From positions 1 to 64,000 of the forward strand of contig NZ_BCFK01000004.1 in assembly GCF_001417815.1 (NCBI RefSeq): DNA of 64,000 nucleotides. Reading direction: 5' to 3'. This DNA is from Bifidobacterium aesculapii (GTDB taxonomy: Bacteria > Actinomycetota > Actinomycetes > Actinomycetales > Bifidobacteriaceae). Below the pieces are notes generated by a model. The model was not told the origin of the DNA, did no database searches, and saw nothing but the letters and a program-made list of their open reading frames with translations. The position numbers and the translations under genes are program-made. Below are positions 1 to 64,000 of the stretch, piece after piece; position 1 is the stretch's first letter, and each line of letters starts with the position of its first letter.

Positions 1-1530
1 GGGGGGGCCCACACCGCGGGGATGCCCCCCCCCGCCGATGCCGTGCCAGACGTCGAACGTGTTGATGACGTAGGCGGGGTCGCTCCAGCCGAACGCCACA
101 TACCAGATGAGGAACGCCGCGAAGCAGGTCGCAGCCAGCGGCGGCTTCGCCGCGACCATCCTGATCAGGGCGAGCAGCAGCATCACCGCCAACAGGGCGA
201 TGACCGTCGCTGCGGCGTAACGTAGCCATGTCAGACCGTAGGCGTCGATGTACAGCATGAGCCGTCTTGCCGCGGATACGAGCATCACGCCGGTGGCGGC
301 GATGAGACCGATCAGCATCGCGGCCAGCGCGCGCGTGCGCCGCGCGTAGGCGAGCGTCAGCGCGAATATGATGAGGTTGATCGCCGCCACGGTCAGCAGC
401 TGGAAGAAGCCGCTGCGCGCGTATTCGGCGTAGGTCAGCCCGTCCGGCAGGCCCGCACCGGCGAACAGGAACGTGAACTGCACCGCGCAGAACACGGCGT
501 ACACGGCGAGGACCATGCCCAGCACGAGAGTGGTGACGACGCCGTCGAACCGCAGGTCGGCATGCGTGCCGTACAGCCGGCGTGCAGCGGGGGAATCGTC
601 GTCCATGTTGGCCAGGAGGCTGTACGTGAACGGCATGGGCAGCAGCGTCCACGCGGCATGCATGCACAGGGAGCCCGGATCGATGTCTCCGATGATGTGC
701 GTGAGCGTGTAGCGGAACACCATGTCCGCGCCGGACAGCAGCGTCAGCAGCGCGATGAGCAGCGGCACGGCGATGAGCAGCGCCACGCCCGCCTTGCGCA
801 GCATGCCCCGCATATCTCGGGCGCCATCGTCTGCCGTCGGGCCCGAGCCGTCCGCAAGCCCGCGCAGCATGCGCCCCGCGGCGTTGATCGCACGGCCGAA
901 ATCGCCAAGCCGGGTGAATGGTTTGACCACCCATCCCGCGAACCAGTTGACGACGATGCCGAGCGGGCGGTGCACGTCGTACAGTCCGCTCGCGAGCTGG
1001 GCGTGCAACATGAGCAGGGACGGCATGGCCACGAGGATGGTGATCGCCTCGAATTCGGTATTGCCGTGGAACCGCGTGTTCGCCTCCATGGTCCACAGCG
1101 CGAGTGCGGCCATCGCGGCGTCCACCAGCCAGATCAGCGGTCTGGACAGGGTCTCGCGTGGGTGCAGCGCCGTCACGATCGCGGCGCACAGCAGCCAGAA
1201 GACGGCGAGCGGCGCCTGGAATCCGAAGATGGACGCCCATAGGGGCGGCTCGATCATTGTGGTGATGACGAGCCGGTCGAACAGCAGCGGGATGAGCAGC
1301 GAGGCGCCGAGCAGCATGAAGGCGCGGCGGGTCTTGGGGCGCGTACGAGCGTCGTAGGGTCGAGTGTTCGTGATGCCCTGAAGGTTTCCGGTGGGAGAAG
1401 GCGCCGGCGACGCTGGCGGTGCCGGCATCGCCGGCGCGGGCGGCGTCTTGTCCGCAGCCGGTCGTGTCTTCGTCACGGTCTTCCTCTGCTGGCGTGACGT
1501 GCTCGGTTGCATGGTGTTCGTGGCGTCCAT
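1..1530 (-). CDS. DUF4173-type multi-pass membrane protein (3' end outside window)
   Basis: The start is the ATG at 1530, behind an AAGGAAGG ribosome site. A Pro/Ala-rich cytoplasmic N-terminus of about 50 residues is followed by many hydrophobic segments. The stretch YAEYARSGFFQLLTVAAINL is characteristic of the DUF4173 family, whose function is unknown. The gene runs off the left edge, so its C-terminus is not seen. A run of nine C at 25-33 (G on the coding strand) disturbs the end: in the current frame it reads G-G-G-H-P-R, while one base fewer would give G-G-I-P-A-V-W-A-P-P, which looks more like the family. This could be a sequencing slip near a contig end or a slippable tract. Family call fairly sure; exact role unknown. 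Confidence 0.75.
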   Translation of the reverse strand, partial: MDATNTMQPSTSRQQRKTVTKTRPAADKTPPAPAMPAPPASPAPSPTGNLQGITNTRPYDARTRPKTRRAFMLLGASLLIPLLFDRLVITTMIEPPLWASIFGFQAPLAVFWLLCAAIVTALHPRETLSRPLIWLVDAAMAALALWTMEANTRFHGNTEFEAITILVAMPSLLMLHAQLASGLYDVHRPLGIVVNWFAGWVVKPFTRLGDFGRAINAAGRMLRGLADGSGPTADDGARDMRGMLRKAGVALLIAVPLLIALLTLLSGADMVFRYTLTHIIGDIDPGSLCMHAAWTLLPMPFTYSLLANMDDDSPAARRLYGTHADLRFDGVVTTLVLGMVLAVYAVFCAVQFTFLFAGAGLPDGLTYAEYARSGFFQLLTVAAINLIIFALTLAYARRTRALAAMLIGLIAATGVMLVSAARRLMLYIDAYGLTWLRYAAATVIALLAVMLLLALIRMVAAKPPLAATCFAAFLIWYVAFGWSDPAYVINTFDVWHGIGGGGHPRGVGPP

Positions 1531-1649
1531 CGCGTGCCTTCCTTTCTGGGGCGTATGCCGCGGTCATGTTCGGCTTATCGGAGGAACCGCGTTCAGCCTA
1601 TCCGTTCCGGCGTGGCGGCCCGTGCGTGGATTGACGATTCTTCACCAAG

Positions 1650-1679
1650 ATGACATATCGAAAAACGATATGTTATTAT
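1650..1679 (+). promoter_or_regulatory. Promoter with embedded dyad operator for the DUF2975/Xre pair
   Basis: A possible -35 ATGACA (1650-1655) and -10 TATTAT (1674-1679) are 18 bp apart. The spacer is almost filled by a perfect inverted repeat, ACATATCG (1653-1660) and CGATATGT (1666-1673), around AAAAA. A dyad between the promoter boxes suggests repression, plausibly by the small Xre protein encoded downstream. Inferred from position only. Confidence 0.5.
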
Positions 1680-1730
1680 CGAAACGCAGTGCAATCCTAC
1701 TGTGTGACGATAGATAATAGGTGAGGTATG

Positions 1731-1761
1731 CGATTGCCAGACGATCGTCGTCCGGCAATCG
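1731..1761 (+). promoter_or_regulatory. 5' leader hairpin before the DUF2975 gene
   Basis: CGATTGCC (1731-1738) and GGCAATCG (1754-1761) form an 8-bp stem. Inside it lies the palindrome GACGATCGTC (1740-1749). It sits just upstream of the AAGGAG ribosome site (1772-1777), so it could be an operator or an mRNA leader structure. Confidence 0.4.
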
Positions 1762-1783
1762 GCGCAACGGCAAGGAGTGAATC

Positions 1784-2335
1784 ATGGTCGACACGTCGAA
1801 TGAGATATGGCCCGAATACCATCCCGCCGCCATAGCGGTGCTCAAAGGACTCATCGTGGTCATCGAGATCGGATGCATGTGGGGGCAGGTCGTACTGGTC
1901 GTCGCCTCGGGCGACTTCATCCAGATGTATCCCGAGTTCGCGCCCGCCCGATGGCCGTACGCCATAGCCGGAATCCTCGGCGTCCTGTGCTTCGAGGCTG
2001 CGCTGGTGCCCCTATGGCGTCTGCTCACCCTGGTGAGGCGGCGCGACGTCTTCTCCGGCAAGGCCGTCACGTGGACGAACGCCATCATTGTGTGCGCGTT
2101 CGCCGAGGCCGCGGTCGTCGTCTTCGTGCTGCTGTACGGTTCCCTCGCCCAGTTCCCATATCGCGATCCCTCCAGCGGGCAGTACGTGGATCTGACCATG
2201 GGCTCCGCCGCGCTGGGGCTGGCGTGTCTTGCGGCGCTGCTGCTCATCACGGCGTTCGTGCTGCTGCTCGTCGTCATGCGCTCGCTGCTCGTGACCGCCA
2301 TCGAACAGCGCAACGAACTCGCGGAGGTGATCTGA
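1784..2335 (+). CDS. DUF2975 domain membrane protein
   Basis: A 183-residue integral membrane protein with four hydrophobic helices (roughly residues 20-45, 60-80, 103-125 and 143-170) and no obvious catalytic motif. Spacing and composition match DUF2975 proteins, which are usually encoded directly before a small YozG-like Cro/C1 regulator; that arrangement is present here, the next gene starting 1 bp after the stop. The AAGGAG site at 1772 fixes the ATG. The molecular role of this family is not established. The pair probably forms a membrane-protein/regulator unit that controls its own promoter. Confidence 0.75.
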   Translation: MVDTSNEIWPEYHPAAIAVLKGLIVVIEIGCMWGQVVLVVASGDFIQMYPEFAPARWPYAIAGILGVLCFEAALVPLWRLLTLVRRRDVFSGKAVTWTNAIIVCAFAEAAVVVFVLLYGSLAQFPYRDPSSGQYVDLTMGSAALGLACLAALLLITAFVLLLVVMRSLLVTAIEQRNELAEVI

Positions 2336-2336
2336 C

Positions 2337-2555
2337 ATGGCCATCCGCGTGAACCTCGACGTCATGCTCGCCAAACGGCGCATGGGCGTCAACGAGCTCG
2401 CCGATCGCGTGGGCATCACGCCGGCCAACGTCTCCGTGCTCAAGAACGAACGCGCCAAAGCCATACGGTTCACCACGCTCGACGGCATCTGCCGCGCGCT
2501 CGACTGCCAGCCCGGCGACATCCTCGAATACGTGGACGAGCGCGAACCCCGGTGA
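2337..2555 (+). CDS. Small Xre-family (YozG-like) transcriptional regulator
   Basis: A 72-residue protein consisting of one Cro/C1-type helix-turn-helix: a short N-terminal strand, then LAKRRMGVNELADRVGIT, the recognition helix around PANVSVLKNE, and the typical tail CRALDCQPGDILEYV. It starts 1 bp after the DUF2975 stop and is almost certainly co-transcribed with it. Short single-domain proteins of this type are commonly autoregulators; the dyad at 1653-1673 is the obvious candidate target, but that is inference. Confidence 0.85.
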   Translation: MAIRVNLDVMLAKRRMGVNELADRVGITPANVSVLKNERAKAIRFTTLDGICRALDCQPGDILEYVDEREPR

Positions 2556-2669
2556 ACGGCGGCCCTCCGCCGCGCCCTGCGTGGGGTGTGCCGTCATGCG
2601 CCGCCCGCCCGTCTGCCGACGCGCCTGCGTGACGCGCCGGAACATGGCGACATCCCCGGGGACCTCTAG

Positions 2670-2687
2670 TATGTACGAGCGTACATA
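2670..2687 (+). promoter_or_regulatory. Palindromic operator candidate upstream of MFS gene
   Basis: TATGTACG (2670-2677) and CGTACATA (2680-2687) form a perfect 8+8 bp inverted repeat with a 2-bp centre, 52 bp before the MFS start codon. The size and symmetry suit a dimeric TetR/MarR-type repressor, but no such regulator is encoded next to it. Confidence 0.45.
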
Positions 2688-2738
2688 TACGATGCCCGGC
2701 GCCGCACGCTGCGCCACATATTGTCCGAAGGAGGGCCG

Positions 2739-3947
2739 ATGGCAAGCCTGCTGCTCGCCGTGATCTACATAGCATTCATCAGTCTGGGACTGCCGGACGC
2801 ACTGCTCGGCGCGGCATGGCCCACCATGAGCCAGGATCTGGGCGCATCCGTCTCATGGGCAGGCGGCATCTCGATGACGATCTCCGCGGCCACCATCTGC
2901 TCCGCACTTCTGAGCGACCGCATGACCCTGCGGTTCGGCGCGGGCCGCGTCACCGCCGTTTCCGTCGGCGTGACCGCCGCCGCGCTGTTCGGCTTCTCCT
3001 TCGCCCCCAACTACTGGGTGCTGGTGCTGCTCGCCATCCCATACGGCCTCGGCGCGGGCGGCGTCGACGCGGCGCTCAACAACTACGTCGCCATCCACTA
3101 CGAAAGCCGCCACATGAGCTGGCTGCACTGCATGTGGGGAGTCGGCGCGCTCATCGGCCCCTATGTGATGGGCTACGCGCTCGCCGGAGGCCAGGGCTGG
3201 CCATGGGGCTACCGGTACATCGGATTCCTGCAGGTGGCCCTCACCGCGATCCTGATCGCCAGCCTGCCGTTGTGGAAGTCCCGCCGAAAGAACCCGGTCT
3301 CCACGCACGCCGAAAACGCCGCCCCGCAGCACTCCGAACGCAAGCCGCTCGGCCTCAAAGGCGTGCTCGCCATCCGCGGCGCCAAGGAGATCCTCGTGAT
3401 GTTCCTGTGCTATTGCGCCATCGAGCAGACCGCCATGCTGTGGGGATCCAGCTACATGGTGCTCGGCGAAGGCATCGACAAGACCACGGCCGCCCGCTGG
3501 GCCAGCCTGTTCTGCATCGGCATCACCGTGGGCCGGGGCTTAAGCGGATTCATCACGATGAAGCTCTCCGACCCGGCCATGATCCGTCTCGGCCAGGCGC
3601 TCATCGCCGCCGGCGTGATCATCATGCTGCTGCCGCTGCCGAACCATCTCGGCGTGCTCGTCGGCCTCGTCGTCATCGGACTCGGCTGCGCGCCCGTCTA
3701 CCCCTGCGTCATCCACTCCACCCCCGGCTACTTCGGCGAAGAGAACTCCCAGGCCATCGTCGGCGTGCAGATGGCGTTCGCCTACGTCGGCTCCATGCTC
3801 ATGCCGCCGCTGTTCGGCCTCATCGCCCAATACGTGACCATCGGTCTGTTCCCGTTCTACCTGCTCGCCTTCCTCGTGCTCATGGTCGTCATGCACGAAA
3901 GCCTGCGTCGCAAGCGCGGCGGCGTGCGCCCCGAGTCCGTCGACTGA
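2739..3947 (+). CDS. MFS transporter
   Basis: A 402-residue major facilitator superfamily permease with about twelve hydrophobic helices and a charged central loop (around residues 185-210). The N-terminal part LGLPDALLGAAWPTM resembles the FucP/YfkF-like sugar or drug MFS branch. The ATG at 2739 was chosen because GAAGGAGG (2727-2734) sits at good spacing; an upstream in-frame TTG at 2721 has none. The gene stands alone, with a strong palindrome in its leader, so it is probably specifically regulated. The substrate cannot be read from the sequence. Confidence 0.85.
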   Translation: MASLLLAVIYIAFISLGLPDALLGAAWPTMSQDLGASVSWAGGISMTISAATICSALLSDRMTLRFGAGRVTAVSVGVTAAALFGFSFAPNYWVLVLLAIPYGLGAGGVDAALNNYVAIHYESRHMSWLHCMWGVGALIGPYVMGYALAGGQGWPWGYRYIGFLQVALTAILIASLPLWKSRRKNPVSTHAENAAPQHSERKPLGLKGVLAIRGAKEILVMFLCYCAIEQTAMLWGSSYMVLGEGIDKTTAARWASLFCIGITVGRGLSGFITMKLSDPAMIRLGQALIAAGVIIMLLPLPNHLGVLVGLVVIGLGCAPVYPCVIHSTPGYFGEENSQAIVGVQMAFAYVGSMLMPPLFGLIAQYVTIGLFPFYLLAFLVLMVVMHESLRRKRGGVRPESVD

Positions 3948-4087
3948 CCGCTTCCGGCGTCCGGCGTGCCGTACGCATCGTCGTTGCCGCGCCGCGTCCG
4001 CCGACGCTCGCCGGACGTGGCGCGCCTGAACCGCCTTCGGGTAGGCCGTGCGTGTCGCGGTCCGCGCCGAAGACCATAATCGAACAT

Positions 4088-7000
4088 ATGTGCGAATGTT
4101 TGGAACCGTTCTCCGCGCCCACGCGGGAATGGTTCCGGCATGCCTTCGGTGCGCCCACCGAAGCGCAACGCGAGGCATGGCCGGCGATCCGTTCCGGCAG
4201 GGACGTGCTCGTCATCGCCCCCACCGGCTCCGGCAAGACCCTCGCCGCGTTCCTCTCCGCCATCGACCGACTGATGGCGGCTCCATCCGCGGCCGGCGGC
4301 GCCAAGCCGGAACAGGGGGAAGACGGCTCCAGCTCCGATTCCGGTTCCCGATCCCGAGCCGCCGCCGGCCGTACCTCCGGCACAGGCCGCACGCGGGGCG
4401 CACGCCGTGGCACCGCCCTGCGACGCGGCGTCAGGATCCTCTACATCTCGCCGCTCAAAGCGCTCGCCGTCGACGTGGCGAAGAACCTCGAAACGCCGTT
4501 GGCCGGCATCGCCGCGCAATGCGGGTCGATGGGGCTTCCCGCCCCCGCCATCCGCGTCGCCACGCGCAGCGGCGACACCACGCCGAAGGAACGACGCGCC
4601 ATCACCACCCATCCGCCGGACATCCTCGTCACCACACCCGAATCCCTCTACCTGATGCTCACCTCCCAGGCGAGACGCATCCTGAAGACCGTGGACACCG
4701 TCATCGTCGACGAAGTGCACGCGCTCGCCGGCACGAAACGCGGCGCGCACCTCGCCCTGAGTCTCGAGCGTCTCGACGACCTCATCGCGCACGCGAAAGG
4801 GCATGCGGGAGATAAGCCGGGCACCGCGTCCGATGCGACCGATGACGGCCGTGGTGGGGAGGCGTCCGGTCCCGCCGTCTGCGTCCGCGCGCAGCGCATC
4901 GGCCTGTCCGCGACGGTCAATCCGCCCGCCGAAGCGGCGCTGTTCCTCGGCGGCGCGCATCCCGTCACCATCGTCGACTCCGGCTCGCGTCCCGCCATGA
5001 GCCTGAACGTCGTCGAACCGTTGGCGGACATGCGCGATCTGCAGTCCGCGAACGTGCCGAGCCGGGCGGGAGGCGTGGACGCAGAAGGCCGAGCGGCGCC
5101 GCCCATCAGCGGCGTCACGCCGGCCATGCGGCGCCTCGCCGAACGCCGCGGGCTCGTCGGCGGCGAGACCGGCGGCGCGGCGGACGCGCACGGCGGAGCC
5201 CCGCGTCCGGCCGGAGCTGCGACGTCCACGGCGGATTCTCGCGCCATCGTCGGCGCGGCCGGCGACGGCGCCACCGGGTCGATATGGCCGGCGGTGGAAC
5301 GCAGCGTGCTCGACGAAATCCTCGCGCACCGCACCACGCTCGTGTTCGTCAACTCGCGCGGCCTCGCCGAAAAACTCACCGCACGGCTCAACGACCTGTA
5401 CGCCGAACGCCGGGGAAGCGGCGCCGGCGGGGGAGAAGTCGGTGCGGCGCACGCTGCGGCAGGCGCATGGGTCGCAACGTCGCTCTCGCCGATGCCGATC
5501 CCGTCGTCGCCGGAAGGGCGCGAGGGATTCGCCGCGCACTACGACGCGGTCGTGGGAGGCACCACGCAGCTCGTCGGCTCGCATGGTCCGGACGATGTGA
5601 TCGCCATGGCCCACCATGGTTCCGTATCCAAAGACCGCCGCAAGCAGATCGAGGAACGACTCAAACGCGGCGAACTCAGGTGCGTCGTCGCCACGAGCAG
5701 CCTCGAACTCGGCATCGACATGGGGTCGGTCGATCTGGTCATCCAGATCGCGCCGCCGTTGTCCGTCGCATCCGGACTGCAGCGCGTCGGACGCGCCGAC
5801 CACCATGTCGGCGGCGTCTCGCACGCACTGTTCTACCCGTTGACGCGCGAACAGATCATCGGTGTCGCAGCCGGCATCGAAAGCATGCGCGCAGGCGCCA
5901 TCGAGCCCTTGGCCATGCCGCGCAACCCGCTCGACATCCTCGCGCAGCAGACCGTGGCCGCCGCTGCGATGGACGACCTCGACCCGGATGTGTGGTTCGC
6001 GACCGTGCGCCGGGCCGCGCCGTTCGCGGCGCTCGACCGAGGCATGTTCGACGCGGTCCTCGGCATGCTCACCGGCGCCTACGACACCGAGGAGTTCTCC
6101 GCGTTCCGGCCGCCGCTCATGTGGAACCATGACGTGAACCGTGTGGCCGCACGTCCCGGCGCGCAACGGCTCGCCGTCACCTCCGGCGGCACCATCCCCG
6201 ACCGTGGTCTGTACACGGTGGTCCTGCCCGAAGCGGACGCCGGCAAAGGTCGGCGGCGCGTCGGCGAACTCGACGAGGAGATGGTCTACGAGTCACGCGT
6301 CGGCGACATCATCACCCTCGGCACCTCCACCTGGCGGATCGAGGAGATCACGCGCGACCGCGTCGTCGTCACGCCCGCACCCGGCCGCACCGCGCGACTG
6401 CCGTTCTGGCACGGCGAGGAATCGGGGCGCGACGCGGGATTCGGACGCGCCAAAGGGCGTTTCGTGCGCGAGACAGCTGCCGGGCTCGTCGATGCCGAAG
6501 CCGTCGTCGGCCTCGCGGAAGACGACGCCGACAGAGAGCCCGCCGGAGGGGACTCTGCCGGAAGGAACGGCGCCGCAGGAACCTCACAGACAAGCCGGAA
6601 CCATGCTTCGGAACCAGGGCGCGGCAAGACGTACGGCAGCCGTCGGCCGCATTTCACACCCGCCATACTCCGACGGTTGCACGAGGACGGCCTCGACGGC
6701 AACGCCATCGACAATCTCGCCCGGTTGCTCGCCGAACAACAGGCCGCGACCGGCGTCGTGCCATCGGATATGACCATCGTCATCGAACGATGCCCGGACG
6801 AGGAAGGCGACCTGCGCGTCATCGTGCACTCGCCGTACGGCCGCCGCGTGCACGAACCATGGTCGATGGCTGTCACCGCGCGCATGCGCCAACGCTACGG
6901 GTTCGACGGTCAGGCGTACGCGGCCGACGACGGCATCGTCCTACGCATACCCGACGGCGTCGGCGCCATCGACATCCGCGGACTGCTTCTGTTCGAGCCG

Positions 7001-9607
7001 GACGAACTGCGCCGCCTCATCGAAACGCAGGTGGGCGAGAGCGTGCTGTACGCGGCGAAATTCCGCGAATGCGCCGCACGTTCCCTCTACCTGCCACGCA
7101 CCGAACCCGGCCGGCGTGTGCCGCTGTGGCAGCAGCGTCTGCGCGCCGCGCAACTCCTCGCCGCCGCGCGCACACGCCGCAACTTCCCGCTCCTGCTCGA
7201 AACCGCGCGCGAATGCCTGCAGGACGTCTACGACCTCGACGCGCTGCGCGACCTCATGGAGCGGCTGCGCGCCGGGACCATCGCACTGGCCGATGCGACG
7301 ACCGAGACGCCGTCGCCGTTCGCCGAGAACCTGCTGTTCGGATTCGTCGGCTCGGTCATGTACCAGTACGACGTGCCGCAGGCCGAACGCAACGCCGGCC
7401 TGCTGTCCATGGATCCGGACGTGCTGGAGAAACTGCTCGGCGACACCGACATGTCCACCGTGCTCGACGCGCAGGTGGTCGCCGAAGTCTCGCAGGAACT
7501 GGCGGCACGCACGTTCTGGAACGAGCTCGACGCAGCCGACGTGGCCGGGCGCGTCACCCGATACGCGAAGACGCACGGGCCGTTTACCGCCGACCGTATG
7601 ATCGCCGACCTCGGCATCGACGCCGAAACCGCCGTGCGCACGCTGGACGAACTCCATGCGCGCGGCGAAGTGATGCGCGGGCGGTTCGTCGCGACGACGA
7701 ACGACGGGGACGACGGCGTTGCCGGTGGCGGTGATGGTGAAGGTGTCGGTACCGATGCTCGCGTCGGAGACGGAACCGTGCAATGGCTGCACAAGGACGT
7801 GTTCCGGCGCATCCGCGCCCGTTCGCTCGCCAAAGCGCGCGAAGCGGTCAAACCGGTCGCGCCGGGCATCTATCAGGCGTTCCTGCTGGACAGGCAGGGC
7901 GTCGGGCCGGTCGGCGGGGAACGGTACCACGGCGTTGACGGACTCATGCGCGTCATCGAACAGCTTGAAGGCGTGGCATTGCCGGCCGCGGTGTGGGAAT
8001 CCTCCGTGTTCCCCGCACGCGTGGCCGATTATGCGCCCCCGATGCTCGACGAACTCCTCGCCGGAGGCGAGATCGTGTGGGTCGGTTCCAAGACCGGTGC
8101 GACCGATGCCCGCGAACCTGGTCTGATCGCGTTCCATCCGGCCGATTCGATGCTGCTCGCCGAAGGGGGAACGACGGCGCAGACGGAGCAATCGGATGAG
8201 AGTGGTCGAGCGGGCGAGAACGGACGACCGGGCGGAACCGGTCAGACCGCGGACCGTGGTCGCGGCGAGTATGGACGCACCATGCCGCAGGCCATTCTCG
8301 ACGTACTCGCCTCGGGAGGCGCCTACCACGCATCGCAACTGGGCGCGATGGTCCGTGAGCGTCGGCGGCTTCCCGAAACGGTTCCGGGAGCGGGCATCGG
8401 AGCAGACGTTGCATCGCCTTCGGCGGCGGATGGCCTGCCGGATGGGCAGCCGGCCGAAATCGTGGACCCTGACACCGGCGAAATCCTGGAGGAAAGTGCC
8501 GGTGAAGTGCGTGGGGCCGGTGGGGCCGCCGTTCCCGGGCATGGCGAATCCGCTTCAGGGGACCAGTGGGGGCAGGACGACTGGGACTGGTCGCAGCGCC
8601 AGTTCGAGGAGGCGTTGTGGTCGCTCGTCTGGCAAGGCGAAGTGACCAACGGTTCGTTCATGCCGGTGCGCGCGTTGTGCGCCGGCACCCGTACGGTGCG
8701 CACGCCCGCGCGCGCGTCACGCCGCCGCATTCGCATCCAGACCCAAACGCCGATGACGCTGTCGGGTCTATGGTCGCGCGTGGAAGGCGGCATGGGCGGG
8801 CCGGCGATGGACACGTCGACTGAGCCGATGAATGCCGGACCGGTGGTTGGGCGGAATGCCGGACCGGGAAACGGACTGCCACAGACCGGGAGCGCAGGTG
8901 CCGGCGGAATCGCGGTCGCGCCGGAACGGCGGGCCATCGAACAAGTGGAGATCCTGCTCGACCGGTACGGCGTCGTCGCGCAGCCGCTCGTCGACAAGGA
9001 AGGCGTTTCCGGCGGGTTCTCCGCACTGTACCCCGTACTCAAACGCATGGAGGAGCACGGCCGGCTCGTGCGAGGCATGTTCGTGACTGGTTTCGGCGCC
9101 GCCCAGTTCGCCGAACACGATACGGTGGACGCGTTGCGCGAGGCGACGGGCCATATGCGTTCGCCGGTCGCCCTGAGCGTGCTCGACCCGGCGAACCTCT
9201 ACGGTTCGGCGCTGCGATGGCCCGGCGTGCCGCACGGCGCCGGCAAACCCACGCGTCGTGAAGGCGGACTCGTGGTGATCGCGGCGGGGGAGACGGTCGC
9301 CTACGCGACGCCGAAATCCAAGCATCTGACGGTGTTCGCGGACGAAGCGGTGAACGGATTTGATGCGGCGAACGGAGCCGATGCGGTTCCGGGTGCTGAT
9401 GCCGGCGGCGGCATCAGCACCGAAGCGGGCGATGACCGGCTGCGTCTCGGGTTGACGGAACTCGCCTATGCGTTGCGCCGCTGCGGCCCCGGCACGGTCA
9501 CGTTCGCCGACGTGAACGGCGCGGCGCTGAACGCCCGCAGCCCCTATGCACGCGTGCTGCACCAGGCGGGATTCACCCCGGTGCCTCAAGGCATGCGTTT
9601 GTACTGA
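4088..9607 (+). CDS. lhr: Lhr-family ATP-dependent DNA helicase
   Basis: A very large superfamily 2 helicase, 1839 residues against about 1500 for classical Lhr. Walker A is APTGSGKT (residues 44-51), the Walker B box is DEVH (208-211), then SAT, ATSSLELGIDMG and QRVGRADHH (near 564), followed by the long Lhr C-terminal region. Lhr proteins are 3'-5' translocases linked to DNA repair in actinobacteria. The extra length comes from Gly/Ala/Ser-rich low-complexity insertions, for example near residues 75-110, between the two RecA lobes and near 1370-1490. The ATG at 4088 lacks a good ribosome site, and the frame stays open upstream, so the start is uncertain; Walker A placement supports this one. 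Confidence 0.9.
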   Translation: MCECLEPFSAPTREWFRHAFGAPTEAQREAWPAIRSGRDVLVIAPTGSGKTLAAFLSAIDRLMAAPSAAGGAKPEQGEDGSSSDSGSRSRAAAGRTSGTGRTRGARRGTALRRGVRILYISPLKALAVDVAKNLETPLAGIAAQCGSMGLPAPAIRVATRSGDTTPKERRAITTHPPDILVTTPESLYLMLTSQARRILKTVDTVIVDEVHALAGTKRGAHLALSLERLDDLIAHAKGHAGDKPGTASDATDDGRGGEASGPAVCVRAQRIGLSATVNPPAEAALFLGGAHPVTIVDSGSRPAMSLNVVEPLADMRDLQSANVPSRAGGVDAEGRAAPPISGVTPAMRRLAERRGLVGGETGGAADAHGGAPRPAGAATSTADSRAIVGAAGDGATGSIWPAVERSVLDEILAHRTTLVFVNSRGLAEKLTARLNDLYAERRGSGAGGGEVGAAHAAAGAWVATSLSPMPIPSSPEGREGFAAHYDAVVGGTTQLVGSHGPDDVIAMAHHGSVSKDRRKQIEERLKRGELRCVVATSSLELGIDMGSVDLVIQIAPPLSVASGLQRVGRADHHVGGVSHALFYPLTREQIIGVAAGIESMRAGAIEPLAMPRNPLDILAQQTVAAAAMDDLDPDVWFATVRRAAPFAALDRGMFDAVLGMLTGAYDTEEFSAFRPPLMWNHDVNRVAARPGAQRLAVTSGGTIPDRGLYTVVLPEADAGKGRRRVGELDEEMVYESRVGDIITLGTSTWRIEEITRDRVVVTPAPGRTARLPFWHGEESGRDAGFGRAKGRFVRETAAGLVDAEAVVGLAEDDADREPAGGDSAGRNGAAGTSQTSRNHASEPGRGKTYGSRRPHFTPAILRRLHEDGLDGNAIDNLARLLAEQQAATGVVPSDMTIVIERCPDEEGDLRVIVHSPYGRRVHEPWSMAVTARMRQRYGFDGQAYAADDGIVLRIPDGVGAIDIRGLLLFEPDELRRLIETQVGESVLYAAKFRECAARSLYLPRTEPGRRVPLWQQRLRAAQLLAAARTRRNFPLLLETARECLQDVYDLDALRDLMERLRAGTIALADATTETPSPFAENLLFGFVGSVMYQYDVPQAERNAGLLSMDPDVLEKLLGDTDMSTVLDAQVVAEVSQELAARTFWNELDAADVAGRVTRYAKTHGPFTADRMIADLGIDAETAVRTLDELHARGEVMRGRFVATTNDGDDGVAGGGDGEGVGTDARVGDGTVQWLHKDVFRRIRARSLAKAREAVKPVAPGIYQAFLLDRQGVGPVGGERYHGVDGLMRVIEQLEGVALPAAVWESSVFPARVADYAPPMLDELLAGGEIVWVGSKTGATDAREPGLIAFHPADSMLLAEGGTTAQTEQSDESGRAGENGRPGGTGQTADRGRGEYGRTMPQAILDVLASGGAYHASQLGAMVRERRRLPETVPGAGIGADVASPSAADGLPDGQPAEIVDPDTGEILEESAGEVRGAGGAAVPGHGESASGDQWGQDDWDWSQRQFEEALWSLVWQGEVTNGSFMPVRALCAGTRTVRTPARASRRRIRIQTQTPMTLSGLWSRVEGGMGGPAMDTSTEPMNAGPVVGRNAGPGNGLPQTGSAGAGGIAVAPERRAIEQVEILLDRYGVVAQPLVDKEGVSGGFSALYPVLKRMEEHGRLVRGMFVTGFGAAQFAEHDTVDALREATGHMRSPVALSVLDPANLYGSALRWPGVPHGAGKPTRREGGLVVIAAGETVAYATPKSKHLTVFADEAVNGFDAANGADAVPGADAGGGISTEAGDDRLRLGLTELAYALRRCGPGTVTFADVNGAALNARSPYARVLHQAGFTPVPQGMRLY

Positions 9608-9611
9608 TGCA

Positions 9612-9642
9612 TTGAGGCCGTCGGCGATGATGGCGGCCTCAA
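9612..9642. terminator. Hairpin between convergent lhr and regulator genes
   Basis: TTGAGGCCG (9612-9620) and CGGCCTCAA (9634-9642) form a 9-bp stem just after the lhr stop. There is no U-tract, so it is a weak or factor-assisted terminator candidate. Confidence 0.45.
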
Positions 9643-9771
9643 CGTGGTGCCCGAAACCCGTGTCATCGTTTTCCGCAGCTCAACGGTCATGTGCTGGTCT
9701 GTGGGCTGGGGTCCGTGTGCCTCGCGCCGTGCGCGATCGGCGCCTGATCGGCCGCACGGCCTCGCCGACGT

Positions 9772-10590
9772 TCAGATCACGCGGAACGCGTCGTCGTGGC
9801 GCGTCAGGTTCAGGCCGGCGTTGCGCAGCTTGCGGTCGAGCGTGTAGAGCGCGTTCCTGATCAGGCCCTCCTCGGTGAAATAGCCGCCGATGCTGTGCTG
9901 CAGTTCATCCAATCCGACGAATCGCCCGTTCGCCTCCACCAGCGCCTTCAACACGTCGTACTCCAACCGGGAAAGCGGCATCGGGCGGTGGGTGCTCGCA
10001 TAATACGCCTTGCGGTTCGCCAGATCCAAGGTGAGGTCTCCGCGGATGAGCATCGACTTCGCGCCAAGACCCGTGGATTCGCGCGACAGCATCTCGACAT
10101 AGGCGAGCAGTTCCGTATCCGAGAACGGCATGCGCAGAATGGCGTCCGGCCGCGGTTCCGTGGACTGGGTCTTCGCTTCGTCCGCATCGGTGGAAGCCTG
10201 AACATGGCCGGCATCTTGCACAGGTCCGCCGCCTTGCTTCTCACGCGCCCCTGTTCCGGCGGATGCGGTCATGGCAGAGTCGTCCGTGGCGGCCGACGTG
10301 TCTTGTGCTCCGGAGATATCGAACCGGGCTTTTCGCAACAGCGTGGTCGTGGCGAACAGCAACGTGCGCGGATGGGGTGACACGGCTTCGATCTGGGTAA
10401 GCAGCGAGGACGAATCGATGACGACGACATCGAACGGCTCATCGGTGTTGTGCAACGCATGGCCGACGGCCGTGCCGAACGCGTTGACCAATTCGGGTTC
10501 CATACAGGTCGCGGCATACCCGGCACGGGTGAGGGTGCCATCGACGGCACGGGACAACGCCACATCTCCAACAGCCACCAGAAGTCTCAT
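9772..10590 (-). CDS. Atypical OmpR-type winged-helix regulator with degenerate receiver
   Basis: 272 residues. The N-terminus (1-90) looks like a receiver domain: it begins MRLLVAVGD and keeps DVVVIDSSS, with an aspartate at the phospho-acceptor position, but the usual acidic pair is reduced to one Asp. A low-complexity linker (about 95-145) follows, then an OmpR/PhoB-type winged helix with PLSRLEYDVLKALVEANGRF and a C-terminal RNALYTLDRKLRNAG helix. GGGAGG precedes the ATG at 10590. No histidine kinase is adjacent, so it may work without phosphorylation. It lies next to the 21-bp-periodic arrays, which makes it a candidate to bind them; this is speculation. Confidence 0.75.
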   Translation of the reverse strand: MRLLVAVGDVALSRAVDGTLTRAGYAATCMEPELVNAFGTAVGHALHNTDEPFDVVVIDSSSLLTQIEAVSPHPRTLLFATTTLLRKARFDISGAQDTSAATDDSAMTASAGTGAREKQGGGPVQDAGHVQASTDADEAKTQSTEPRPDAILRMPFSDTELLAYVEMLSRESTGLGAKSMLIRGDLTLDLANRKAYYASTHRPMPLSRLEYDVLKALVEANGRFVGLDELQHSIGGYFTEEGLIRNALYTLDRKLRNAGLNLTRHDDAFRVI

Positions 10591-10687
10591 AATCGCCTCC
10601 CGAAGCTCAGTGTAGTAGCAGCCGTCCGCCCGTCATATCGGCAACATGACTATATGGGCGCAGCATTGGGCGCGGCCCATCAATACG

Positions 10688-10905
10688 TATGCGCATAGAT
10701 GCCGCACCCATGCGCATGGGATGCATGATGCCGGCGGCGCTGGAGACGTACGCGCCGCATGTCGCCGCACCCATGCGCATGGGACGCCGCACGAGTGTGA
10801 TGCTGTATCGGCTTCTGCGCAGTCTGCTCGATGACCTGCGCGATACGCGCGTGAACCTGTACGATTCGTATGCGAACCTGCGCAGTGTGCCTGCGAACCT
10901 GCGCA
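10688..10905 (+). repeat. 21-bp-periodic array, arm A
   Basis: GCGCA-type cores recur in one 21-bp register: 10691, 10712, 10775, 10817, 10838 (GCGCG), 10880 and 10901, with degenerate positions between. The distal half carries ACCTG immediately before the core at 10834, 10855, 10876 and 10897, exactly 21 bp apart. The proximal half carries the perfect palindrome CCCATGCGCATGGG at 10707-10720 and 10770-10783, 63 bp apart (three periods). No convincing gene covers it. The 21-bp spacing equals two helical turns and also seven codons. Confidence 0.75.
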
Positions 10906-11021
10906 CAGGGGTGCTGAAGAACGCCGGTTCCCAGAGGCCGTGTCGGAAGACGGAGCATTGGAATATCAAGGAAACAACGATGCCTGTATGACGGATTGCC
11001 GACCGTGCTACTCGACTCCTA

Positions 11022-11115
11022 TGCGCAGGTTGCGCGTCTGATCGCGCAGGTTGAGTGCTCGACTGCGCAGGTTGCCTCCGATATCGTGCAGGTTGCATGT
11101 CTGATTGCGCAGGTT
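11022..11115 (-). repeat. 21-bp-periodic array, arm B (inverted relative to arm A)
   Basis: Five copies of GCGCAGGTT or close variants have CAGGT at 11026, 11047, 11068, 11089 and 11110, all exactly 21 bp apart. This is the reverse complement of the AACCTGCGC motif of arm A, so the two arrays face each other across about 115 bp. Read on the minus strand, arm B would encode N-L-R heptads, as arm A does on the plus strand; neither reading forms a convincing gene. Confidence 0.75.
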
Positions 11116-11227
11116 CATGGATTCCAACGGTGGGAGGCCACGTCGCCACGAGGCCACGCCGCCGTGAAATGCCCCGGTAGACTGGGGAACATGAGTCCGA
11201 CGAGGGCCGTCGGATGGAAGGGATGCC

Positions 11228-11635
11228 ATGCTCGATTTCAGCAGCGCTTCGTTCACCAAGATGGACCACGTCGGTGTTGAGGATGCGGCGGTGACGCTTG
11301 ACGGTCTGCTGCTCGACGGCGAGACGATACGCTACGCATACAAGGGCGCACGCAATTGGGTGGTGTTCACCGACCGCCGTCTCATCGTCATCACCGTACA
11401 GGGGATGAGCGGCAAGAGAAGGGACTACACCACGCTGCCGTACGCGAGCACCCATGCGGCCAGCGTGGAGACGACCGGCGGTTTCGATGTGGATGCCAAA
11501 ATGGATCTGTGGTTCGCCGATCTGGGATTCGCCATGCTCGGTGGTCTGGCCGCACCGTGCAGGATCCGTCTCGAGTTCGCGCCCGGCATCGACGTGCGCG
11601 AACTCGAACGGTTCGTCGTCGGCAAGATGCTCTAG
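11228..11635 (+). CDS. Small PH-like domain protein
   Basis: 135 residues. The core LLLDGETIRYAYKGARNWVV, then FTDRRLIVITVQGMSGKRRDY and an alternating strand pattern, fits a bacterial pleckstrin-homology-like (bPH) domain: conserved ANWVVFTDRRL-type strands and a C-terminal amphipathic helix (DVRELERFVVGKML). Bacterial PH domains commonly form oligomeric rings, but ligands are mostly unknown. The ATG at 11228 follows a GGAAGGG site. It is the first gene of a same-strand cluster that continues with a short ORF, a J-domain protein, a HIRAN-like protein and a Sel1 protein. Confidence 0.65.
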   Translation: MLDFSSASFTKMDHVGVEDAAVTLDGLLLDGETIRYAYKGARNWVVFTDRRLIVITVQGMSGKRRDYTTLPYASTHAASVETTGGFDVDAKMDLWFADLGFAMLGGLAAPCRIRLEFAPGIDVRELERFVVGKML

Positions 11636-11741
11636 CGCCGCCGCCTCATCGCCGCAAGTGCTTTCTCTTATTGCACCTACCCCATAGAATAATCGCTGAG
11701 GAAGGCCGTACGGGCGCGAGTCAACGGAGAGGAACAATGCG

Positions 11742-11831
11742 ATGATGCAGGAGATGCAAGGTCGGGTCGGGCTCGTATTCTCGGACGAGCCTTCAATCGA
11801 GGATGAAACCGAGCGAAGAAGATGGGCATGA
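11742..11831 (+). CDS. 29-residue leader ORF coupled to J-domain gene
   Basis: A short ORF beginning Met-Met-Gln-Glu, with GGAGAGGA about 8 bp before the ATG. It ends with TGA at 11829-11831, overlapping the ATG at 11828 as ATGA. This is the classical translational-coupling arrangement and suggests that the ORF is translated and feeds ribosomes to the next gene. Alternatively it is a remnant of a longer N-terminus. No homology is recognised. Confidence 0.4.
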   Translation: MMQEMQGRVGLVFSDEPSIEDETERRRWA

Positions 11832-12664
11832 GGACTGGGGGCACGGACGAGGGCGTGACCGGAAACGACGGTGCGGAAGCGTCGCGTCGCTCGCTCATCG
11901 GCCGGAGTACGCGACTGCGCGTGGCCATCGCGGAGACGCTGGCGCACATCGAGGAGGTCAGACAACAAGAGATACCGCAGATCAAAGCCGACTACGCGAC
12001 CAAGATCGGCGTCTGGAACGCGCGTCTGATCACCGCTCAACTGGCCGCACGGCGCGCCAAACGTCGGTGCGCGCTGGCCCGAGTCTTCTCCAATCAGGGG
12101 AGGACGGTCAACGCGACACATATCACGAGGCAACTCGATGAGGAATTCGCCGAATGGAAGCAGCGCGTCGCTCAGGAGACCACGCGGCTGCGCCATCTGC
12201 TGAAATGGCGCGGTGGCATGCGACCCATGAATCCGGCGAAAGCCAATGAACTCAACAAACTGTTCCGCAGATTGGCGCGACGCTTCCACCCCGACCTGTA
12301 CCCCGGAGACGAGGAACGCGCCGACTACTACGCCACGGCGCAGAACGCGTTGGCCTGCGGCGATCTGGAAGTCCTGCGGGCGTTGGACGTCGCCACAGCC
12401 CACATGGCCGACGGCGTCGACTATTCGCGTCTGACCGTGGATGAGCTCATGGTCGAATGCGAACTGCTCGAGGACCATCTTGCCTCATGCAAGGCGAAAC
12501 TTGCCGAAATGACCTCCACCGAACCGTACACATTGCGCGACAAGCTCGCCGACCCGGAATGGGTGAGTGCAACAGTGGATGGGCTGCGGACGCGGGTCGA
12601 GGCGTTCGAACGGGAACAAGCCCGATATGATGAGGAATACCGCAGACTGGTCAAGGAGGACTGA
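11828..12664 (+). CDS. Coiled-coil J-domain protein
   Basis: 278 residues from the ATG at 11828; an alternative in-frame ATG lies at 11822. The first 140 residues are highly charged and predicted coiled coil. A J-domain-like segment follows, NELNKLFRRLARRFHPDLYP, with the HPD signature at about residues 154-156 that stimulates Hsp70 ATPases. The C-terminus is again coiled coil. It is not a canonical DnaJ: there is no G/F region or zinc finger. It is placed between a PH-like gene and HIRAN/Sel1 genes. The client and the Hsp70 partner are unknown. Confidence 0.65.
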   Translation: MRTGGTDEGVTGNDGAEASRRSLIGRSTRLRVAIAETLAHIEEVRQQEIPQIKADYATKIGVWNARLITAQLAARRAKRRCALARVFSNQGRTVNATHITRQLDEEFAEWKQRVAQETTRLRHLLKWRGGMRPMNPAKANELNKLFRRLARRFHPDLYPGDEERADYYATAQNALACGDLEVLRALDVATAHMADGVDYSRLTVDELMVECELLEDHLASCKAKLAEMTSTEPYTLRDKLADPEWVSATVDGLRTRVEAFEREQARYDEEYRRLVKED

Positions 12665-12667
12665 GCG

Positions 12668-13189
12668 ATGACGCAGACGCAGGGAATACATGAGACGCCG
12701 GATATACCGGATATGCGGCATGGGGCAAACGGGCCTGCGCAGGCGGGGGCCGTCGATGACGGGCATGTGCCGGCGGAACTCGTAGCGCTCGCCGACGACG
12801 GATTCTCATTGGCGTCGTTCACGGGGTCGAACGGCGGTCTCGGACTTCCGCAACCGTATACCACGACCATCGTGCTCATCGACCGCACGTACCTGGTGGG
12901 CGGGCGCGGATTCGGCGGCAGTGGCGCGGATGACGACATGCTTGGACACATCCGCGCCGCCGGCCACGAGACGCATATCACGTTGCGCCGCGAGCCGGAC
13001 GACATCGCCGACCCGTGGACGGTGGAGGCGCTGGTCGGCGACGCGTCCATCGGGTTCGTGCGCGCGCACGAGAACGAGATCATCGCGCGTCTGATGGACG
13101 CGGGCAAGCACGTGTACGCGCATTATCTGGAGACGGAGACGCTCGGCGAATACCACCGCATCTGGGTGCGGCTGGTGATGGAGGATTGA
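12668..13189 (+). CDS. HIRAN-like domain protein
   Basis: 173 residues, starting 3 bp after the previous stop, with AAGGAGGA just upstream. The N-terminal 60 residues look disordered. The C-terminal half fits the HIRAN pattern: strand, ETHITLRREPDDIADPWTVE, a short turn, SIGFVRAHENEIIARLMDAG and a final YAHYLETE strand. HIRAN domains bind DNA ends or altered DNA, often fused to helicases or nucleases; a stand-alone one is less usual. The assignment rests on pattern recognition and should be checked with a profile search. Confidence 0.55.
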   Translation: MTQTQGIHETPDIPDMRHGANGPAQAGAVDDGHVPAELVALADDGFSLASFTGSNGGLGLPQPYTTTIVLIDRTYLVGGRGFGGSGADDDMLGHIRAAGHETHITLRREPDDIADPWTVEALVGDASIGFVRAHENEIIARLMDAGKHVYAHYLETETLGEYHRIWVRLVMED

Positions 13190-13195
13190 CCGGCC

Positions 13196-14170
13196 ATGGT
13201 GTTCGATGCGAGCGACAATCCGCTGATCAACGCGCACGACGACATTCCCGTCATAGACTACGGCGACGTGTACTTCCTCTACGACGATCCGGTGGTCGGT
13301 CCCATCCTGCCGCTGCTGTTCATCACCATTGCGGTGCGGGACGCGGACGGTACGATCGGACGCGACCGGATCGCCTGCTACCCCGACTACGAGTACGTAC
13401 CCATCGAACCCGTGGGTATCGGGCACGCGGACGAGGCGGAAGAGGGCGTTCCGTTCTACGATGCGGGCACCGCGGAGGACGACTACTGCCATGAGGCCGA
13501 CATCAGCGATCCGGACGGATACGAGGCGCTGCATTACGGCGGCATGTACTACGAGGAGGGCATGGGCTACACGCGGCCCGAAGACCGTCAGGCGCGCGTC
13601 GACTGCTTCAAGGCGGCGGAGATCCTGTACCGGCATGCCGCGGGCCGCGGGAACCCGATCGGATGGCTGTGCCTCGGCTACGTGTACGCCTACGACCGGT
13701 GCGAAGGACAGTATTACCGTTCGTATTTCGACACGGTCGGTGAGGTTCCGGCGAAACCGGACACGGACGTGCTGGCGTACGAGTGCTTCCGTCACGCTGC
13801 CGAAGCGGGCATCGCCGAAGGATGCTACAAGCTTGGCGACATGCTGACGGAAGGCAAAGGCTGCGCCGTCGACTACGCGAAGGCGCTCGACATGTTCCTC
13901 AAATCGTACCGGTACGGCCGTGAAGGGTCGCCGCGCATCTGGGGGAGCGTCGCGTTGCGGCTCGCGCGCGCGTACGCGAACGCCCGCGGATGCGCGTTGG
14001 ACTACGAGCGCGCGCTCCACTGGTATACGATCGCGTGCACCGGGCTGGAACTCGAAGTGCGCGACGGCGGCGCCGCATACGACGCCCGACTGTGGGAGGC
14101 GGAGGCCGGCGTCATGGACATGCGTCAGGCGCTCCGGCTGGAGAGGGGCGCTGCGGAAGCGGCGGAATAG
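13196..14170 (+). CDS. Sel1-repeat (TPR-like) protein
   Basis: 324 residues. The first 100 are acidic with short hydrophobic strands; they resemble no domain I recognise. From about residue 105, Sel1-type helical repeats appear: CFKAAEILYRHAAGRGNPIG, AYECFRHAAEAGIAEGCYKL, YAKALDMFLKSYRYGREGSP and YERALHWYTIACTG. Sel1 repeats are protein-interaction scaffolds. The start follows GGAGG, 6 bp after the HIRAN-like gene, so all three genes from 11828 are probably one transcript. Last gene of the cluster. Confidence 0.75.
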   Translation: MVFDASDNPLINAHDDIPVIDYGDVYFLYDDPVVGPILPLLFITIAVRDADGTIGRDRIACYPDYEYVPIEPVGIGHADEAEEGVPFYDAGTAEDDYCHEADISDPDGYEALHYGGMYYEEGMGYTRPEDRQARVDCFKAAEILYRHAAGRGNPIGWLCLGYVYAYDRCEGQYYRSYFDTVGEVPAKPDTDVLAYECFRHAAEAGIAEGCYKLGDMLTEGKGCAVDYAKALDMFLKSYRYGREGSPRIWGSVALRLARAYANARGCALDYERALHWYTIACTGLELEVRDGGAAYDARLWEAEAGVMDMRQALRLERGAAEAAE

Positions 14171-14245
14171 GCGAGTGGTGGCCGACTTCCGCGCACGCCA
14201 GCGTATGTCCGTTCCGTGTTCGCATCCGTCCGTGCGTCCGCGTGC

Positions 14246-14275
14246 GCTTCATGCGCCCGCGCGGACGCATGAAGC
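14246..14275. repeat. Inverted repeat after the Sel1 gene
   Basis: GCTTCATGCG (14246-14255) and CGCATGAAGC (14266-14275) form a perfect 10-bp stem. There is no T-tract. It lies between the convergent Sel1 gene and the small minus-strand pair, so it could terminate either. Confidence 0.4.
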
Positions 14276-14320
14276 CGGCCGACGTTGCCGTGCGTCCGTC
14301 ACCGGACGCGCACGTCAACG

Positions 14321-14518
14321 TCACCGGAAACTGATGCCGCCTTTATGCCCGGTCGCTTTGAACGGCATCGCGCGCCGGCCGTTGCCGGCGAACGTGCTGC
14401 CGTTGGTTTTCGCATGGAACGTGTTTCCGCCTTTGACGGTCGCCTTGCCTTTGCCGACTGTGGATTCCGCGAACCGGTTGCGTTTCGGTTGCGGCCACCC
14501 GCGCTCGCCGCCGGTCAT
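14321..14518 (-). CDS. Small basic hypothetical protein
   Basis: 65 residues, rich in Lys, Gly and Asn (for example KGKATVKGGNTFHAKTNG), unlike the Arg/Ala-rich shadow reading frames of this genome, which supports real coding. The ATG at 14518 overlaps the preceding stop as ATGA, implying coupling with the upstream membrane ORF. No recognised domain. Confidence 0.45.
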   Translation of the reverse strand: MTGGERGWPQPKRNRFAESTVGKGKATVKGGNTFHAKTNGSTFAGNGRRAMPFKATGHKGGISFR

Positions 14519-14757
14519 GCCGGCTCCACGGTTCGCGTATTGCCGTCGGTTCCGGTCTGGGACGCCTCGGCGTCCGCGGCCCGTCGCCGTTCGGCACGGA
14601 GCTGGAGGATGGTGACGGCGACCCAGGTGAGCGTCGTCAATAGCCGTAGCGTCAGACGGGTGGCGTTCCGGTCTTCTTTCGTGAATTCGACGATGGTCGA
14701 CACCGCGTTGGTCGCCGTCGCCACCATGCACAGGGTGGAGGTTTTCGGTATTCTCAT
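14515..14757 (-). CDS. Small single-pass membrane protein
   Basis: 80 residues from the ATG at 14757. A hydrophobic stretch LTLRLLTTLTWVAVTILQLR lies in the middle, flanked by charged segments. There is no good ribosome site, so the message may be nearly leaderless. It overlaps the next gene by ATGA. Function unknown; existence inferred from composition and coupling. Confidence 0.4.
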   Translation of the reverse strand: MRIPKTSTLCMVATATNAVSTIVEFTKEDRNATRLTLRLLTTLTWVAVTILQLRAERRRAADAEASQTGTDGNTRTVEPA

Positions 14758-14838
14758 GCACCCCAGTGTAGGCGACGCCAAGCCGGTGGCGTGAGTGTAT
14801 GGCGAGATCGCCGCGCATTCACGGCGAAACCGACGCGC

Positions 14839-15984
14839 TCAGTACAGCTCCTCGAAGATCTTGCGCACGCGCGCGGCGTCGAGCGGTACGTAGTTGTTGC
14901 GCATCAGACGCTCCTGCGTGGTCATCACGCGGGTTGTGAACTCGGGCAAATCCTCGCGGGTCACGCCGTACTCGTGCAGCGCCTTCTTCGGCAGCAGCTG
15001 GTTGATGAGATTCTCCAATTCGTCGTACACCTCGGCCACGTCGCAGCCGAGAAGTCCGGCGAGCACGCCGTTGAGTTTCGCGATCTCGCCGTCCGGCTTG
15101 ATCTCCATGTAGTTGCGCAGCACTCCGGTGAACATCGCGTAGTTCGATTCGCCGTGCGGCACATGGTATTTGCCGCCCAGTTGGTAGCTCAACGCGTGCA
15201 CGGCCGCGCAGCCGCCCGTATCGAAGCTGATGCCCGCGTAGTCGGATGCGATGAGGAAGTCGGTCATCAGCTCGTTGCGTTTCATGCGGCGCGCCTCCTC
15301 GTCGCCGTCGGGGCCGCCTGCCTTGACGATCGCCTGATAGCCGCCCACGATCATGCGCATCGCCTCATAGCCGAACAGCCGCGTGTACGGCGTCGCGTTC
15401 GGGGAGAGCGTGGACTCGACCGAATGCACGAGCGCGTCGAGCGAGCTCGTCATGAACACATGGTCCGGCAGGCCGTACAGCAGCTCGGGGATGAGCACCG
15501 CATGGTCGGCGAACATCTCCGGTCCGGCAATGCCTGCCTTGCAGCCGAGCCGTGTGCGGTTGATGGCCGCGATCTCCGTGACCTCGCTGCCCGTGCCGCA
15601 TGTGGTGGGCACCAGCACGAGCCCCACCGTGCGCTTGAAGTCGGGCAGATGGTCGATGACGTCGTCGATTGACGCGCCGCCCGCCACGGCCACGATCTTC
15701 GACATGTCCATCACCGCGCCGCCGCCGATTGCGACGATGCGGTCGTAATCGAACGCCTTCGCGTCCTCGATGATTGCGTCGATCATCACGTCGGTCGGTT
15801 CCTGGTTGCCGTACTTGTCGACGAGCAGCACGTTCGCGCCGTTCAGATACGGCTTGACGAACGCGTCATGGATCATGCCGATGGTGACGACCAGATCATG
15901 CGGGCCGAGTCGGAACTCCTCGGCGAACTCCCTGACCGTGTCGAACTGGTGGATGTCCTTCGGCCCTACGGTGAGCATCTTCAT
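14839..15984 (-). CDS. Iron-containing alcohol dehydrogenase, 4-hydroxybutyrate dehydrogenase-like
   Basis: 381 residues, group III (iron-type) alcohol dehydrogenase. It has AIGGGAVMDMSKIVA (NAD-binding turn), PTTCGTGSEVT, and the metal-binding histidine segments ALVHSVES and HVPHGESNY. Along its length it resembles clostridial 4-hydroxybutyrate dehydrogenase, including DKYGNQEPTD, LLGCDVAEVYDEL, REYGVT-like and RNNYVPL segments. That enzyme reduces succinate semialdehyde to 4-hydroxybutyrate with NAD(P)H. No partner genes of that pathway are adjacent, so the physiological substrate is uncertain. The start at 15984 follows AGGAAAG; the open frame continues upstream without coding character. 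Confidence 0.75.
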   Translation of the reverse strand: MKMLTVGPKDIHQFDTVREFAEEFRLGPHDLVVTIGMIHDAFVKPYLNGANVLLVDKYGNQEPTDVMIDAIIEDAKAFDYDRIVAIGGGAVMDMSKIVAVAGGASIDDVIDHLPDFKRTVGLVLVPTTCGTGSEVTEIAAINRTRLGCKAGIAGPEMFADHAVLIPELLYGLPDHVFMTSSLDALVHSVESTLSPNATPYTRLFGYEAMRMIVGGYQAIVKAGGPDGDEEARRMKRNELMTDFLIASDYAGISFDTGGCAAVHALSYQLGGKYHVPHGESNYAMFTGVLRNYMEIKPDGEIAKLNGVLAGLLGCDVAEVYDELENLINQLLPKKALHEYGVTREDLPEFTTRVMTTQERLMRNNYVPLDAARVRKIFEELY

Positions 15985-16114
15985 GTTGTTGCCTGTCTTT
16001 CCTGAACGTCGGTGTCGCGTCGTTTCCGGACCCCGCTGGCATGGGATGCTAGTCCCGCGCCGTATCGGCCATGTTGCGCCGAAGACACGTGCCGTGTCGG
16101 CGGAACCCGATGCC

Positions 16115-16189
16115 GCGGTGAGAGCGGCCTCTCCACACGTGGCGTATATGAGGATTCTGACCTGAGTGTGGAGCATCACTGCTCCACGC
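16115..16189. repeat. Two-unit copy of the 24-bp palindrome family
   Basis: Units at 16115-16138 and 16166-16189, 51 bp apart, match the units at 28209-28283 together with their spacer (about 22 of 27 spacer bases agree by eye). The left unit is degenerate in its left arm. It is a dispersed relative of the array beside parC. Confidence 0.65.
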
Positions 16190-16198
16190 AAACCGGCA

Positions 16199-16319
16199 AA
16201 GGCTCAAATACTCCGGCGGCTGCCAGTATGCGGCCGACGACGTGCTGATGGTCATGTCCGCTTCCCGGGACAACATCATCGTCGACGCGCAGCTGCTTCA
16301 CGAGCGGGCGGAAAGGTAA
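16199..16319 (+). pseudogene. Possible C-terminal gene remnant
   Basis: An open frame without a start ends at TAA 16317-16319 and reads like normal protein, including AADDVLMVMSASRDNIIVDA then QLLHERAER. It starts right after the palindrome pair, as if the front of a gene had been lost there. No family recognised. Confidence 0.3.
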
Positions 16320-16462
16320 CGGTTTGAGTGCACGGAGTGGCTGGTGCTGATTCGATAGAGTGCTATGCGCTCGGACAAGTGCTCGGGCAAGGTATTGACC
16401 TGATTTAGGTGTGTCGTGGCCTAATGGCATCCGCCCAATACAGGCCAATACAACCGGTAGAA

Positions 16463-16505
16463 GTCGCAATGCGGCGGGCATCCCTGATGCCCGCCGCATT
16501 GCGAC
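16463..16505 (-). terminator. Very strong hairpin after metI
   Basis: A perfect 20-bp stem (16463-16482 with 16486-16505) around a 3-base loop, 60 bp beyond the metI stop. Its length suggests it ends the panE-metQNI transcript; there is no long U-tract. Confidence 0.75.
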
Positions 16506-16565
16506 ATGCGTTATGCGTCGTGGTTTCGCATGGTGATATCGGTTGCTCGGATCGCGAGGACGGTA

Positions 16566-17225
16566 TCAGTGTGTGACGGACCGCGCCAGCCAGTCGCCGA
16601 CCCACTGGATGACCTGCACGAGCACAATCAGAATCACCACTATGATGACCAATACGCCGGTCTCGTAACGGTTGTATCCGTATTGGATCGCCATGTCGCC
16701 GATGCCGCCGGCTCCGATGGTGCCGACCATCGCCGAATATCCGATCAGCGAGATGACCGTCAGCACCACGCCTCGGATGAATGACGGCAGCGCCTGTGGG
16801 AACACCGCGCCGACGATGATCTGCGGGATCGTGGCCCCGGTGGAGACGGCTGCTTCCAGCAGTCCGGGATCGACCTCGCTGAACGCGCTCTCGGCCACGC
16901 GGGCGAAGAACGGCACCGCTGCGATGGACAGCGAGATCGCGCCGCCCGTCGGCGTGTACGGGTCACCGATCAGCAGCTGGACCAGCGGGATGAGCACCAC
17001 CATCAGGATGAGGAACGGCAGGGAGCGAATGGCGTTCACGATGAATCCGACCACCGTATTGACCGTCGCATTGGGCGTGAACAGACGGTTCTCCGTCACA
17101 TACAGCAACAGCGCGATCAGGGTGCCGAGCACGACACCGATCACGGTGGCGATGACCACCATATATGCGGTGTCGAGCAGCGCCTTGCCGAGGTTGTCCT
17201 GAAGAATCTGCAATGTCGAGTCCAT
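16566..17225 (-). CDS. metI: Methionine ABC transporter permease
   Basis: 219 residues with five to six membrane helices. It carries the inner-membrane ABC permease (EAA) signature around EAAVSTGATIPQIIVGAVFP and the MetI-typical start MVVIATVIGVVLGTLIALLL. The ATG at 17225 is preceded by AAGGAAGG at 7-bp spacing; a GTG two codons earlier is too close to that site. It lies 2 bp after the metN stop. It forms the membrane channel for D/L-methionine with MetN and MetQ. Confidence 0.92.
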   Translation of the reverse strand: MDSTLQILQDNLGKALLDTAYMVVIATVIGVVLGTLIALLLYVTENRLFTPNATVNTVVGFIVNAIRSLPFLILMVVLIPLVQLLIGDPYTPTGGAISLSIAAVPFFARVAESAFSEVDPGLLEAAVSTGATIPQIIVGAVFPQALPSFIRGVVLTVISLIGYSAMVGTIGAGGIGDMAIQYGYNRYETGVLVIIVVILIVLVQVIQWVGDWLARSVTH

Positions 17226-17227
17226 GG

Positions 17228-18367
17228 TCACGCCTTCCTTTCCGAACCCGAGCCGCCGCCGGCAGCCAGCGCTTTTCGATCGAGCTTTCGGAATCCGAAC
17301 ACGCGGGACCGCAGCGTGTCCAGCGCCTCCGGCACTGCGCTATCCGGCCCGGAGACCAGCACCAACAACGTGCCGATGGCCTGCGCGCCGAAATACTCCA
17401 CATTGGCGTGCAGCACGTCGATCGATACGTCGTGCTCGCGCGCGACGCGGCTGATCAGAGGTTCGAGCGCATCGTCCCCCTTGTACCTGAGTTCCACGAT
17501 GATGCCGGACGGCAGCGAAGTGACGAGCTGCGGTGGGATGGCGACGCCCAGATAACGTTCCACCAGCGCGCGCGTGGTGTCGTGCCGTGGTTCGGCGAAT
17601 ACATCGAACGTGGCGCCCTGCTCGACGATCCGTCCCTCCTCCATCACCGCCACATGGTCGAACACGGCCTTGGCCACGTCGAGCTGGTGTGTGATGAAGA
17701 CGATGGTGATGCCGAGCTCGCGGTTGATGCGTTTGAGCAGGGCGAGAATCTCCTCCGTCGTCTCGAGGTCCAACGCGCTGGTGGCCTCGTCGCATAGGAG
17801 AATCTCCGGTTTGTTGGCCAGCGCCCGTGCGATGGAGACGCGCTGCTTCTGCCCGCCGGACAGGCTGGATGGGTAGCTGTCGAGCTTGGTTTCGAGGCCG
17901 ACGAGGTGCAGCAGTTCCTTGATGCGGTCCTGCCGCTCGCTCTTCGGCCATCCGCCGGCTTTGAGCGCGAACTCTATGTTCTCACGGACGGTGACGTTGG
18001 TGATGAGGTTGAATCCTTGGAATATGAAGCCGATTCGCTTGCGCAGGTCGCGCAGTCGGCTCCCCCTGCTCTGCGTGACATCACGTCCGTCGATGAGCAC
18101 ACGGCCGGACGTGGGACGTTCGAGCAGGTTGATGGTGCGTACCAAGGTGGATTTGCCCGCGCCGGAGAATCCGACGATGCCGTAGACTTCACCGCGCGCG
18201 ACGGTGAGACTCACGTCCCGGACCGCCTCGATGTCCTTCCCGCGCTCGTGGAAGGTGACCGAGACGTGATCGAGGATGATGGCGTCGTCGGCTCCTCCTG
18301 CAACTGCCGTGCCGGTGCCGCTGGCGCCGTCCCTACCGGCACCGGCGATGACGTTAACGTCGCTCAT
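17228..18367 (-). CDS. metN: Methionine ABC transporter ATPase with NIL domain
   Basis: 379 residues. Walker A GFSGAGKS, signature LSGGQKQRVSIARAL, Walker [13 protein letters not shown] and the switch histidine in TIVFITHQLD are all present. The C-terminal ~90 residues (ELRYKGDDALEPLISRVARE and on) form a NIL domain, which in known MetN proteins binds intracellular methionine and shuts the transporter (trans-inhibition). The N-terminus has a 25-residue Gly/Ala-rich extension before the nucleotide-binding domain. No strong ribosome site precedes the ATG at 18367. Confidence 0.93.
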   Translation of the reverse strand: MSDVNVIAGAGRDGASGTGTAVAGGADDAIILDHVSVTFHERGKDIEAVRDVSLTVARGEVYGIVGFSGAGKSTLVRTINLLERPTSGRVLIDGRDVTQSRGSRLRDLRKRIGFIFQGFNLITNVTVRENIEFALKAGGWPKSERQDRIKELLHLVGLETKLDSYPSSLSGGQKQRVSIARALANKPEILLCDEATSALDLETTEEILALLKRINRELGITIVFITHQLDVAKAVFDHVAVMEEGRIVEQGATFDVFAEPRHDTTRALVERYLGVAIPPQLVTSLPSGIIVELRYKGDDALEPLISRVAREHDVSIDVLHANVEYFGAQAIGTLLVLVSGPDSAVPEALDTLRSRVFGFRKLDRKALAAGGGSGSERKA

Positions 18368-18382
18368 GCCGCGATCACCCGA

Positions 18383-19291
18383 TCACCAGGTCGTGGGCTT
18401 GCCGAAGTCGGCGAACTCGCTGTCGGCGATCGCCTGCTTGAATTCGTCGGAGACCAGCAGGGCCTTGACCTTCTTGCCGAAGTCACTGTCGGCATCCGAA
18501 GTGCGCACGACGAACACGTTGATCACACCCTCGGACTGCTTCTCCATGGCGAGCGCCTTCTTGGGCTTCAGGCCGGCCGCCCATGCGAAGTTGCCGGGCA
18601 CGAGGCTCACGTCCACGCTGTCAAGGGCGCGGGCGAGCTGCGCGGCGTCGATCGGCTTGATGACAAGGTTCTTCGGGTTGGTGGCGATGTCGTTGACGGT
18701 GGCCTTGGCCGGATCGACCTCGCCCTTCAGCGTGACCAGTCCCTGCTGTTCAAGCACGCCGAGCGAACGGGCGAGGTTGCTGCCGTCGTTGGCGATGGCG
18801 ACGGTGGCGCCGTCCTTGATCTCATCGATCGACGTGAACTTCTTCGAGTAGATGCCGAGGCCCAGCGTGGGCACTTGGCCGAGCGAGGTCAGATCGAGGT
18901 GGTTGTCGGAGGAGAACTTCTTGAGATAGTTGATGTGCTGGAACAGGTCGGCTTGAATGGACCCGGAGGCGAGTGCCTTGTTCGGTTGCACGTAGTCGTT
19001 GAACAGCTTGGTGCTCAGCTCGTACCCGTCCTTCTTGAGCAACGGCGCGATGACCTTGGTGGTCATGTCGCCGTAAGGGCCGGGCGCCACGCCGACGACG
19101 ATCTTCGTGGTTTTACCGCTTTCCGGTTTGGCGATCTGATCGCCGGCGGCCGAACCTCCCGATGTGGCCGATGCGTTGCCGCATGCGGCGAGTCCGGAAA
19201 GCGCCGCGATGGCGACGACTGCCGCGATGGCACGGCGCACTCCTGTGACGAGCAGCCTGGTACGGCCTTGTTCGTTGGTGGCAATGGACAT
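18383..19291 (-). CDS. metQ: Methionine-binding lipoprotein
   Basis: 302 residues of the NlpA/MetQ family. A basic N-terminus, a hydrophobic stretch and the lipobox LAAC (Cys37) mark a lipoprotein attached to the outer face of the membrane. Domain features include VGVAPGPYGDMTTKV, NDYVQPNKALASGSIQADLFQH and VAIANDGSNLARSLGVLEQQ. A strong AGGGGGA site precedes the ATG at 19291. It delivers methionine to MetNI encoded just downstream. Confidence 0.92.
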   Translation of the reverse strand: MSIATNEQGRTRLLVTGVRRAIAAVVAIAALSGLAACGNASATSGGSAAGDQIAKPESGKTTKIVVGVAPGPYGDMTTKVIAPLLKKDGYELSTKLFNDYVQPNKALASGSIQADLFQHINYLKKFSSDNHLDLTSLGQVPTLGLGIYSKKFTSIDEIKDGATVAIANDGSNLARSLGVLEQQGLVTLKGEVDPAKATVNDIATNPKNLVIKPIDAAQLARALDSVDVSLVPGNFAWAAGLKPKKALAMEKQSEGVINVFVVRTSDADSDFGKKVKALLVSDEFKQAIADSEFADFGKPTTW

Positions 19292-19416
19292 GATTCCCCC
19301 TGTGATGATCTGTGATGGTGTTGATGCTGAAAAACGATGGTGACTGATAGGTGATTGAACGGTGATTGATATGGAGGTTGGGCCGGTGGGCGATCATCCC
19401 GCTTCAGAAGCCGCGA

Positions 19417-20448
19417 TCACGAGGCCAACGCGGCCGCGGTGTCCTTCGCGAGCTGTTCGGCGTTGAGACGCGCCTCCTCGGCGACGTCCGGATGATGGAT
19501 GGCGTAGGCCAGTTCGGCGAGGTGCACCTCTTGGACGAGGAACTCGTTGAGCGGACACTCGTAGCCGTGATCGCGCCCAAGCCGGGCGATGTACCCGTTG
19601 ATGTAGTCGACCTCCGTCGGACGCCCCTTCGTCAGGTCCTGGTACATGGACGGGTAGTGAAGCGGATGCGCGACGCCTGCGGTGTGCAGGATCGTCTCGA
19701 CCTCGCTTTCACGGGTGCCGAGCAGGGTGATCCCCGCATGTTCGGCGGCGGAGTACGCCTCGTCGACCAGCCGTTCGGTCATCCACTTCGCACCGGGATG
19801 CGAGTGGAACTGGCCGAACCGGATTTCGTACATCGTGCACAATGTGTTGAGGACTGAGTTGAACACGATCTTCGCCATGCACATGCCGAGGAAGTTGCCG
19901 ACGATGGTCGGGTTGAGCGTGGCGGCGGCGAAGTCGGCGTGGATCTCCCGCTCGAGATCCGTGACCCGCTCGTCATAGGCGCACATGTTCATCGCCTTGG
20001 CGTGCTTTCCGCCGGTGAAATTCACATCGCCCGGCCCGTACACGTACGCGCCGATCAGGGCGGTGCCGCCGTAGATGCGGTCACGGGAGAAGTATTCGTT
20101 GAGCTTTTCGAAGTGTCCGTATCCGTTCATCGCGGAGAACACGACCTGATGATCGCGGAACAGGTGGGCGGACCGTTTGAGGAAGCCGTCCAGCTGCTGC
20201 TGTTTGACGAACACGATCCACACATCCGGATCGCCGTGGTAATCCTCCGGATAATGGATGTCGATCGGTACGAGATGACGGTCCTCGCCGTCCTGGGAGA
20301 CGTAGACGCCTCCCTGTTCACGGATCCGCTCGACGTTCGGACGCCATGTGTCGATGAAATCGACCTTCCTGTGGGCGAACTCCTGCAGGAGCACTCCGTA
20401 TTGGATGCCCATGCCGCCCGAACCGAGCACCGCATATGTCAATGCCAA
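19417..20448 (-). CDS. Ketopantoate reductase-family (ApbA/PanE) oxidoreductase
   Basis: 343 residues. The N-terminal Rossmann motif is GSGGMG (residues 9-14); the C-terminal helical domain has FNSVLNTLC and the family hallmark PSMYQDLTKGRPTEVDYING. PanE enzymes reduce 2-dehydropantoate with NADPH, but many paralogues act on other 2-keto acids. No other pantothenate genes are near. Lying 125 bp upstream of metQ on the same strand, it is probably in the methionine-uptake operon, which argues for a different substrate. About 30 residues longer than typical PanE. Confidence 0.8.
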   Translation of the reverse strand: MALTYAVLGSGGMGIQYGVLLQEFAHRKVDFIDTWRPNVERIREQGGVYVSQDGEDRHLVPIDIHYPEDYHGDPDVWIVFVKQQQLDGFLKRSAHLFRDHQVVFSAMNGYGHFEKLNEYFSRDRIYGGTALIGAYVYGPGDVNFTGGKHAKAMNMCAYDERVTDLEREIHADFAAATLNPTIVGNFLGMCMAKIVFNSVLNTLCTMYEIRFGQFHSHPGAKWMTERLVDEAYSAAEHAGITLLGTRESEVETILHTAGVAHPLHYPSMYQDLTKGRPTEVDYINGYIARLGRDHGYECPLNEFLVQEVHLAELAYAIHHPDVAEEARLNAEQLAKDTAAALAS

Positions 20449-20794
20449 AGTAGTCCCCTTCCCTTTGCAACGCCGTACGATTCCCCCGAGCCGTACGACT
20501 TGAAAAGCATGCTAGAGGATTCCTCGGCCCGAATCCACGGCGTGGCTATAGGTAATGCTTATGGAATGCGCAAACGGTAATCTTCCCGCAACACCGCGGG
20601 CCGGTTCGTAACATACGGGGCGTTCGCGCTGCTTCTTCGCGGACGGTAGTGATGATGGCTCCGATTGCGCATATCGCAAGCATAACAGCCATGAGACACG
20701 GTAAAACCGCACGGAATCCATGGTTTATGGCAAGGCCCGGAAGAGCAATCCCCCCGGGCCTTGCCATAAGCCCAGACGTGACGGTGGACGGGTA
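20449..20794. other. Intergenic region upstream of the PanE-like gene
   Basis: 346 bp. It contains a direct repeat GCCGTACGA at 20472-20480 and 20490-20498, 18 bp apart, just downstream of a possible minus-strand -10 (TAGCAT). This could be a regulatory site for the PanE-met operon. The terminator at 20725-20769 lies at the other end. Nothing else seen. Confidence 0.45.
20725..20769 (-). terminator. Strong hairpin after the PAP2 phosphatase gene
   Basis: A perfect 16-bp stem: TTATGGCAAGGCCCGG (20725-20740) pairs with 20754-20769 around a 13-base loop. It is 26 bp beyond the phosphatase stop. Confidence 0.75.
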
Positions 20795-22461
20795 TCAGCG
20801 ACGACGCATGCGGTTGGCGGCCGTGAGCATGGCGCCTGCAGCGAGGAACAGCATCGTCATGACCGCGAGACCGTTGGCATCGGCGCCGGTGTCGGACAAC
20901 TTGCCGTTCGTCGCCGTGGCCTTGTGGTTGCCGTTGCCGGGCTCGGTCGCGGCTCCGCCATTGGCCCCATTGTCGGAGTTGTTGCCGTTGGCGTTGTTGT
21001 TTCCGGCACTGTTGTTGTTGCCGCCGTTCGGCGTTGTCTGCTTCACGACGACCTGCGCCTGCTGGCCGGGCTCCACGCTGACCACGTTGCCCTTGTCGTC
21101 GATGGTGACCTTGGAGCTGAAGGCGGCGGCGAGGTTCAGACGCTGCCATCCGTCGGAAGTGGAGTCGAGCGGGTAGCCGGACTTGATTTCCGTGCGCGCC
21201 AGGACTTCACGGCGTTGGTCGGCGTTGAGCGTCGGGAACACGGTGCGCAGCAGCGCTTCGGCGCCTGCGGGGACGCGAGCCGGCTGGGTGGTATCGGAGA
21301 CCGGGGCGAAACCGTACGTGAGACGCTGCGTGTACACGTTCACCGCGGACTTGACGTCGGTGACCTGTTCGGTGGCCACAGAGTCCGTGTCCAGATCCTT
21401 ATAGCCGTTCGTGGTGTTCGCCTTCGTATTGGCGATGATCTCGTCCAGCGTGTTGCCGTAACCGGCCTCCTGGCCGCGCTTGGTCAGGTAATCGCGCAGC
21501 TCCTGCTGTGCGGGCTTGAAGACCTGCTTGTAGAACACGTCGTCGTTGAGGCGACCTGCCGCGGAAGCCTCACCCACGATGCGGCCGCCGATGACGTCCA
21601 GAGGGTAGTGCACGCCGAGCACGATGCGGTTGTTGCCGCCTTCGGCGGCGCGGGCGGTGATCTGCGGCGCGAATTCCGGCATCATCGCGGCGAGCGTCAG
21701 ACCGGACGTGTAGAACGCCATCGTATGACCGGAGGGGAAGGACTCGGATGCAACCAGACCGCCGTAACCATTACCTCGGTCGACGTTGCGGAAGTCGTCG
21801 TGGAAGCCGGGTGCGCGCTTCAATGCCAGCGCTGGAGCCAGACCTTTCAGGTCGTTTTCGCCGTTGGCGCTGCGGTCGATCGCATCACCTTCGGCGGTGT
21901 TGAGCGACGGACGCGGGTAGTTGAAGCCGTGCTTCGCGCCGGTGACCGGAATGTAGTCGACCATGTCGTTGAGCAGCTTGCCGGTCTTGGACAACGGCAC
22001 GTTGCCGCTCGCGTCCTGCTGGTATCCCTCGTAGAACCATTCGCCGATGATCGGGCCGAACGCATCCCAATAGGTTTCGCGGTTGTCCTGGGCTGCGTCA
22101 ATCACGGCGCGCTGCTGCTGCGTGTAGTGGTCGTCGGCCTTCACGCCGGCGAGGCTATCGACGTCGGCCTTGTTGTTGATGGCGACGGTCAATTCGTCAT
22201 TCTTGCCGAGGATCGCAACGCCTGCGTCGGTGACGCTGCCGCGGGAGGCGGTGGTCGCGTCGTTGTTCGGATTGTCGACCGGGGTCCAGTAGTTGTTGAA
22301 CTCCTTGAGCAGCACCTGCGGATCGGCCTTGGTGCTGTCGGCGGGTAGGTGGCCGGCTGATCGTCGGCCATCGCCGGCACTGCGGCCGCAAAGCTTGCGG
22401 CGATGGTGGCGACGGCCACCAGACCGGCGAGCATGCGCTTGCCATGCGTGAATACGGACAT
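20795..22461 (-). pseudogene. Cell-wall-anchored PAP2 acid phosphatase, frameshifted after the signal peptide
   Basis: The ATG at 22461 follows a strong AAGGAGGGG site and opens a signal peptide ending AVPAMA. Near 22340-22350, one base appears to be missing: the reading moves to another frame, where it continues ADSTKADPQVLLKEFNNYW for about 500 residues. The main part carries the PAP2 signatures SFPSGHTMAFY and NRIVLGVHYPLDVIGG, typical of class A acid phosphatases. The C-terminus has a sortase-like signal: LSDTG, a hydrophobic helix and NRMRRR. The product would dephosphorylate small substrates at the cell wall. The frameshift could be a sequencing error, so the gene may be intact in the living strain. 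Confidence 0.8.
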
Positions 22462-22721
22462 TGTCCCCTCCTTGATTGATGTCTCTCTAACGCCGTGTAC
22501 GGCAACGAAAGATGAGAACGTGGGCAATGGTGCGCGATGCAATCCATTGCACGCTCACCGCATGATGCTAGGAAGGCGACATGTCTCGTGTGGGTGCGAC
22601 CCGTGAATGGCGCATTATCGGTCATTGAATACCGAAGGCCGGCACCGTATCCGCAGGTCGTGACTACAGGGACGGCGGTCATGAGGTTGAGGTGGAGAGG
22701 GACGATTCCGGACGCAAGAGA

Positions 22722-22812
22722 AAAGCCTGGCGGGGGAGCCGGGCTTTGAGGGGAGAGAAGAGAGGAAGAAGGGATTCAGTTATGCGGACTTGCGGCTTGG
22801 TTCCATATAACC
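22722..22812 (+). repeat. Direct repeat copy 1 (91 bp, hairpin-containing)
   Basis: Nearly the same as 27692-27782 in the same orientation. It begins with a GC hairpin ending in GGGCTTT, continues with a GA-rich stretch, and ends with GTTATGCGG ... CATATAACC, which can also pair. The two copies bracket the ATPase/ABC module. Confidence 0.7.
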
Positions 22813-22874
22813 TTGTCTGCACGTGCACGGTGTTGTCTCGCGTGCATAATGTGACCTGACCGGCCTGTAATCTA

Positions 22875-22953
22875 CTCTATAATGTGCATTATTAAGGGTG
22901 ATACATGCTCTATAATGTCAAAACGGTATGCGAAACACGCTCTATAATGTGCA
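22875..22953 (+). promoter_or_regulatory. Three TATAAT-bearing direct repeats upstream of the AAA ATPase
   Basis: CTCTATAATGTGCA at 22875-22888 and 22940-22953 and the shorter CTCTATAATGT at 22908-22918, 33 and 32 bp apart (about three helical turns). Each contains a perfect -10 hexamer. The first copy is also a dyad, ATAATG-TG-CATTAT. They suggest binding of a protein on one DNA face over stacked promoters, probably autoregulation. Confidence 0.65.
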
Positions 22954-22978
22954 ATATGGGCGAGGGGAGGGGATTGTC

Positions 22979-24298
22979 GTGCTGAAGCGCAAAGCCATGG
23001 AAAAGCTTCTGTTCTGGAAGGAGCACAAAACCACCCAGGCCATGCTCGTGGATGGCGCCCGTCAGGTCGGCAAGACCCATCTGGTCAGACGGTTCGGCAA
23101 AGCCGCCTACAAGCATGTCGTCGAAATCAATTTCATCGACAATGAGGATGCGCGGGACGCGGTCAACGCGGCGCGCAACGCCAATGACCTTTTCCTTGCC
23201 ATCTCGGCATACGCGGATGATGAGCTCGTTAAAGGCGAGACCCTGATTTTCCTGGACGAAATCCAGCAATGTCGGGAAGTCGCCACCAAAATCAAGTTCC
23301 TCGTGGACAGGTACGACGACTACGACTTCATTCTGTCCGGTTCGCTCCTCGGAGTGGAACTGAACAGCATCAGATCCGTTCCGGTCGGTTACCTCGACTC
23401 GATCACCATGTACCCCCTCGACTTCGAGGAATACTGCTGGGCGAACGGTGTGCCGTCCAACGTGTTCGATGAAATGCGCGATGCGGTCTCCGGACGGCGT
23501 GAAATCAACGACGCCGTGCACCGAAGGCTGACCGGACTGTTCCACGAGTACCTGATCGTCGGCGGCATGCCCGCGGCCGTCGCCGACTTCGTCGACGAAC
23601 ACAACGTGCAATCCCTGCGCACATACCAGCAGAACATCATCGCCCGCTATCGGGAGGACATATCCCAATACGCCGAGAGCATCGGCCAATCCCGCATCAT
23701 CCGCAGGATCTATGATCTGATTCCCAGCGAACTCAATCAGCAGAACAAACGATTCAAAGTGACGAGTGTCGGCTCGGGGGCGAGATACGTAAGGTACCAG
23801 GATGAATTCCTCTGGCTTGTCGATGCCGGTGTGGCGTTGCCCGCATACAATGTGGATGAGCCGCGGTATCCGCTGATGTTGGCGGAACGCTCCAACCTGT
23901 TCAAACTGTTCCTCAACGATGTCGGTCTGCTGACCTGCATGTGCGGCATGGACGTGGTGCGTGACCTCATCAACGATAGGACCGACATCAATTACGGGTC
24001 GTTGTACGAGAACGTGGTCGCCCAAGAGCTGAAGGCCCACGGATACGATCTGTACTACTTCAAGAACAATGCGGTGGGGGAGCTTGATTTCGTCATCGAG
24101 CATCCCCAAGGCCTCGTGACGCCGATCGAAGTGAAGTCCGGCAAAACCTACAACCGACATAGTGCACTGAACCGGGCGCTCGCCACGCCGAACTACGGTA
24201 TGCGACGCGGCATCGTATTCGCCGAATCCAATGTGAAGACGGGCGAGCGGGTCGATTATCTGCCTGTGTATGCCGTCTCCCTGCTGGAACGACGCTGA
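22979..24298 (+). CDS. AAA_14/DUF4143 ATPase
   Basis: 439 residues from the GTG at 22979, preceded by AGGGGAGGGG; an in-frame ATG at 22928 lies inside the promoter repeats and is unlikely. Walker A is VDGARQVGKT, Walker B LIFLDEIQQC, sensor FILSGSLLGV. The C-terminal DUF4143 part resembles a restriction-endonuclease fold: GSLYENVVAQELKAHG, then GELDFVIE and IEVKSGKT, which matches the D-ExK nuclease-like motif. Such ATPases are common mobile-looking singletons in gut bacteria; their function is unknown. Its 3' end overlaps the convergent permease gene by 43 bp. Confidence 0.85.
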   Translation: MLKRKAMEKLLFWKEHKTTQAMLVDGARQVGKTHLVRRFGKAAYKHVVEINFIDNEDARDAVNAARNANDLFLAISAYADDELVKGETLIFLDEIQQCREVATKIKFLVDRYDDYDFILSGSLLGVELNSIRSVPVGYLDSITMYPLDFEEYCWANGVPSNVFDEMRDAVSGRREINDAVHRRLTGLFHEYLIVGGMPAAVADFVDEHNVQSLRTYQQNIIARYREDISQYAESIGQSRIIRRIYDLIPSELNQQNKRFKVTSVGSGARYVRYQDEFLWLVDAGVALPAYNVDEPRYPLMLAERSNLFKLFLNDVGLLTCMCGMDVVRDLINDRTDINYGSLYENVVAQELKAHGYDLYYFKNNAVGELDFVIEHPQGLVTPIEVKSGKTYNRHSALNRALATPNYGMRRGIVFAESNVKTGERVDYLPVYAVSLLERR

Positions 24299-24999
24299 CG
24301 GCATGACCGCAGCGTGTTCGGGTAACGGCGGTGGGCCAGCATCGCGGTGAGCGCAGCCATGGCGAGGCCGAACGCAATCGCCGCCGCCAGCGCCCAGACG
24401 AACGGGAGCCGCAAACACAGAAAGGTGAAGCCGTACAACAGGACGGGCGAGACCAGCAGATCGACCGTCTTCGCCAGTACCGTCCCTCCCAGCGTGCCGC
24501 CGCCGGATGCGAGCAGCATCTCCTCGATGGCGAACGCGGCCACGGGCGGCGCGACGAGCGCGAACGCCACCGCCGGAATCGGCATCGCCCCGTGCGCGGC
24601 CATCTGTCCGTCCCATGCCAGATACGCCATGAACAGCAGGATCATGGTCTCCGCGACAGCCATCGGCAGCAGGCTTTTCGCCAGACAATACGTGAACATC
24701 GGTCTGCCCGAGCAGCGGAACGACTCCATATTGCCGTCCCCGGCCCCGTCTCCGCCCAGCGATTGGTTGGCGTCCAATGTGCGCAGGGTGACGTACGTGG
24801 CGAACCATCCGGTGATCGGCGCGTACGCCATCGCGATTAACAGCCCGTCTGAGACGCCGAAATCGTTGCCGCCGTCCAGCACCAACGAGGAGAACGCCGC
24901 CGCTCCCAGCATCATCGTCATGAGGCACAGGGCGGATACGCCCCAGCAGAACGGGGAGGTGCGGAAGATGCGCCAATCGCGCCAGAGTATCGCCTTCAT
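24256..24999 (-). CDS. ABC-2-type transporter permease
   Basis: 247 residues, six hydrophobic helices between about residues 18 and 230; exporter-type (ABC-2) membrane subunit. The ATG at 24999 follows AGGAAAGGAA. The last ~15 residues (after RRYPNTLR) are read antisense to the end of the AAA ATPase gene, so the original C-terminus may have been replaced when that gene arrived. It is 49 bp downstream of the ABC ATPase gene. Substrate unknown. Confidence 0.75.
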   Translation of the reverse strand: MKAILWRDWRIFRTSPFCWGVSALCLMTMMLGAAAFSSLVLDGGNDFGVSDGLLIAMAYAPITGWFATYVTLRTLDANQSLGGDGAGDGNMESFRCSGRPMFTYCLAKSLLPMAVAETMILLFMAYLAWDGQMAAHGAMPIPAVAFALVAPPVAAFAIEEMLLASGGGTLGGTVLAKTVDLLVSPVLLYGFTFLCLRLPFVWALAAAIAFGLAMAALTAMLAHRRYPNTLRSCRQRRSSRETAYTGR

Positions 25000-25048
25000 C
25001 GTGATTCCTTTCCTGTGGCTCCTGCGTTTTCCCGATATTCCGTCCACG

Positions 25049-26356
25049 TCACTTGTGCAGTCCGAAATCGACGTGTCCGCGTTCGCGGCCGAGCGTCGCC
25101 GCCTGCCGGAACGCCGCCTCGTCGGCGTAGTCCGCGACGGTGAGGTCGCGAGCCACCCGCTTGTCGTCGATCACGACCACGCGGTCGGCCACCTGACGGC
25201 AGTAGTCGAGGTCGTGCGTGATGGTGAGGATTGTGCGGCCGTCCGCCTTGAGCTGCCGCATCAGGTCGATGAGCAGCTGGCGGGTGATCGGGTCCACCGC
25301 GTTCGTCGGTTCGTCGAGCAGGATGAGCTTCGGGTCGAGCAGCATGCCCGCCATGATGCCCGCACGCTTGCGCAGTCCGGTCGATAGTTCCTTCACCTTC
25401 TTGTCGAGGTGTTCCTGAAGCTCGAACGCGCGTACCATCGGCAGTTCGTCGAGATGCTCCAGGTCGATGGGATGAGGGTTGTCACGCGTGGCGTACAGCA
25501 TCGAGCGGAACCTGAGGTTCTCGCGCACGGTCATGGTCATCGCGAGATTGCCGGATTCGGTCAGTTGGAACACGTCGCGCATCGAATGGAACACGTCCGC
25601 GTTGATCGTGGCCGAACCGCGCTGCGGGCGCAGCAGTCCGGTGATGAGGGAGAACAGCGTGGTCTTGCCAGCGCCGTTGTATCCGAGGATGCCGAGCGAC
25701 TGGCCTGCCGGCACGTCCAGATCGATGTGTTCGAGCACCGGCCTGTGCCACCGGTATCCGAACGTCAGATCGTGCACGCGGATGGCGAGGGGAGCGGTGG
25801 GGGATTCGGCCGGCGTGTCATCTGCGGTCGGGTTCTTGCTGGATACGGCATTCGCAATGCCGTGGTCGAGTGTCTGAGTGGTCATGAATATCGCCTTTCC
25901 GTGGAGGATGGTTTGCAACAGGGCGGTTGCCGCGACGATCAGCGCCGGTGCAAGGACCATTGCCATGTCTTGTCCGCCGTCTGCGAACGAGCGTAGCGAC
26001 GGGACGAGCGACAGCGAGACGACCACGAATAACAGGGATATGACGATGGCGGGCGGCAGTGCGCAGACGAGTCGCATCGCAGGGTAGCGCCATGCCGCCC
26101 GGCCGCTCGCACGCATCATCGCGATGATTCCTTCCGCTGCGTCGTCGTGGAACGCCTCCCATGTCAGCGGTGCGAACGTGACGCCGATGACGGCGAACAC
26201 GGTTTGGAACAGCGGCGATGCGACTTGCGCCGGCATATGGGTTTCGTCGATGAGCAGGACGATTGCCGTCGCGCCGATGACGGCGAGTCCGATGGCGAAC
26301 TGCTTCGTCCAGTCGTGCCCCAATTGGGTGAGGTCCTTGTAGAGAATCGCGTTCAT
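25049..26356 (-). CDS. Fused ABC-2 permease fragment and ABC ATPase
   Basis: 435 residues in one frame. Residues 1-157 are a membrane part with only four hydrophobic helices; residues 158-435 start at an internal Met (25885) with its own GGAAAGG site and form a complete ABC ATPase: GYNGAGKT, LSTGLRKRAGIMAGMLL signature region, LILLDEPTNAVDP and TITHDLDYC. This looks like an ATPase gene joined in frame to a truncated permease gene that has lost its stop and last helices. Both a fusion and an independently translated ATPase are possible. Exporter partner of the permease at 24256. Confidence 0.75.
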   Translation of the reverse strand: MNAILYKDLTQLGHDWTKQFAIGLAVIGATAIVLLIDETHMPAQVASPLFQTVFAVIGVTFAPLTWEAFHDDAAEGIIAMMRASGRAAWRYPAMRLVCALPPAIVISLLFVVVSLSLVPSLRSFADGGQDMAMVLAPALIVAATALLQTILHGKAIFMTTQTLDHGIANAVSSKNPTADDTPAESPTAPLAIRVHDLTFGYRWHRPVLEHIDLDVPAGQSLGILGYNGAGKTTLFSLITGLLRPQRGSATINADVFHSMRDVFQLTESGNLAMTMTVRENLRFRSMLYATRDNPHPIDLEHLDELPMVRAFELQEHLDKKVKELSTGLRKRAGIMAGMLLDPKLILLDEPTNAVDPITRQLLIDLMRQLKADGRTILTITHDLDYCRQVADRVVVIDDKRVARDLTVADYADEAAFRQAATLGRERGHVDFGLHK

Positions 26357-26573
26357 GATGTGCCTCGTGAATAGTCGTGAGGGTGATTGTGGGTAGGCTT
26401 GCGCGCGCCATGCCGTTCGACGGTGCCGTTTCGGCATGGCTCACGCGAGGGTTCTGGGATATGTGCGGATATGCGTGGACGATTCGTTTCGGTCAGGTCT
26501 TGTGGGCTCCGACCGGCTCCGTCATACTACCGGACAGGCGATGCTCGGTGAGGCATCGGAGCTGTGGCTGCGG

Positions 26574-26915
26574 CTACTGTCCCGCGACGATGGCGCGCAG
26601 TGCGGCCACATGTGCGCGGAATGCAGCGGCACCCTCGTCGGTGAGTTTCACCCACGTGACCTTGTACGCCTTGCCGCCTTCGCCGGAACGCTTGTCGAGC
26701 GTCACGTAGCCGTGGTCCGCGAGCGTCTTGAGATGTTTGGAGCAGGTGGCGTCGCTTATGCCGATCGTGTCGCGTAGCGCGTCGAACCGCATGGTTTCGC
26801 AGGTGTCGAGCAGCCCGCAGATGCGCAGCCTGACCGGCGCGTGGATGATCTCGTTGAACACGGGTTCCGGCGTGTCCTGGGCGTTGCGTCCGCTCTGGGG
26901 GTCGGATGCGGTCAT
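26574..26915 (-). CDS. Winged-helix (HTH_34-type) transcriptional regulator
   Basis: 113 residues: HAPVRLRICGLLDTCETMRF, ISDATCSKHLKTLADHGYVT and LTDEGAAAFRAHVAALRAIV match the HTH_34/ArsR-like winged-helix family. The ATG at 26915 overlaps the previous stop as ATGA. These regulators typically sit with a small membrane protein and an ABC exporter, as here. Probable targets are the paired dyads at 27595-27634. Confidence 0.85.
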   Translation of the reverse strand: MTASDPQSGRNAQDTPEPVFNEIIHAPVRLRICGLLDTCETMRFDALRDTIGISDATCSKHLKTLADHGYVTLDKRSGEGGKAYKVTWVKLTDEGAAAFRAHVAALRAIVAGQ

Positions 26916-27571
26916 GCCGCGCCTCCGTTCCCGGATTCCGCGATGTCTCCGGAGCCCGCGCGTATCAGTCGCATGTATTCGCTGAGAAACCGGTGGCAGA
27001 CCGCGGCGCCCACCAACGCGCACGCGGGGACCGCGATGGCCGCAGGCCACCAAGGCGCGCAGAACATGCCGAGCAGCAGCATGCCGCCCGGCACGGCCAC
27101 CCAGTTGTATGCGGTGTAGACGATGAAGGCCGCGCGGTACCGTTTGTTCCGCATTCCGTGCGGGGCGGGGGAGACCTGTCTGCGGTTCCACACGCCGATG
27201 CCGGTGACGTGCTCGATGCGGGTCAGCACTCCGATGAGGACGGCCGTCAGCAGCGCGCCGACGATGAGGCAGATCCACACGTCGACGATGGTGAACTCGC
27301 CGTGCCCGCCGAACAGCGTCCATCCGATCAGCCAGTACAACGCGGCGTTCGCCGCCGCGAGGATGCCGCCGAGCGCGGTGTACGGTGCCCGCGACCCGGC
27401 GTCCATCCGGTCCGCCACCGCGCCTCGGTCCTTGTCCAGCACGTCGAGGAAGGCCTTGGCGTCCTCGACGTCCGTGGTCGTGGCGCCGATCGCTCCGGTG
27501 GCCTTCCGCGCGGCATCGTCTTGTCCGTTGTAGACGGCGTGCGCCGTGTGTTCCTTGTCTTTCGTCTGCAT
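26912..27571 (-). CDS. Four-helix membrane protein of the regulator operon
   Basis: 219 residues. About 65 soluble, charged residues are followed by four hydrophobic helices (about 71-91, 97-117, 148-168 and 171-192). No catalytic motif. GGGAGGGG precedes the ATG at 27571. Translationally coupled to the HTH_34 gene, so the two act together, perhaps as a membrane-linked control unit for the adjacent ABC exporter. Function unknown. Confidence 0.7.
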   Translation of the reverse strand: MQTKDKEHTAHAVYNGQDDAARKATGAIGATTTDVEDAKAFLDVLDKDRGAVADRMDAGSRAPYTALGGILAAANAALYWLIGWTLFGGHGEFTIVDVWICLIVGALLTAVLIGVLTRIEHVTGIGVWNRRQVSPAPHGMRNKRYRAAFIVYTAYNWVAVPGGMLLLGMFCAPWWPAAIAVPACALVGAAVCHRFLSEYMRLIRAGSGDIAESGNGGAA

Positions 27572-27585
27572 CACAATGGCCCCTC

Positions 27586-27643
27586 CCAAACTTGTTTCCG
27601 TTGTGGAAAACAATATCACTTTCCATAATGGAAACAAGTTTGG
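27586..27643 (-). promoter_or_regulatory. Nested dyads in the regulator-operon promoter
   Basis: Two TTTCC-N5-GGAAA dyads (27595-27609 and 27620-27634), centres 25 bp apart, lie inside a larger perfect 14-bp inverted repeat (27586-27599 with 27630-27643). They are directly upstream of the 27571 start. Good candidate operators for the HTH_34 regulator. Confidence 0.65.
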
Positions 27644-27691
27644 CTCGCGGCGTGTCAGGCGAACGTTCGACATCGCCGGGCGTCGCAAATG

Positions 27692-27782
27692 AAGCCCGGC
27701 GGGGAGCCGGGCTTTGGGAAGAGAGGAGAGGGCGGAAGAAGGAATTCGGTTATGCGGCCTTGCGGCCTTACCTCATATAACC
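27692..27782 (+). repeat. Direct repeat copy 2 (91 bp, hairpin-containing)
   Basis: Partner of 22722-22812. The first hairpin is AAGCCCGGC (27692-27700) with GCCGGGCTT (27706-27714); the last part has GGTTATG ... CATATAACC. Together with copy 1 it brackets 4.9 kb. Confidence 0.7.
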
Positions 27783-27907
27783 GCGCGAGGCCCAATGTCG
27801 TGCGCATGGCGGCTGGGAATCACATGGGAATGCGAAAAGGGCGGTCGGACCCGCCCCCGGTAGAATCGGCCTCACGTCGGCGCTTTGCCGACTTCTTCAG
27901 GGTGTGT

Positions 27908-28283
27908 GGCGGGTCCTTTATCGCTCCACACAATGTGTAACGGGCAGGGAGAAACGAAAGTGTGGAGAGCGGTCTCCCCACACATGGCGCATATGCGGAT
28001 TCTGGCGCAAGTGTGGAGCATTATCGCTCCACACAGGCCACGGATACCCGTCTGAACGCAACGTGTGGAGCACCGGTGCTCCACACGAAGGATTAGGTTT
28101 TGACGTGTGGAGCAGCGATGCTCCACACGAGGCTTGCAGGGCATCTGCTGAAGGTAGTGTGGAGCACTAACGTTCCACACAATGCGTGACGAGGAAGGGG
28201 AGACGGAAGTATGGAGAGCGGTCTCTCCACACGTGACGTATATGCGGATTCTGGCACGAGTGTGGAGCATCACTGCTCCACAC
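27908..28283. repeat. Array of eight 24-bp palindromes
   Basis: Units GTGTGGAG-N8-CTCCACAC start at 27908 (degenerate left arm), 27960, 28011, 28063, 28105, 28157, 28209 and 28260. Spacing is 51-52 bp except 42 bp between the fourth and fifth. The central bases vary but often continue the pairing. The first three units with their spacers resemble the last three, so the array grew partly by block duplication. Not a CRISPR: the repeat centre varies and spacers are related. Possibly a BIME/REP-like protein-binding array. Confidence 0.8.
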
Positions 28284-28315
28284 AACCTGGCGGCGGCTCG
28301 CATATACACAAACGC

Positions 28316-28345
28316 AAAAAGTCACTGTGAACCATGTTCACAGTG
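28316..28345 (-). terminator. Rho-independent terminator after parC
   Basis: A perfect 10-bp stem with a 3-base loop: CACTGTGAAC (28323-28332) and GTTCACAGTG (28336-28345). On the minus strand it is followed by ACTTTTTG. It lies 210 bp beyond the parC stop. Confidence 0.8.
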
Positions 28346-28443
28346 TGTTGCATTATGAAGTAGCTAAATGAAGCGAGTGGTGTCTATGCACTGTTTTTCC
28401 GCAGTCGAAGCGACGCCTTCGCGGCCCGTGAGGCCGCATTCCG

Positions 28444-28491
28444 CTCTCCCTCAAGTCGGTTTCGCCGACAGCTCCCTCGTCAGAGGGAGCT
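28444..28491. repeat. REP/MITE-like double hairpin element
   Basis: CTCTCCCTCAAGTCGG leads into a TCGG-TTTCG-CCGA hairpin and then AGCTCCCTC-GTCA-GAGGGAGCT (28470-28491). From memory, this CTCCCTC ... GAGGGAG layout is like dispersed elements found in many gut Firmicutes and some bifidobacteria. Copy number here cannot be judged from one window. Confidence 0.55.
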
Positions 28492-28555
28492 TGTACCGTC
28501 TTACGTTCGATTCCCAGCGATCGATCCGCTGTGCGTTCGCGCCGTAACGCGCCGG

Positions 28556-31234
<2,679 letters not shown>

Positions 31235-31330
31235 GTGACGGACTCCCTGAAGACGATTGAAACCCGCAATATATTATCAGGTCGCACGGGACGGGCCCCT
31301 TACGGTCGCAGGCAACTACTATGGGAAGGC

Positions 31331-32611
31331 ATGAGTGAGCAAACGCCTGAGATGGACGACCTGTTGCGCATCGTTCCCACGGCCCGGTACGGCGACGACG
31401 CGGGGGAGGGGCGCGGCGGCGCGCTGCACCTGTCGTCCGTGCTGCCGGCCGTGTCCGACGCGATCGGCCATGCGACGGCCACGCGCGTGCACCACGACCC
31501 GCAGGCGCTGCGCGGGGCGTTGGGACTGCCCGAGGCGCGTGCGGCGATCGTCGTGCTCGTGGACGGGCTCGGATACTGGAATCTCGCCATGCGGCTCGGC
31601 CACGCGCCGTACCTGCGCTCTCTGATGCGCGACGGCGCCAACCGGCGTCCGATCTGCACGTGCGCGCCGAGCACCACCGTGGCCGCGATGGCCACGTTCG
31701 GCACCGGCACCTGCCCGGGCGTCACCGGCATGGCCGGGTACACGCAGCTGGAACCCGCTTCGGGCCGGCTCATGCAGCTCATCCAGTTCAAGGACGCGCT
31801 CGCGCCCGCCCCCGCGCCCGGAACGACGCGCAGGCAGGGCGCGCCGGCCGAGCCCATCGTCGATCCGCATCTGCTGCAGCGCGAGCCCACCGTGTTCGAA
31901 CGCCTCGCCGCGCAAGGCGTGCCCGTCACCAGCGTGGGATTGGCGAAGTTCAAGGGGTCGCCGCTGACCGAGGCGGCGCTGCGCGGCGGGCGGTACGTCT
32001 CCGCCGTCACGCCGAACGACCGCGTGCGCGCCGCCGCACGGGCCGCGCGCGAACCGGGTCTGGTCTACCTGTACATCCGAGACGCGGACAAGGTCGGGCA
32101 CAATCACGGCTGGGATTCCGAACAGTGGGTCGGCACGTTCGAGCGCATCGACGCCCAGCTCGCGCTGCTGCGACGGGAGGCGCCGAAGGGCACGCTGATC
32201 GTCGTCGTCGCCGACCACGGCATGGTCACCGCCGACCCGGCGCAGCGCATCGACCTCGCCGCCGAACCTGAACTCACCCAAGACGTGCGCATGGTCGGGG
32301 GAGAGCCCCGCGCCCTGATGCTCTACACCGGAACGGACGTCGATCCGGCGGATGTCGCCGTGCGTTGGCGCGCACGTCTGGGGGAGCGTGCGCTGGTGCG
32401 CACGAAGCGCGAGGCGATCGGGGACGGTTTGTTCGGGCCCGTCGACGAATGCGTAGAGACGATGCTGGGCGACGTGATCGTGCAGGCCGGGGCCCAGGTC
32501 ACGCTCGTAGACAGCCGTACCCAATCGGACAAGGCCACGCGCCTGCCGAGCGTGCACGGCTCGCAGACCATGCTGGAGATGGACATTCCCTGCCTCATCG
32601 ACATCGCCTGA
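31331..32611 (+). CDS. Type I phosphodiesterase/nucleotide pyrophosphatase family protein
   Basis: 426 residues of the alkaline-phosphatase superfamily. VVLVDGLGYWN gives the first metal site, CAPSTTVAAMATFGTG carries the nucleophilic threonine, and YLYIRDADKVGHNHG and VVADHGMVTAD complete the two-metal centre. It probably hydrolyses phosphodiester or pyrophosphate bonds; the substrate is unknown. The ATG at 31331 gives the natural start of the conserved region, though its GGAAGG is only 1 bp away; a longer in-frame extension to 31235 looks non-coding. Divergent from parC. Confidence 0.85.
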   Translation: MSEQTPEMDDLLRIVPTARYGDDAGEGRGGALHLSSVLPAVSDAIGHATATRVHHDPQALRGALGLPEARAAIVVLVDGLGYWNLAMRLGHAPYLRSLMRDGANRRPICTCAPSTTVAAMATFGTGTCPGVTGMAGYTQLEPASGRLMQLIQFKDALAPAPAPGTTRRQGAPAEPIVDPHLLQREPTVFERLAAQGVPVTSVGLAKFKGSPLTEAALRGGRYVSAVTPNDRVRAAARAAREPGLVYLYIRDADKVGHNHGWDSEQWVGTFERIDAQLALLRREAPKGTLIVVVADHGMVTADPAQRIDLAAEPELTQDVRMVGGEPRALMLYTGTDVDPADVAVRWRARLGERALVRTKREAIGDGLFGPVDECVETMLGDVIVQAGAQVTLVDSRTQSDKATRLPSVHGSQTMLEMDIPCLIDIA

Positions 32612-32665
32612 CGCCGCGGACCGCGGCATCCGCCGCGCCGTCAGGTGCCATGCGGTGAGGCGCGA

Positions 32666-33784
32666 TCACTCGCCGAAGAGGATCTCGTCCCAGCTGGGCA
32701 CGGCGGAGCGGCCGGAACGGCGCCGCGCCGCCTCGGCGCGCTCGGTGCGCGGCCGTCCCTCGTCAACGCCCGTGGGGGCGGCGGCCGGAGCGTTCCCATC
32801 CGATGACGCGCCTTGGGTGTCGGCGTCGGACCGCGTCGGATCGTCCGCCGTGGCGGAGGCCGCGGCGCCGCCCGGAACGGCGGAGGCGGCGGGAGCGCCG
32901 GCGGCCGGCCGGAACACGGGGATGTCGTCCGTCGTCGTCGCGCCGGCGGGATCCGCGGGAGCGGACGAGGGCGCGACGGCATCCTCCTCGGGGCGCATGG
33001 CCGGCAGCGACGGGGCCGGCAGCGCCACCTGCGGCGGAGCAGCGGGGCTGGGCGAACCCGACGCGGCGCTGAGGTTCACGGGGAACGATTCGCGTGCGTC
33101 GGCGGAAGCCGCCGCGGCCTGCTGCGCGGACGCCGGCACGGGAACGCCAGTGATGCCCGAGGCTGCGGCGGAGGCGCCGGAACCGGGCCCCACGCCCAGA
33201 CTCTGCTCGCCGATCAGCTTGCGTGCCGCGGCGTTGAGGCAGACCACCGAATTGTCGTGCATGTCCCACGTCCATTCGGCATGCACCTTGCGCCCCGCGG
33301 ACATGAACCGCGCGACGATGTGCCACGGCTCATGGTGGCGCCGCGTGGCCGACCACGAGAGCGTGGAACGGTCGACGCGCGCCGCGAGCAGCGTCATGTC
33401 GATGATCTCCTCAAGGGTGCGCAGACGGCTCTCCTTCGGCGCGGGCACACGCTTGAACTGTTCGATCGCATACTGCTTCTCGGTCTGCACCGAAGCGGAG
33501 AAGCGGCGCACCAGCGCCTCGGCGAGCCCGTAGCGTTCAGCCACCTTCTGTGGGTCGGCGCCCGCGCGGATGAGCTGCTGGATCTGGGAGATGGGCAGCG
33601 TGTCCGCCGTATGCGGCTGGCGTCGCTTCATGGTCTCGGACCGGATCTGCTTGGCTTCGAGCAGGGCCCGTTCCAGCGCGTCGTCCACGGTGACGACGAA
33701 GCGTTCGCCGCCCGCTTCGAACACCAGGTCGCCGGCTTCGGAGACATGGTCGAGACGGGCTCCGCGAGGCGAATTGTCAGGCAT
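32666..33784 (-). CDS. sepH: Septation protein SepH
   Basis: 372 residues. The N-terminal domain (1-165, DUF3071) contains the helix-turn-helix-like LPISQIQQLIRAGADPQKVA and the conserved EPWHIVARFMSAGRKVHAEW segment. The C-terminal 180 residues are Ala/Pro-rich and disordered. In actinobacteria SepH binds FtsZ and promotes its assembly at the septum. GAGGAAAG precedes the ATG at 33784. Convergent with the phosphodiesterase gene. Confidence 0.88.
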   Translation of the reverse strand: MPDNSPRGARLDHVSEAGDLVFEAGGERFVVTVDDALERALLEAKQIRSETMKRRQPHTADTLPISQIQQLIRAGADPQKVAERYGLAEALVRRFSASVQTEKQYAIEQFKRVPAPKESRLRTLEEIIDMTLLAARVDRSTLSWSATRRHHEPWHIVARFMSAGRKVHAEWTWDMHDNSVVCLNAAARKLIGEQSLGVGPGSGASAAASGITGVPVPASAQQAAAASADARESFPVNLSAASGSPSPAAPPQVALPAPSLPAMRPEEDAVAPSSAPADPAGATTTDDIPVFRPAAGAPAASAVPGGAAASATADDPTRSDADTQGASSDGNAPAAAPTGVDEGRPRTERAEAARRRSGRSAVPSWDEILFGE

Positions 33785-33842
33785 GCGCGCACCACTTTCC
33801 TCAAAAACTTGCTACTCATTACAGTATGCCCCACGTGTCGAA

Positions 33843-33871
33843 CTTTACGAGTATTTGAAATCGTGTATTCT
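33843..33871 (+). promoter_or_regulatory. Promoter candidate for DUF4193-dut
   Basis: TTTACG (33844-33849), 16 bp, TATTCT (33866-33871), in a relatively AT-rich patch 70 bp before the DUF4193 start. Sequence pattern only. Confidence 0.45.
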
Positions 33872-33939
33872 ATGGGCGAGTAAACCAGTCTTCGGGCCTG
33901 TCCGATTCGCTAGGGGCCCGACGCAACGAAAGGATCGCG

Positions 33940-34233
33940 ATGGCTCAGGACTATGATTCCCCCCGCAACAAGGATGAGGACGAGGAATCGCTGCAGGCTT
34001 TGGGGAAGGGCTCGCAGAACTCATCGAGCGACATCGACGACGACGAGAACGCCATTGCCGAGGACTACGAGCTGCCGGGCGCTGACCTGAGCAACGAGGA
34101 CTCCTCCGTGACGGTCATCCCGATGCAGGGTGACGAGTTCATCTGCTCCGAGTGCTTCCTCGTCAAGCACCGCAGCCAGCTCGCGTATGTGACCGATGAC
34201 GGCCAGCCGGTGTGCCAGGAGTGCGCCGCCTGA
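33940..34233 (+). CDS. DUF4193 zinc-ribbon-like protein
   Basis: 97 residues. A very acidic N-terminal half is followed by a four-cysteine knuckle: CSEC (69-72) and CQEC (92-95), likely binding zinc. This is the actinobacterial DUF4193 family, of unknown function, typically encoded before dut. GAAAGGA precedes the ATG. Its stop overlaps the dut start as TGATG. Confidence 0.9.
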   Translation: MAQDYDSPRNKDEDEESLQALGKGSQNSSSDIDDDENAIAEDYELPGADLSNEDSSVTVIPMQGDEFICSECFLVKHRSQLAYVTDDGQPVCQECAA

Positions 34234-34715
34234 TGGCCTTCGATCCCGCGTACAACGAACCCGAGAACACCGAGGTTCTCGTCAAGGCCGTCAGCTCCGA
34301 ACAGCCCGCCGAACTCGCGCAGCTGTGCTACGCGCACGCCGGCGATGCGGGCGCGGACCTGCGGGCCGCCGAGGCGTTCGACCTGAAACCGTTCCAGCGG
34401 GCCCTCGTTTCCACGGGCGTGGCCATCGCGCTGCCGGCGGGGTACGTGGGTCTCGTGCACCCGCGTTCCGGTCTCGCCGCCAAGCAGGGCGTGACCGTGC
34501 TCAACGCCCCCGGCACCATCGACGCCGGCTACCGCGGCGAGATCAAGGTGCCGCTCATCAACCTCGATCCGGAGCATACGGCGCATTTCGAGGTGGGCGA
34601 CCGCATCGCCCAGCTGGTCATCCAACGGTACGTGGAGGCGCGGTTCGTCCCCGCGGACGTGCTTCCGGGCTCCGACCGGGCGGAACGCGGCTTCGGGTCC
34701 ACGGGAGTGGCCTGA
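34233..34715 (+). CDS. dut: Deoxyuridine triphosphatase
   Basis: 160 residues with the five dUTPase motifs in order: DAGADLRAAE, PRSGLAAKQGV, NAPGTIDAGYRGEIKV, GDRIAQLVI and the C-terminal RAERGFGSTG arm. It hydrolyses dUTP to dUMP and pyrophosphate, keeping uracil out of DNA. The ATG overlaps the DUF4193 stop (TGATG), so translation is coupled. Trimer-forming family. Confidence 0.95.
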   Translation: MAFDPAYNEPENTEVLVKAVSSEQPAELAQLCYAHAGDAGADLRAAEAFDLKPFQRALVSTGVAIALPAGYVGLVHPRSGLAAKQGVTVLNAPGTIDAGYRGEIKVPLINLDPEHTAHFEVGDRIAQLVIQRYVEARFVPADVLPGSDRAERGFGSTGVA

Positions 34716-34807
34716 CACCGTACGGCCACGGTACGGCGCGATAGGATGAACGCACGAATCGGCGTGCGTTAGGATGGAAATCCGCACAAGGAAGAGGGAG
34801 GTGCGCC

Positions 34808-37138
34808 ATGGCGGGCGATGACATGGAATTCGATTCCGCACGCAAACTGGGCTGCGAGGTGAGCACCGACCCCATCAATCCGTTGCTGCCGATCATGCAG
34901 GCATGCCGGATGCATCACCCGGGCGAGGACATGACCATCCTCGAACGCGCCTACCGCCGTGCGGTCATCCAGCATTCGGCCCAAAGGCGCAAATCCGGCG
35001 AACCGTACATCATCCATCCGCTCGCCGTGGCGCAGATCCTCGCCGATCTGGGCATGGGGCCGCTCGTCGTGGCCGCCGGCCTGCTGCACGACACCGTCGA
35101 GGACACCGACTACACGCTCGACGAATGCCGTGCCGAATTCGGCGACACCGTCACCGGCCTCGTCGACGGCGTCACCAAGCTCAGCAAGATGGAGTACGGG
35201 GATTCGGCGCAGGCCGAGACCATCCGCAAGATGGTGGTCGCGATGAGCCGCGACGTGCGCGTGCTCGTCGTCAAGCTCGCCGACCGCGTGCACAACGCGC
35301 GCACCTGGCGCTACGTGAAGACCTCCAGCGCCGTCAAGAAGGCGCACGAGACGCTCGACGTGTACGCGCCGCTCGCCAACCGCCTCGGCATGAACGCCAT
35401 CAAGACCGAGCTCGAGGAGCTGAGCTTCAAGGTCATCTACCCGAAGATCTACAACGAGATCGTCGTGCTCGTCGCCCGTCGCGCCGGCCAGCGCAGCGTG
35501 TACCTCAAGCAGATCCTCGCCGAGATCAACGAGGACCTCGACGCGCAGCACATCAAGGCGTACGTCACCGGCCGCCCGAAGGACTACTTCTCCATCTACC
35601 AGAAGATGATCGTGCGCGGGCATGATTTCGCCAACATCTACGATCTGGTGGGCGTGCGCATCATCGTCGATTCGATCCAGGACTGCTATGCGGCGCTCGG
35701 CGCCGTGCACGCGCGGTGGAACCCGGTGCCCGGCCGGTTCAAGGACTACATCGCGATGCCGAAGCTCAACATGTACCAGTCGCTGCACACCACGGTGGTC
35801 GGCCCGGGCGGCAAGCCGGTCGAGATCCAGATCCGCACGTGGGACATGCACCGCCGCGCCGAATTCGGCATCGCCGCGCACTGGAAGTACAAGGAGAACG
35901 GCCAGGCGGGCCGCGCTCTGAGCTCGCCGGACAAATCCGACCGCAAGCGCGAGGGCTCCGAAGCGCAGGAGCTCAGCGAGGCCGACAACCTCAAATGGAT
36001 CCAGCAGCTCGCCGACTGGACCTCCGAGACCCCGGACTCCGACGAGTTCCTCGGCTCCCTCAAGGAGGATCTCGGCTCGGCCGAAGTGTACGTGTTCACG
36101 CCGAAGGGCAAGATCATCTCCCTGCCGGCGGCCGCCACGCCCATCGACTTCGCGTACGCGGTCCACACCGAGGTCGGCCACCGCACGATGGGCGCCCGCG
36201 TCAACGGGCGTCTCGTCCCGCTCGACACCAAGCTCGAGAACGGCGACACCGTCGAGATCCTCACCTCCAAATCCGACACGGCAGGCCCCTCGCGCGACTG
36301 GCTGAGCTTCGCGAAAAGCCCGAAGGCGCGCAACAAGATCCGCCAATGGTTCTCCAAGGAGCGCCGCTCCGAGGCCATCGAGGAGGGCCGCGACGAGCTG
36401 ACGCGCGCCATGCGCAAGCGCAGCCTGCCCATCAACACGCTGCTGACGCCCGAGGCGCTCATCGGCGTGGCCGACGAGCTCAACTTCCCGAACGCCGACG
36501 GTCTGTTCGCCGCGATCGGCGACGGTCAGATCTCCACGCAGAACGTCATCTCGCATCTCGTCAAGGACGCGGGAGCCGACGAGGTCGACGAGGAGATCGA
36601 ACAGGAGGCGCTGCCGCTCAAGCCGGTCGAAGGACGCCAGAAGACCAACAGCTCCTCCGGCGTGTCGGTCAAGGGCGTGGGCGACGTGTGGGTCAAGCTC
36701 GCCCGCTGCTGCATGCCCGTGCCCGGCGACAAGATCGTCGGATTCATCACGCGCAACCAGGGCGTGTCCGTGCACCGCACCGACTGCCAGAACATGATCG
36801 ACCTGCAGCGCCGCCAGCCCGAACGCGTCGTCGAAGTGGAATGGACCAGCACCAAGGGCGTGTTCATGGTGAAGATCCAGGTGGAGGCGCTCGACCGCCG
36901 CAACCTGCTCTCCGACGTCACGCGCGTGCTCTCCGACCATGGCGTGAACATCATCTCCGGTTCGATCTCCACCGGGTCCGACCGCGTGGCCACCAGCCAG
37001 TTCAGTTTCGAGATGGCTGATCCTCAGCATCTCAACACGCTGCTGGCCGCCGTGCGCAAGATCGACGGCGTGTTCGACGTGTACCGCATCACCGGCGCGA
37101 AGGATTCCGCCGAACCGCGACTGCGCCGCATGCAGTGA
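34808..37138 (+). CDS. rel: Bifunctional (p)ppGpp synthetase/hydrolase
   Basis: 776 residues. Hydrolase domain with His70 and the HD pair His94-Asp95 (LLHDTVEDTD); synthetase domain with DYFSIYQKM and RFKDYIAMPK near residue 310, the RxKD form of bifunctional enzymes; a TGS domain (VYVFTPKGKIISLP), a conserved Cys region (KLARCCMPVPGD) and a C-terminal ACT domain (VKIQVEALDRRNLLSDV). It makes and degrades the stringent-response alarmone. GAGGGAGG precedes the ATG. A single long Rel is usual in actinobacteria. Confidence 0.97.
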   Translation: MAGDDMEFDSARKLGCEVSTDPINPLLPIMQACRMHHPGEDMTILERAYRRAVIQHSAQRRKSGEPYIIHPLAVAQILADLGMGPLVVAAGLLHDTVEDTDYTLDECRAEFGDTVTGLVDGVTKLSKMEYGDSAQAETIRKMVVAMSRDVRVLVVKLADRVHNARTWRYVKTSSAVKKAHETLDVYAPLANRLGMNAIKTELEELSFKVIYPKIYNEIVVLVARRAGQRSVYLKQILAEINEDLDAQHIKAYVTGRPKDYFSIYQKMIVRGHDFANIYDLVGVRIIVDSIQDCYAALGAVHARWNPVPGRFKDYIAMPKLNMYQSLHTTVVGPGGKPVEIQIRTWDMHRRAEFGIAAHWKYKENGQAGRALSSPDKSDRKREGSEAQELSEADNLKWIQQLADWTSETPDSDEFLGSLKEDLGSAEVYVFTPKGKIISLPAAATPIDFAYAVHTEVGHRTMGARVNGRLVPLDTKLENGDTVEILTSKSDTAGPSRDWLSFAKSPKARNKIRQWFSKERRSEAIEEGRDELTRAMRKRSLPINTLLTPEALIGVADELNFPNADGLFAAIGDGQISTQNVISHLVKDAGADEVDEEIEQEALPLKPVEGRQKTNSSSGVSVKGVGDVWVKLARCCMPVPGDKIVGFITRNQGVSVHRTDCQNMIDLQRRQPERVVEVEWTSTKGVFMVKIQVEALDRRNLLSDVTRVLSDHGVNIISGSISTGSDRVATSQFSFEMADPQHLNTLLAAVRKIDGVFDVYRITGAKDSAEPRLRRMQ

Positions 37139-37284
37139 TCCGGTGGGCGCCCGTGGGAGCCTGCTATAAGCAACGTCGATGACGCGGCCGCGTTGCGCGC
37201 GGCAATCGTTTGTATAGTGGCAAAGCGTCGGGGACGGCACGCGCCGTCCACCGCAGATGATTCGAAATGAGAGAGGAAACCATC

Positions 37285-38124
37285 ATGCGCTTCACCAAGT
37301 CCGCCGCGGCCGCCCTCGCGGTCGTCGCCATCGCCGCGCTCGGCCTGTCCGCCTGCGGCAACTCGTCCACCGCCGCCAGCAAGGAGGATGACAAGACCAT
37401 CACCGTGGCCGCCAGCCCCACCCCGCACGCGGAGATCCTCAACAAGGCCGTCAAGCCGCTGCTGGAGAAGGACGGCTACAAGCTCGAGGTCAAGGAGTTC
37501 ACCGACTACGTGCAGCCGAACACCGCCACGGAGGACGGCGAGGTCGACGCGAACTACTTCCAGCACAAGCCCTACCTCGACAACTTCAACAAGGAGAAGG
37601 GCACCCACCTGGTCTCCGTCGAGACCGTCCACTTCGAGCCGTTCGGCCTGTACCCGGGCAAGACCAAGTCGCTCGACGCCCTTCAGGACGGCGCCGTCGT
37701 CGCCGTGCCGAACGACGCCACCAACGAGGCCCGCGCCCTCCTGCTCCTGCAGGACGCCGGCCTGATCAAGCTCAAGAACCCCGAGGACATCAACTCCACG
37801 CCGAAGGACATCACCTCCAACCCGAAGAACCTCCAGTTCAAGGAGCTCGAGGCCGCCGTCGTGCCGACCGTCATCAAGGACGTCGACATCGCCGCCCTCA
37901 ACGGCAACTACGCCATCCAGGCCGGCTTCGACGTCACCAAGGACGCTCTCCAGCTCGAGAAGGCCGACGGTCTGGCCGCCAAGACCTACGCGAACATCCT
38001 GGTCGTCAAGGAGGGCAACGAGAACACCGACAAGACCAAGGAACTCAAGAAGGCCCTCAACTCCAGCGAGGTGCGCGACTACATCAACGACAACTACAAG
38101 GGCGCCGTCGTCCCGGTCTTCTGA
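37285..38124 (+). CDS. metQ2: Methionine-binding lipoprotein, second locus
   Basis: 279 residues of the NlpA/MetQ family, with signal peptide and lipobox LSAC (Cys24). Domain markers include VAASPTPHAEILNKAVKPLL, FTDYVQPNTATEDGEVDANY and VAVPNDATNEARALLLLQDA. GAGAGGA precedes the ATG at 37285; the ATG at 37267 is an unlikely earlier start. The codons are strongly biased (AAG, ATC, GTC), more than in metQ at 18383, hinting at higher expression. Followed by metN2 and metI2. Confidence 0.92.
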   Translation: MRFTKSAAAALAVVAIAALGLSACGNSSTAASKEDDKTITVAASPTPHAEILNKAVKPLLEKDGYKLEVKEFTDYVQPNTATEDGEVDANYFQHKPYLDNFNKEKGTHLVSVETVHFEPFGLYPGKTKSLDALQDGAVVAVPNDATNEARALLLLQDAGLIKLKNPEDINSTPKDITSNPKNLQFKELEAAVVPTVIKDVDIAALNGNYAIQAGFDVTKDALQLEKADGLAAKTYANILVVKEGNENTDKTKELKKALNSSEVRDYINDNYKGAVVPVF

Positions 38125-38179
38125 TCGGCACGTCGAGTCGGACGCCCGACCCATCGGCCGGTTCCGGCCGGTACGATAC

Positions 38180-38219
38180 AATGCCGCACGGCGCGGGCGA
38201 GTCCCACACGTGCGGCATT
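38180..38219 (+). terminator. Attenuator-like hairpin between metQ2 and metN2
   Basis: AATGCCGCACG (38180-38190) and CGTGCGGCATT (38209-38219) make an 11-bp stem, followed by GCCGCGTTTTC. It probably trims the transcript so that binding protein is made in excess over the transporter. Confidence 0.6.
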
Positions 38220-38306
38220 GCCGCGTTTTCGCGCCGGTGCCGCACGCGCCGGCCGACGCCCATCCGTGACGGAAACACGACAAGGACACCTGATGAAGGA
38301 CACTCG

Positions 38307-39125
38307 ATGATCGAATTCGAGCATATGAAGAAAAGCTACGGCACCGGCGCGCAGGCGCACGAGGTGCTGCACGACATCAACCTGACCATCCGCGACGGCG
38401 AGGTGTTCGGCATCCTCGGCTCGTCCGGCGCCGGCAAGTCCACGCTGGTGCGCACCATCAACCTGCTGGAACGGCCCACCGGCGGCACGATCCTCATCGA
38501 CGGCCAGGACATCACGGGCGCCACCGGGCGCGAGCTCAAGGAGCTGCGTTCGAAGATCGGCATGATCTTCCAGAACTTCAACCTGTTCCAGCAGCGCACC
38601 GTGCTGCGCAACGTCACGTTCCCGCTCGAACTCGCCGGCAAGCCGAAGGCGCAGCGCGTGGCGCGCGCCGAACGGCTGCTCAGGCTCGTCGGGCTCGAGG
38701 ACTTCGCCGACCGGTACCCGAGCCAGCTGTCCGGCGGCCAGCAGCAGCGCGTCGCCATCGCGCGCGCCCTCGCCAACGAGCCGAAGATCATGCTGTGCGA
38801 CGAGGCGACCAGCGCGCTCGACTCCACCACCACCGTGCAGATCCTCGACCTGCTGCGCCGCATCAACCGCGAGCTCGGCGTCACGCTCGTCGTCATCACC
38901 CACTCGCTGTCCGTCGCCCGCAACATCTGCGACCGCGTCGCGATGATCGACGGCGGCGACATCGTCGAGATGGGGGAGACCGCCGAACTGTTCGCCCACC
39001 CGAAGAGCGACATCCTCAAGGCGCTCATCGCCAGCGCCGACGAGCAGAACGGGCGTGACGAGGACAAAGACGGCAAGCCGGTCGGCGGGAGCGCCGACGC
39101 CGAAGACGATGGGAAGGAGCGCTGA
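38307..39125 (+). CDS. metN2: Methionine ABC transporter ATPase without NIL domain
   Basis: 272 residues. Walker A GSSGAGKS, signature [15 protein letters not shown], Walker [14 protein letters not shown] and switch [10 protein letters not shown]. After the ATPase domain there are only ~30 charged, disordered residues ([10 protein letters not shown] ...), with no NIL regulatory domain, unlike metN at 17228. AAGGA at 38296 supports the ATG at 38307. Ends 2 bp before metI2. Confidence 0.92.
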
Positions 39126-39127
39126 CC

Positions 39128-39808
39128 ATGGGGCAGACCATCAACGAATTCATCGCCAACTACGGCGAGCTGCTCATCGAGGGCACGCGCGACACGCTCA
39201 TCATGACCGGCGTATCCACGCTGCTCGCCTACGTGCTCGGCGTGCCGCTCGGCGTGCTGCTGACCATCACCGGCGCCAAATCGATCTGGCCGCACCGCGC
39301 GCTCAACACCGTGCTCGGCTGGATCGTGAACATCGGCCGTTCCATCCCGTTCATCATCCTGCTCGTCGCGATCATCCCGTTCACGCGCCTCATCGTCGGC
39401 ACGTCGCTCGGCGTCGAGGGCGCGATGGTGCCGCTCGTCATCTCCGCCGCGCCGTTCGTGGCGCGCATGGTCGAGCAGTCGCTCGCGGAAGTGGACGGCG
39501 GCCTGATCGAGGCGGCGCAGAGCTTCGGCGCGAACGGCTGGCAGATCGTCGTCAAGGTGCTGCTCGTGGAGAGCCTGCCCTCGCTGGTGCGCGGCGCGGC
39601 CATCACGTTCATCAACCTGTTCGGCTACTCCGCGATGGCCGGCACGGTCGGCGCGGGCGGTCTGGGCGACATCGCCATCCGCTACGGCTACCAGCGCTAC
39701 GAATACGACGTGATGCTCGTCGCCGTGATTCTGAGCGTCATCCTCGTGCAGATCATCCAGTCCTTCGGTGACTGGTTCGCGCGCCGCATCGACCATCACG
39801 CGCGCTGA
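39128..39808 (+). CDS. metI2: Methionine ABC transporter permease, second locus
   Basis: 226 residues with five membrane helices and the permease loop [20 protein letters not shown]. Conserved segments [20 protein letters not shown] and [20 protein letters not shown] match MetI, including the paralogue at 16566. GAAGGAG precedes the ATG. Completes the metQ2-N2-I2 importer. Confidence 0.92.
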
Positions 39809-39832
39809 CCGCGTCTCCCGGCATCGTCATCC

Positions 39833-39876
39833 GCGCGCGGCCCGTCCATCCCCTCACGAGGAGCCGGGCCGCGCGC
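39833..39876 (+). terminator. Hairpin after metI2
   Basis: GCGCGCGGCCCG (39833-39844) pairs with CGGGCCGCGCGC (39865-39876), 12 bp, 25 bp after the metI2 stop. No U-tract. Confidence 0.6.
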
Positions 39877-39940
39877 ATTGCGCCGGTCGGACCCGTCCGC
39901 GTCATGGGCGAGGTCGGCGCGGGTTGTTATCGTGAGTCGA

Positions 39941-40480
39941 ATGAGCACCATTGTCATGCACACCTCCGAAGGTGACATCACCATCAACCTGTTCGACGAC
40001 AAGGCCCCGGAAACGGTGAAGAACTTCCTCGGCCTCGCCACCGGCGAGAAGGAGTGGGCGGATCCGTACACCGGCCAGCCCTCCCACGGCAAGTTCTACA
40101 ACGGCCTGACCTTCCACCGCATCATCAAGGACTTCATGATCCAGGGCGGCTGCCCGCTCGGCACCGGCACCGGCGGCCCCGGCTACGACTTCGACGACGA
40201 GATCGACCCGTCCCTGAAGTTCGACCGTCCGTACCTGCTCGCCATGGCGAACGCCGGCCTGCGCCGCGGCCGTGACGGACAGGTGCACGGCACCAACGGC
40301 TCCCAGTTCTTCATCACCACCGTGCCGACCCCGTGGCTCGACGGCCACCACACGATCTTCGGCGAGGTCGCCGACGACGAGTCCAAGGCCGTCGTCGACA
40401 AGCTCGAGGCGCTGCCGACCGACCCGATGGACCGTCCGACCGAACCGGCCGTGATCACCTCCATCGACGTGGTCGAGTGA
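39941..40480 (+). CDS. Cyclophilin-type peptidyl-prolyl isomerase
   Basis: 179 residues. [16 protein letters not shown] carries the catalytic Arg/Phe region, and [27 protein letters not shown] is the cyclophilin hallmark. No signal peptide, so cytoplasmic; assists protein folding at Xaa-Pro bonds. The ATG at 39941 lacks a ribosome site and may be leaderless; a longer upstream frame is not conserved in character. Single-gene unit ended by a strong hairpin. Confidence 0.92.
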
Positions 40481-40524
40481 CCGTCCGGGCATCGACGGCA
40501 CCCGTCGTGCTGTGACCATGTGGA

Positions 40525-40552
40525 CAGGGGGCTCCCTGAGGGGAGCCCCCTG
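40525..40552. terminator. Bidirectional terminator between cyclophilin and HAD genes
   Basis: CAGGGGGCTCCC (40525-40536), TGAG, GGGAGCCCCCTG (40541-40552): a perfect 12-bp stem with a tetraloop, 45 bp after the cyclophilin stop and 32 bp beyond the convergent HAD stop. Confidence 0.75.
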
Positions 40553-40583
40553 CCGTATATCCGTCCGTGGCATCCGCCGGCCG

Positions 40584-41393
40584 TCACAGCACGCCGAAAT
40601 GCCTCAACGCGTTCATCACGCCGTCATGGTCGACGTCGTCGGTGACATAGTCGGCGGCCGCCTTCGGACCCTCGGTCGCGTTGCCCATCGCCACGCCGAT
40701 GCCGGCGAACCGAAGCATCGTCTCGTCGTTGCCGCCGTCGCCGAACGCCATCACCTCGTCGCGCGTCCATCCGTAATGCCGCATGAAGCGCCGCATGCCC
40801 TGCGGCTTGCCGCCGTCCGCCGGAATGAGGTCGACGAAGTCCGGATGCCACCGCACGCCCTGGATGTTGCGGCACAGCGCCGTGAGCTCCGCCTGCTGCG
40901 CCTCGTCGATGTACGGACTGATCTGGAACGTCTCGTGGCTCGCCGGGCGCGTGTGCGGGTCGTCGGTGAACACCTGCGGCGCGGTCTTGCCGAGCTGGCG
41001 CCACGTGGCGCGCATCGGTTCGGTCACCTGGTTGAAGTACACGTAATCGGATTCGCAGAAGTTCGCCACCACGTCCGGATGTGCGTCGAGCCATGCGACG
41101 ACCGTGCGGATGTCGTCCGCGTCGAGCGGCTCCTTCTCGAGGAACCCGTGATCGTCGACGCAATACTGGCCGTTGAGGCCCACGATGCCGTCGAACGTGA
41201 CCGGGATCATGTCGAGCACGACCGTCATGTGGCTGGGCGCGCGACCGGTGCAGATGAACACCTTCACGCCCTTCGCCTGCAGCATGTGGAGCGCGTCGAT
41301 GGTCGACTGCGGCACGCTGTGCGTCACGAAGCTCGTCAACGTGCCGTCGATGTCGAAGAACACGGCCTTGATGTCCGGACCCGTAGCTGCCAT
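40584..41393 (-). CDS. Cof-type HAD phosphatase
   Basis: 269 residues. VFFDIDGTLTS is the catalytic aspartate motif, FICTGRAP the second, and VMAFGDGGNDETML the metal site; a C2-type cap lies between about 85 and 190. Cof-like HADs dephosphorylate small phosphorylated metabolites such as sugar phosphates or flavin cofactors. GGAGG precedes the ATG at 41393. Divergent from the amidohydrolase gene. Confidence 0.9.
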   Translation of the reverse strand: MAATGPDIKAVFFDIDGTLTSFVTHSVPQSTIDALHMLQAKGVKVFICTGRAPSHMTVVLDMIPVTFDGIVGLNGQYCVDDHGFLEKEPLDADDIRTVVAWLDAHPDVVANFCESDYVYFNQVTEPMRATWRQLGKTAPQVFTDDPHTRPASHETFQISPYIDEAQQAELTALCRNIQGVRWHPDFVDLIPADGGKPQGMRRFMRHYGWTRDEVMAFGDGGNDETMLRFAGIGVAMGNATEGPKAAADYVTDDVDHDGVMNALRHFGVL

Positions 41394-41478
41394 GGAGACC
41401 TCCACTTCATACTTCATGCGCGTTCCCATAATTGGGCCATGCATTCCAGTGTACAAAGCGAAGGCGTACTGTGAAGGC

Positions 41479-42639
41479 ATGACCGAGAACATCGAACCGG
41501 ACCCGGAACTCGTGGGCATCCGCCACTACCTGCATGCACACCCCGAGCGCAGCTTCAAGGAATACGACACCAGCATCTACCTCGCCGACCAGCTGAAGGC
41601 GCACGGCATCGAGATCCTCGACAATCCGCTGGAGACCGGCGTGGTCGGCCTCATCCGCGGCGGGGGAGGGCCGGGGCCTCGCGTGGCGTTGCGCGCCGAC
41701 ATCGACGGCCTGCCCATCGTCGAGGACACCGGGCTGCCGTTCGCCTCCGTCAACACGGGCGTCATGCACGGCTGCGGGCACGACCTGCACATGACCGGCC
41801 TGCTGGGCGCCGCGTTCCGGCTCGCCGCCCGCCGCGACCGGTTCGCCGGTTCCGTCAAGATCCTCTTCCAGCCGAGCGAGGAGACCGGTCAGGGTGCGTT
41901 CGCGATGATCGGGGCCGGGCTTCTCGACGACGTGGACGCGATCATCGGCACGCACAACAATCCGAACTACGCGCCCGGTCAGGTCGCCGTCGGCGCCGAT
42001 CCGATGATGGCCGGCTGCGTGCGTTTCCAGGTCACGCTGCACGCCGAGGGCACGCATGCCGGGTACCCGCACAAGGGCACCGGCCCCATCGAGGCGATGG
42101 CGTCCATGGTGCTCGAACTGCAGACCATCGTCAGCCGCAACATCTCCGCCCTGCACCCGCTCGTCCTGTCCGTCACCGAAGTGCACGGCGGCCGCGTGTG
42201 GAACGTCGTGCCCGCCGAGGCCGGGTTCCAGGGCACCGTGCGCTACTTCCACAAGGAGGACAGCCTGCTCGCCGAGCGCCGCTTCCGGGCGATCGTCGCG
42301 CACACCGCCGAGGCGTTCGGCATTACCGCGGACGTCGAGTGGGACGACTTCCAGGATCCGGTCGTCTCCGACGCGTCGCTCGCCCGCGCCGTCGCCGCCG
42401 ACGTGCCCGGCTACGGCGAGCTCGAGCCGATACGCCCGTCGATGGCGGGGGAGGACTTCTGCGAGTTCGCCGACGTGACACGCACCGTGTTCGCGTTCAT
42501 CGGCTCGAACGGCGCGCAAGGTTGCGCCGATTGGCACAGCCCGCGTTTCGTCGGGCTCGACGCCTCCATCCCGACGTTCGTCGACTTCTACGAGAAGGCC
42601 GCATTGCGCGTGCTCGGGGAGCTCGCCGCCGGCCGGTGA
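41479..42639 (+). CDS. M20-family amidohydrolase (hippurate hydrolase-like)
   Basis: 386 residues. VMHGCGHDLHMT gives metal ligands, LFQPSEETGQGAFAMI the catalytic Glu region, AIIGTHNNPNYAPGQVAVG another ligand histidine, and PSMAGEDFCEF the closing motif; the dimerisation domain is at about 180-290. Family members cleave amide bonds in N-acyl or N-carbamoyl amino acids and related conjugates, including hippurate. No ribosome site at good distance; GAAGG is 1 bp before the ATG. Confidence 0.9.
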   Translation: MTENIEPDPELVGIRHYLHAHPERSFKEYDTSIYLADQLKAHGIEILDNPLETGVVGLIRGGGGPGPRVALRADIDGLPIVEDTGLPFASVNTGVMHGCGHDLHMTGLLGAAFRLAARRDRFAGSVKILFQPSEETGQGAFAMIGAGLLDDVDAIIGTHNNPNYAPGQVAVGADPMMAGCVRFQVTLHAEGTHAGYPHKGTGPIEAMASMVLELQTIVSRNISALHPLVLSVTEVHGGRVWNVVPAEAGFQGTVRYFHKEDSLLAERRFRAIVAHTAEAFGITADVEWDDFQDPVVSDASLARAVAADVPGYGELEPIRPSMAGEDFCEFADVTRTVFAFIGSNGAQGCADWHSPRFVGLDASIPTFVDFYEKAALRVLGELAAGR

Positions 42640-42704
42640 CGCGTCCGTGGCGCACATGTCGGAAAACCGCGTGCGCCACGGCGAAGGGATTAGGATAGGG
42701 GACC

Positions 42705-44405
42705 ATGACACAGATTCGCTTCGCACTCGCACAGATCGACACCTGCGTCGGCGACCTCGCCGGCAATGCCGCCAAGGTGCTCGACTTCAGCCGCAGGGCC
42801 GCCGAGGAAGGCTCCGCCAAGGTCGTCGTCTTCCCGGAGATGACGCTCACCGGCTACCCGATCGAGGACCTCGCCCTGCGCCGCACGTTCCGCCAGGCCG
42901 CGTGGGACACGGCGAACGACCTCGCCGCCGACCTGAGGAAGGCGGGGCTGCGCGACCTGTACGTGGTGGTCGGCACCGTCGGCACCGACCGCGCCACCGA
43001 CAAGCCGTACAACCGTCTCGTCGTCCTGCATGACGGCGTCGTCTGGGCCGGCTACGACAAGCACTTCCTGCCCAACTACGGCGTGTTCGACGAATTCCGC
43101 ATCTTCAAGGCGGGCGACCGCTCCGTCGTGCTCGACGTGGACGGCGCCCGTCTCGGCGTCGCCATCTGCGAGGACATCTGGCAGGACGGCGGCCCCGTCG
43201 CCGAACTCGCGGGCCGCGACATCGACGCGCTCGTCACCATCAACGGCTCCCCGTACGAGGAGGGCAAGGGCGACGTGCGTCTCGACCTGGCGAAGCGCCG
43301 CGCGGCGGAGGTGGGGGCGCCGCTCATCTACCTCAACCAGGTGGGCGGGCAGGACGACCTCGTCTTCGACGGCGGCAGCTTCGTCGTCGAATCCGACGGC
43401 ACGCTCGTCGAACGCAGCCCGATGTTCATGGAGGATCTCTCCTTCTGGACGCTCGACACCGGCAAGGTGCATCAGGCCAAGTCGACCATCGCGCCGTTGC
43501 CGGACCCGGACGAGGAGGTGTACACCGCCTGCGTGCTCGGACTGAAGGACTACATGGCCAAGAACCGGTTCACGGGCGTCACGCTCGGCCTGTCGGGCGG
43601 CATCGACTCCGCGCTCGTCGCCGCGATGGCGGCCGACGCGGTCGGCGGCGCCAACGTGCACGGCATCTCCATGCCCTCCATGTACTCCTCCGACGGTTCG
43701 AAGGACGACGCGGCCGATCTCGCCGCCAACATCGGCGCGCACTACGACGTGCAGCCCATCGAGCCGCTGTTCGACGCCTACCAGAACCAGCTGCATCTGG
43801 ACGGCGTGGCCGCGGAGAACCTCCAGGCGCGCATCCGCGGCGTCATCGTCATGGCGTATTCGAACTCCAAGGGGCTGCTCGCCGTCGCCACCGGCAACAA
43901 GAGCGAGCTCGCGTGCGGCTATTCGACGATCTACGGCGACGCGGTCGGCGGATATGCGCCCATCAAGGACCTGCTCAAGACGCGCGTGTGGGAGCTCGCC
44001 CGCTGGCGCAACAAAGCCGCCGCCGCAGGCGTCGGCATCGGCGGCCTGAGGATCGTGGGCAACGAGAGGGGCGATGCCGGCACGCCGCTGAAGGACGGCG
44101 TGATGATTCCCGTCGCCTCCATCGAGAAGGCGCCCTCGGCCGAGCTGCGCCCCGGCCAGAAGGATTCCGATTCGCTGCCCGAATACGCGCTGCTCGACAA
44201 GGTGCTCGCCGCGTACATCGAGCATGCGCACGGGCGCGCCGACCTGCTCGCGGACGGTTTCGACGAGAAGACCGTCGATACGGTGATGCGGCTCGTGGAC
44301 CGCGCCGAATGGAAGCGCCGCCAGTACCCGCTGGGGCCGAAGGTCACCGCCCTCGCGTTCGGCAGGGACCGTCGTCTGCCGATCACCAACGCGTTCCGGG
44401 AGTAG
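42705..44405 (+). CDS. nadE: Glutamine-dependent NAD+ synthetase
   Basis: 566 residues. The N-terminal nitrilase-type glutaminase has its triad Glu45, Lys119 and Cys155 (VAICEDIW). The synthetase part follows, with the ATP-pyrophosphatase loop GLSGGIDSALV and GNKSELACGYSTIYGDAVGG. It makes NAD+ from nicotinic acid adenine dinucleotide using glutamine and ATP. The ATG follows TAGGATAGGGG. Confidence 0.97.
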   Translation: MTQIRFALAQIDTCVGDLAGNAAKVLDFSRRAAEEGSAKVVVFPEMTLTGYPIEDLALRRTFRQAAWDTANDLAADLRKAGLRDLYVVVGTVGTDRATDKPYNRLVVLHDGVVWAGYDKHFLPNYGVFDEFRIFKAGDRSVVLDVDGARLGVAICEDIWQDGGPVAELAGRDIDALVTINGSPYEEGKGDVRLDLAKRRAAEVGAPLIYLNQVGGQDDLVFDGGSFVVESDGTLVERSPMFMEDLSFWTLDTGKVHQAKSTIAPLPDPDEEVYTACVLGLKDYMAKNRFTGVTLGLSGGIDSALVAAMAADAVGGANVHGISMPSMYSSDGSKDDAADLAANIGAHYDVQPIEPLFDAYQNQLHLDGVAAENLQARIRGVIVMAYSNSKGLLAVATGNKSELACGYSTIYGDAVGGYAPIKDLLKTRVWELARWRNKAAAAGVGIGGLRIVGNERGDAGTPLKDGVMIPVASIEKAPSAELRPGQKDSDSLPEYALLDKVLAAYIEHAHGRADLLADGFDEKTVDTVMRLVDRAEWKRRQYPLGPKVTALAFGRDRRLPITNAFRE

Positions 44406-44453
44406 CCCGGAGGCGTTGCACTGCGTTCGTGGATTTCGCGGAAAGGGGAAGAC

Positions 44454-44660
44454 ATGGCGAAGGACACACGGTGGTATTTCAACATGGTCACGGGCAAGCC
44501 CGAGCAGGGGCCGCAGTCCCCGATCGAGCAGCGCATGGGGCCGTACAAGTCCCGTGAGGACGCCCTGGACGCCTGGAAGATCTTCCAGGACAGGGAGACG
44601 CTGTGGAAGGAGCAGGATCGGCAGTGGAACCTCAATTGGGATCGTCCGCGTGAACGATAA
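44454..44660 (+). CDS. Short actinobacterial hypothetical (SPOR-like)
   Basis: 68 residues: WYFNMVTGKPEQGP, then a conserved RMGPYKSREDALDAWKIFQD. This matches a family of ~70-residue actinobacterial proteins often annotated as SPOR-domain or hypothetical. GGAAAGGGGAAG precedes the ATG. Soluble, highly charged. It lies between nadE and the pflB promoter; function unknown. Confidence 0.75.
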   Translation: MAKDTRWYFNMVTGKPEQGPQSPIEQRMGPYKSREDALDAWKIFQDRETLWKEQDRQWNLNWDRPRER

Positions 44661-44665
44661 CGAAA

Positions 44666-44681
44666 TGTGAGATAGTTCACG
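44666..44681 (+). promoter_or_regulatory. CRP/FNR (GlxR-like) site upstream of pflB
   Basis: TGTGAGATAGTTCACG fits the actinobacterial GlxR pattern TGTGA-NN-TA-NN-TCAC. It is centred about 100 bp before the pflB start, upstream of a possible promoter at 44693-44720. A plausible cAMP- or redox-responsive activator site. Confidence 0.55.
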
Positions 44682-44690
44682 TCGATTTTA

Positions 44691-44731
44691 CGTTGGTTCC
44701 CAGTCTCGAACCGTTACACTGGGAACCAACG
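44691..44731 (+). promoter_or_regulatory. 14-bp dyad over the pflB promoter
   Basis: CGTTGGTTCCCAGT (44691-44704) and ACTGGGAACCAACG (44718-44731) are perfectly complementary around 13 bases. A possible promoter, TTGGTT-16-TACACT, is inside it. It may be an operator or, if transcribed from further upstream, a leader hairpin. Confidence 0.6.
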
Positions 44732-44772
44732 ACGACGAAGGTGCGTCGCAAGTACAACACCAAGGAGTGGAA

Positions 44773-47148
44773 ATGACAGCTGTTGAATCCGCTGCGCTGA
44801 CCCAGGAGGAGCTCGACGCCAAGGCGTGGGACGGCTTCGAGGGCGGCAACTGGCAGAAGGACATCGACGTTCGCGACTTCATCCAGAAGAACTACACCCC
44901 GTACGAGGGCGATGAGTCGTTCCTCGCTCCGGCCACCGAGAAGACCAAGCACCTGTGGCAGTACCTCGACGACAACTACCTGTCCGTCGAGCGCAAGCAG
45001 CGCGTCTACGACGTGGACACCCACACCCCGGCCGGCATCGACGCCTTCCCCGCGGGCTACATCGACTCCCCGGAGGTCGACAACGTCATCGTGGGTCTCC
45101 AGACCGACGTCCCCTGCAAGCGCGCGATGATGCCGAACGGCGGCTGGCGCATGGTCGAGCAGGCCATCCGCGAGGCCGGCAAGGAGCCGGATCCGGAGAT
45201 CAAGAAGATCTTCACCAAGTACCGCAAGACCCACAACGACGGCGTCTTCGGCGTGTACACCAAGCAGATCAAGATCGCCCGCCACAACAAGATCCTCACC
45301 GGTCTGCCGGACGCCTACGGCCGCGGCCGCATCATCGGCGACTACCGTCGCGTCGCGCTGTACGGCGTGAACAAGCTCATCGCCTTCAAGAAGCGCGACA
45401 AGGACTCCGTGCCGTACCGCAACGACTTCACCGAGCCGGAGATCGAGCACTGGATTCGCTTCCGCGAGGAGCACGACGAGCAGATCAAGGCCCTCAAGCA
45501 GCTCATCAACCTGGGCAACGAGTACGGCCTCGACCTGACCCGTCCGGCCCAGACCGCTCAGGAAGCCGTGCAGTGGACCTACATGGGCTACCTCGCCTCC
45601 ATCAAGTCCCAGGACGGCGCCGCCATGTCCTTCGGCCGCAACTCCGCCTTCCTCGACTGCTACATCCAGCGTGACCTCGAGGCCGGCAAGATCAACGAGA
45701 CCGACGCCCAGGAGCTCATCGACAACATCGTCATGAAGCTGCGCATCGTCCGCTTCCTGCGCACCAAGGACTACGACAACATCTTCTCCGGCGACCCGTA
45801 CTGGGCGACCTGGTCCGACGCCGGCTTCGGCGACGACGGCCGTCCGCTGGTCACCAAGACCTCGTTCCGTCTGCTCAACACGCTGACCCTCGAGCACCTC
45901 GGCCCCGGCCCGGAGCCGAACATCACCATCTTCTGGGATCCGAAGCTGCCCGAAGGCTACAAGCGCTTCTGCGCCAAGATCTCCATCGACACCTCCGCCA
46001 TCCAGTACGAGTCCGATCGTGAGATCCGCGGCCACTGGGGCGACGACGCCGCCATCGCGTGCTGCGTCTCCCCGATGCGAGTCGGCAAGCAGATGCAGTT
46101 CTTCGCCGCCCGCGTGAACTCCGCCAAGGCCCTGCTGTACGCCATCAACGGCGGCCGTGACGAGATGACCGGCATGCAGGTCATCGACAAGGGCGTCATC
46201 GAGCCGATCGCCCCGGAGGCCGACGGCACCCTCGACTACGAGAAGGTCAAGAACAACTACGAGAAGGCCCTCGAGTGGCTGTCCGAGACCTACGTCATGG
46301 CGCTGAACATCATCCACTACATGCACGATAAGTACGCGTACGAGTCCATCGAGATGGCCCTGCACGACAAGGAGGTGTACCGCACCCTGGGTTGCGGCAT
46401 GTCCGGTCTGTCCATCGCCGCCGACTCCCTCGCCGCGATCAAGTACGCCAAGGTGTACCCGATCACCAACGCCGAGGCCAAGACCCTCGAAGGCCACGAG
46501 TACGAGTACGTCGAGGGCGCGGACGACGACCTGGTCGTCGGCTACCGCACCGAGGGCGAGTTCCCGATCTACGGCAACGACGACGACCGCGCCGACGACA
46601 TCGCCAAGTGGGTCGTCTCCACGGTCATGGGCCAGGTCAAGCGTCTGCCGGTCTACCGCGGCGCCGTCCCGACCCAGTCCATCCTGACGATCACCTCCAA
46701 CGTGGAGTACGGCAAGAACACCGGTTCCTTCCCGTCCGGCCACAAGAAGGGCACCCCGTACGCCCCGGGCGCCAACCCGGAGAACGGCATGGACTCCCAC
46801 GGCATGCTGCCGTCCATGTTCTCCGTCGGCAAGATCGACTACAACGACGCGCTTGACGGCATCTCGCTGACCAACACCATCACCCCCGATGGTCTCGGCC
46901 GCGACGAGGACGAGCGCATCGGCAACCTGGTCGGCATCCTCGACGCCGGCAACGGCCACGGCCTCTACCACGCGAACATCAACGTCCTGCGCAAGGAGAC
47001 CATGGAGGACGCCGTCGAGCACCCGGAGAAGTACCCGCACCTGACCGTGCGCGTCTCCGGCTACGCGGTGAACTTCGTCAAGCTCACCAAGGAGCAGCAG
47101 CTCGATGTCATCTCCCGCACCTTCCACCAGGGTGCCGTCACCGACTGA
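44773..47148 (+). CDS. pflB: Pyruvate formate-lyase
   Basis: 791 residues. The catalytic cysteine pair is Cys430-Cys431 (IACCVSPMR) and the glycyl radical is Gly763 in [10 protein letters not shown]. It converts pyruvate and CoA to acetyl-CoA and formate anaerobically, giving bifidobacteria extra ATP alongside their fructose-6-phosphate shunt. AAGGAG 5 bp before the ATG at 44773. The codon use is extremely biased, a sign of high expression. Followed by a terminator and then its activase. Confidence 0.98.
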
Positions 47149-47193
47149 TCGCCCATCAGCCGAACATGACCGCGTAACGCGGTAGAACGAACC

Positions 47194-47221
47194 GAAGGGG
47201 TGGGATTCGTCCCACCCCTTC
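47194..47221 (+). terminator. Terminator between pflB and pflA
   Basis: GAAGGGGTGGG (47194-47204) and CCCACCCCTTC (47211-47221), 11-bp stem, followed by TTCG. It should make pflA mRNA less abundant than pflB mRNA. Confidence 0.8.
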
Positions 47222-47320
47222 TTCGATGACGGCTTCGAGCCGCAGCGCGCATGGCACCACGTGCCCGGCGCAACCACACACCTTCGACAACGCATCACCA
47301 CTTGGAACAGGAGGACAACG

Positions 47321-48199
47321 ATGCCCGAAACCCAGTTCCGCACCACCACGCGGCACATGCTGCGCGAATCCAAGACGTACGCCAAGCAGACCCTCATGGG
47401 AGGTCTCTCCGGCTTCGAATCACCCATCGGGCTCGACCGCCGCGACCGCATCGCCGCATTGCGTTCCGGCGACATCGGCTTCGTCCACTCATGGGACATC
47501 AACACCTCCGTCGACGGGCCGGGCACGCGCATGACCGTGTTCATGTCCGGATGCCCGCTGCGCTGCCAGTACTGCCAGAACCCGGACACGTGGAAGATGC
47601 GCGACGGCAAGCCCGTCACGCTCGAGGCGATGATCAAGAAGGTCGACCGCTACAAGGACCTGTTCAAGGCCACGCACGGCGGCATCACCTTCTCCGGCGG
47701 CGAGTCCATGATGCAGCCGGCGTTCGTCTCCCGCGTGTTCCGCGCCGCCAAGGAGATGGGCGTGCACACCTGCCTCGACACCTCGGGCTTCCTCAACACG
47801 AACTACACCGACGAGATGCTCGAGGACATCGACCTGTGCCTGCTCGACGTCAAGTCCGGCGACGAGGAGACCTACCGCAAGGTCACCGGCGGCGTGCTCC
47901 AGCCCACCATCGACTTCGGCCGCCGGCTCGCCAAGGCCGGCAAGAAGATCTGGGTGCGCTTCGTGCTCGTGCCCGGTCTGACCGACTCCGAGGAGAACGT
48001 CGAGAACGTCGCGAGGATCTGCGAAAGCTTCGACGGCGCCGTGGAGCACATCGACGTGCTCGGCTTCCACCAGCTCGGCAGGCCCAAGTGGCACGAGATG
48101 CGCATCCCCTACCCGCTGGAGAACCAGAAAGGTCCGAACGCGGCGCTGCGCGAGCGCGTCACCAAGCAGTTCGAGGCGCACGGGTTCACCGTCTACTGA
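47321..48199 (+). CDS. pflA: Pyruvate formate-lyase-activating enzyme
   Basis: 292 residues, radical SAM. The [4Fe-4S] motif is CPLRCQYC, after SVDGPGTRMTVFMSG; GGITFSGGESMMQ and DTSGFLN are SAM-binding segments. It abstracts the hydrogen from Gly763 of PflB to create its radical. AGGAGG precedes the ATG at 47321. The N-terminal ~50 residues are an extension relative to the E. coli enzyme (about 246 residues). Confidence 0.97.
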   Translation: MPETQFRTTTRHMLRESKTYAKQTLMGGLSGFESPIGLDRRDRIAALRSGDIGFVHSWDINTSVDGPGTRMTVFMSGCPLRCQYCQNPDTWKMRDGKPVTLEAMIKKVDRYKDLFKATHGGITFSGGESMMQPAFVSRVFRAAKEMGVHTCLDTSGFLNTNYTDEMLEDIDLCLLDVKSGDEETYRKVTGGVLQPTIDFGRRLAKAGKKIWVRFVLVPGLTDSEENVENVARICESFDGAVEHIDVLGFHQLGRPKWHEMRIPYPLENQKGPNAALRERVTKQFEAHGFTVY

Positions 48200-48252
48200 A
48201 TTCCCCGCGTGCCGTTACCGCGAAAGCGCGTACACGCCCTTACGCTGGAAGC

Positions 48253-48900
48253 ATGGCCGACATCTACGCATTTCCCACGGGCGTGAAATCGCGCACCGGA
48301 TGTGACGCCGACCCGGCGATGCCGGGCCGGCCGGTCGGCGTACCGGACGACGTATGGCATGCGGTCGAATCAATACGACGCATGCCGCGTCCGAGGGACG
48401 TACGCTATCGCGAGATCCCCGTACCGTCGACGCTCGCCGACTACGGCATCGGCGTCGAGATCGAAGCGGGCTCCCGCGCCACGGCGGATCCGCCTTCCGG
48501 CATGGTCCCGACGAGGGGATCGGCCAACGGGTGGATCATGATTCTTTATGCGAACGAACCGCGCGAGGACTGGGGGTCGCACTGGCGGTGCGTCGCGTTC
48601 GCGAGTCTTCCGCTGAACGACGGCGAAGGCGACGCGCTCACTGCGGAACTCTACTGGGATCTCATGTGCGACCATCTCGACGGCGTCGTGCCGGACAGCG
48701 TGGGCGGCACCGTCACCGTCACGCGCAACACGGCGTTCGGCGCGCTCGGGCGTGACGGATCCAGCGGATGCGAGATTCGCGTCTCCTTCACCCCCACGAC
48801 GTTCGACGGCATGGCGTATGATGCCGCCTCGGGCGTGTCCGCATGGGCGCGCTTCCTGAAATCCGCCATGCACTTTGATGGGGAAACGGACGTTGACTGA
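48253..48900 (+). CDS. DUF3000 protein
   Basis: 215 residues of the actinobacterial DUF3000 family, with WHAVESIRRMPRPRDVRYRE near the start and LPLNDGEGDALTAELYWDLM mid-protein. Usually encoded directly before an RNase D-like gene, as here, with a 23-bp overlap. Function unknown; the conserved pairing suggests a link with RNA processing. Confidence 0.85.
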   Translation: MADIYAFPTGVKSRTGCDADPAMPGRPVGVPDDVWHAVESIRRMPRPRDVRYREIPVPSTLADYGIGVEIEAGSRATADPPSGMVPTRGSANGWIMILYANEPREDWGSHWRCVAFASLPLNDGEGDALTAELYWDLMCDHLDGVVPDSVGGTVTVTRNTAFGALGRDGSSGCEIRVSFTPTTFDGMAYDAASGVSAWARFLKSAMHFDGETDVD

Positions 48901-50212
48901 ACCGAAAGCGGAACCAAGACTGCAATCCACGCCGCGCGGGGGAGTGCCCTCCCTTATCGACACGCCGGCAGGCTATCATCGCGCATGCGAGGCGCTGGCC
49001 GCATCGGCGGGACCGCTCGCCGCCGACGCGGAACGCGCGTCCGGATTCCGCTACGGCCACGAGGACTGGCTCATCCAGTTCAAACGCGAGGGCGCGGGCA
49101 TCATCCTGCTCGACCCGGTGGCGCTCACACGCGCCGGCGTCGACTGGAACGAGTTCAACGAGGCCGTCGGCGACGCCGTATGGATCATCCACGACGCGAT
49201 GATGGACCTGCCCGGCTTCGCCGACATCCGGCTCAGGCCGCGTCGCCTGTTCGACACGGAGATCGCCGCGCGCCTGCTCGGCCTGCGCCGCTTCGGCCTC
49301 GCCTCCGTCACCGAGCACTATCTCGGCATCACGCTCGCCAAGGAGCACTCCGCCGCCGACTGGTCGTACCGCCCGCTGCCGTACGACTGGCGCAACTACG
49401 CGGCCCTCGACGTCGAGCTGCTCATCGAGCTCGAAACGATCATGCGCGACGAACTCAGGCGCGCCGGCAAGGCCGAGTGGGCCGAACAGGAGTTCGCGCA
49501 CGTCCTCGCCGAAGGCACGTCCGGGCGCCCGCGCCACGCGCATCCGGTGCCCTGGCTGCGCATCTCCCACATCACCGAGATCGCCCGCGACCCGCGGGGC
49601 CTCGCCATCGCCCGCGCCCTGTGGACGAAACGCGACGAGCTCGCGCGACTGCACGACATCTCTCCCACGCTGTTGCTCGAGGACTCGTCGATCATCGAGG
49701 CGGCGAAGCGCAAGCCTCGCAATGCGAGGGAGTTCCGTGCCGTGAGGTGCCTCAACGAACGCGTGCGCATGCACACCGGGAGCGAGCAGGACAAGATGTT
49801 CGAACGCTACGCGCCAATCCAGCGCGCCGTGAAGCCCTCCGTGTGGAAGGCCGTCATCCAAGAGGCGCTCGCCCTTCCCGCCGCCGACCTGCCGGTCGTG
49901 CCGAGCGGCCGCGGCGACGCGAGGGGCGGCGCCGACGACTCCGAGGAGACGAACGCGCCGCGCGGCATGCGCATGTGGGAGCGGCGCCCGGAGCGGCTCG
50001 AGCGGCTCAAGCGCGCGCGCCGCGTCGTCAACCAGATCGCCGAGGACACGCGCACCCCGGCCGACGTGATCGTACGCCCGCAGATCATCCGCAACCTGTG
50101 CTGGACCGACGACCCCGCTTCGCGCGACGTCGCTGCGTTCCTCAGGGCGCAGGGCGCGCGCGACTGGCAGGTGGCGCTGATTGCCGCGTCCGTGTCACGC
50201 GCTATACTGTGA
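48878..50212 (+). CDS. RNase D-like 3'-5' exonuclease with HRDC domain
   Basis: 444 residues. DEDD-type exonuclease: Asp-Ala-Glu at LAADAERASG, HDAMMDLPGF, FDTEIAARLLGLRRFGLASV and ALDVELLIELETIM give the four acidic residues. An HRDC domain follows (AIARALWTKRDELARLHDIS). It trims tRNA or other stable RNA ends. The start overlaps DUF3000: ATG 48878, or TTG 48893 with GGGGAAACGGA upstream. Confidence 0.88.
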   Translation: MGKRTLTEPKAEPRLQSTPRGGVPSLIDTPAGYHRACEALAASAGPLAADAERASGFRYGHEDWLIQFKREGAGIILLDPVALTRAGVDWNEFNEAVGDAVWIIHDAMMDLPGFADIRLRPRRLFDTEIAARLLGLRRFGLASVTEHYLGITLAKEHSAADWSYRPLPYDWRNYAALDVELLIELETIMRDELRRAGKAEWAEQEFAHVLAEGTSGRPRHAHPVPWLRISHITEIARDPRGLAIARALWTKRDELARLHDISPTLLLEDSSIIEAAKRKPRNAREFRAVRCLNERVRMHTGSEQDKMFERYAPIQRAVKPSVWKAVIQEALALPAADLPVVPSGRGDARGGADDSEETNAPRGMRMWERRPERLERLKRARRVVNQIAEDTRTPADVIVRPQIIRNLCWTDDPASRDVAAFLRAQGARDWQVALIAASVSRAIL

Positions 50213-50264
50213 CGGTTGCCTTCGGGCAGAAGTAGGACAAACAAACTTTTCAGGAGCGTTTAGC

Positions 50265-51632
50265 GTGAAGATCAGCGTTCGTAACCTCGAACCCACCAAA
50301 GTGAAGCTCACCATCACCGTCGAACCGGAGGAGTTCGACCCGTATCTCGATGCCGCTCGCAAGGACATCGCCAAGCAGGTGAACGTACCGGGCTTCCGCA
50401 AGGGCCACGTTCCGGGCAAGATCATCGACCAGCGTTTCGGTTTCGGCGCCGTCGCCGGCGAAGCGGTCAACGATGGCGTGCCTGAGCTGTACTCCAAGGC
50501 CCTCGAGGAGAAGAAGATCCACCCGATGGCCCAGCCGGAGTTCGACGTCGTCGAGGTCCCGCAGTCCGCCAAGGACGAGACCAAGCTCAAGTTCACCGCG
50601 ACCGTCGAGCGTCGCCCGGAGATCGAGCTGCCGGAGATCGACGGTCTGGAGATCGCCATCGCCGCCCCGGAGGTCAAGGACGAGGACGTCGACAAGCGTC
50701 TCGAGACCCTGCGCCAGCGCTTCGGCACCCTGGTCGGCGTCGACCGTCCGGCCGCCAAGGGCGACTTCGCGAACATCGACCTGTCCGCCGAGATCGACGG
50801 CGAGACCGTCGACTCCCAGGAGGGCGTGAGCTACGAGCTCGGCTCCAACACGATGCTCGACGGCCTCGATGAGGCGCTCGACGGCCTGTCCGCCGGCGAG
50901 GAGACCACCTTCGAGGGCACGCTGGAAGCCGGCGAGCACGAGGGCGAGAAGGCCACCGTCAAGGTCAAGGTCAACTCCGTGAAGGCCGAGGAGCTCCCGG
51001 AGCTCAACGACGACTTCGCCCAGGAGGCCTCCGAGTTCGACACGCTCGACGAGCTCAAGGAAGACATCCGCAAGGCCGCCGCCGAGGACGCCAAGGGCCG
51101 TCAGGCCACCGAGGCCCGCGACGCGTTCCTCGCGAAGCTGGCCGAGGGCCTCGAGATTCCGGTGCCGAAGGGCGTCAAGGCCGCCGCGGTCGAGGAGCAC
51201 CTCAAGGGCCTCACCCCGGATCCGGAGAAGGCCACCGACGAGCAGAAGCAGCAGGCCGAGGAGGGCGCCGAGAAGGAGCTCAAGGACCAGATCCTGCTCG
51301 ACACCCTCGCCGAGAAGATGAACGTCGAGGTCTCCCAGGCCGACGTGTTCAACTTCCTCGCCTCCATCGCCCAGCAGTACGGCATGGATCCGAACGCCTT
51401 CATCCAGGCGATCATCAAGAACGGCCAGCTCGGCTCCGCCGTGCAGGAGGTCGGCCGTTCCAAGGGTCTGCTGGCCGGCATGCGCGCCGTCAAGTTCACC
51501 GCGAACGGCGAGGAGGTCGACCTCTCCGCGTTCCTCGGTGACGCCGCCGAAGAGGAGGAGGCCGAGTCCGTCGAGGCCGCTTCCGCCGCCGCCGCGGTCG
51601 CCGACGAGCTGTCCGCCAAGGACGGCGAGTGA
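50265..51632 (+). CDS. tig: Trigger factor
   Basis: 455 residues. The ribosome-binding N-domain contains PGFRKGHVPGKII, the FKBP-like isomerase domain is at about 160-245, and the C-terminal helical domain ends in an acidic Ala/Glu tail. A ribosome-bound chaperone for nascent chains. GTG start at 50265 after CAGGAG. Strong codon bias. First of a chaperone/protease group with clpP1, clpP2 and clpX. Confidence 0.96.
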   Translation: MKISVRNLEPTKVKLTITVEPEEFDPYLDAARKDIAKQVNVPGFRKGHVPGKIIDQRFGFGAVAGEAVNDGVPELYSKALEEKKIHPMAQPEFDVVEVPQSAKDETKLKFTATVERRPEIELPEIDGLEIAIAAPEVKDEDVDKRLETLRQRFGTLVGVDRPAAKGDFANIDLSAEIDGETVDSQEGVSYELGSNTMLDGLDEALDGLSAGEETTFEGTLEAGEHEGEKATVKVKVNSVKAEELPELNDDFAQEASEFDTLDELKEDIRKAAAEDAKGRQATEARDAFLAKLAEGLEIPVPKGVKAAAVEEHLKGLTPDPEKATDEQKQQAEEGAEKELKDQILLDTLAEKMNVEVSQADVFNFLASIAQQYGMDPNAFIQAIIKNGQLGSAVQEVGRSKGLLAGMRAVKFTANGEEVDLSAFLGDAAEEEEAESVEAASAAAAVADELSAKDGE

Positions 51633-51677
51633 GCTGATGCCTCGCGGCGCTGACGCCTAGGCGCCACGCGCGTGGTC

Positions 51678-51710
51678 AAGAGCCCGGAGTGTAATGACTC
51701 CGGGCTCTTT
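51678..51710 (+). terminator. Terminator after tig
   Basis: AAGAGCCCGGAGT (51678-51690), GTAATG, ACTCCGGGCTCTT (51697-51709), then TTCG. A 13-bp perfect stem 45 bp after the stop. Confidence 0.85.
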
Positions 51711-51786
51711 CGTTGCCCGGAGACGATGAAAGGCGATGAAGGGCGATGAAAGGCAAGAGACGGTAGGCAGAGGCAAGGAGTACGTC

Positions 51787-53262
51787 ATGCGCCAACCACC
51801 GGATCCCCGCCGCATGGGCTGGCTCATCGTGGCGACGATCGTCCTCGGCTCCCTGATTGGTGTGGGAGCCGGTCTGCTCACGCTGCTGCTGTACAGCGTC
51901 GAGCATGTGATGCTCGGCTACGTCGAAGACGCTTCCATGCCGGGCCCGTTCGGAGTGCCCGCGGTGCGGCGGGCCGTTTCGGTGACCGTGGGGCTGGCCG
52001 TCGCCGGCGTGATCTGGTACCTGCTGCGCAACAAGACGACCAGGGTGCCTTCGGTCAAGCGGGCGGTGGCAGGCGAACGGATGCCATGGTGGCAGACGCT
52101 GGTGCATGTGGCGCTGCAGATCTTCATCGTCGGCTCCGGCGCGTCCATCGGGCGCGAGGTCGCCCCGCGCGAGCTCGGCGCCATGCTCGCGCAACGCTTC
52201 TGCGACCTGCTGCGCATCGAGGGGGAGAGCGGACTCGACCGGCGCATGGTGGTCGCGGTGGCGGCAGGCGCCGGTCTCGGCGGCGTCTATGACGCGCCTT
52301 TGGCGGGCATGTTCTTCGCCGTGGAGATCCTGCTCGTCGACGTGACCATCGAGAAGGTCGCGTTCGCGCTCGGTATGTCCGCGACGGCCGCGTTCGTCGC
52401 CTCGCTGGTCAAGGGTCGTCACACGTTCTATGACGTCACGGCCATGCAGCCGGACTACTCGGTCAGCCTCATGGCGTTCGCGCTGCTGTGCGGGGCCGTG
52501 TGCGGCGTGGCCGGAGCCCTGTTCCGCAAAGGGTCGCAATGGGCCGGCTCGCACCAGACCCATGACCGGCATATCCTGTGGCAGATGCCGCTGGCCGGTC
52601 TCGTGACCGGTCTGGTCGCGTTCGTCGTGCCGCAGGTGATGGGCAACGGGCGCGCCGCCGCCCAGCTCGGGTTCGGCACGTTCATTCCCGACGCGACGGC
52701 CGCCGGGGCGTCGCAATCCGCATCTTCGGCGGCGGCGTCGCCGTGGAACCTACTCTCCTCGGGTCCCGCCGGCCCCGCGGGAGCGGCCGTGCCGCCTGCG
52801 GCCGCGGGATTCCCCCTGTCGCAGGCGAACCTGTGGGCGGTGGCGGGCGTTCTCGCCCTGACGTTCGCGGCCAAGGCGCTCGTCACGGTGATGACCATGC
52901 GCTCCGGTGCCTCGGGCGGTGTGCTGCAGCCGGGCATCGCGCTCGGCGCGACCCTCGGCGCGATGCTGGGACTGCCATGGGTGTTCGCGTTCCCCGCCGA
53001 AACGCCCGTGACGTGCGCCCTGCTCGGCGCGGCTGCGCTGCTGGCCGCCTCGCAGCAGGCGCCGCTCATGGCCATGAGCCTGGTCATGGAACTCACTTCG
53101 GCCCCCATCGCCTTCTTCGTGCCGGTCGGTCTCGCCGTCGCCGCCTCGGCGTTCGTCTCCCAATGGCTGCTGGCCGCGATGGGGCGACGGGGCGCGGCGA
53201 AGCGCGCCGGCACTGTACGCGTCGAGCCGAAAGCCGGCGGAAATGCGCCCGCCGTCGCTTGA
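51787..53262 (+). CDS. ClC-type chloride channel/antiporter
   Basis: 491 residues, about 10-12 hydrophobic helices. The selectivity-filter segments are recognisable: GSGASIGREVAPREL, AGLGGVYDAPLAGMFFAVE and RSGASGGVLQPGIALG. A loop rich in Ala and Pro at about 310-350 is unusual. Moves Cl- (possibly against H+); common role in acid tolerance. AAGGAG precedes the ATG at 51787. Confidence 0.9.
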   Translation: MRQPPDPRRMGWLIVATIVLGSLIGVGAGLLTLLLYSVEHVMLGYVEDASMPGPFGVPAVRRAVSVTVGLAVAGVIWYLLRNKTTRVPSVKRAVAGERMPWWQTLVHVALQIFIVGSGASIGREVAPRELGAMLAQRFCDLLRIEGESGLDRRMVVAVAAGAGLGGVYDAPLAGMFFAVEILLVDVTIEKVAFALGMSATAAFVASLVKGRHTFYDVTAMQPDYSVSLMAFALLCGAVCGVAGALFRKGSQWAGSHQTHDRHILWQMPLAGLVTGLVAFVVPQVMGNGRAAAQLGFGTFIPDATAAGASQSASSAAASPWNLLSSGPAGPAGAAVPPAAAGFPLSQANLWAVAGVLALTFAAKALVTVMTMRSGASGGVLQPGIALGATLGAMLGLPWVFAFPAETPVTCALLGAAALLAASQQAPLMAMSLVMELTSAPIAFFVPVGLAVAASAFVSQWLLAAMGRRGAAKRAGTVRVEPKAGGNAPAVA

Positions 53263-53273
53263 AGGCGGTAGTC

Positions 53274-53298
53274 TTGAATACTGTTCAAGACAGTATTC
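53274..53298 (+). promoter_or_regulatory. Overlapping dyads upstream of clpP1
   Basis: GAATACTG (53276-53283) ... CAGTATTC (53291-53298), and inside it CTTGAA (53273-53278) ... TTCAAG (53284-53289). Position fits an operator for the clpP operon; ClgR is the known regulator in bifidobacteria, but this sequence does not clearly match its classic motif. Confidence 0.45.
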
Positions 53299-53313
53299 GA
53301 AATGGAGAACAAG

Positions 53314-53931
53314 GTGAGCAACACTCTTGCAACCCTTCCGGCCATGGCTGGCGACGACGCGCCGGCCGCCGGATTCGCCGACCCGATCTTCAACAGGCTC
53401 CTCAAGGACCGCATCATCTGGATGGGTGAGGAGGTCAAGGACGACATGGCCAACCGCATCTGCGCCCAGATGCTCATGCTCGCCGCCGAGGATCCGAAGA
53501 AGGACATCTGGCTGTACATCAACTCTCCGGGCGGTTCCATCACCGCGGGCATGGCCATCTACGACACCATGCAGCTCATCGAGCCCGACGTGGCGACGGT
53601 GGGACTCGGCATGTGCGCCTCGATGGGCCAGTTCCTGCTGAGCTCCGGCACCAAGGGCAAGCGGTTCCTGACCTCGCACGCCCGCGTGCTCATGCACCAG
53701 CCGTCGGGCGGCATCGGCGGCACCACCACCGACGTGCGCATCAACGCCGAGCTCATCATGGACATGAAGAAGACCATGAGCGAGCTGACCGCCGAACAGA
53801 CGGGCCACACCGTCGAGGAGATCTACCGCGACAACGAGTACGACCACTGGTTCACCGCCACCGAGGCGCTGGAGTACGGTTTCGTGGACAAAATCATCAC
53901 CACGCACGATTCGATGACGAAGGGAGAATGA
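53314..53931 (+). CDS. clpP1: ATP-dependent Clp protease proteolytic subunit 1
   Basis: 205 residues. Catalytic Ser in [13 protein letters not shown], His in VLMHQPSGG, Asp downstream. Forms, with ClpP2, the mixed double-ring peptidase of actinobacteria. GTG at 53314 was chosen for its GGAG spacing; an ATG at 53302 is possible. clpP2 starts 5 bp after the stop. Confidence 0.94.
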
Positions 53932-53936
53932 GCAGC

Positions 53937-54638
53937 ATGGCATCCGAGGAAGCGAAGTTCGCCGCCCGCGCCGACCGTCTGGCCGGCCCCGCCGGCGTCG
54001 TCGGGTTCATGCCGGCCGTGCGCCGCGAGGCCGCGTTCGCGCCGCAGAACCGCTACATCCTGCCGCAGTTCGAGGAGAAGACCCCGTACGGCTTCAAGAG
54101 GCAGGACCCGTACACGCGCCTGTTCGAGGACCGCATCATCTTCATGGGCGTGCAGGTCGACGACACCTCCGCCGACGACATCATGGCGCAGCTGCTCGTG
54201 CTCGAATCGCAGGATCCGAACCGCGACGTGATGATGTACATCAACTCGCCCGGCGGCTCGATGACGGCCATGACCGCCATCTACGACACGATGCAGTACA
54301 TCAAACCGGACGTGCAGACCGTGTGCCTCGGCCAGGCCGCCTCCGCCGCCGCGATCCTGCTCGCCGCCGGCACGAAGGGCAAGCGCCTCATGCTGCCGAA
54401 CGCACGCGTGCTCATCCACCAGCCGGCCATCGACCAGGGCTTCGGCAAGGCCACGGAGATCGAGATCCAGGCGCGCGAGATGCTGCGCATGCGCGAATGG
54501 CTGGAGAAGACGCTCGCCAAGCACACCGGCCAGTCGCAGGAGAAGATCGCCAAGGACATCGAGGTGGATACGTTCCTGACGGCCGATGAGGCCAAGGAGT
54601 ACGGCATCGTCGACGAGGTGCTGGCGCACCGCCAGTAG
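53937..54638 (+). CDS. clpP2: ATP-dependent Clp protease proteolytic subunit 2
   Basis: 233 residues. Catalytic Ser in LGQAASAAAILLAAG and His in VLIHQPAID. The N-terminal ~30 residues are an extension relative to ClpP1. AGGGAGA precedes the ATG. Co-transcribed with clpP1; the pair works with ClpX encoded next and with ClpC elsewhere. Confidence 0.94.
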   Translation: MASEEAKFAARADRLAGPAGVVGFMPAVRREAAFAPQNRYILPQFEEKTPYGFKRQDPYTRLFEDRIIFMGVQVDDTSADDIMAQLLVLESQDPNRDVMMYINSPGGSMTAMTAIYDTMQYIKPDVQTVCLGQAASAAAILLAAGTKGKRLMLPNARVLIHQPAIDQGFGKATEIEIQAREMLRMREWLEKTLAKHTGQSQEKIAKDIEVDTFLTADEAKEYGIVDEVLAHRQ

Positions 54639-54755
54639 GTGTTCCGCCGGGCCTTCCCGTGAGGGGAGGGCCCGGCGCTCGTATACGTGGGCGCGCATTC
54701 GAGGGCGGGCGCGCCGGGGCATCGGGTGGTCCCGATCCGGGAAGGAGGAGATGCG

Positions 54756-56129
<1,374 letters not shown>

Positions 56130-56144
56130 TGCGACACGCCGGCC

Positions 56145-56172
56145 TTGCGCAATTCCTTGCCACGGGTAATAT
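56145..56172 (+). promoter_or_regulatory. Promoter candidate for tRNA array
   Basis: TTGCGC (56145-56150), 16 bp, TAATAT (56167-56172), 29 bp before the first tRNA. Confidence 0.55.
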
Positions 56173-56200
56173 ATGTCGAGTTGTCTGAACAAGGCAACAT

Positions 56201-56274
56201 GCGCCGGTAGCCCAGCGGATTAGAGCAGCTGACTACGGATCAGCAGGTCGCAGGTTCGAATCCTGTCCGGCGCA
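56201..56274 (+). tRNA. tRNA-Arg (ACG)
   Basis: 74 bases. Acceptor GCGCCGG pairs with CCGGCGC; anticodon stem GCTGA/TCAGC with loop CTACGGA, anticodon ACG; T-arm CAGGTTCGAATCCTG. CCA is not encoded. Type 1 acceptor. Confidence 0.96.
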
Positions 56275-56310
56275 CTCCTCGTTCCGCGCGAGGTAAACAA
56301 CAAGCGGATC

Positions 56311-56384
56311 GCGCGAGTAGCCCAGCGGATTAGAGCAGCTGACTACGGATCAGCAGGTCGCAGGTTCGAATCCTGTCTCGCGCA
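56311..56384 (+). tRNA. tRNA-Arg (ACG)
   Basis: Same body as the first tRNA, but acceptor GCGCGAG pairs with CTCGCGC (type 2). Confidence 0.96.
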
Positions 56385-56428
56385 CCCGGTATGAAACCAT
56401 TCGTACCGCAACAACCGAATATCGGTTT

Positions 56429-56502
56429 GCGCCGGTAGCCCAGCGGATTAGAGCAGCTGACTACGGATCAGCAGGTCGCAGGTTCGAATCCTGTCCGGCG
56501 CA
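56429..56502 (+). tRNA. tRNA-Arg (ACG)
   Basis: Identical to 56201-56274 (type 1 acceptor), within the tandem duplication. Confidence 0.96.
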
Positions 56503-56538
56503 CTCCTCGTTCCGCGCGAGGTAAACAACAAGCGGATC

Positions 56539-56612
56539 GCGCGAGTAGCCCAGCGGATTAGAGCAGCTGACTACGGATCAGCAGGTCGCAGGTTCGAATC
56601 CTGTCTCGCGCA
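56539..56612 (+). tRNA. tRNA-Arg (ACG)
   Basis: Identical to 56311-56384 (type 2 acceptor), within the tandem duplication. Confidence 0.96.
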
Positions 56613-56617
56613 CGGCG

Positions 56618-56650
56618 AAGCCCCTATCACGAACGTGACAGGGGCTTTTT
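56618..56650 (+). terminator. Rho-independent terminator after the tRNA array
   Basis: AAGCCCCT ... AGGGGCTT with an inner TCAC-GAAC-GTGA stem and one mismatch, followed by TTTTT. Confidence 0.9.
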
Positions 56651-56702
56651 CAATATGATTGAATGGTATCGTCGGTCACGGCACGGAGAGCGGGGAGGAC
56701 GG

Positions 56703-58241
56703 ATGACGACACACAACGGCACGGCAGGCGGGGGAGCGTGGGTTGCGATTCGTCGCATCGCCGCTTCCGACCGCATCTCCGGACTCATCATGCTGTCCTT
56801 CGCGTTCCTCGGCCTTGTGCTCGCCAACCTGCCCGCGACCGCCCACCTGTTCGAGACCATCGCCGAGACGCACATCGCCGTGCCGTACACGAACCTCGAC
56901 CTGCCGATCGGGCATTGGGCCCAGGACGGCCTGCTCACCATCTTCTTCCTCACCGTCGGACTGGATCTGAGGCAGGAGCTCACCACCGGCTCGCTCGCCA
57001 ATCCGAAAGCTGCGGCGGTGCCGATGCTGTGCGCCGTCGGCGGCATGCTGGTGCCTCCTCTCCTGTTCGTCATCGTCACGTTCCTGTTCTCCGAATACGG
57101 GCCGGGCGGCGTAGGCAACGTGTTGTTGCCCACGACGGGCAGCGCCATACCCTACGCCGAAACGTTGCACGGCTGGGCCATCCCCACCGCCACGGACATC
57201 GCATTCTCGCTGGCGGTGCTCGCCCTGTTCGCCAAGGCGCTGCCGGGATCGATACGAGCCTTCCTCATGACGCTCGCCACCGTCGACGACCTGCTCGCCA
57301 TCATCCTCATCGCCGTGTTCTTCTCATCGCTCAACGCATGGTACTGGTTCATCGGCATCGCCGTATGCGCCGCGGCATGGGCGTGGCTCGTACGCCGCGA
57401 ACGCATCCCATGGCCGCTGGTGGGCATCGTCGGCATCCTCGCCTGGGTGATGATGTTCGAGGCCGGCGTACACCCCACGCTCGCGGGCGTCCTGGTCGGC
57501 CTGCTCACGCCGGCGCGCGAGATGCACGGCGAGGAGTCGCCGCGCGCCGAACGCTACGCAAGCAAACTGCAGCCGTTCTCCGCGCTGCTCGCCCTACCCA
57601 TCTTCGCCCTGTTCGCGACCGGCGTGCGATTCGCCTCGCTGACCCCCGAGCTCATGCTCTCCCCGGTCGTGCTCGCCCTCATCGTCGCCCTCGTCGTCGG
57701 CAAACCGCTGGGCATCCTCGCCACCGCCTGGCTGGCCACGCATCCGGGCGGCCTGAACATGCCCAAGGGCCTGCGCGTGCGCGACATGATTCCGGCCGCA
57801 TGCGCCTGCGGCATCGGATTCACCGTCTCGTTCCTCATCGCCTCGCTGGCCTACGACAATCCGGAACTCTCGGCGGAAGCGCGCTTCGGCGTGCTCGTCG
57901 GCTCGCTCATCGCGGCCGGCGTCTCCGGCGTGCTGCTCAGCAGGCAGTCCGCGCGCTACGAACGCGAGGCGGCCGCGCGCCGCCTGTCCGAAGAGGTCGC
58001 ACGCCTGGAATCCGAGCATGTCACCGTGGCGGACGACGGCACCGTCAGCATCGACATCGACGTGTTCACCCCGGAACAGCTCGCCGAACTCAAACGGCGA
58101 CGTGAGGAACGCCGGCGCAAGGCGCTCGGCGAACAGACGGCGGCCTCCTCGCCGTCCGCGGGCAGCGCCAGCCGCCGCCGCCCGTTCAAACGCTGGAACT
58201 GGCGTGGACGGACCAAGGGCGGCACCGGAACCCGCCGGTAG
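56703..58241 (+). CDS. nhaA: Na+/H+ antiporter NhaA
   Basis: 512 residues. FFLTVGLDLRQEL, ATDIAFSLAVLAL and the ion-binding aspartate pair in ATVDDLLAIILIA are all present; about 11-12 helices. A charged C-terminal tail of ~110 residues with a coiled-coil part (RYEREAAARRLSEEVARLES) and a basic end is longer than in E. coli (388 residues). Exports Na+ at alkaline pH in exchange for protons. GGGGAGGA precedes the ATG at 56703. Confidence 0.95.
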   Translation: MTTHNGTAGGGAWVAIRRIAASDRISGLIMLSFAFLGLVLANLPATAHLFETIAETHIAVPYTNLDLPIGHWAQDGLLTIFFLTVGLDLRQELTTGSLANPKAAAVPMLCAVGGMLVPPLLFVIVTFLFSEYGPGGVGNVLLPTTGSAIPYAETLHGWAIPTATDIAFSLAVLALFAKALPGSIRAFLMTLATVDDLLAIILIAVFFSSLNAWYWFIGIAVCAAAWAWLVRRERIPWPLVGIVGILAWVMMFEAGVHPTLAGVLVGLLTPAREMHGEESPRAERYASKLQPFSALLALPIFALFATGVRFASLTPELMLSPVVLALIVALVVGKPLGILATAWLATHPGGLNMPKGLRVRDMIPAACACGIGFTVSFLIASLAYDNPELSAEARFGVLVGSLIAAGVSGVLLSRQSARYEREAAARRLSEEVARLESEHVTVADDGTVSIDIDVFTPEQLAELKRRREERRRKALGEQTAASSPSAGSASRRRPFKRWNWRGRTKGGTGTRR

Positions 58242-58252
58242 AATCGGACGGT

Positions 58253-59041
58253 ATGAGCGAAGTACCAGAGCACATGCACGCCGACGGCACCGCGGCCGGT
58301 CCCTACGAGCAGACCTACCACCGCGGTCCCATCATCATGCGCGGCAGCATGATTCCCGATGACAACACCACCGCGAACCTGCTCCAGCCCGACGACGGCA
58401 CCGGCTGGCTGCACATGGACCCGTGGAGGGTCCTGCGCATCCAGGCGGAGTTCGTCGACGGGTTCGGCGCGCTCGCGGAGCTCGGGCCGGCGGTGGCCGT
58501 GTTCGGCTCCGCGCGGACCGCGCAGACCGAACCGGCATATGCCGCGGCCCAACGCATGGGCGAGGGGATCGTCCGTGCGGGCGCCGCGGTGATCACCGGG
58601 GGAGGCCCGGGCATCATGGAGGCGGCGAACAAGGGCGCCGCGCTCGCCGGCGGCAAATCCGTGGGGCTCGGCATCGAACTGCCCCATGAGCAGGGCATCA
58701 ACGCCTACGTGAATCTCGGCATGAGTTTCCGCTACTTCTTCGTGCGCAAGCTCATGTTCGTGAAGTATTCGTCGGGCATCATCGTCTGCCCGGGAGGATT
58801 CGGCACGCTCGACGAGATGTTCGAGGTGCTCACCCTCGTGCAGACGCACAAGGTCGGGAACATGCCGGTCGTGCTGTACGACGCCGATTATTGGCGTGGA
58901 CTGTTCGACTGGTTGGAGGGGCCCGTGGCCGGTCGGGGCATGATCTCCGGCATCGACCCACGTCTGGTGACCATCACCGACGATGTGGACGAGGCCGTGC
59001 GCGTCGCCACGTCGGCCGTCACCGCAGGCCGGAAAGCCTGA
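58253..59041 (+). CDS. LOG-family nucleotide 5'-monophosphate nucleosidase
   Basis: 262 residues, Rossmann-fold TIGR00730 family: AVFGSARTAQ, ITGGGPGIMEAANKGA and VCPGGFGTLDEMFEVLTLVQ. Characterised members release the base from AMP or cytokinin monophosphates. The N-terminal ~70 residues are specific to actinobacteria. 11 bp after nhaA. Confidence 0.9.
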   Translation: MSEVPEHMHADGTAAGPYEQTYHRGPIIMRGSMIPDDNTTANLLQPDDGTGWLHMDPWRVLRIQAEFVDGFGALAELGPAVAVFGSARTAQTEPAYAAAQRMGEGIVRAGAAVITGGGPGIMEAANKGAALAGGKSVGLGIELPHEQGINAYVNLGMSFRYFFVRKLMFVKYSSGIIVCPGGFGTLDEMFEVLTLVQTHKVGNMPVVLYDADYWRGLFDWLEGPVAGRGMISGIDPRLVTITDDVDEAVRVATSAVTAGRKA

Positions 59042-59068
59042 ACGTCACGTCGCCGCGGCTTCGCGGCG

Positions 59069-59740
59069 TCACAGCTTCGCGGCGATGAGCAGACCCGTGC
59101 CGGTGGGCGTGAGCACCGTGCGGAACCGGTCGTCCGATTCGATTGTGTCGAGCATGGCGCGCATCGCCGTCGCCTTCTCGCTACGGTCGGCCGGGTCGAG
59201 TACGCCTCCGCCGTTCAGGCCGTCATCGAAGGCGAGCATGTCGGTGAACACGACGACTCCGTGCGCGCGCAGCAGACGCGGCGCCTGCTCGAACGAGGCC
59301 TCGTAGTTGTCCGCGTCGCCGGCGACGACGATCATGTCGTAGTCACCCGCGTTGAGACGGGGGAGAAACACGCCGGCCTGTGCGTTCACCGCGCGCAGCT
59401 TGGTCGCGGTGGAATCCTGCACGACGTCGAACGCCTTGCGGATCACGGCGATGCCCTTCGCGGAGGAGTCCACCGCGGTGAGCTGGCCTGCCCCGTCGAG
59501 CCCGCGCACCAGTTCCAACGTCTCCATCACCGATCCGGTGCCCACCACGATCACGGACCGCGCGCCCGTCAGACGCACCAGCATGGACAGCGCCTCGGCC
59601 TGGGCCGCGGAGCCCTGCGGCATGCCGGCCTTCTCTGTGGCGGCTCGAATCTGCGCCATCGCCGGGGTCTGCCGGGAAAGCGCGTGCTCCTCCACGAACT
59701 GCCACGCCCTGGCGAGGTTCGTGTATTGGGTCCTGTCCAT
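59069..59740 (-). CDS. SAM-dependent O-methyltransferase-like protein
   Basis: 223 residues. VIVVGTGSVMETLELVRGLD is the SAM-binding glycine loop, LTAVDSSAKGIAVIRKAF the next strand, and DYDMIVVAGDADNYEASFEQ the post-catalytic segment; resembles catechol O-methyltransferase-type family 3 enzymes. Substrate unknown. The ATG at 59740 follows AAAGGA. Convergent with the LOG gene. Confidence 0.85.
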   Translation of the reverse strand: MDRTQYTNLARAWQFVEEHALSRQTPAMAQIRAATEKAGMPQGSAAQAEALSMLVRLTGARSVIVVGTGSVMETLELVRGLDGAGQLTAVDSSAKGIAVIRKAFDVVQDSTATKLRAVNAQAGVFLPRLNAGDYDMIVVAGDADNYEASFEQAPRLLRAHGVVVFTDMLAFDDGLNGGGVLDPADRSEKATAMRAMLDTIESDDRFRTVLTPTGTGLLIAAKL

Positions 59741-59862
59741 GAGCAACGTCCTTTGATGAAATCGAGTGGAAAACTGTTCAGGTGCCGTTCGTCCGGTGCG
59801 GCAGGCGCCATCGTGGCCGCGTCTACGTCACGTCGCGTAGACGCCCCGCCGCCGAATTCGCG

Positions 59863-60819
59863 TCAGCGTTCGCGCACCTTGGCGACGATCTGCCACATCT
59901 CCTCGCCCACGTCGATGCCGCGCGGGCATTGGCGCGTGCAGGCGCGCACCGACTGGCATGCGGCCACGCCGTCCGCCGTGTCGATCGCGTCGAGACGGTC
60001 CATGGTGATCGTATCGCGTGAATCGTTGACGAACCGGCTCGCCCAGATCAGCGCCGCGGGACCGATGAACGCGTCGCCGCCGGCGAACACCGGGCAGGAG
60101 CCCTCGCACACGCCGCAGGCGATGCAGTTGCTCAGCTGCTCGTAGCGGGCGAGCTCATCCGGGTGCTGCAGGTATTCGAAGACGTCCACCTTGCCTTCAT
60201 GCGTGGTGGCGAGCACCCCGTCGGCCTCGAGATACGGCTTGAGCTTGCGGATCTGGTCGAGCATCGGATCGATGTCGGCGATGAGGTCCCGTTCGACGGG
60301 GAATCCGGGCAGCGGGCCGAGCTCGATCACGCCGAGGCTGCCGTCGCATGCGGTATCGGGGGAGACTTCCGCCGACGCTTCCTCCTCGGTTCCGGCGTCG
60401 TCGCCGATGCGGCGGAACCCCTCGTCGTCGGTCCGCGGCAGGGAGCCCGACGGTTTCGCCCAATCCTTGAGGGTGGCGGTGCACAGCAGGTTCGGCGTGC
60501 CGTTGATGGCCACGGCGTCGGAGCCGCACATGCCGTGGCCGCACGAGTAGCGGAAGGCGAGCGTCGGGTCGACGGTGCGCTTGATGGTCAGGAGGCAGTC
60601 GAGCACCGTGTCTTCCGGACGTGCGGGAATCGTGTACTCCTGCACCCACTGTTTGCCGCGGGGGCGGCGGCGCGCGGGGGCGGCCGAGGAGCCGCCGAAC
60701 GGCGAACTCTTGCGCGTCCGGGCGAACGGGCTGCCGCCGCGCGCGCGTTCGGCTCGTTCGGGACGCGGCGTGAAACGGTTCACCTTCAACGTCACCGTCG
60801 TCACGGTCGAATTCGTCAT
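59863..60819 (-). CDS. sdhB: Succinate dehydrogenase/fumarate reductase iron-sulfur subunit
   Basis: 318 residues. The [2Fe-2S] cysteines are in YSCGHGMCGSDAVAING and NLLC; the [4Fe-4S] and [3Fe-4S] sites are in NCIACGVCEGSCP and CTRQCPRGID. A ~45-residue basic insertion follows the first strand, and another disordered stretch lies near 145-175. AGGAGG precedes the ATG at 60819. No membrane-anchor genes (sdhC/D) are nearby. Confidence 0.9.
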   Translation of the reverse strand: MTNSTVTTVTLKVNRFTPRPERAERARGGSPFARTRKSSPFGGSSAAPARRRPRGKQWVQEYTIPARPEDTVLDCLLTIKRTVDPTLAFRYSCGHGMCGSDAVAINGTPNLLCTATLKDWAKPSGSLPRTDDEGFRRIGDDAGTEEEASAEVSPDTACDGSLGVIELGPLPGFPVERDLIADIDPMLDQIRKLKPYLEADGVLATTHEGKVDVFEYLQHPDELARYEQLSNCIACGVCEGSCPVFAGGDAFIGPAALIWASRFVNDSRDTITMDRLDAIDTADGVAACQSVRACTRQCPRGIDVGEEMWQIVAKVRER

Positions 60820-60892
60820 GCGCGCGCCTCCTGGATAAGTCCCAAAAACAACTCTACATTGTGACATAAGCCGTGGCCTGACAGGCCGTCTC

Positions 60893-60942
60893 CCGGCCGC
60901 TGTCTGCGCGGATTATTCACCATTCACGCAGACAGCGGCCGG
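60893..60942 (-). terminator. Long hairpin between sdhA and sdhB
   Basis: A perfect 16-bp stem (60893-60908 with 60927-60942) and an 18-base loop, right after the sdhA stop. sdhB is therefore probably at least partly transcribed separately. Confidence 0.7.
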
Positions 60943-60957
60943 ATGGTCCGGACGCGC

Positions 60958-62901
60958 TCAGTATTCGCGCTTCCTGGGCGGCACGTCGACGATGTGCACC
61001 GGCTGCCATGCGACCCGTCCCGCCGCGTCCGTCATCGAGTGGGCGAGGTAGCGTTCGTCGTCGCGCCGCGGGAAATCGTTGCGCTTGAGCGAACCGCGGG
61101 ACTCGTGGCGCGCGTCGGACGCCGCGAGCACGGCGCGCGCCAACGCGATGAGATGACGCACCTCCCAGATGGCGGTGATCTCCTGGTTGAACGCGGCGAT
61201 CCCGTCGTGCGCGGCGAGCGCCGTGGCGCGTGGCGCGAGCTCGTCGTCGATGGCGTGCAACGCCGTCTCGAGGCTCGCGGCGTCGCAGCGCACGGCGGCG
61301 GCGCGCTCCATGACCGCGCCGAGCTCGGCCATGAGCCGGTAGGGATTGTCGTCCGCGGACCGCTCGGTTCCATCGGTGGCCTGCGGGGCCGGATCCGACG
61401 TGACGTCTCGGGGCGTGAGCAGCTCCTTGAGTTCGCGTTCGCGTTCGCCGGCGGCTGCGTCGACCGCCTGTGCGCGCGTCTCGTCCGCACCCCGCACGTC
61501 GGAATCGTCTCCGGCCATCGGATCGTCGACCGGCGCGGCGGCGATGCGCGCGGCCAGGGCGCGTCCGGCGCGCGTGCCGAACAGGCAGGCGTCGAGGAGG
61601 GAGTTGCCGCCGAGACGGTTCGCGCCGTGCACGGACACGCAGGAGCATTCGCCCGCCGCGTACAGGCCCTCGACCGGTTCGCGTGAGCCGTCGCGCGCCT
61701 CGCCGTTCCCGTCGCCGCCATGCCACCGGTAGACCTGGCCGTCGACGGTGATGGGGATGCCTCCCATCGTGTAATGCGCGGTCGGTTTGATCGGCACGGG
61801 GTCCTTCGCGGGGTCGATGTCCGCGTACTTCTCGATGGTCTCCACCACCTGGGGGAGGACCGCGCGCATGTGCGCGGGGTCGATGCCGGTCATGTCGAGC
61901 CAGACGCAGTCCTTCGGGCCGTCCGGGTCCTTCGGGTCGGCGACGCCGCGTCCGGCGTCGATCTCCGCCATGATCGAACGGGAGACCACGTCGCGCGCCG
62001 CGAGATCCGCATGACCGGGCGCGTAGCGTTCCATGAACGCCTCGCCGTCCGCGTTGCGCAGCACGCCGCCCTCGGCGCGCGCCGCCTCCGACAGGAGGAT
62101 GCCCGTATGCGCGAGTCCCGTCGGATGGAACTGCACGAACTCCACGTCCTCCAACTGCAGGCCGGCGGCGAGCGCCAGCGCCATGCCGTCGCCCGTCAGG
62201 TCCCATGAATTCGACGTGGTGTGGAACAGGCGGCCCGCGCCGCCCGTGGCGAACAGCACGTTGCGCGCCTTCACCGCGTGGACGGTCCCCTTGTGCGTGT
62301 CGAACGCGACGATGCCGGCGGCCCGTGCGCCGTCGTGCGCCAGGACGAGGTCGGTCACGTACCATTCCTCGGCGAACGTGACGCCGGCGGCGACGCATTG
62401 CTGCCACAGCGCGTGCAGTATCTGGTGGCCGATGCGGTCCGCCGCATATGCGGCGCGCCTGACCGGGGCACCGCCGAATTCGCGCGTGTGGCCGCCGAAG
62501 CGGCGTTGCGCGATATGGCCGTCCTCGGTGCGTGAGAACGCGACGCCGCCGCGTTCGAGGTTGATGACCGTCTCCGGTGCGTATTCGGCGAGCAGTTTCG
62601 CCGCGTCCTGGTCGACCAGCCAGTCGCCGCCCTTGACGGTGTCGTAGTAGTGCCAATGCCAGTCGTCGGATTCGATGTTGCCGAGCGAGGCGGCGATGCC
62701 GCCCTCGGCGGATCCGGTGTGCGAGCGCAACGGCTGCAGCTTCGAGACCACCAGGATCTTCGGCGTGATGCCGTCTTCCTCCATCCGCTTGATTTCGGGG
62801 GAGCGGAGCAACCCCAGCGCCGCGGACAGGCCGGCCGCGCCCGCGCCGACGATCACCGCATCGTACATATCTTCCAACTGCTTCGGACTCATATCACACA
62901 T
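60958..62901 (-). CDS. sdhA: Succinate dehydrogenase/fumarate reductase flavoprotein subunit
   Basis: 647 residues. FAD motif [15 protein letters not shown], the FAD-linking His in [12 protein letters not shown], and the active-site segments [19 protein letters not shown] and [20 protein letters not shown] are intact. About 60 residues of charged insertion follow near 480-540. ATG at 62901, or 62892. Its role in an organism without a full TCA cycle is unclear; fumarate reduction is one option. Confidence 0.9.
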
Positions 62902-63165
62902 TGTTCCATAGGGGAGGACTTCGCCCCTCGCCCCGTGGGAGGGAACGGGCATGGCCGGCATGGCCGGCATGGTCGGCGCGGGGCCGGGCCCGCCCGTGTG
63001 CCCGACGTCGGGGGTGCGGGCCGGTGTGATGTCAGGAGCGCTGACGAATGGTGGATAACCTCATCCGCGTCCACACCCTGTCCACAACACGCCCGGGGAA
63101 GGGGGCTCCGTCCACATTCGCCGTACGGGTTGCCGCCCCGCGCGACGGCGGCGCACAGTGGATGC

Positions 63166-63633
63166 ATGGATACGACGACACCGATGACGGCCGCGCCGGA
63201 GGCCCTGACGTCCGGCATCCCTCCCGTCCCGCCGTCCGGCGACATCGCCGCACGTCTGGAGGACGGCGCACTCGCCGCACGTGCCCTCGGGGCCCTCGGC
63301 GAGGACTACGCCGCGTCATGGCTGACGGAACGCGGATGGTCGGTCATCGACCGCAACTGGCGTTCGCGTTACGGCGAGCTCGACATCGTGGCACTGGACC
63401 CGCGGCGGCGGATTGTGTTCGTGGAGGTCAAGACGCGTCGGAGCATGAAGCACGGGGCGCCGCAGGAGGCGGTCACGGCCGCCAAGCAGACAAACCTGCG
63501 CCGCGCGGGCGTGCAATGGCTGCTCGAGCCGTCCCACCGGCTCGCCCACGAGGGCGTACGTTTCGACGTGATCACCGTGGTCGTCAGGCGTGACGGCGGC
63601 CCGGCCGTCCACCATATTCCGGGAGCGTTCTGA
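63166..63633 (+). CDS. yraN: YraN/UPF0102 family nuclease-fold protein
   Basis: 155 residues. [26 protein letters not shown] and IVFVEVKTR give the PD-(D/E)xK-like core of UPF0102 proteins. The first ~40 residues are an extension. Function unproven. Overlaps the next gene (TGATG); the yraN-comM order is common in actinobacteria. Confidence 0.88.
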
Positions 63634-64000
63634 TGGCCATAGGGAACGCGTTGTCCGTCGGCCTGATCGGGTTGAAGGCGTTCGTCGTCACCATGCAGGC
63701 GTTCATCAGCCCCGGTCTGCCGTACTTCTCGATCATCGGACTGCCCGACGCTTCGCTGTCCGAGGCGCGCGAACGGGTGAAGTCGGCATGCCAGGCCACC
63801 GGGTTCCATTGGCCCGAGACCCGGGTGACGGTGAACCTCAGTCCGGCGAGCATGCCGAAACGCGGCTCGTCGCACGATCTGGCGATCGCCGCGGCCGTGC
63901 TCGGCGCCGCCGGCGCGATACCGCACGAGTGCCTCATCGGCACAATCGTCATGGGCGAGCTGAATCTCGACGGCACCGTGCTGCCGATCAACGGGGTGCT
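63633..64000 (+). CDS. ComM/YifB-type Mg-chelatase-like ATPase (3' part outside window)
   Basis: 122 residues are visible: ALSVGLIGLKAFVVTMQAFI, the YifB signature GLPDASLSEARERVKSACQA and RVTVNLSPASMPKRGSSHDL. The AAA+ domain lies beyond the edge. ComM-type helicases promote branch migration during transformation. The ATG overlaps the yraN stop. Confidence 0.93.
   Translation, partial: MAIGNALSVGLIGLKAFVVTMQAFISPGLPYFSIIGLPDASLSEARERVKSACQATGFHWPETRVTVNLSPASMPKRGSSHDLAIAAAVLGAAGAIPHECLIGTIVMGELNLDGTVLPINGV

What the first reader, a model, noticed from the sequence alone, without database searches (positions are those of the whole stretch)
10688..11115. Two opposed 21-bp-periodic arrays in a gene-free region
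GCGCA/ACCTGCGC motifs recur at exact multiples of 21 bp on one side, and the reverse complement GCGCAGGTT recurs five times at exact 21-bp steps on the other, about 115 bp apart. Two palindromes CCCATGCGCATGGG sit in the same register. Exact phasing at two helical turns suggests cooperative protein binding along one DNA face, as in iterons, a centromere-like site or a multi-site operator. A codon-heptad origin is the alternative. The adjacent orphan winged-helix regulator is a candidate binder.
Basis: partly seen in the sequence, partly recalled or inferred. Interest (0 to 1): 0.68.

Follow-up and report, generated by a model that had tools for sequence, protein, structure and literature searches.

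The report
Paired 21-bp arrays scattered genome-wide
The two opposed 21-base repeat arrays are one of at least 35 array loci in this bacterial genome that share one mirror-like layout with helix-turn-sized spacings, and whose repeat 'spelling' differs between three related species, which looks like an unrecognised docking site for unknown DNA-binding proteins.

Summary
Confirmed, and larger than reported. Window 10690-11115 is one of at least 35 array loci in its genome: outward-facing 21-bp arrays either side of a core. In 25 of 29 loci measured the arm-to-arm gap is 120-122 or 131-133 bp. In 15 of 21 chosen cores a GGAATTCC-like centre lies 60, 61 or 71 bp from each arm (shuffles 5.5%): steps of one helical turn.

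Of 112 Bifidobacterium genomes searched with these motifs, three carry it: this one, B. stellenboschense and an unnamed species. Unit spelling differs (AACCTGCGCAGTT; AAC[CG]TGCATGGTT; AACGTGCGGAGTT, the last by eye), clearly so at two shared sites, mixed at two others. Some arrays lie in frame inside genes: in a P-type ATPase three of three carriers have arrays in the same two loops, six of six aligned non-carriers do not. Frames differ between genes and left and right spacers do not complement each other, against coding-heptad and RNA readings.

Best reading: a multi-protein DNA-binding element, perhaps chromosome-structuring; 16 homologous copies also look like a spreading repeat. The binder is unknown; the adjacent winged-helix protein is an unlikely one. 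None of the titles listed by seven literature searches concerns it.

The parts
10690..10795 (.). decayed outer part of the left arm: TGCGCA on the 21-bp lattice at 10690, 10711, 10774 (lost at 10732, 10753, 10795); includes palindromes CCCATGCGCATGGG at 10707-10720 and 10770-10783
10812..10908 (-). left array, five 21-bp-stepped units (AACCTGCGCA type, one TGTACG variant), GCAGGTT side facing outward
10914..10920 (-). left end motif CTGAAGA (TCTTCAG in half-element orientation), fixed distance from the innermost unit
   Evidence: (alignment A1)
10903..11024 (.). core, 122 bp between the innermost units; 61 bp either side of the centre
10960..10967 (.). centre GGAATATC (6 of 8 to GGAATTCC), midpoint between 10963 and 10964
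   Evidence: in the wider scan this locus was ambiguous and not scored; a free palindrome search did not single it out
11008..11013 (+). right end-motif position, variant CTACTC in place of CTTCAG
11022..11115 (+). right array, five 21-bp-stepped TGCGCAGGTT-type units
9772..10590 (-).
   Evidence: (no Pfam match)

Best explanation
This is one copy of a dispersed, opposed-arm, protein-binding DNA element. SHOWN: at least 35 array loci in this genome and further loci in two other Bifidobacterium species share the layout [outward-facing 21-bp array] - CTTCAG-like end motif - core, often with a GGAATTCC-like centre - end motif - [21-bp array]; arm-to-arm gaps and centre-to-array distances fall mostly on helical-turn steps; unit spelling depends on the species; in-gene arrays keep the reading frame around native sequence. 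INFERRED: an oligomerising DNA-binding protein occupies the roughly 13-bp sites two helical turns apart, lining one face of each arm; a second protein or dimer sits on the centre and bends the core so that the two arms meet as a loop, which is why whole-turn changes are tolerated. The specificity of the array-binder drifted between species and the arrays followed. MOST LIKELY ROLE (weakly supported): a chromosome-structuring or anchoring site rather than a classical operator, because the loci lie between genes of every relative orientation and inside unrelated genes.
For: Own-genome recurrence: 97 phased pairs, control 0. Same order of arms (AACCTGC left, GCAGGTT right) wherever both were recognised. 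Thirty-two of 59 extracted half-elements, chosen by me, align without gaps over 86 columns. Arm gaps with a strict end-motif rule, found at both arms in 17 of 66 loci of three genomes: 120 bp in nine, 131 bp in six, 122 bp in the window, 234 bp in the ATPase locus L219. GGAATTCC-like centre 60, 61 or 71 bp from both arms in 15 of 21 chosen cores (one by a tie) against 5.5% of shuffled cores (the distances were set after seeing the data). Of 54 halves in 27 scorable loci, 39 gave a confident phase: 31 at 16-19 and 8 at 7-10 of 21, none elsewhere. Spelling: CGCA/CGCG in 152 of 209 units of this genome, CATG/TATG/CACG in 52 of 70 of B. stellenboschense. ATPase arrays in the same two loops in three of three carriers, absent from six of six aligned non-carriers. 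Frames differ.
Against: No binder identified, no binding shown. The structural role rests only on dispersal and indifference to gene context. Sixteen loci share a homologous core and homologous array spacers, like a spreading repeat. Three of 112 species only, so not an essential housekeeping site. The ATPase copies have a native 234-bp core off the usual phase (0.29 of a turn). Six of 21 cores have no best centre match at the expected distances. In a free search the palindromes of the cores score 7-9 of 12, hardly above shuffled cores (mostly 6-8), so the centre rests on motif and position. Spelling is mixed at two shared loci: the CAAX-protease gene (L172) and the FtsX-like gene (L176) of B. 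stellenboschense hold units of other types. The third species (G037) gives only 10 skeleton units and less clear distances. Units two apart are more alike (0.454) than neighbours (0.407), so some duplication by pairs of units is possible.
Confidence: 0.55

Rival explanations
1. A MITE-like mobile element: the arrays are binding sites of a transposase or recombinase acting in trans, the core is filler, and the dispersed loci are insertions.
For: 16 loci share a 132-133-bp core (mean pairwise identity 0.76, range 0.58-0.95) in both orientations and ordered, homologous array spacers with unit gains and losses. Recognised in 3 of 112 species only. In G040 about 140 bp separate the winged-helix and DnaJ-like genes, in the window 1231 bp with the array and a bPH gene.
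Against: Other loci have unrelated cores but the same gap classes. In the P-type ATPase and FtsE the sequence between the arms is native protein, with arrays outside it. In the same aldolase-ABC interval G000 has a 132-bp family core and B. stellenboschense a 120-bp core (one more gene is called in the interval in B. stellenboschense). No common terminus or obvious target duplication seen, by eye only.
Confidence: 0.25
2. Operator arrays of the neighbouring winged-helix regulator.
For: An array lies near this gene in all three carriers (228 bp upstream in the window; about 1.1-1.3 kb downstream in G037 and G100, with one called gene between).
Against: Matches to the protein occur in 35 of 112 species, 32 of them without recognised arrays; the G037 and G100 copies are 98% identical although their units differ; at least 34 other array loci lie elsewhere.
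Confidence: 0.05
3. A structured RNA: the two arrays pair as a long interrupted hairpin.
For: The arrays are inverted with respect to each other, and the end motifs of the 132-bp family partly complement each other (by eye).
Against: Within-locus left/right spacer identity 0.393 is below the 0.429 of shuffled pairings over 28 loci; Rfam finds only three tRNAs outside the elements in 16 loci (the window itself was not scanned).
Confidence: 0.03
4. Coding heptads: remnants or parts of a seven-residue-repeat protein.
For: 21 = 7 codons, and several arrays are translated inside real genes.
Against: By my gene calls most loci are intergenic; in-gene arrays use different frames (AACCTGC offset 0, 2, 0, 2, 1 in five genes of G000 and G100) and lie in unrelated proteins; the DNA motif, not the peptide, is shared.
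Confidence: 0.01

Closest known systems
REP/BIME repeats
   Same: dispersed repeats in opposed orientation that bind several proteins (start of the abstract of PMC2817692, seen in the listing)
   Different: units here form 21-bp-stepped arrays of about two to eight copies per arm with preferred arm gaps, and also occur in frame inside genes
Plasmid centromeres with arrays or bends (R1 parC/ParR; P1 parS with IHF), recalled
   Same: arrays of direct repeats for cooperative binding; two arms about a central region; tolerance of whole helical turns is recalled for P1 parS
   Different: tens of loci among chromosomal genes, inverted arms, no par family among the 27 neighbouring or host proteins scanned with Pfam
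Iteron origins, recalled
   Same: directly repeated units close to two helical turns
   Different: opposed arms, many loci; one family element had no match in 72,556 plasmid records
Transposon ends and MITEs (Tn7, Mu; prokaryotic MITEs), recalled
   Same: multiple phased protein sites; a 16-copy homologous subfamily
   Different: no terminal inverted repeat or target duplication recognised by eye; native sequence lies between the arms in coding copies
Dispersed architectural motifs (KOPS, matS), recalled
   Same: genome-wide, tolerated inside genes
   Different: those are single short sites, not paired arrays

Membership tests
REP/BIME | 20-40-bp palindromic units | tested here: not met
   units are roughly 13-bp sites in 21-bp direct arrays
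REP/BIME | REP-associated tyrosine transposase gene in the genome | not tested
MITE | terminal inverted repeats and target-site duplication | tested here: inconclusive
   outer ends of 16 family copies printed side by side show no shared terminus or obvious duplication, by eye only
MITE | many homologous copies | tested here: met
   16 copies of the 132-133-bp-core family; other loci have unrelated cores
Plasmid iteron/centromere | rep or par genes adjacent, on a replicon of its own | tested here: inconclusive
   27 neighbouring or host proteins scanned, no rep or par family, other neighbours not scanned; one family element without match in plasmid records
Structured RNA / Rfam family | match to a curated family or locus-specific complementary arms | tested here: not met
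   28 loci; 16 loci, three tRNAs outside the elements; window not scanned
CRISPR array | near-identical repeats of 23-50 bp with unique spacers, cas genes | tested here: not met
   21-bp period, roughly 13-bp site and 8-bp spacer, opposed arms; cas genes not searched
Operator of the adjacent winged-helix protein | binder co-occurs and co-varies with the sites | tested here: not met
   32 species without recognised arrays have a match; 98% identical in two carriers with different units
Operator of the adjacent winged-helix protein | the protein binds the 21-bp units | not testable with these tools
   needs a binding assay
Protein-coding heptad repeat | one conserved reading frame | tested here: not met
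   different frames in different genes and arms

The most novel reading that the evidence does not exclude
A new class of bacterial chromosomal element: a two-armed nucleoprotein scaffold, built from opposed two-helical-turn arrays about a centre, that is re-spelled genome-wide as its unknown binder changes specificity and that can be written in frame into existing genes around conserved coding sequence.
Probability: 0.45. Interest if true: 0.9.

Novelty: categorically new. Interest (0 to 1): 0.8.

Why it matters
If right, a few bifidobacteria carry tens of large, phased protein-docking sites that no search made here finds described. The three species are a natural experiment: some shared loci with different spelling, so the binder can be sought by co-variation, and the co-evolution of a DNA-binding protein with its sites becomes directly testable. 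The in-gene copies suggest a DNA-level constraint strong enough to add several seven-residue repeats to enzymes such as a P-type ATPase and the FtsE-type ATPase.

Tried and rejected
Codon heptads (frames differ); RNA hairpin; the adjacent regulator as binder. Phage or plasmid origin: one family element (L022:2900-3330) had no match in 50,697 phage and 72,556 plasmid records; a viral-contig scan for three phased GCAGGTT units gave 40 stretches that I did not examine. A centre-palindrome search (18 genomes) was badly designed, matching one spelling of the centre only, and is not used as evidence; it led to an unrelated inverted repeat in G038. Empty sites with the window's own DNA in 29 genomes: no match spanning the locus. 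The trans factor could not be sought by gene content and is not identified.

Literature: seven searches. Searches found no paper; one search listed 7 of 7, 10 of 17, 12 of 147, 12 of 298. Only titles and starts of abstracts were seen; no paper was opened; the library is open-licence PubMed Central only.

Rows dropped or chosen: one search aligned nine of eleven ATPase sequences; G020 and G038 had matches but their fetched loci gave no reading frame that passed my filter; G511 and G098 had no match; G056 has a short unrelated insertion in the right loop; 41 loci tried, 9 without a centre of at least 6 of 8, 5 ambiguous (the window among them), 27 scored; the 132-bp family is represented by L022 alone; approximate centres were supplied by me; 21 cores chosen by me from loci with both arms clear; the inner left unit of L013 was set by eye; in 49 of 66 loci one or both strict end motifs were not found within range; 7 of 36 loci lacked one arm by its rule (L012, L026, L029, L031, L038, L039, L176). 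Searches find only arrays close to the known spellings; others could be missed, and one search used stricter filters. Gene calls are from a simple script of mine.

Full report
What is there. The finding is real. In the window the right arm has five TGCGCAGGTT-type units at exact 21-bp steps (11022-11115), and the left arm five units in the opposite orientation (10812-10908), with TGCGCA surviving at some points of the same lattice out to 10690, including both CCCATGCGCATGGG palindromes. Six same-phase TGCGCA were seen against at most two in 5000 shuffles of the 600-bp segment.

It is not a local oddity. GCAGGTT-N14-GCAGGTT occurs 97 times in the window's genome (58 forward, 39 reverse), the reversed control 0 times. 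I group these into 33 loci including the window; the other 32 were fetched. A looser pattern added two, so at least 35. Both arms are recognised in 27 of 33 loci by one rule, in the two added loci, and by eye, weakly in part, in L012, L026, L029 and L031; L038 and L039 are cut by a contig end. Wherever both arms are seen, AACCTGC units lie left and GCAGGTT units right. Arms have two to eight units.

The unit. A profile of 194 units picked for exact GCAGGTT (which inflates those columns) reads RAYYGCGCAGGTTSG plus a weakly conserved spacer; 308 units of this genome that pass a looser score keep the core at 0.82-0.98 per column. At low-information positions adjacent units agree at 0.407, units two apart at 0.454, units of different loci at 0.369. 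So the arrays are mostly not recent duplications of single units; the motif is kept while the spacer drifts.

The layout. Thirty-two half-elements, chosen from 59, align without a gap over 86 columns: CTTCAG-like motif (with variants such as CTACTC), 8 nt, TGCGCAGGTT, then units every 21 bp. By the looser rule 25 of 29 loci have an arm-to-arm gap of 120-122 or 131-133 bp; the others gave 89, 110, 163 and 234. By the strict end-motif rule both arms were found in 17 of 66 loci of three genomes: 120 bp in L018, L021, L024, L033, L321, L172, L217, L222, L227; 131 bp in L011, L030, L040, L322, L327, L323; 122 in the window; 234 in L219. Gaps of 120 and 131 differ by one helical turn although cores such as those printed look unrelated.

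The centre. In 15 of 21 chosen cores the best match to GGAATTCC (one by a tie) lies 60, 61 or 71 bp from both arms, against 5.5% of shuffled cores; L171 gives 60/50. The distances were set after looking at the data. In a wider scan 27 of 41 loci had a usable centre; of their 54 halves 39 gave a confident array phase, 31 at 16-19 and 8 at 7-10 (of 21), none elsewhere: two clusters about one helical turn apart. Orthologous loci are not independent. Against a strong palindrome: in a free search the best dyads score 7-9 of 12, while shuffled cores mostly score 6-8, although self-complementarity does peak at the exact midpoint (0.391 against 0.155-0.319 at shifted centres). In G037 the two best distances include 49-51, 60 or 70-72 on most sides, but several sides prefer 79-80 or 91-94.

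Where it occurs. With the skeleton AACNNNGCANGTT-N8-AACNNNGCANGTT (up to 2 mismatches) 13 of 112 Bifidobacterium genomes had a match: G000 92, G100 23, G037 9, others at most 2, controls at most 1. A profile of the half-element matched 20 of 112: G000 67, G100 26, G037 8, others 1-2. In the phylum 1 of 296 genomes (own) matched the skeleton with at most one mismatch, and 37 of 396 matched the own-species unit pattern, own 166, others at most 3. Arrays in other spellings could be missed. G100 is B. stellenboschense DSM 23968: its contig 14 has the length (312,360) of NZ_JGZP01000014.1, which carries an array with the same spacings. G037 and G000 are unnamed.

Unit spelling depends on the species. 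The four central letters are CGCA (90), CGCG (62), TGCA (18) of 209 units in G000 and CATG (30), TATG (12), CACG (10) of 70 in G100; only 10 mixed units passed in G037, where AACGTGCGGAGTT types are seen by eye. At the ATPase the nine G000 units read CGCG, CGCA, CGTG or CACG, the four G100 units CATG, TATG or CAGT, the two G037 units CGGG. In the aldolase-ABC interval seven of eight G000 units read GCA or GCG, and the five G100 units TATG, CATG or TACG. At the CAAX-protease gene and the FtsX-like gene the G100 units are mixed (for example CGGA, TGCG, CGCA), which weakens the rule. A binder of changing specificity would produce this; gene conversion is the alternative.

In-gene arrays. By my calls four loci of this genome lie in genes: P-type ATPase (L023), an FtsE-type ATPase (L029), TrmD (L031) and a CAAX-protease-like protein (L033); L012 overlaps only the doubtful start of a reading frame. 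The frames stay open. In the ATPase G000, G037 and G100 have arrays in the same two loops around the conserved stretch with GERIP and TGES; six aligned non-carriers (G099, G040, G070, G016, G510, G056) have none, though G056 has a short unrelated right-loop insertion. In FtsE, G000 and G037 have arrays and none is recognised in G100. So arrays were added around pre-existing sequence. Reading-frame offsets differ between genes and arms, so the shared constraint is on DNA, not peptide.

A mobile component. Sixteen loci share a 132-133-bp core (mean pairwise identity 0.76, range 0.58-0.95) in both orientations. Their spacers are homologous in order when unit gains and losses are allowed: best-match identity 0.60-0.79 on the same side against 0.52-0.59 for non-family loci. 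Whole elements have thus been copied. The outer ends show no common terminus by eye. In the aldolase-ABC interval G000 has a family core and G100 a different 120-bp core, so cores may be exchanged at an old site, perhaps by conversion through the arrays; this is inference.

The adjacent regulator. The 272-aa protein has matches in 35 of 112 genomes, including 32 without recognised arrays. Carriers have an array near it, but on different sides and distances, and the G037 and G100 proteins are 98% identical while their units differ. It is an unlikely array-binder.

Mechanism. Shown: sites, lattice, orientation of arms, spacing classes, species-dependent spelling, in-frame occurrence. Inferred: cooperative binding along one face of each arm, a centre-binding partner that bends the core, contact between arms, co-evolution with the binder. 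The role is a guess; chromosome structuring is preferred because gene context seems indifferent: neighbours in tandem (L010), convergent (L020) and divergent (window) all occur.

Known or new. REP/BIME, MITE, iteron/centromere, CRISPR, RNA and coding-repeat families were compared; each fails a tested feature or stays inconclusive (see membership test). The titles listed by seven literature searches contain nothing on it; two of these lists showed only a small part of the papers found, and no paper was opened. Family features named without a call are recalled.

Noticed in passing
L313, L314, L315 (G038), centres about 382-389: Three copies of an unrelated inverted repeat of roughly 200 bp (AACGGTTCTCAATAAGAAAGGTGCGAG-like ... 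reverse complement) with GCCCGGAATTCCGGGC in the middle: MITE-like.
   Followed up: no
L035:3080-3185; similar stretches beyond the side A arrays of L014, L019, L034, L037: A second, degenerate tandem repeat of roughly 23-27 bp lies outside the 21-bp arrays of several family copies, seen by eye; TRF does not report it in L035.
   Followed up: partly
window 11228-11635: bPH-domain gene between array and DnaJ-like gene; in G040 the interval between the winged-helix and DnaJ-like genes is only about 140 bp, without array or bPH gene.
   Followed up: partly
window 56200-56613: Exact 228-bp tandem duplication that includes a tRNA-like sequence.
   Followed up: no
L326, about 1360-1420 (G037): Tandem heptanucleotide repeat (CCTGTTG) upstream of an array; possible slippage tract.
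   Followed up: no
L334:1175-4494 (G100) and L335:9550-12907 (G037): Four-gene block (HTH_34 protein, ABC ATPase, two proteins without Pfam match) next to the winged-helix gene in both carriers; not seen in the fetched G040 and G070 stretches or the first 24 kb of the window.
   Followed up: partly
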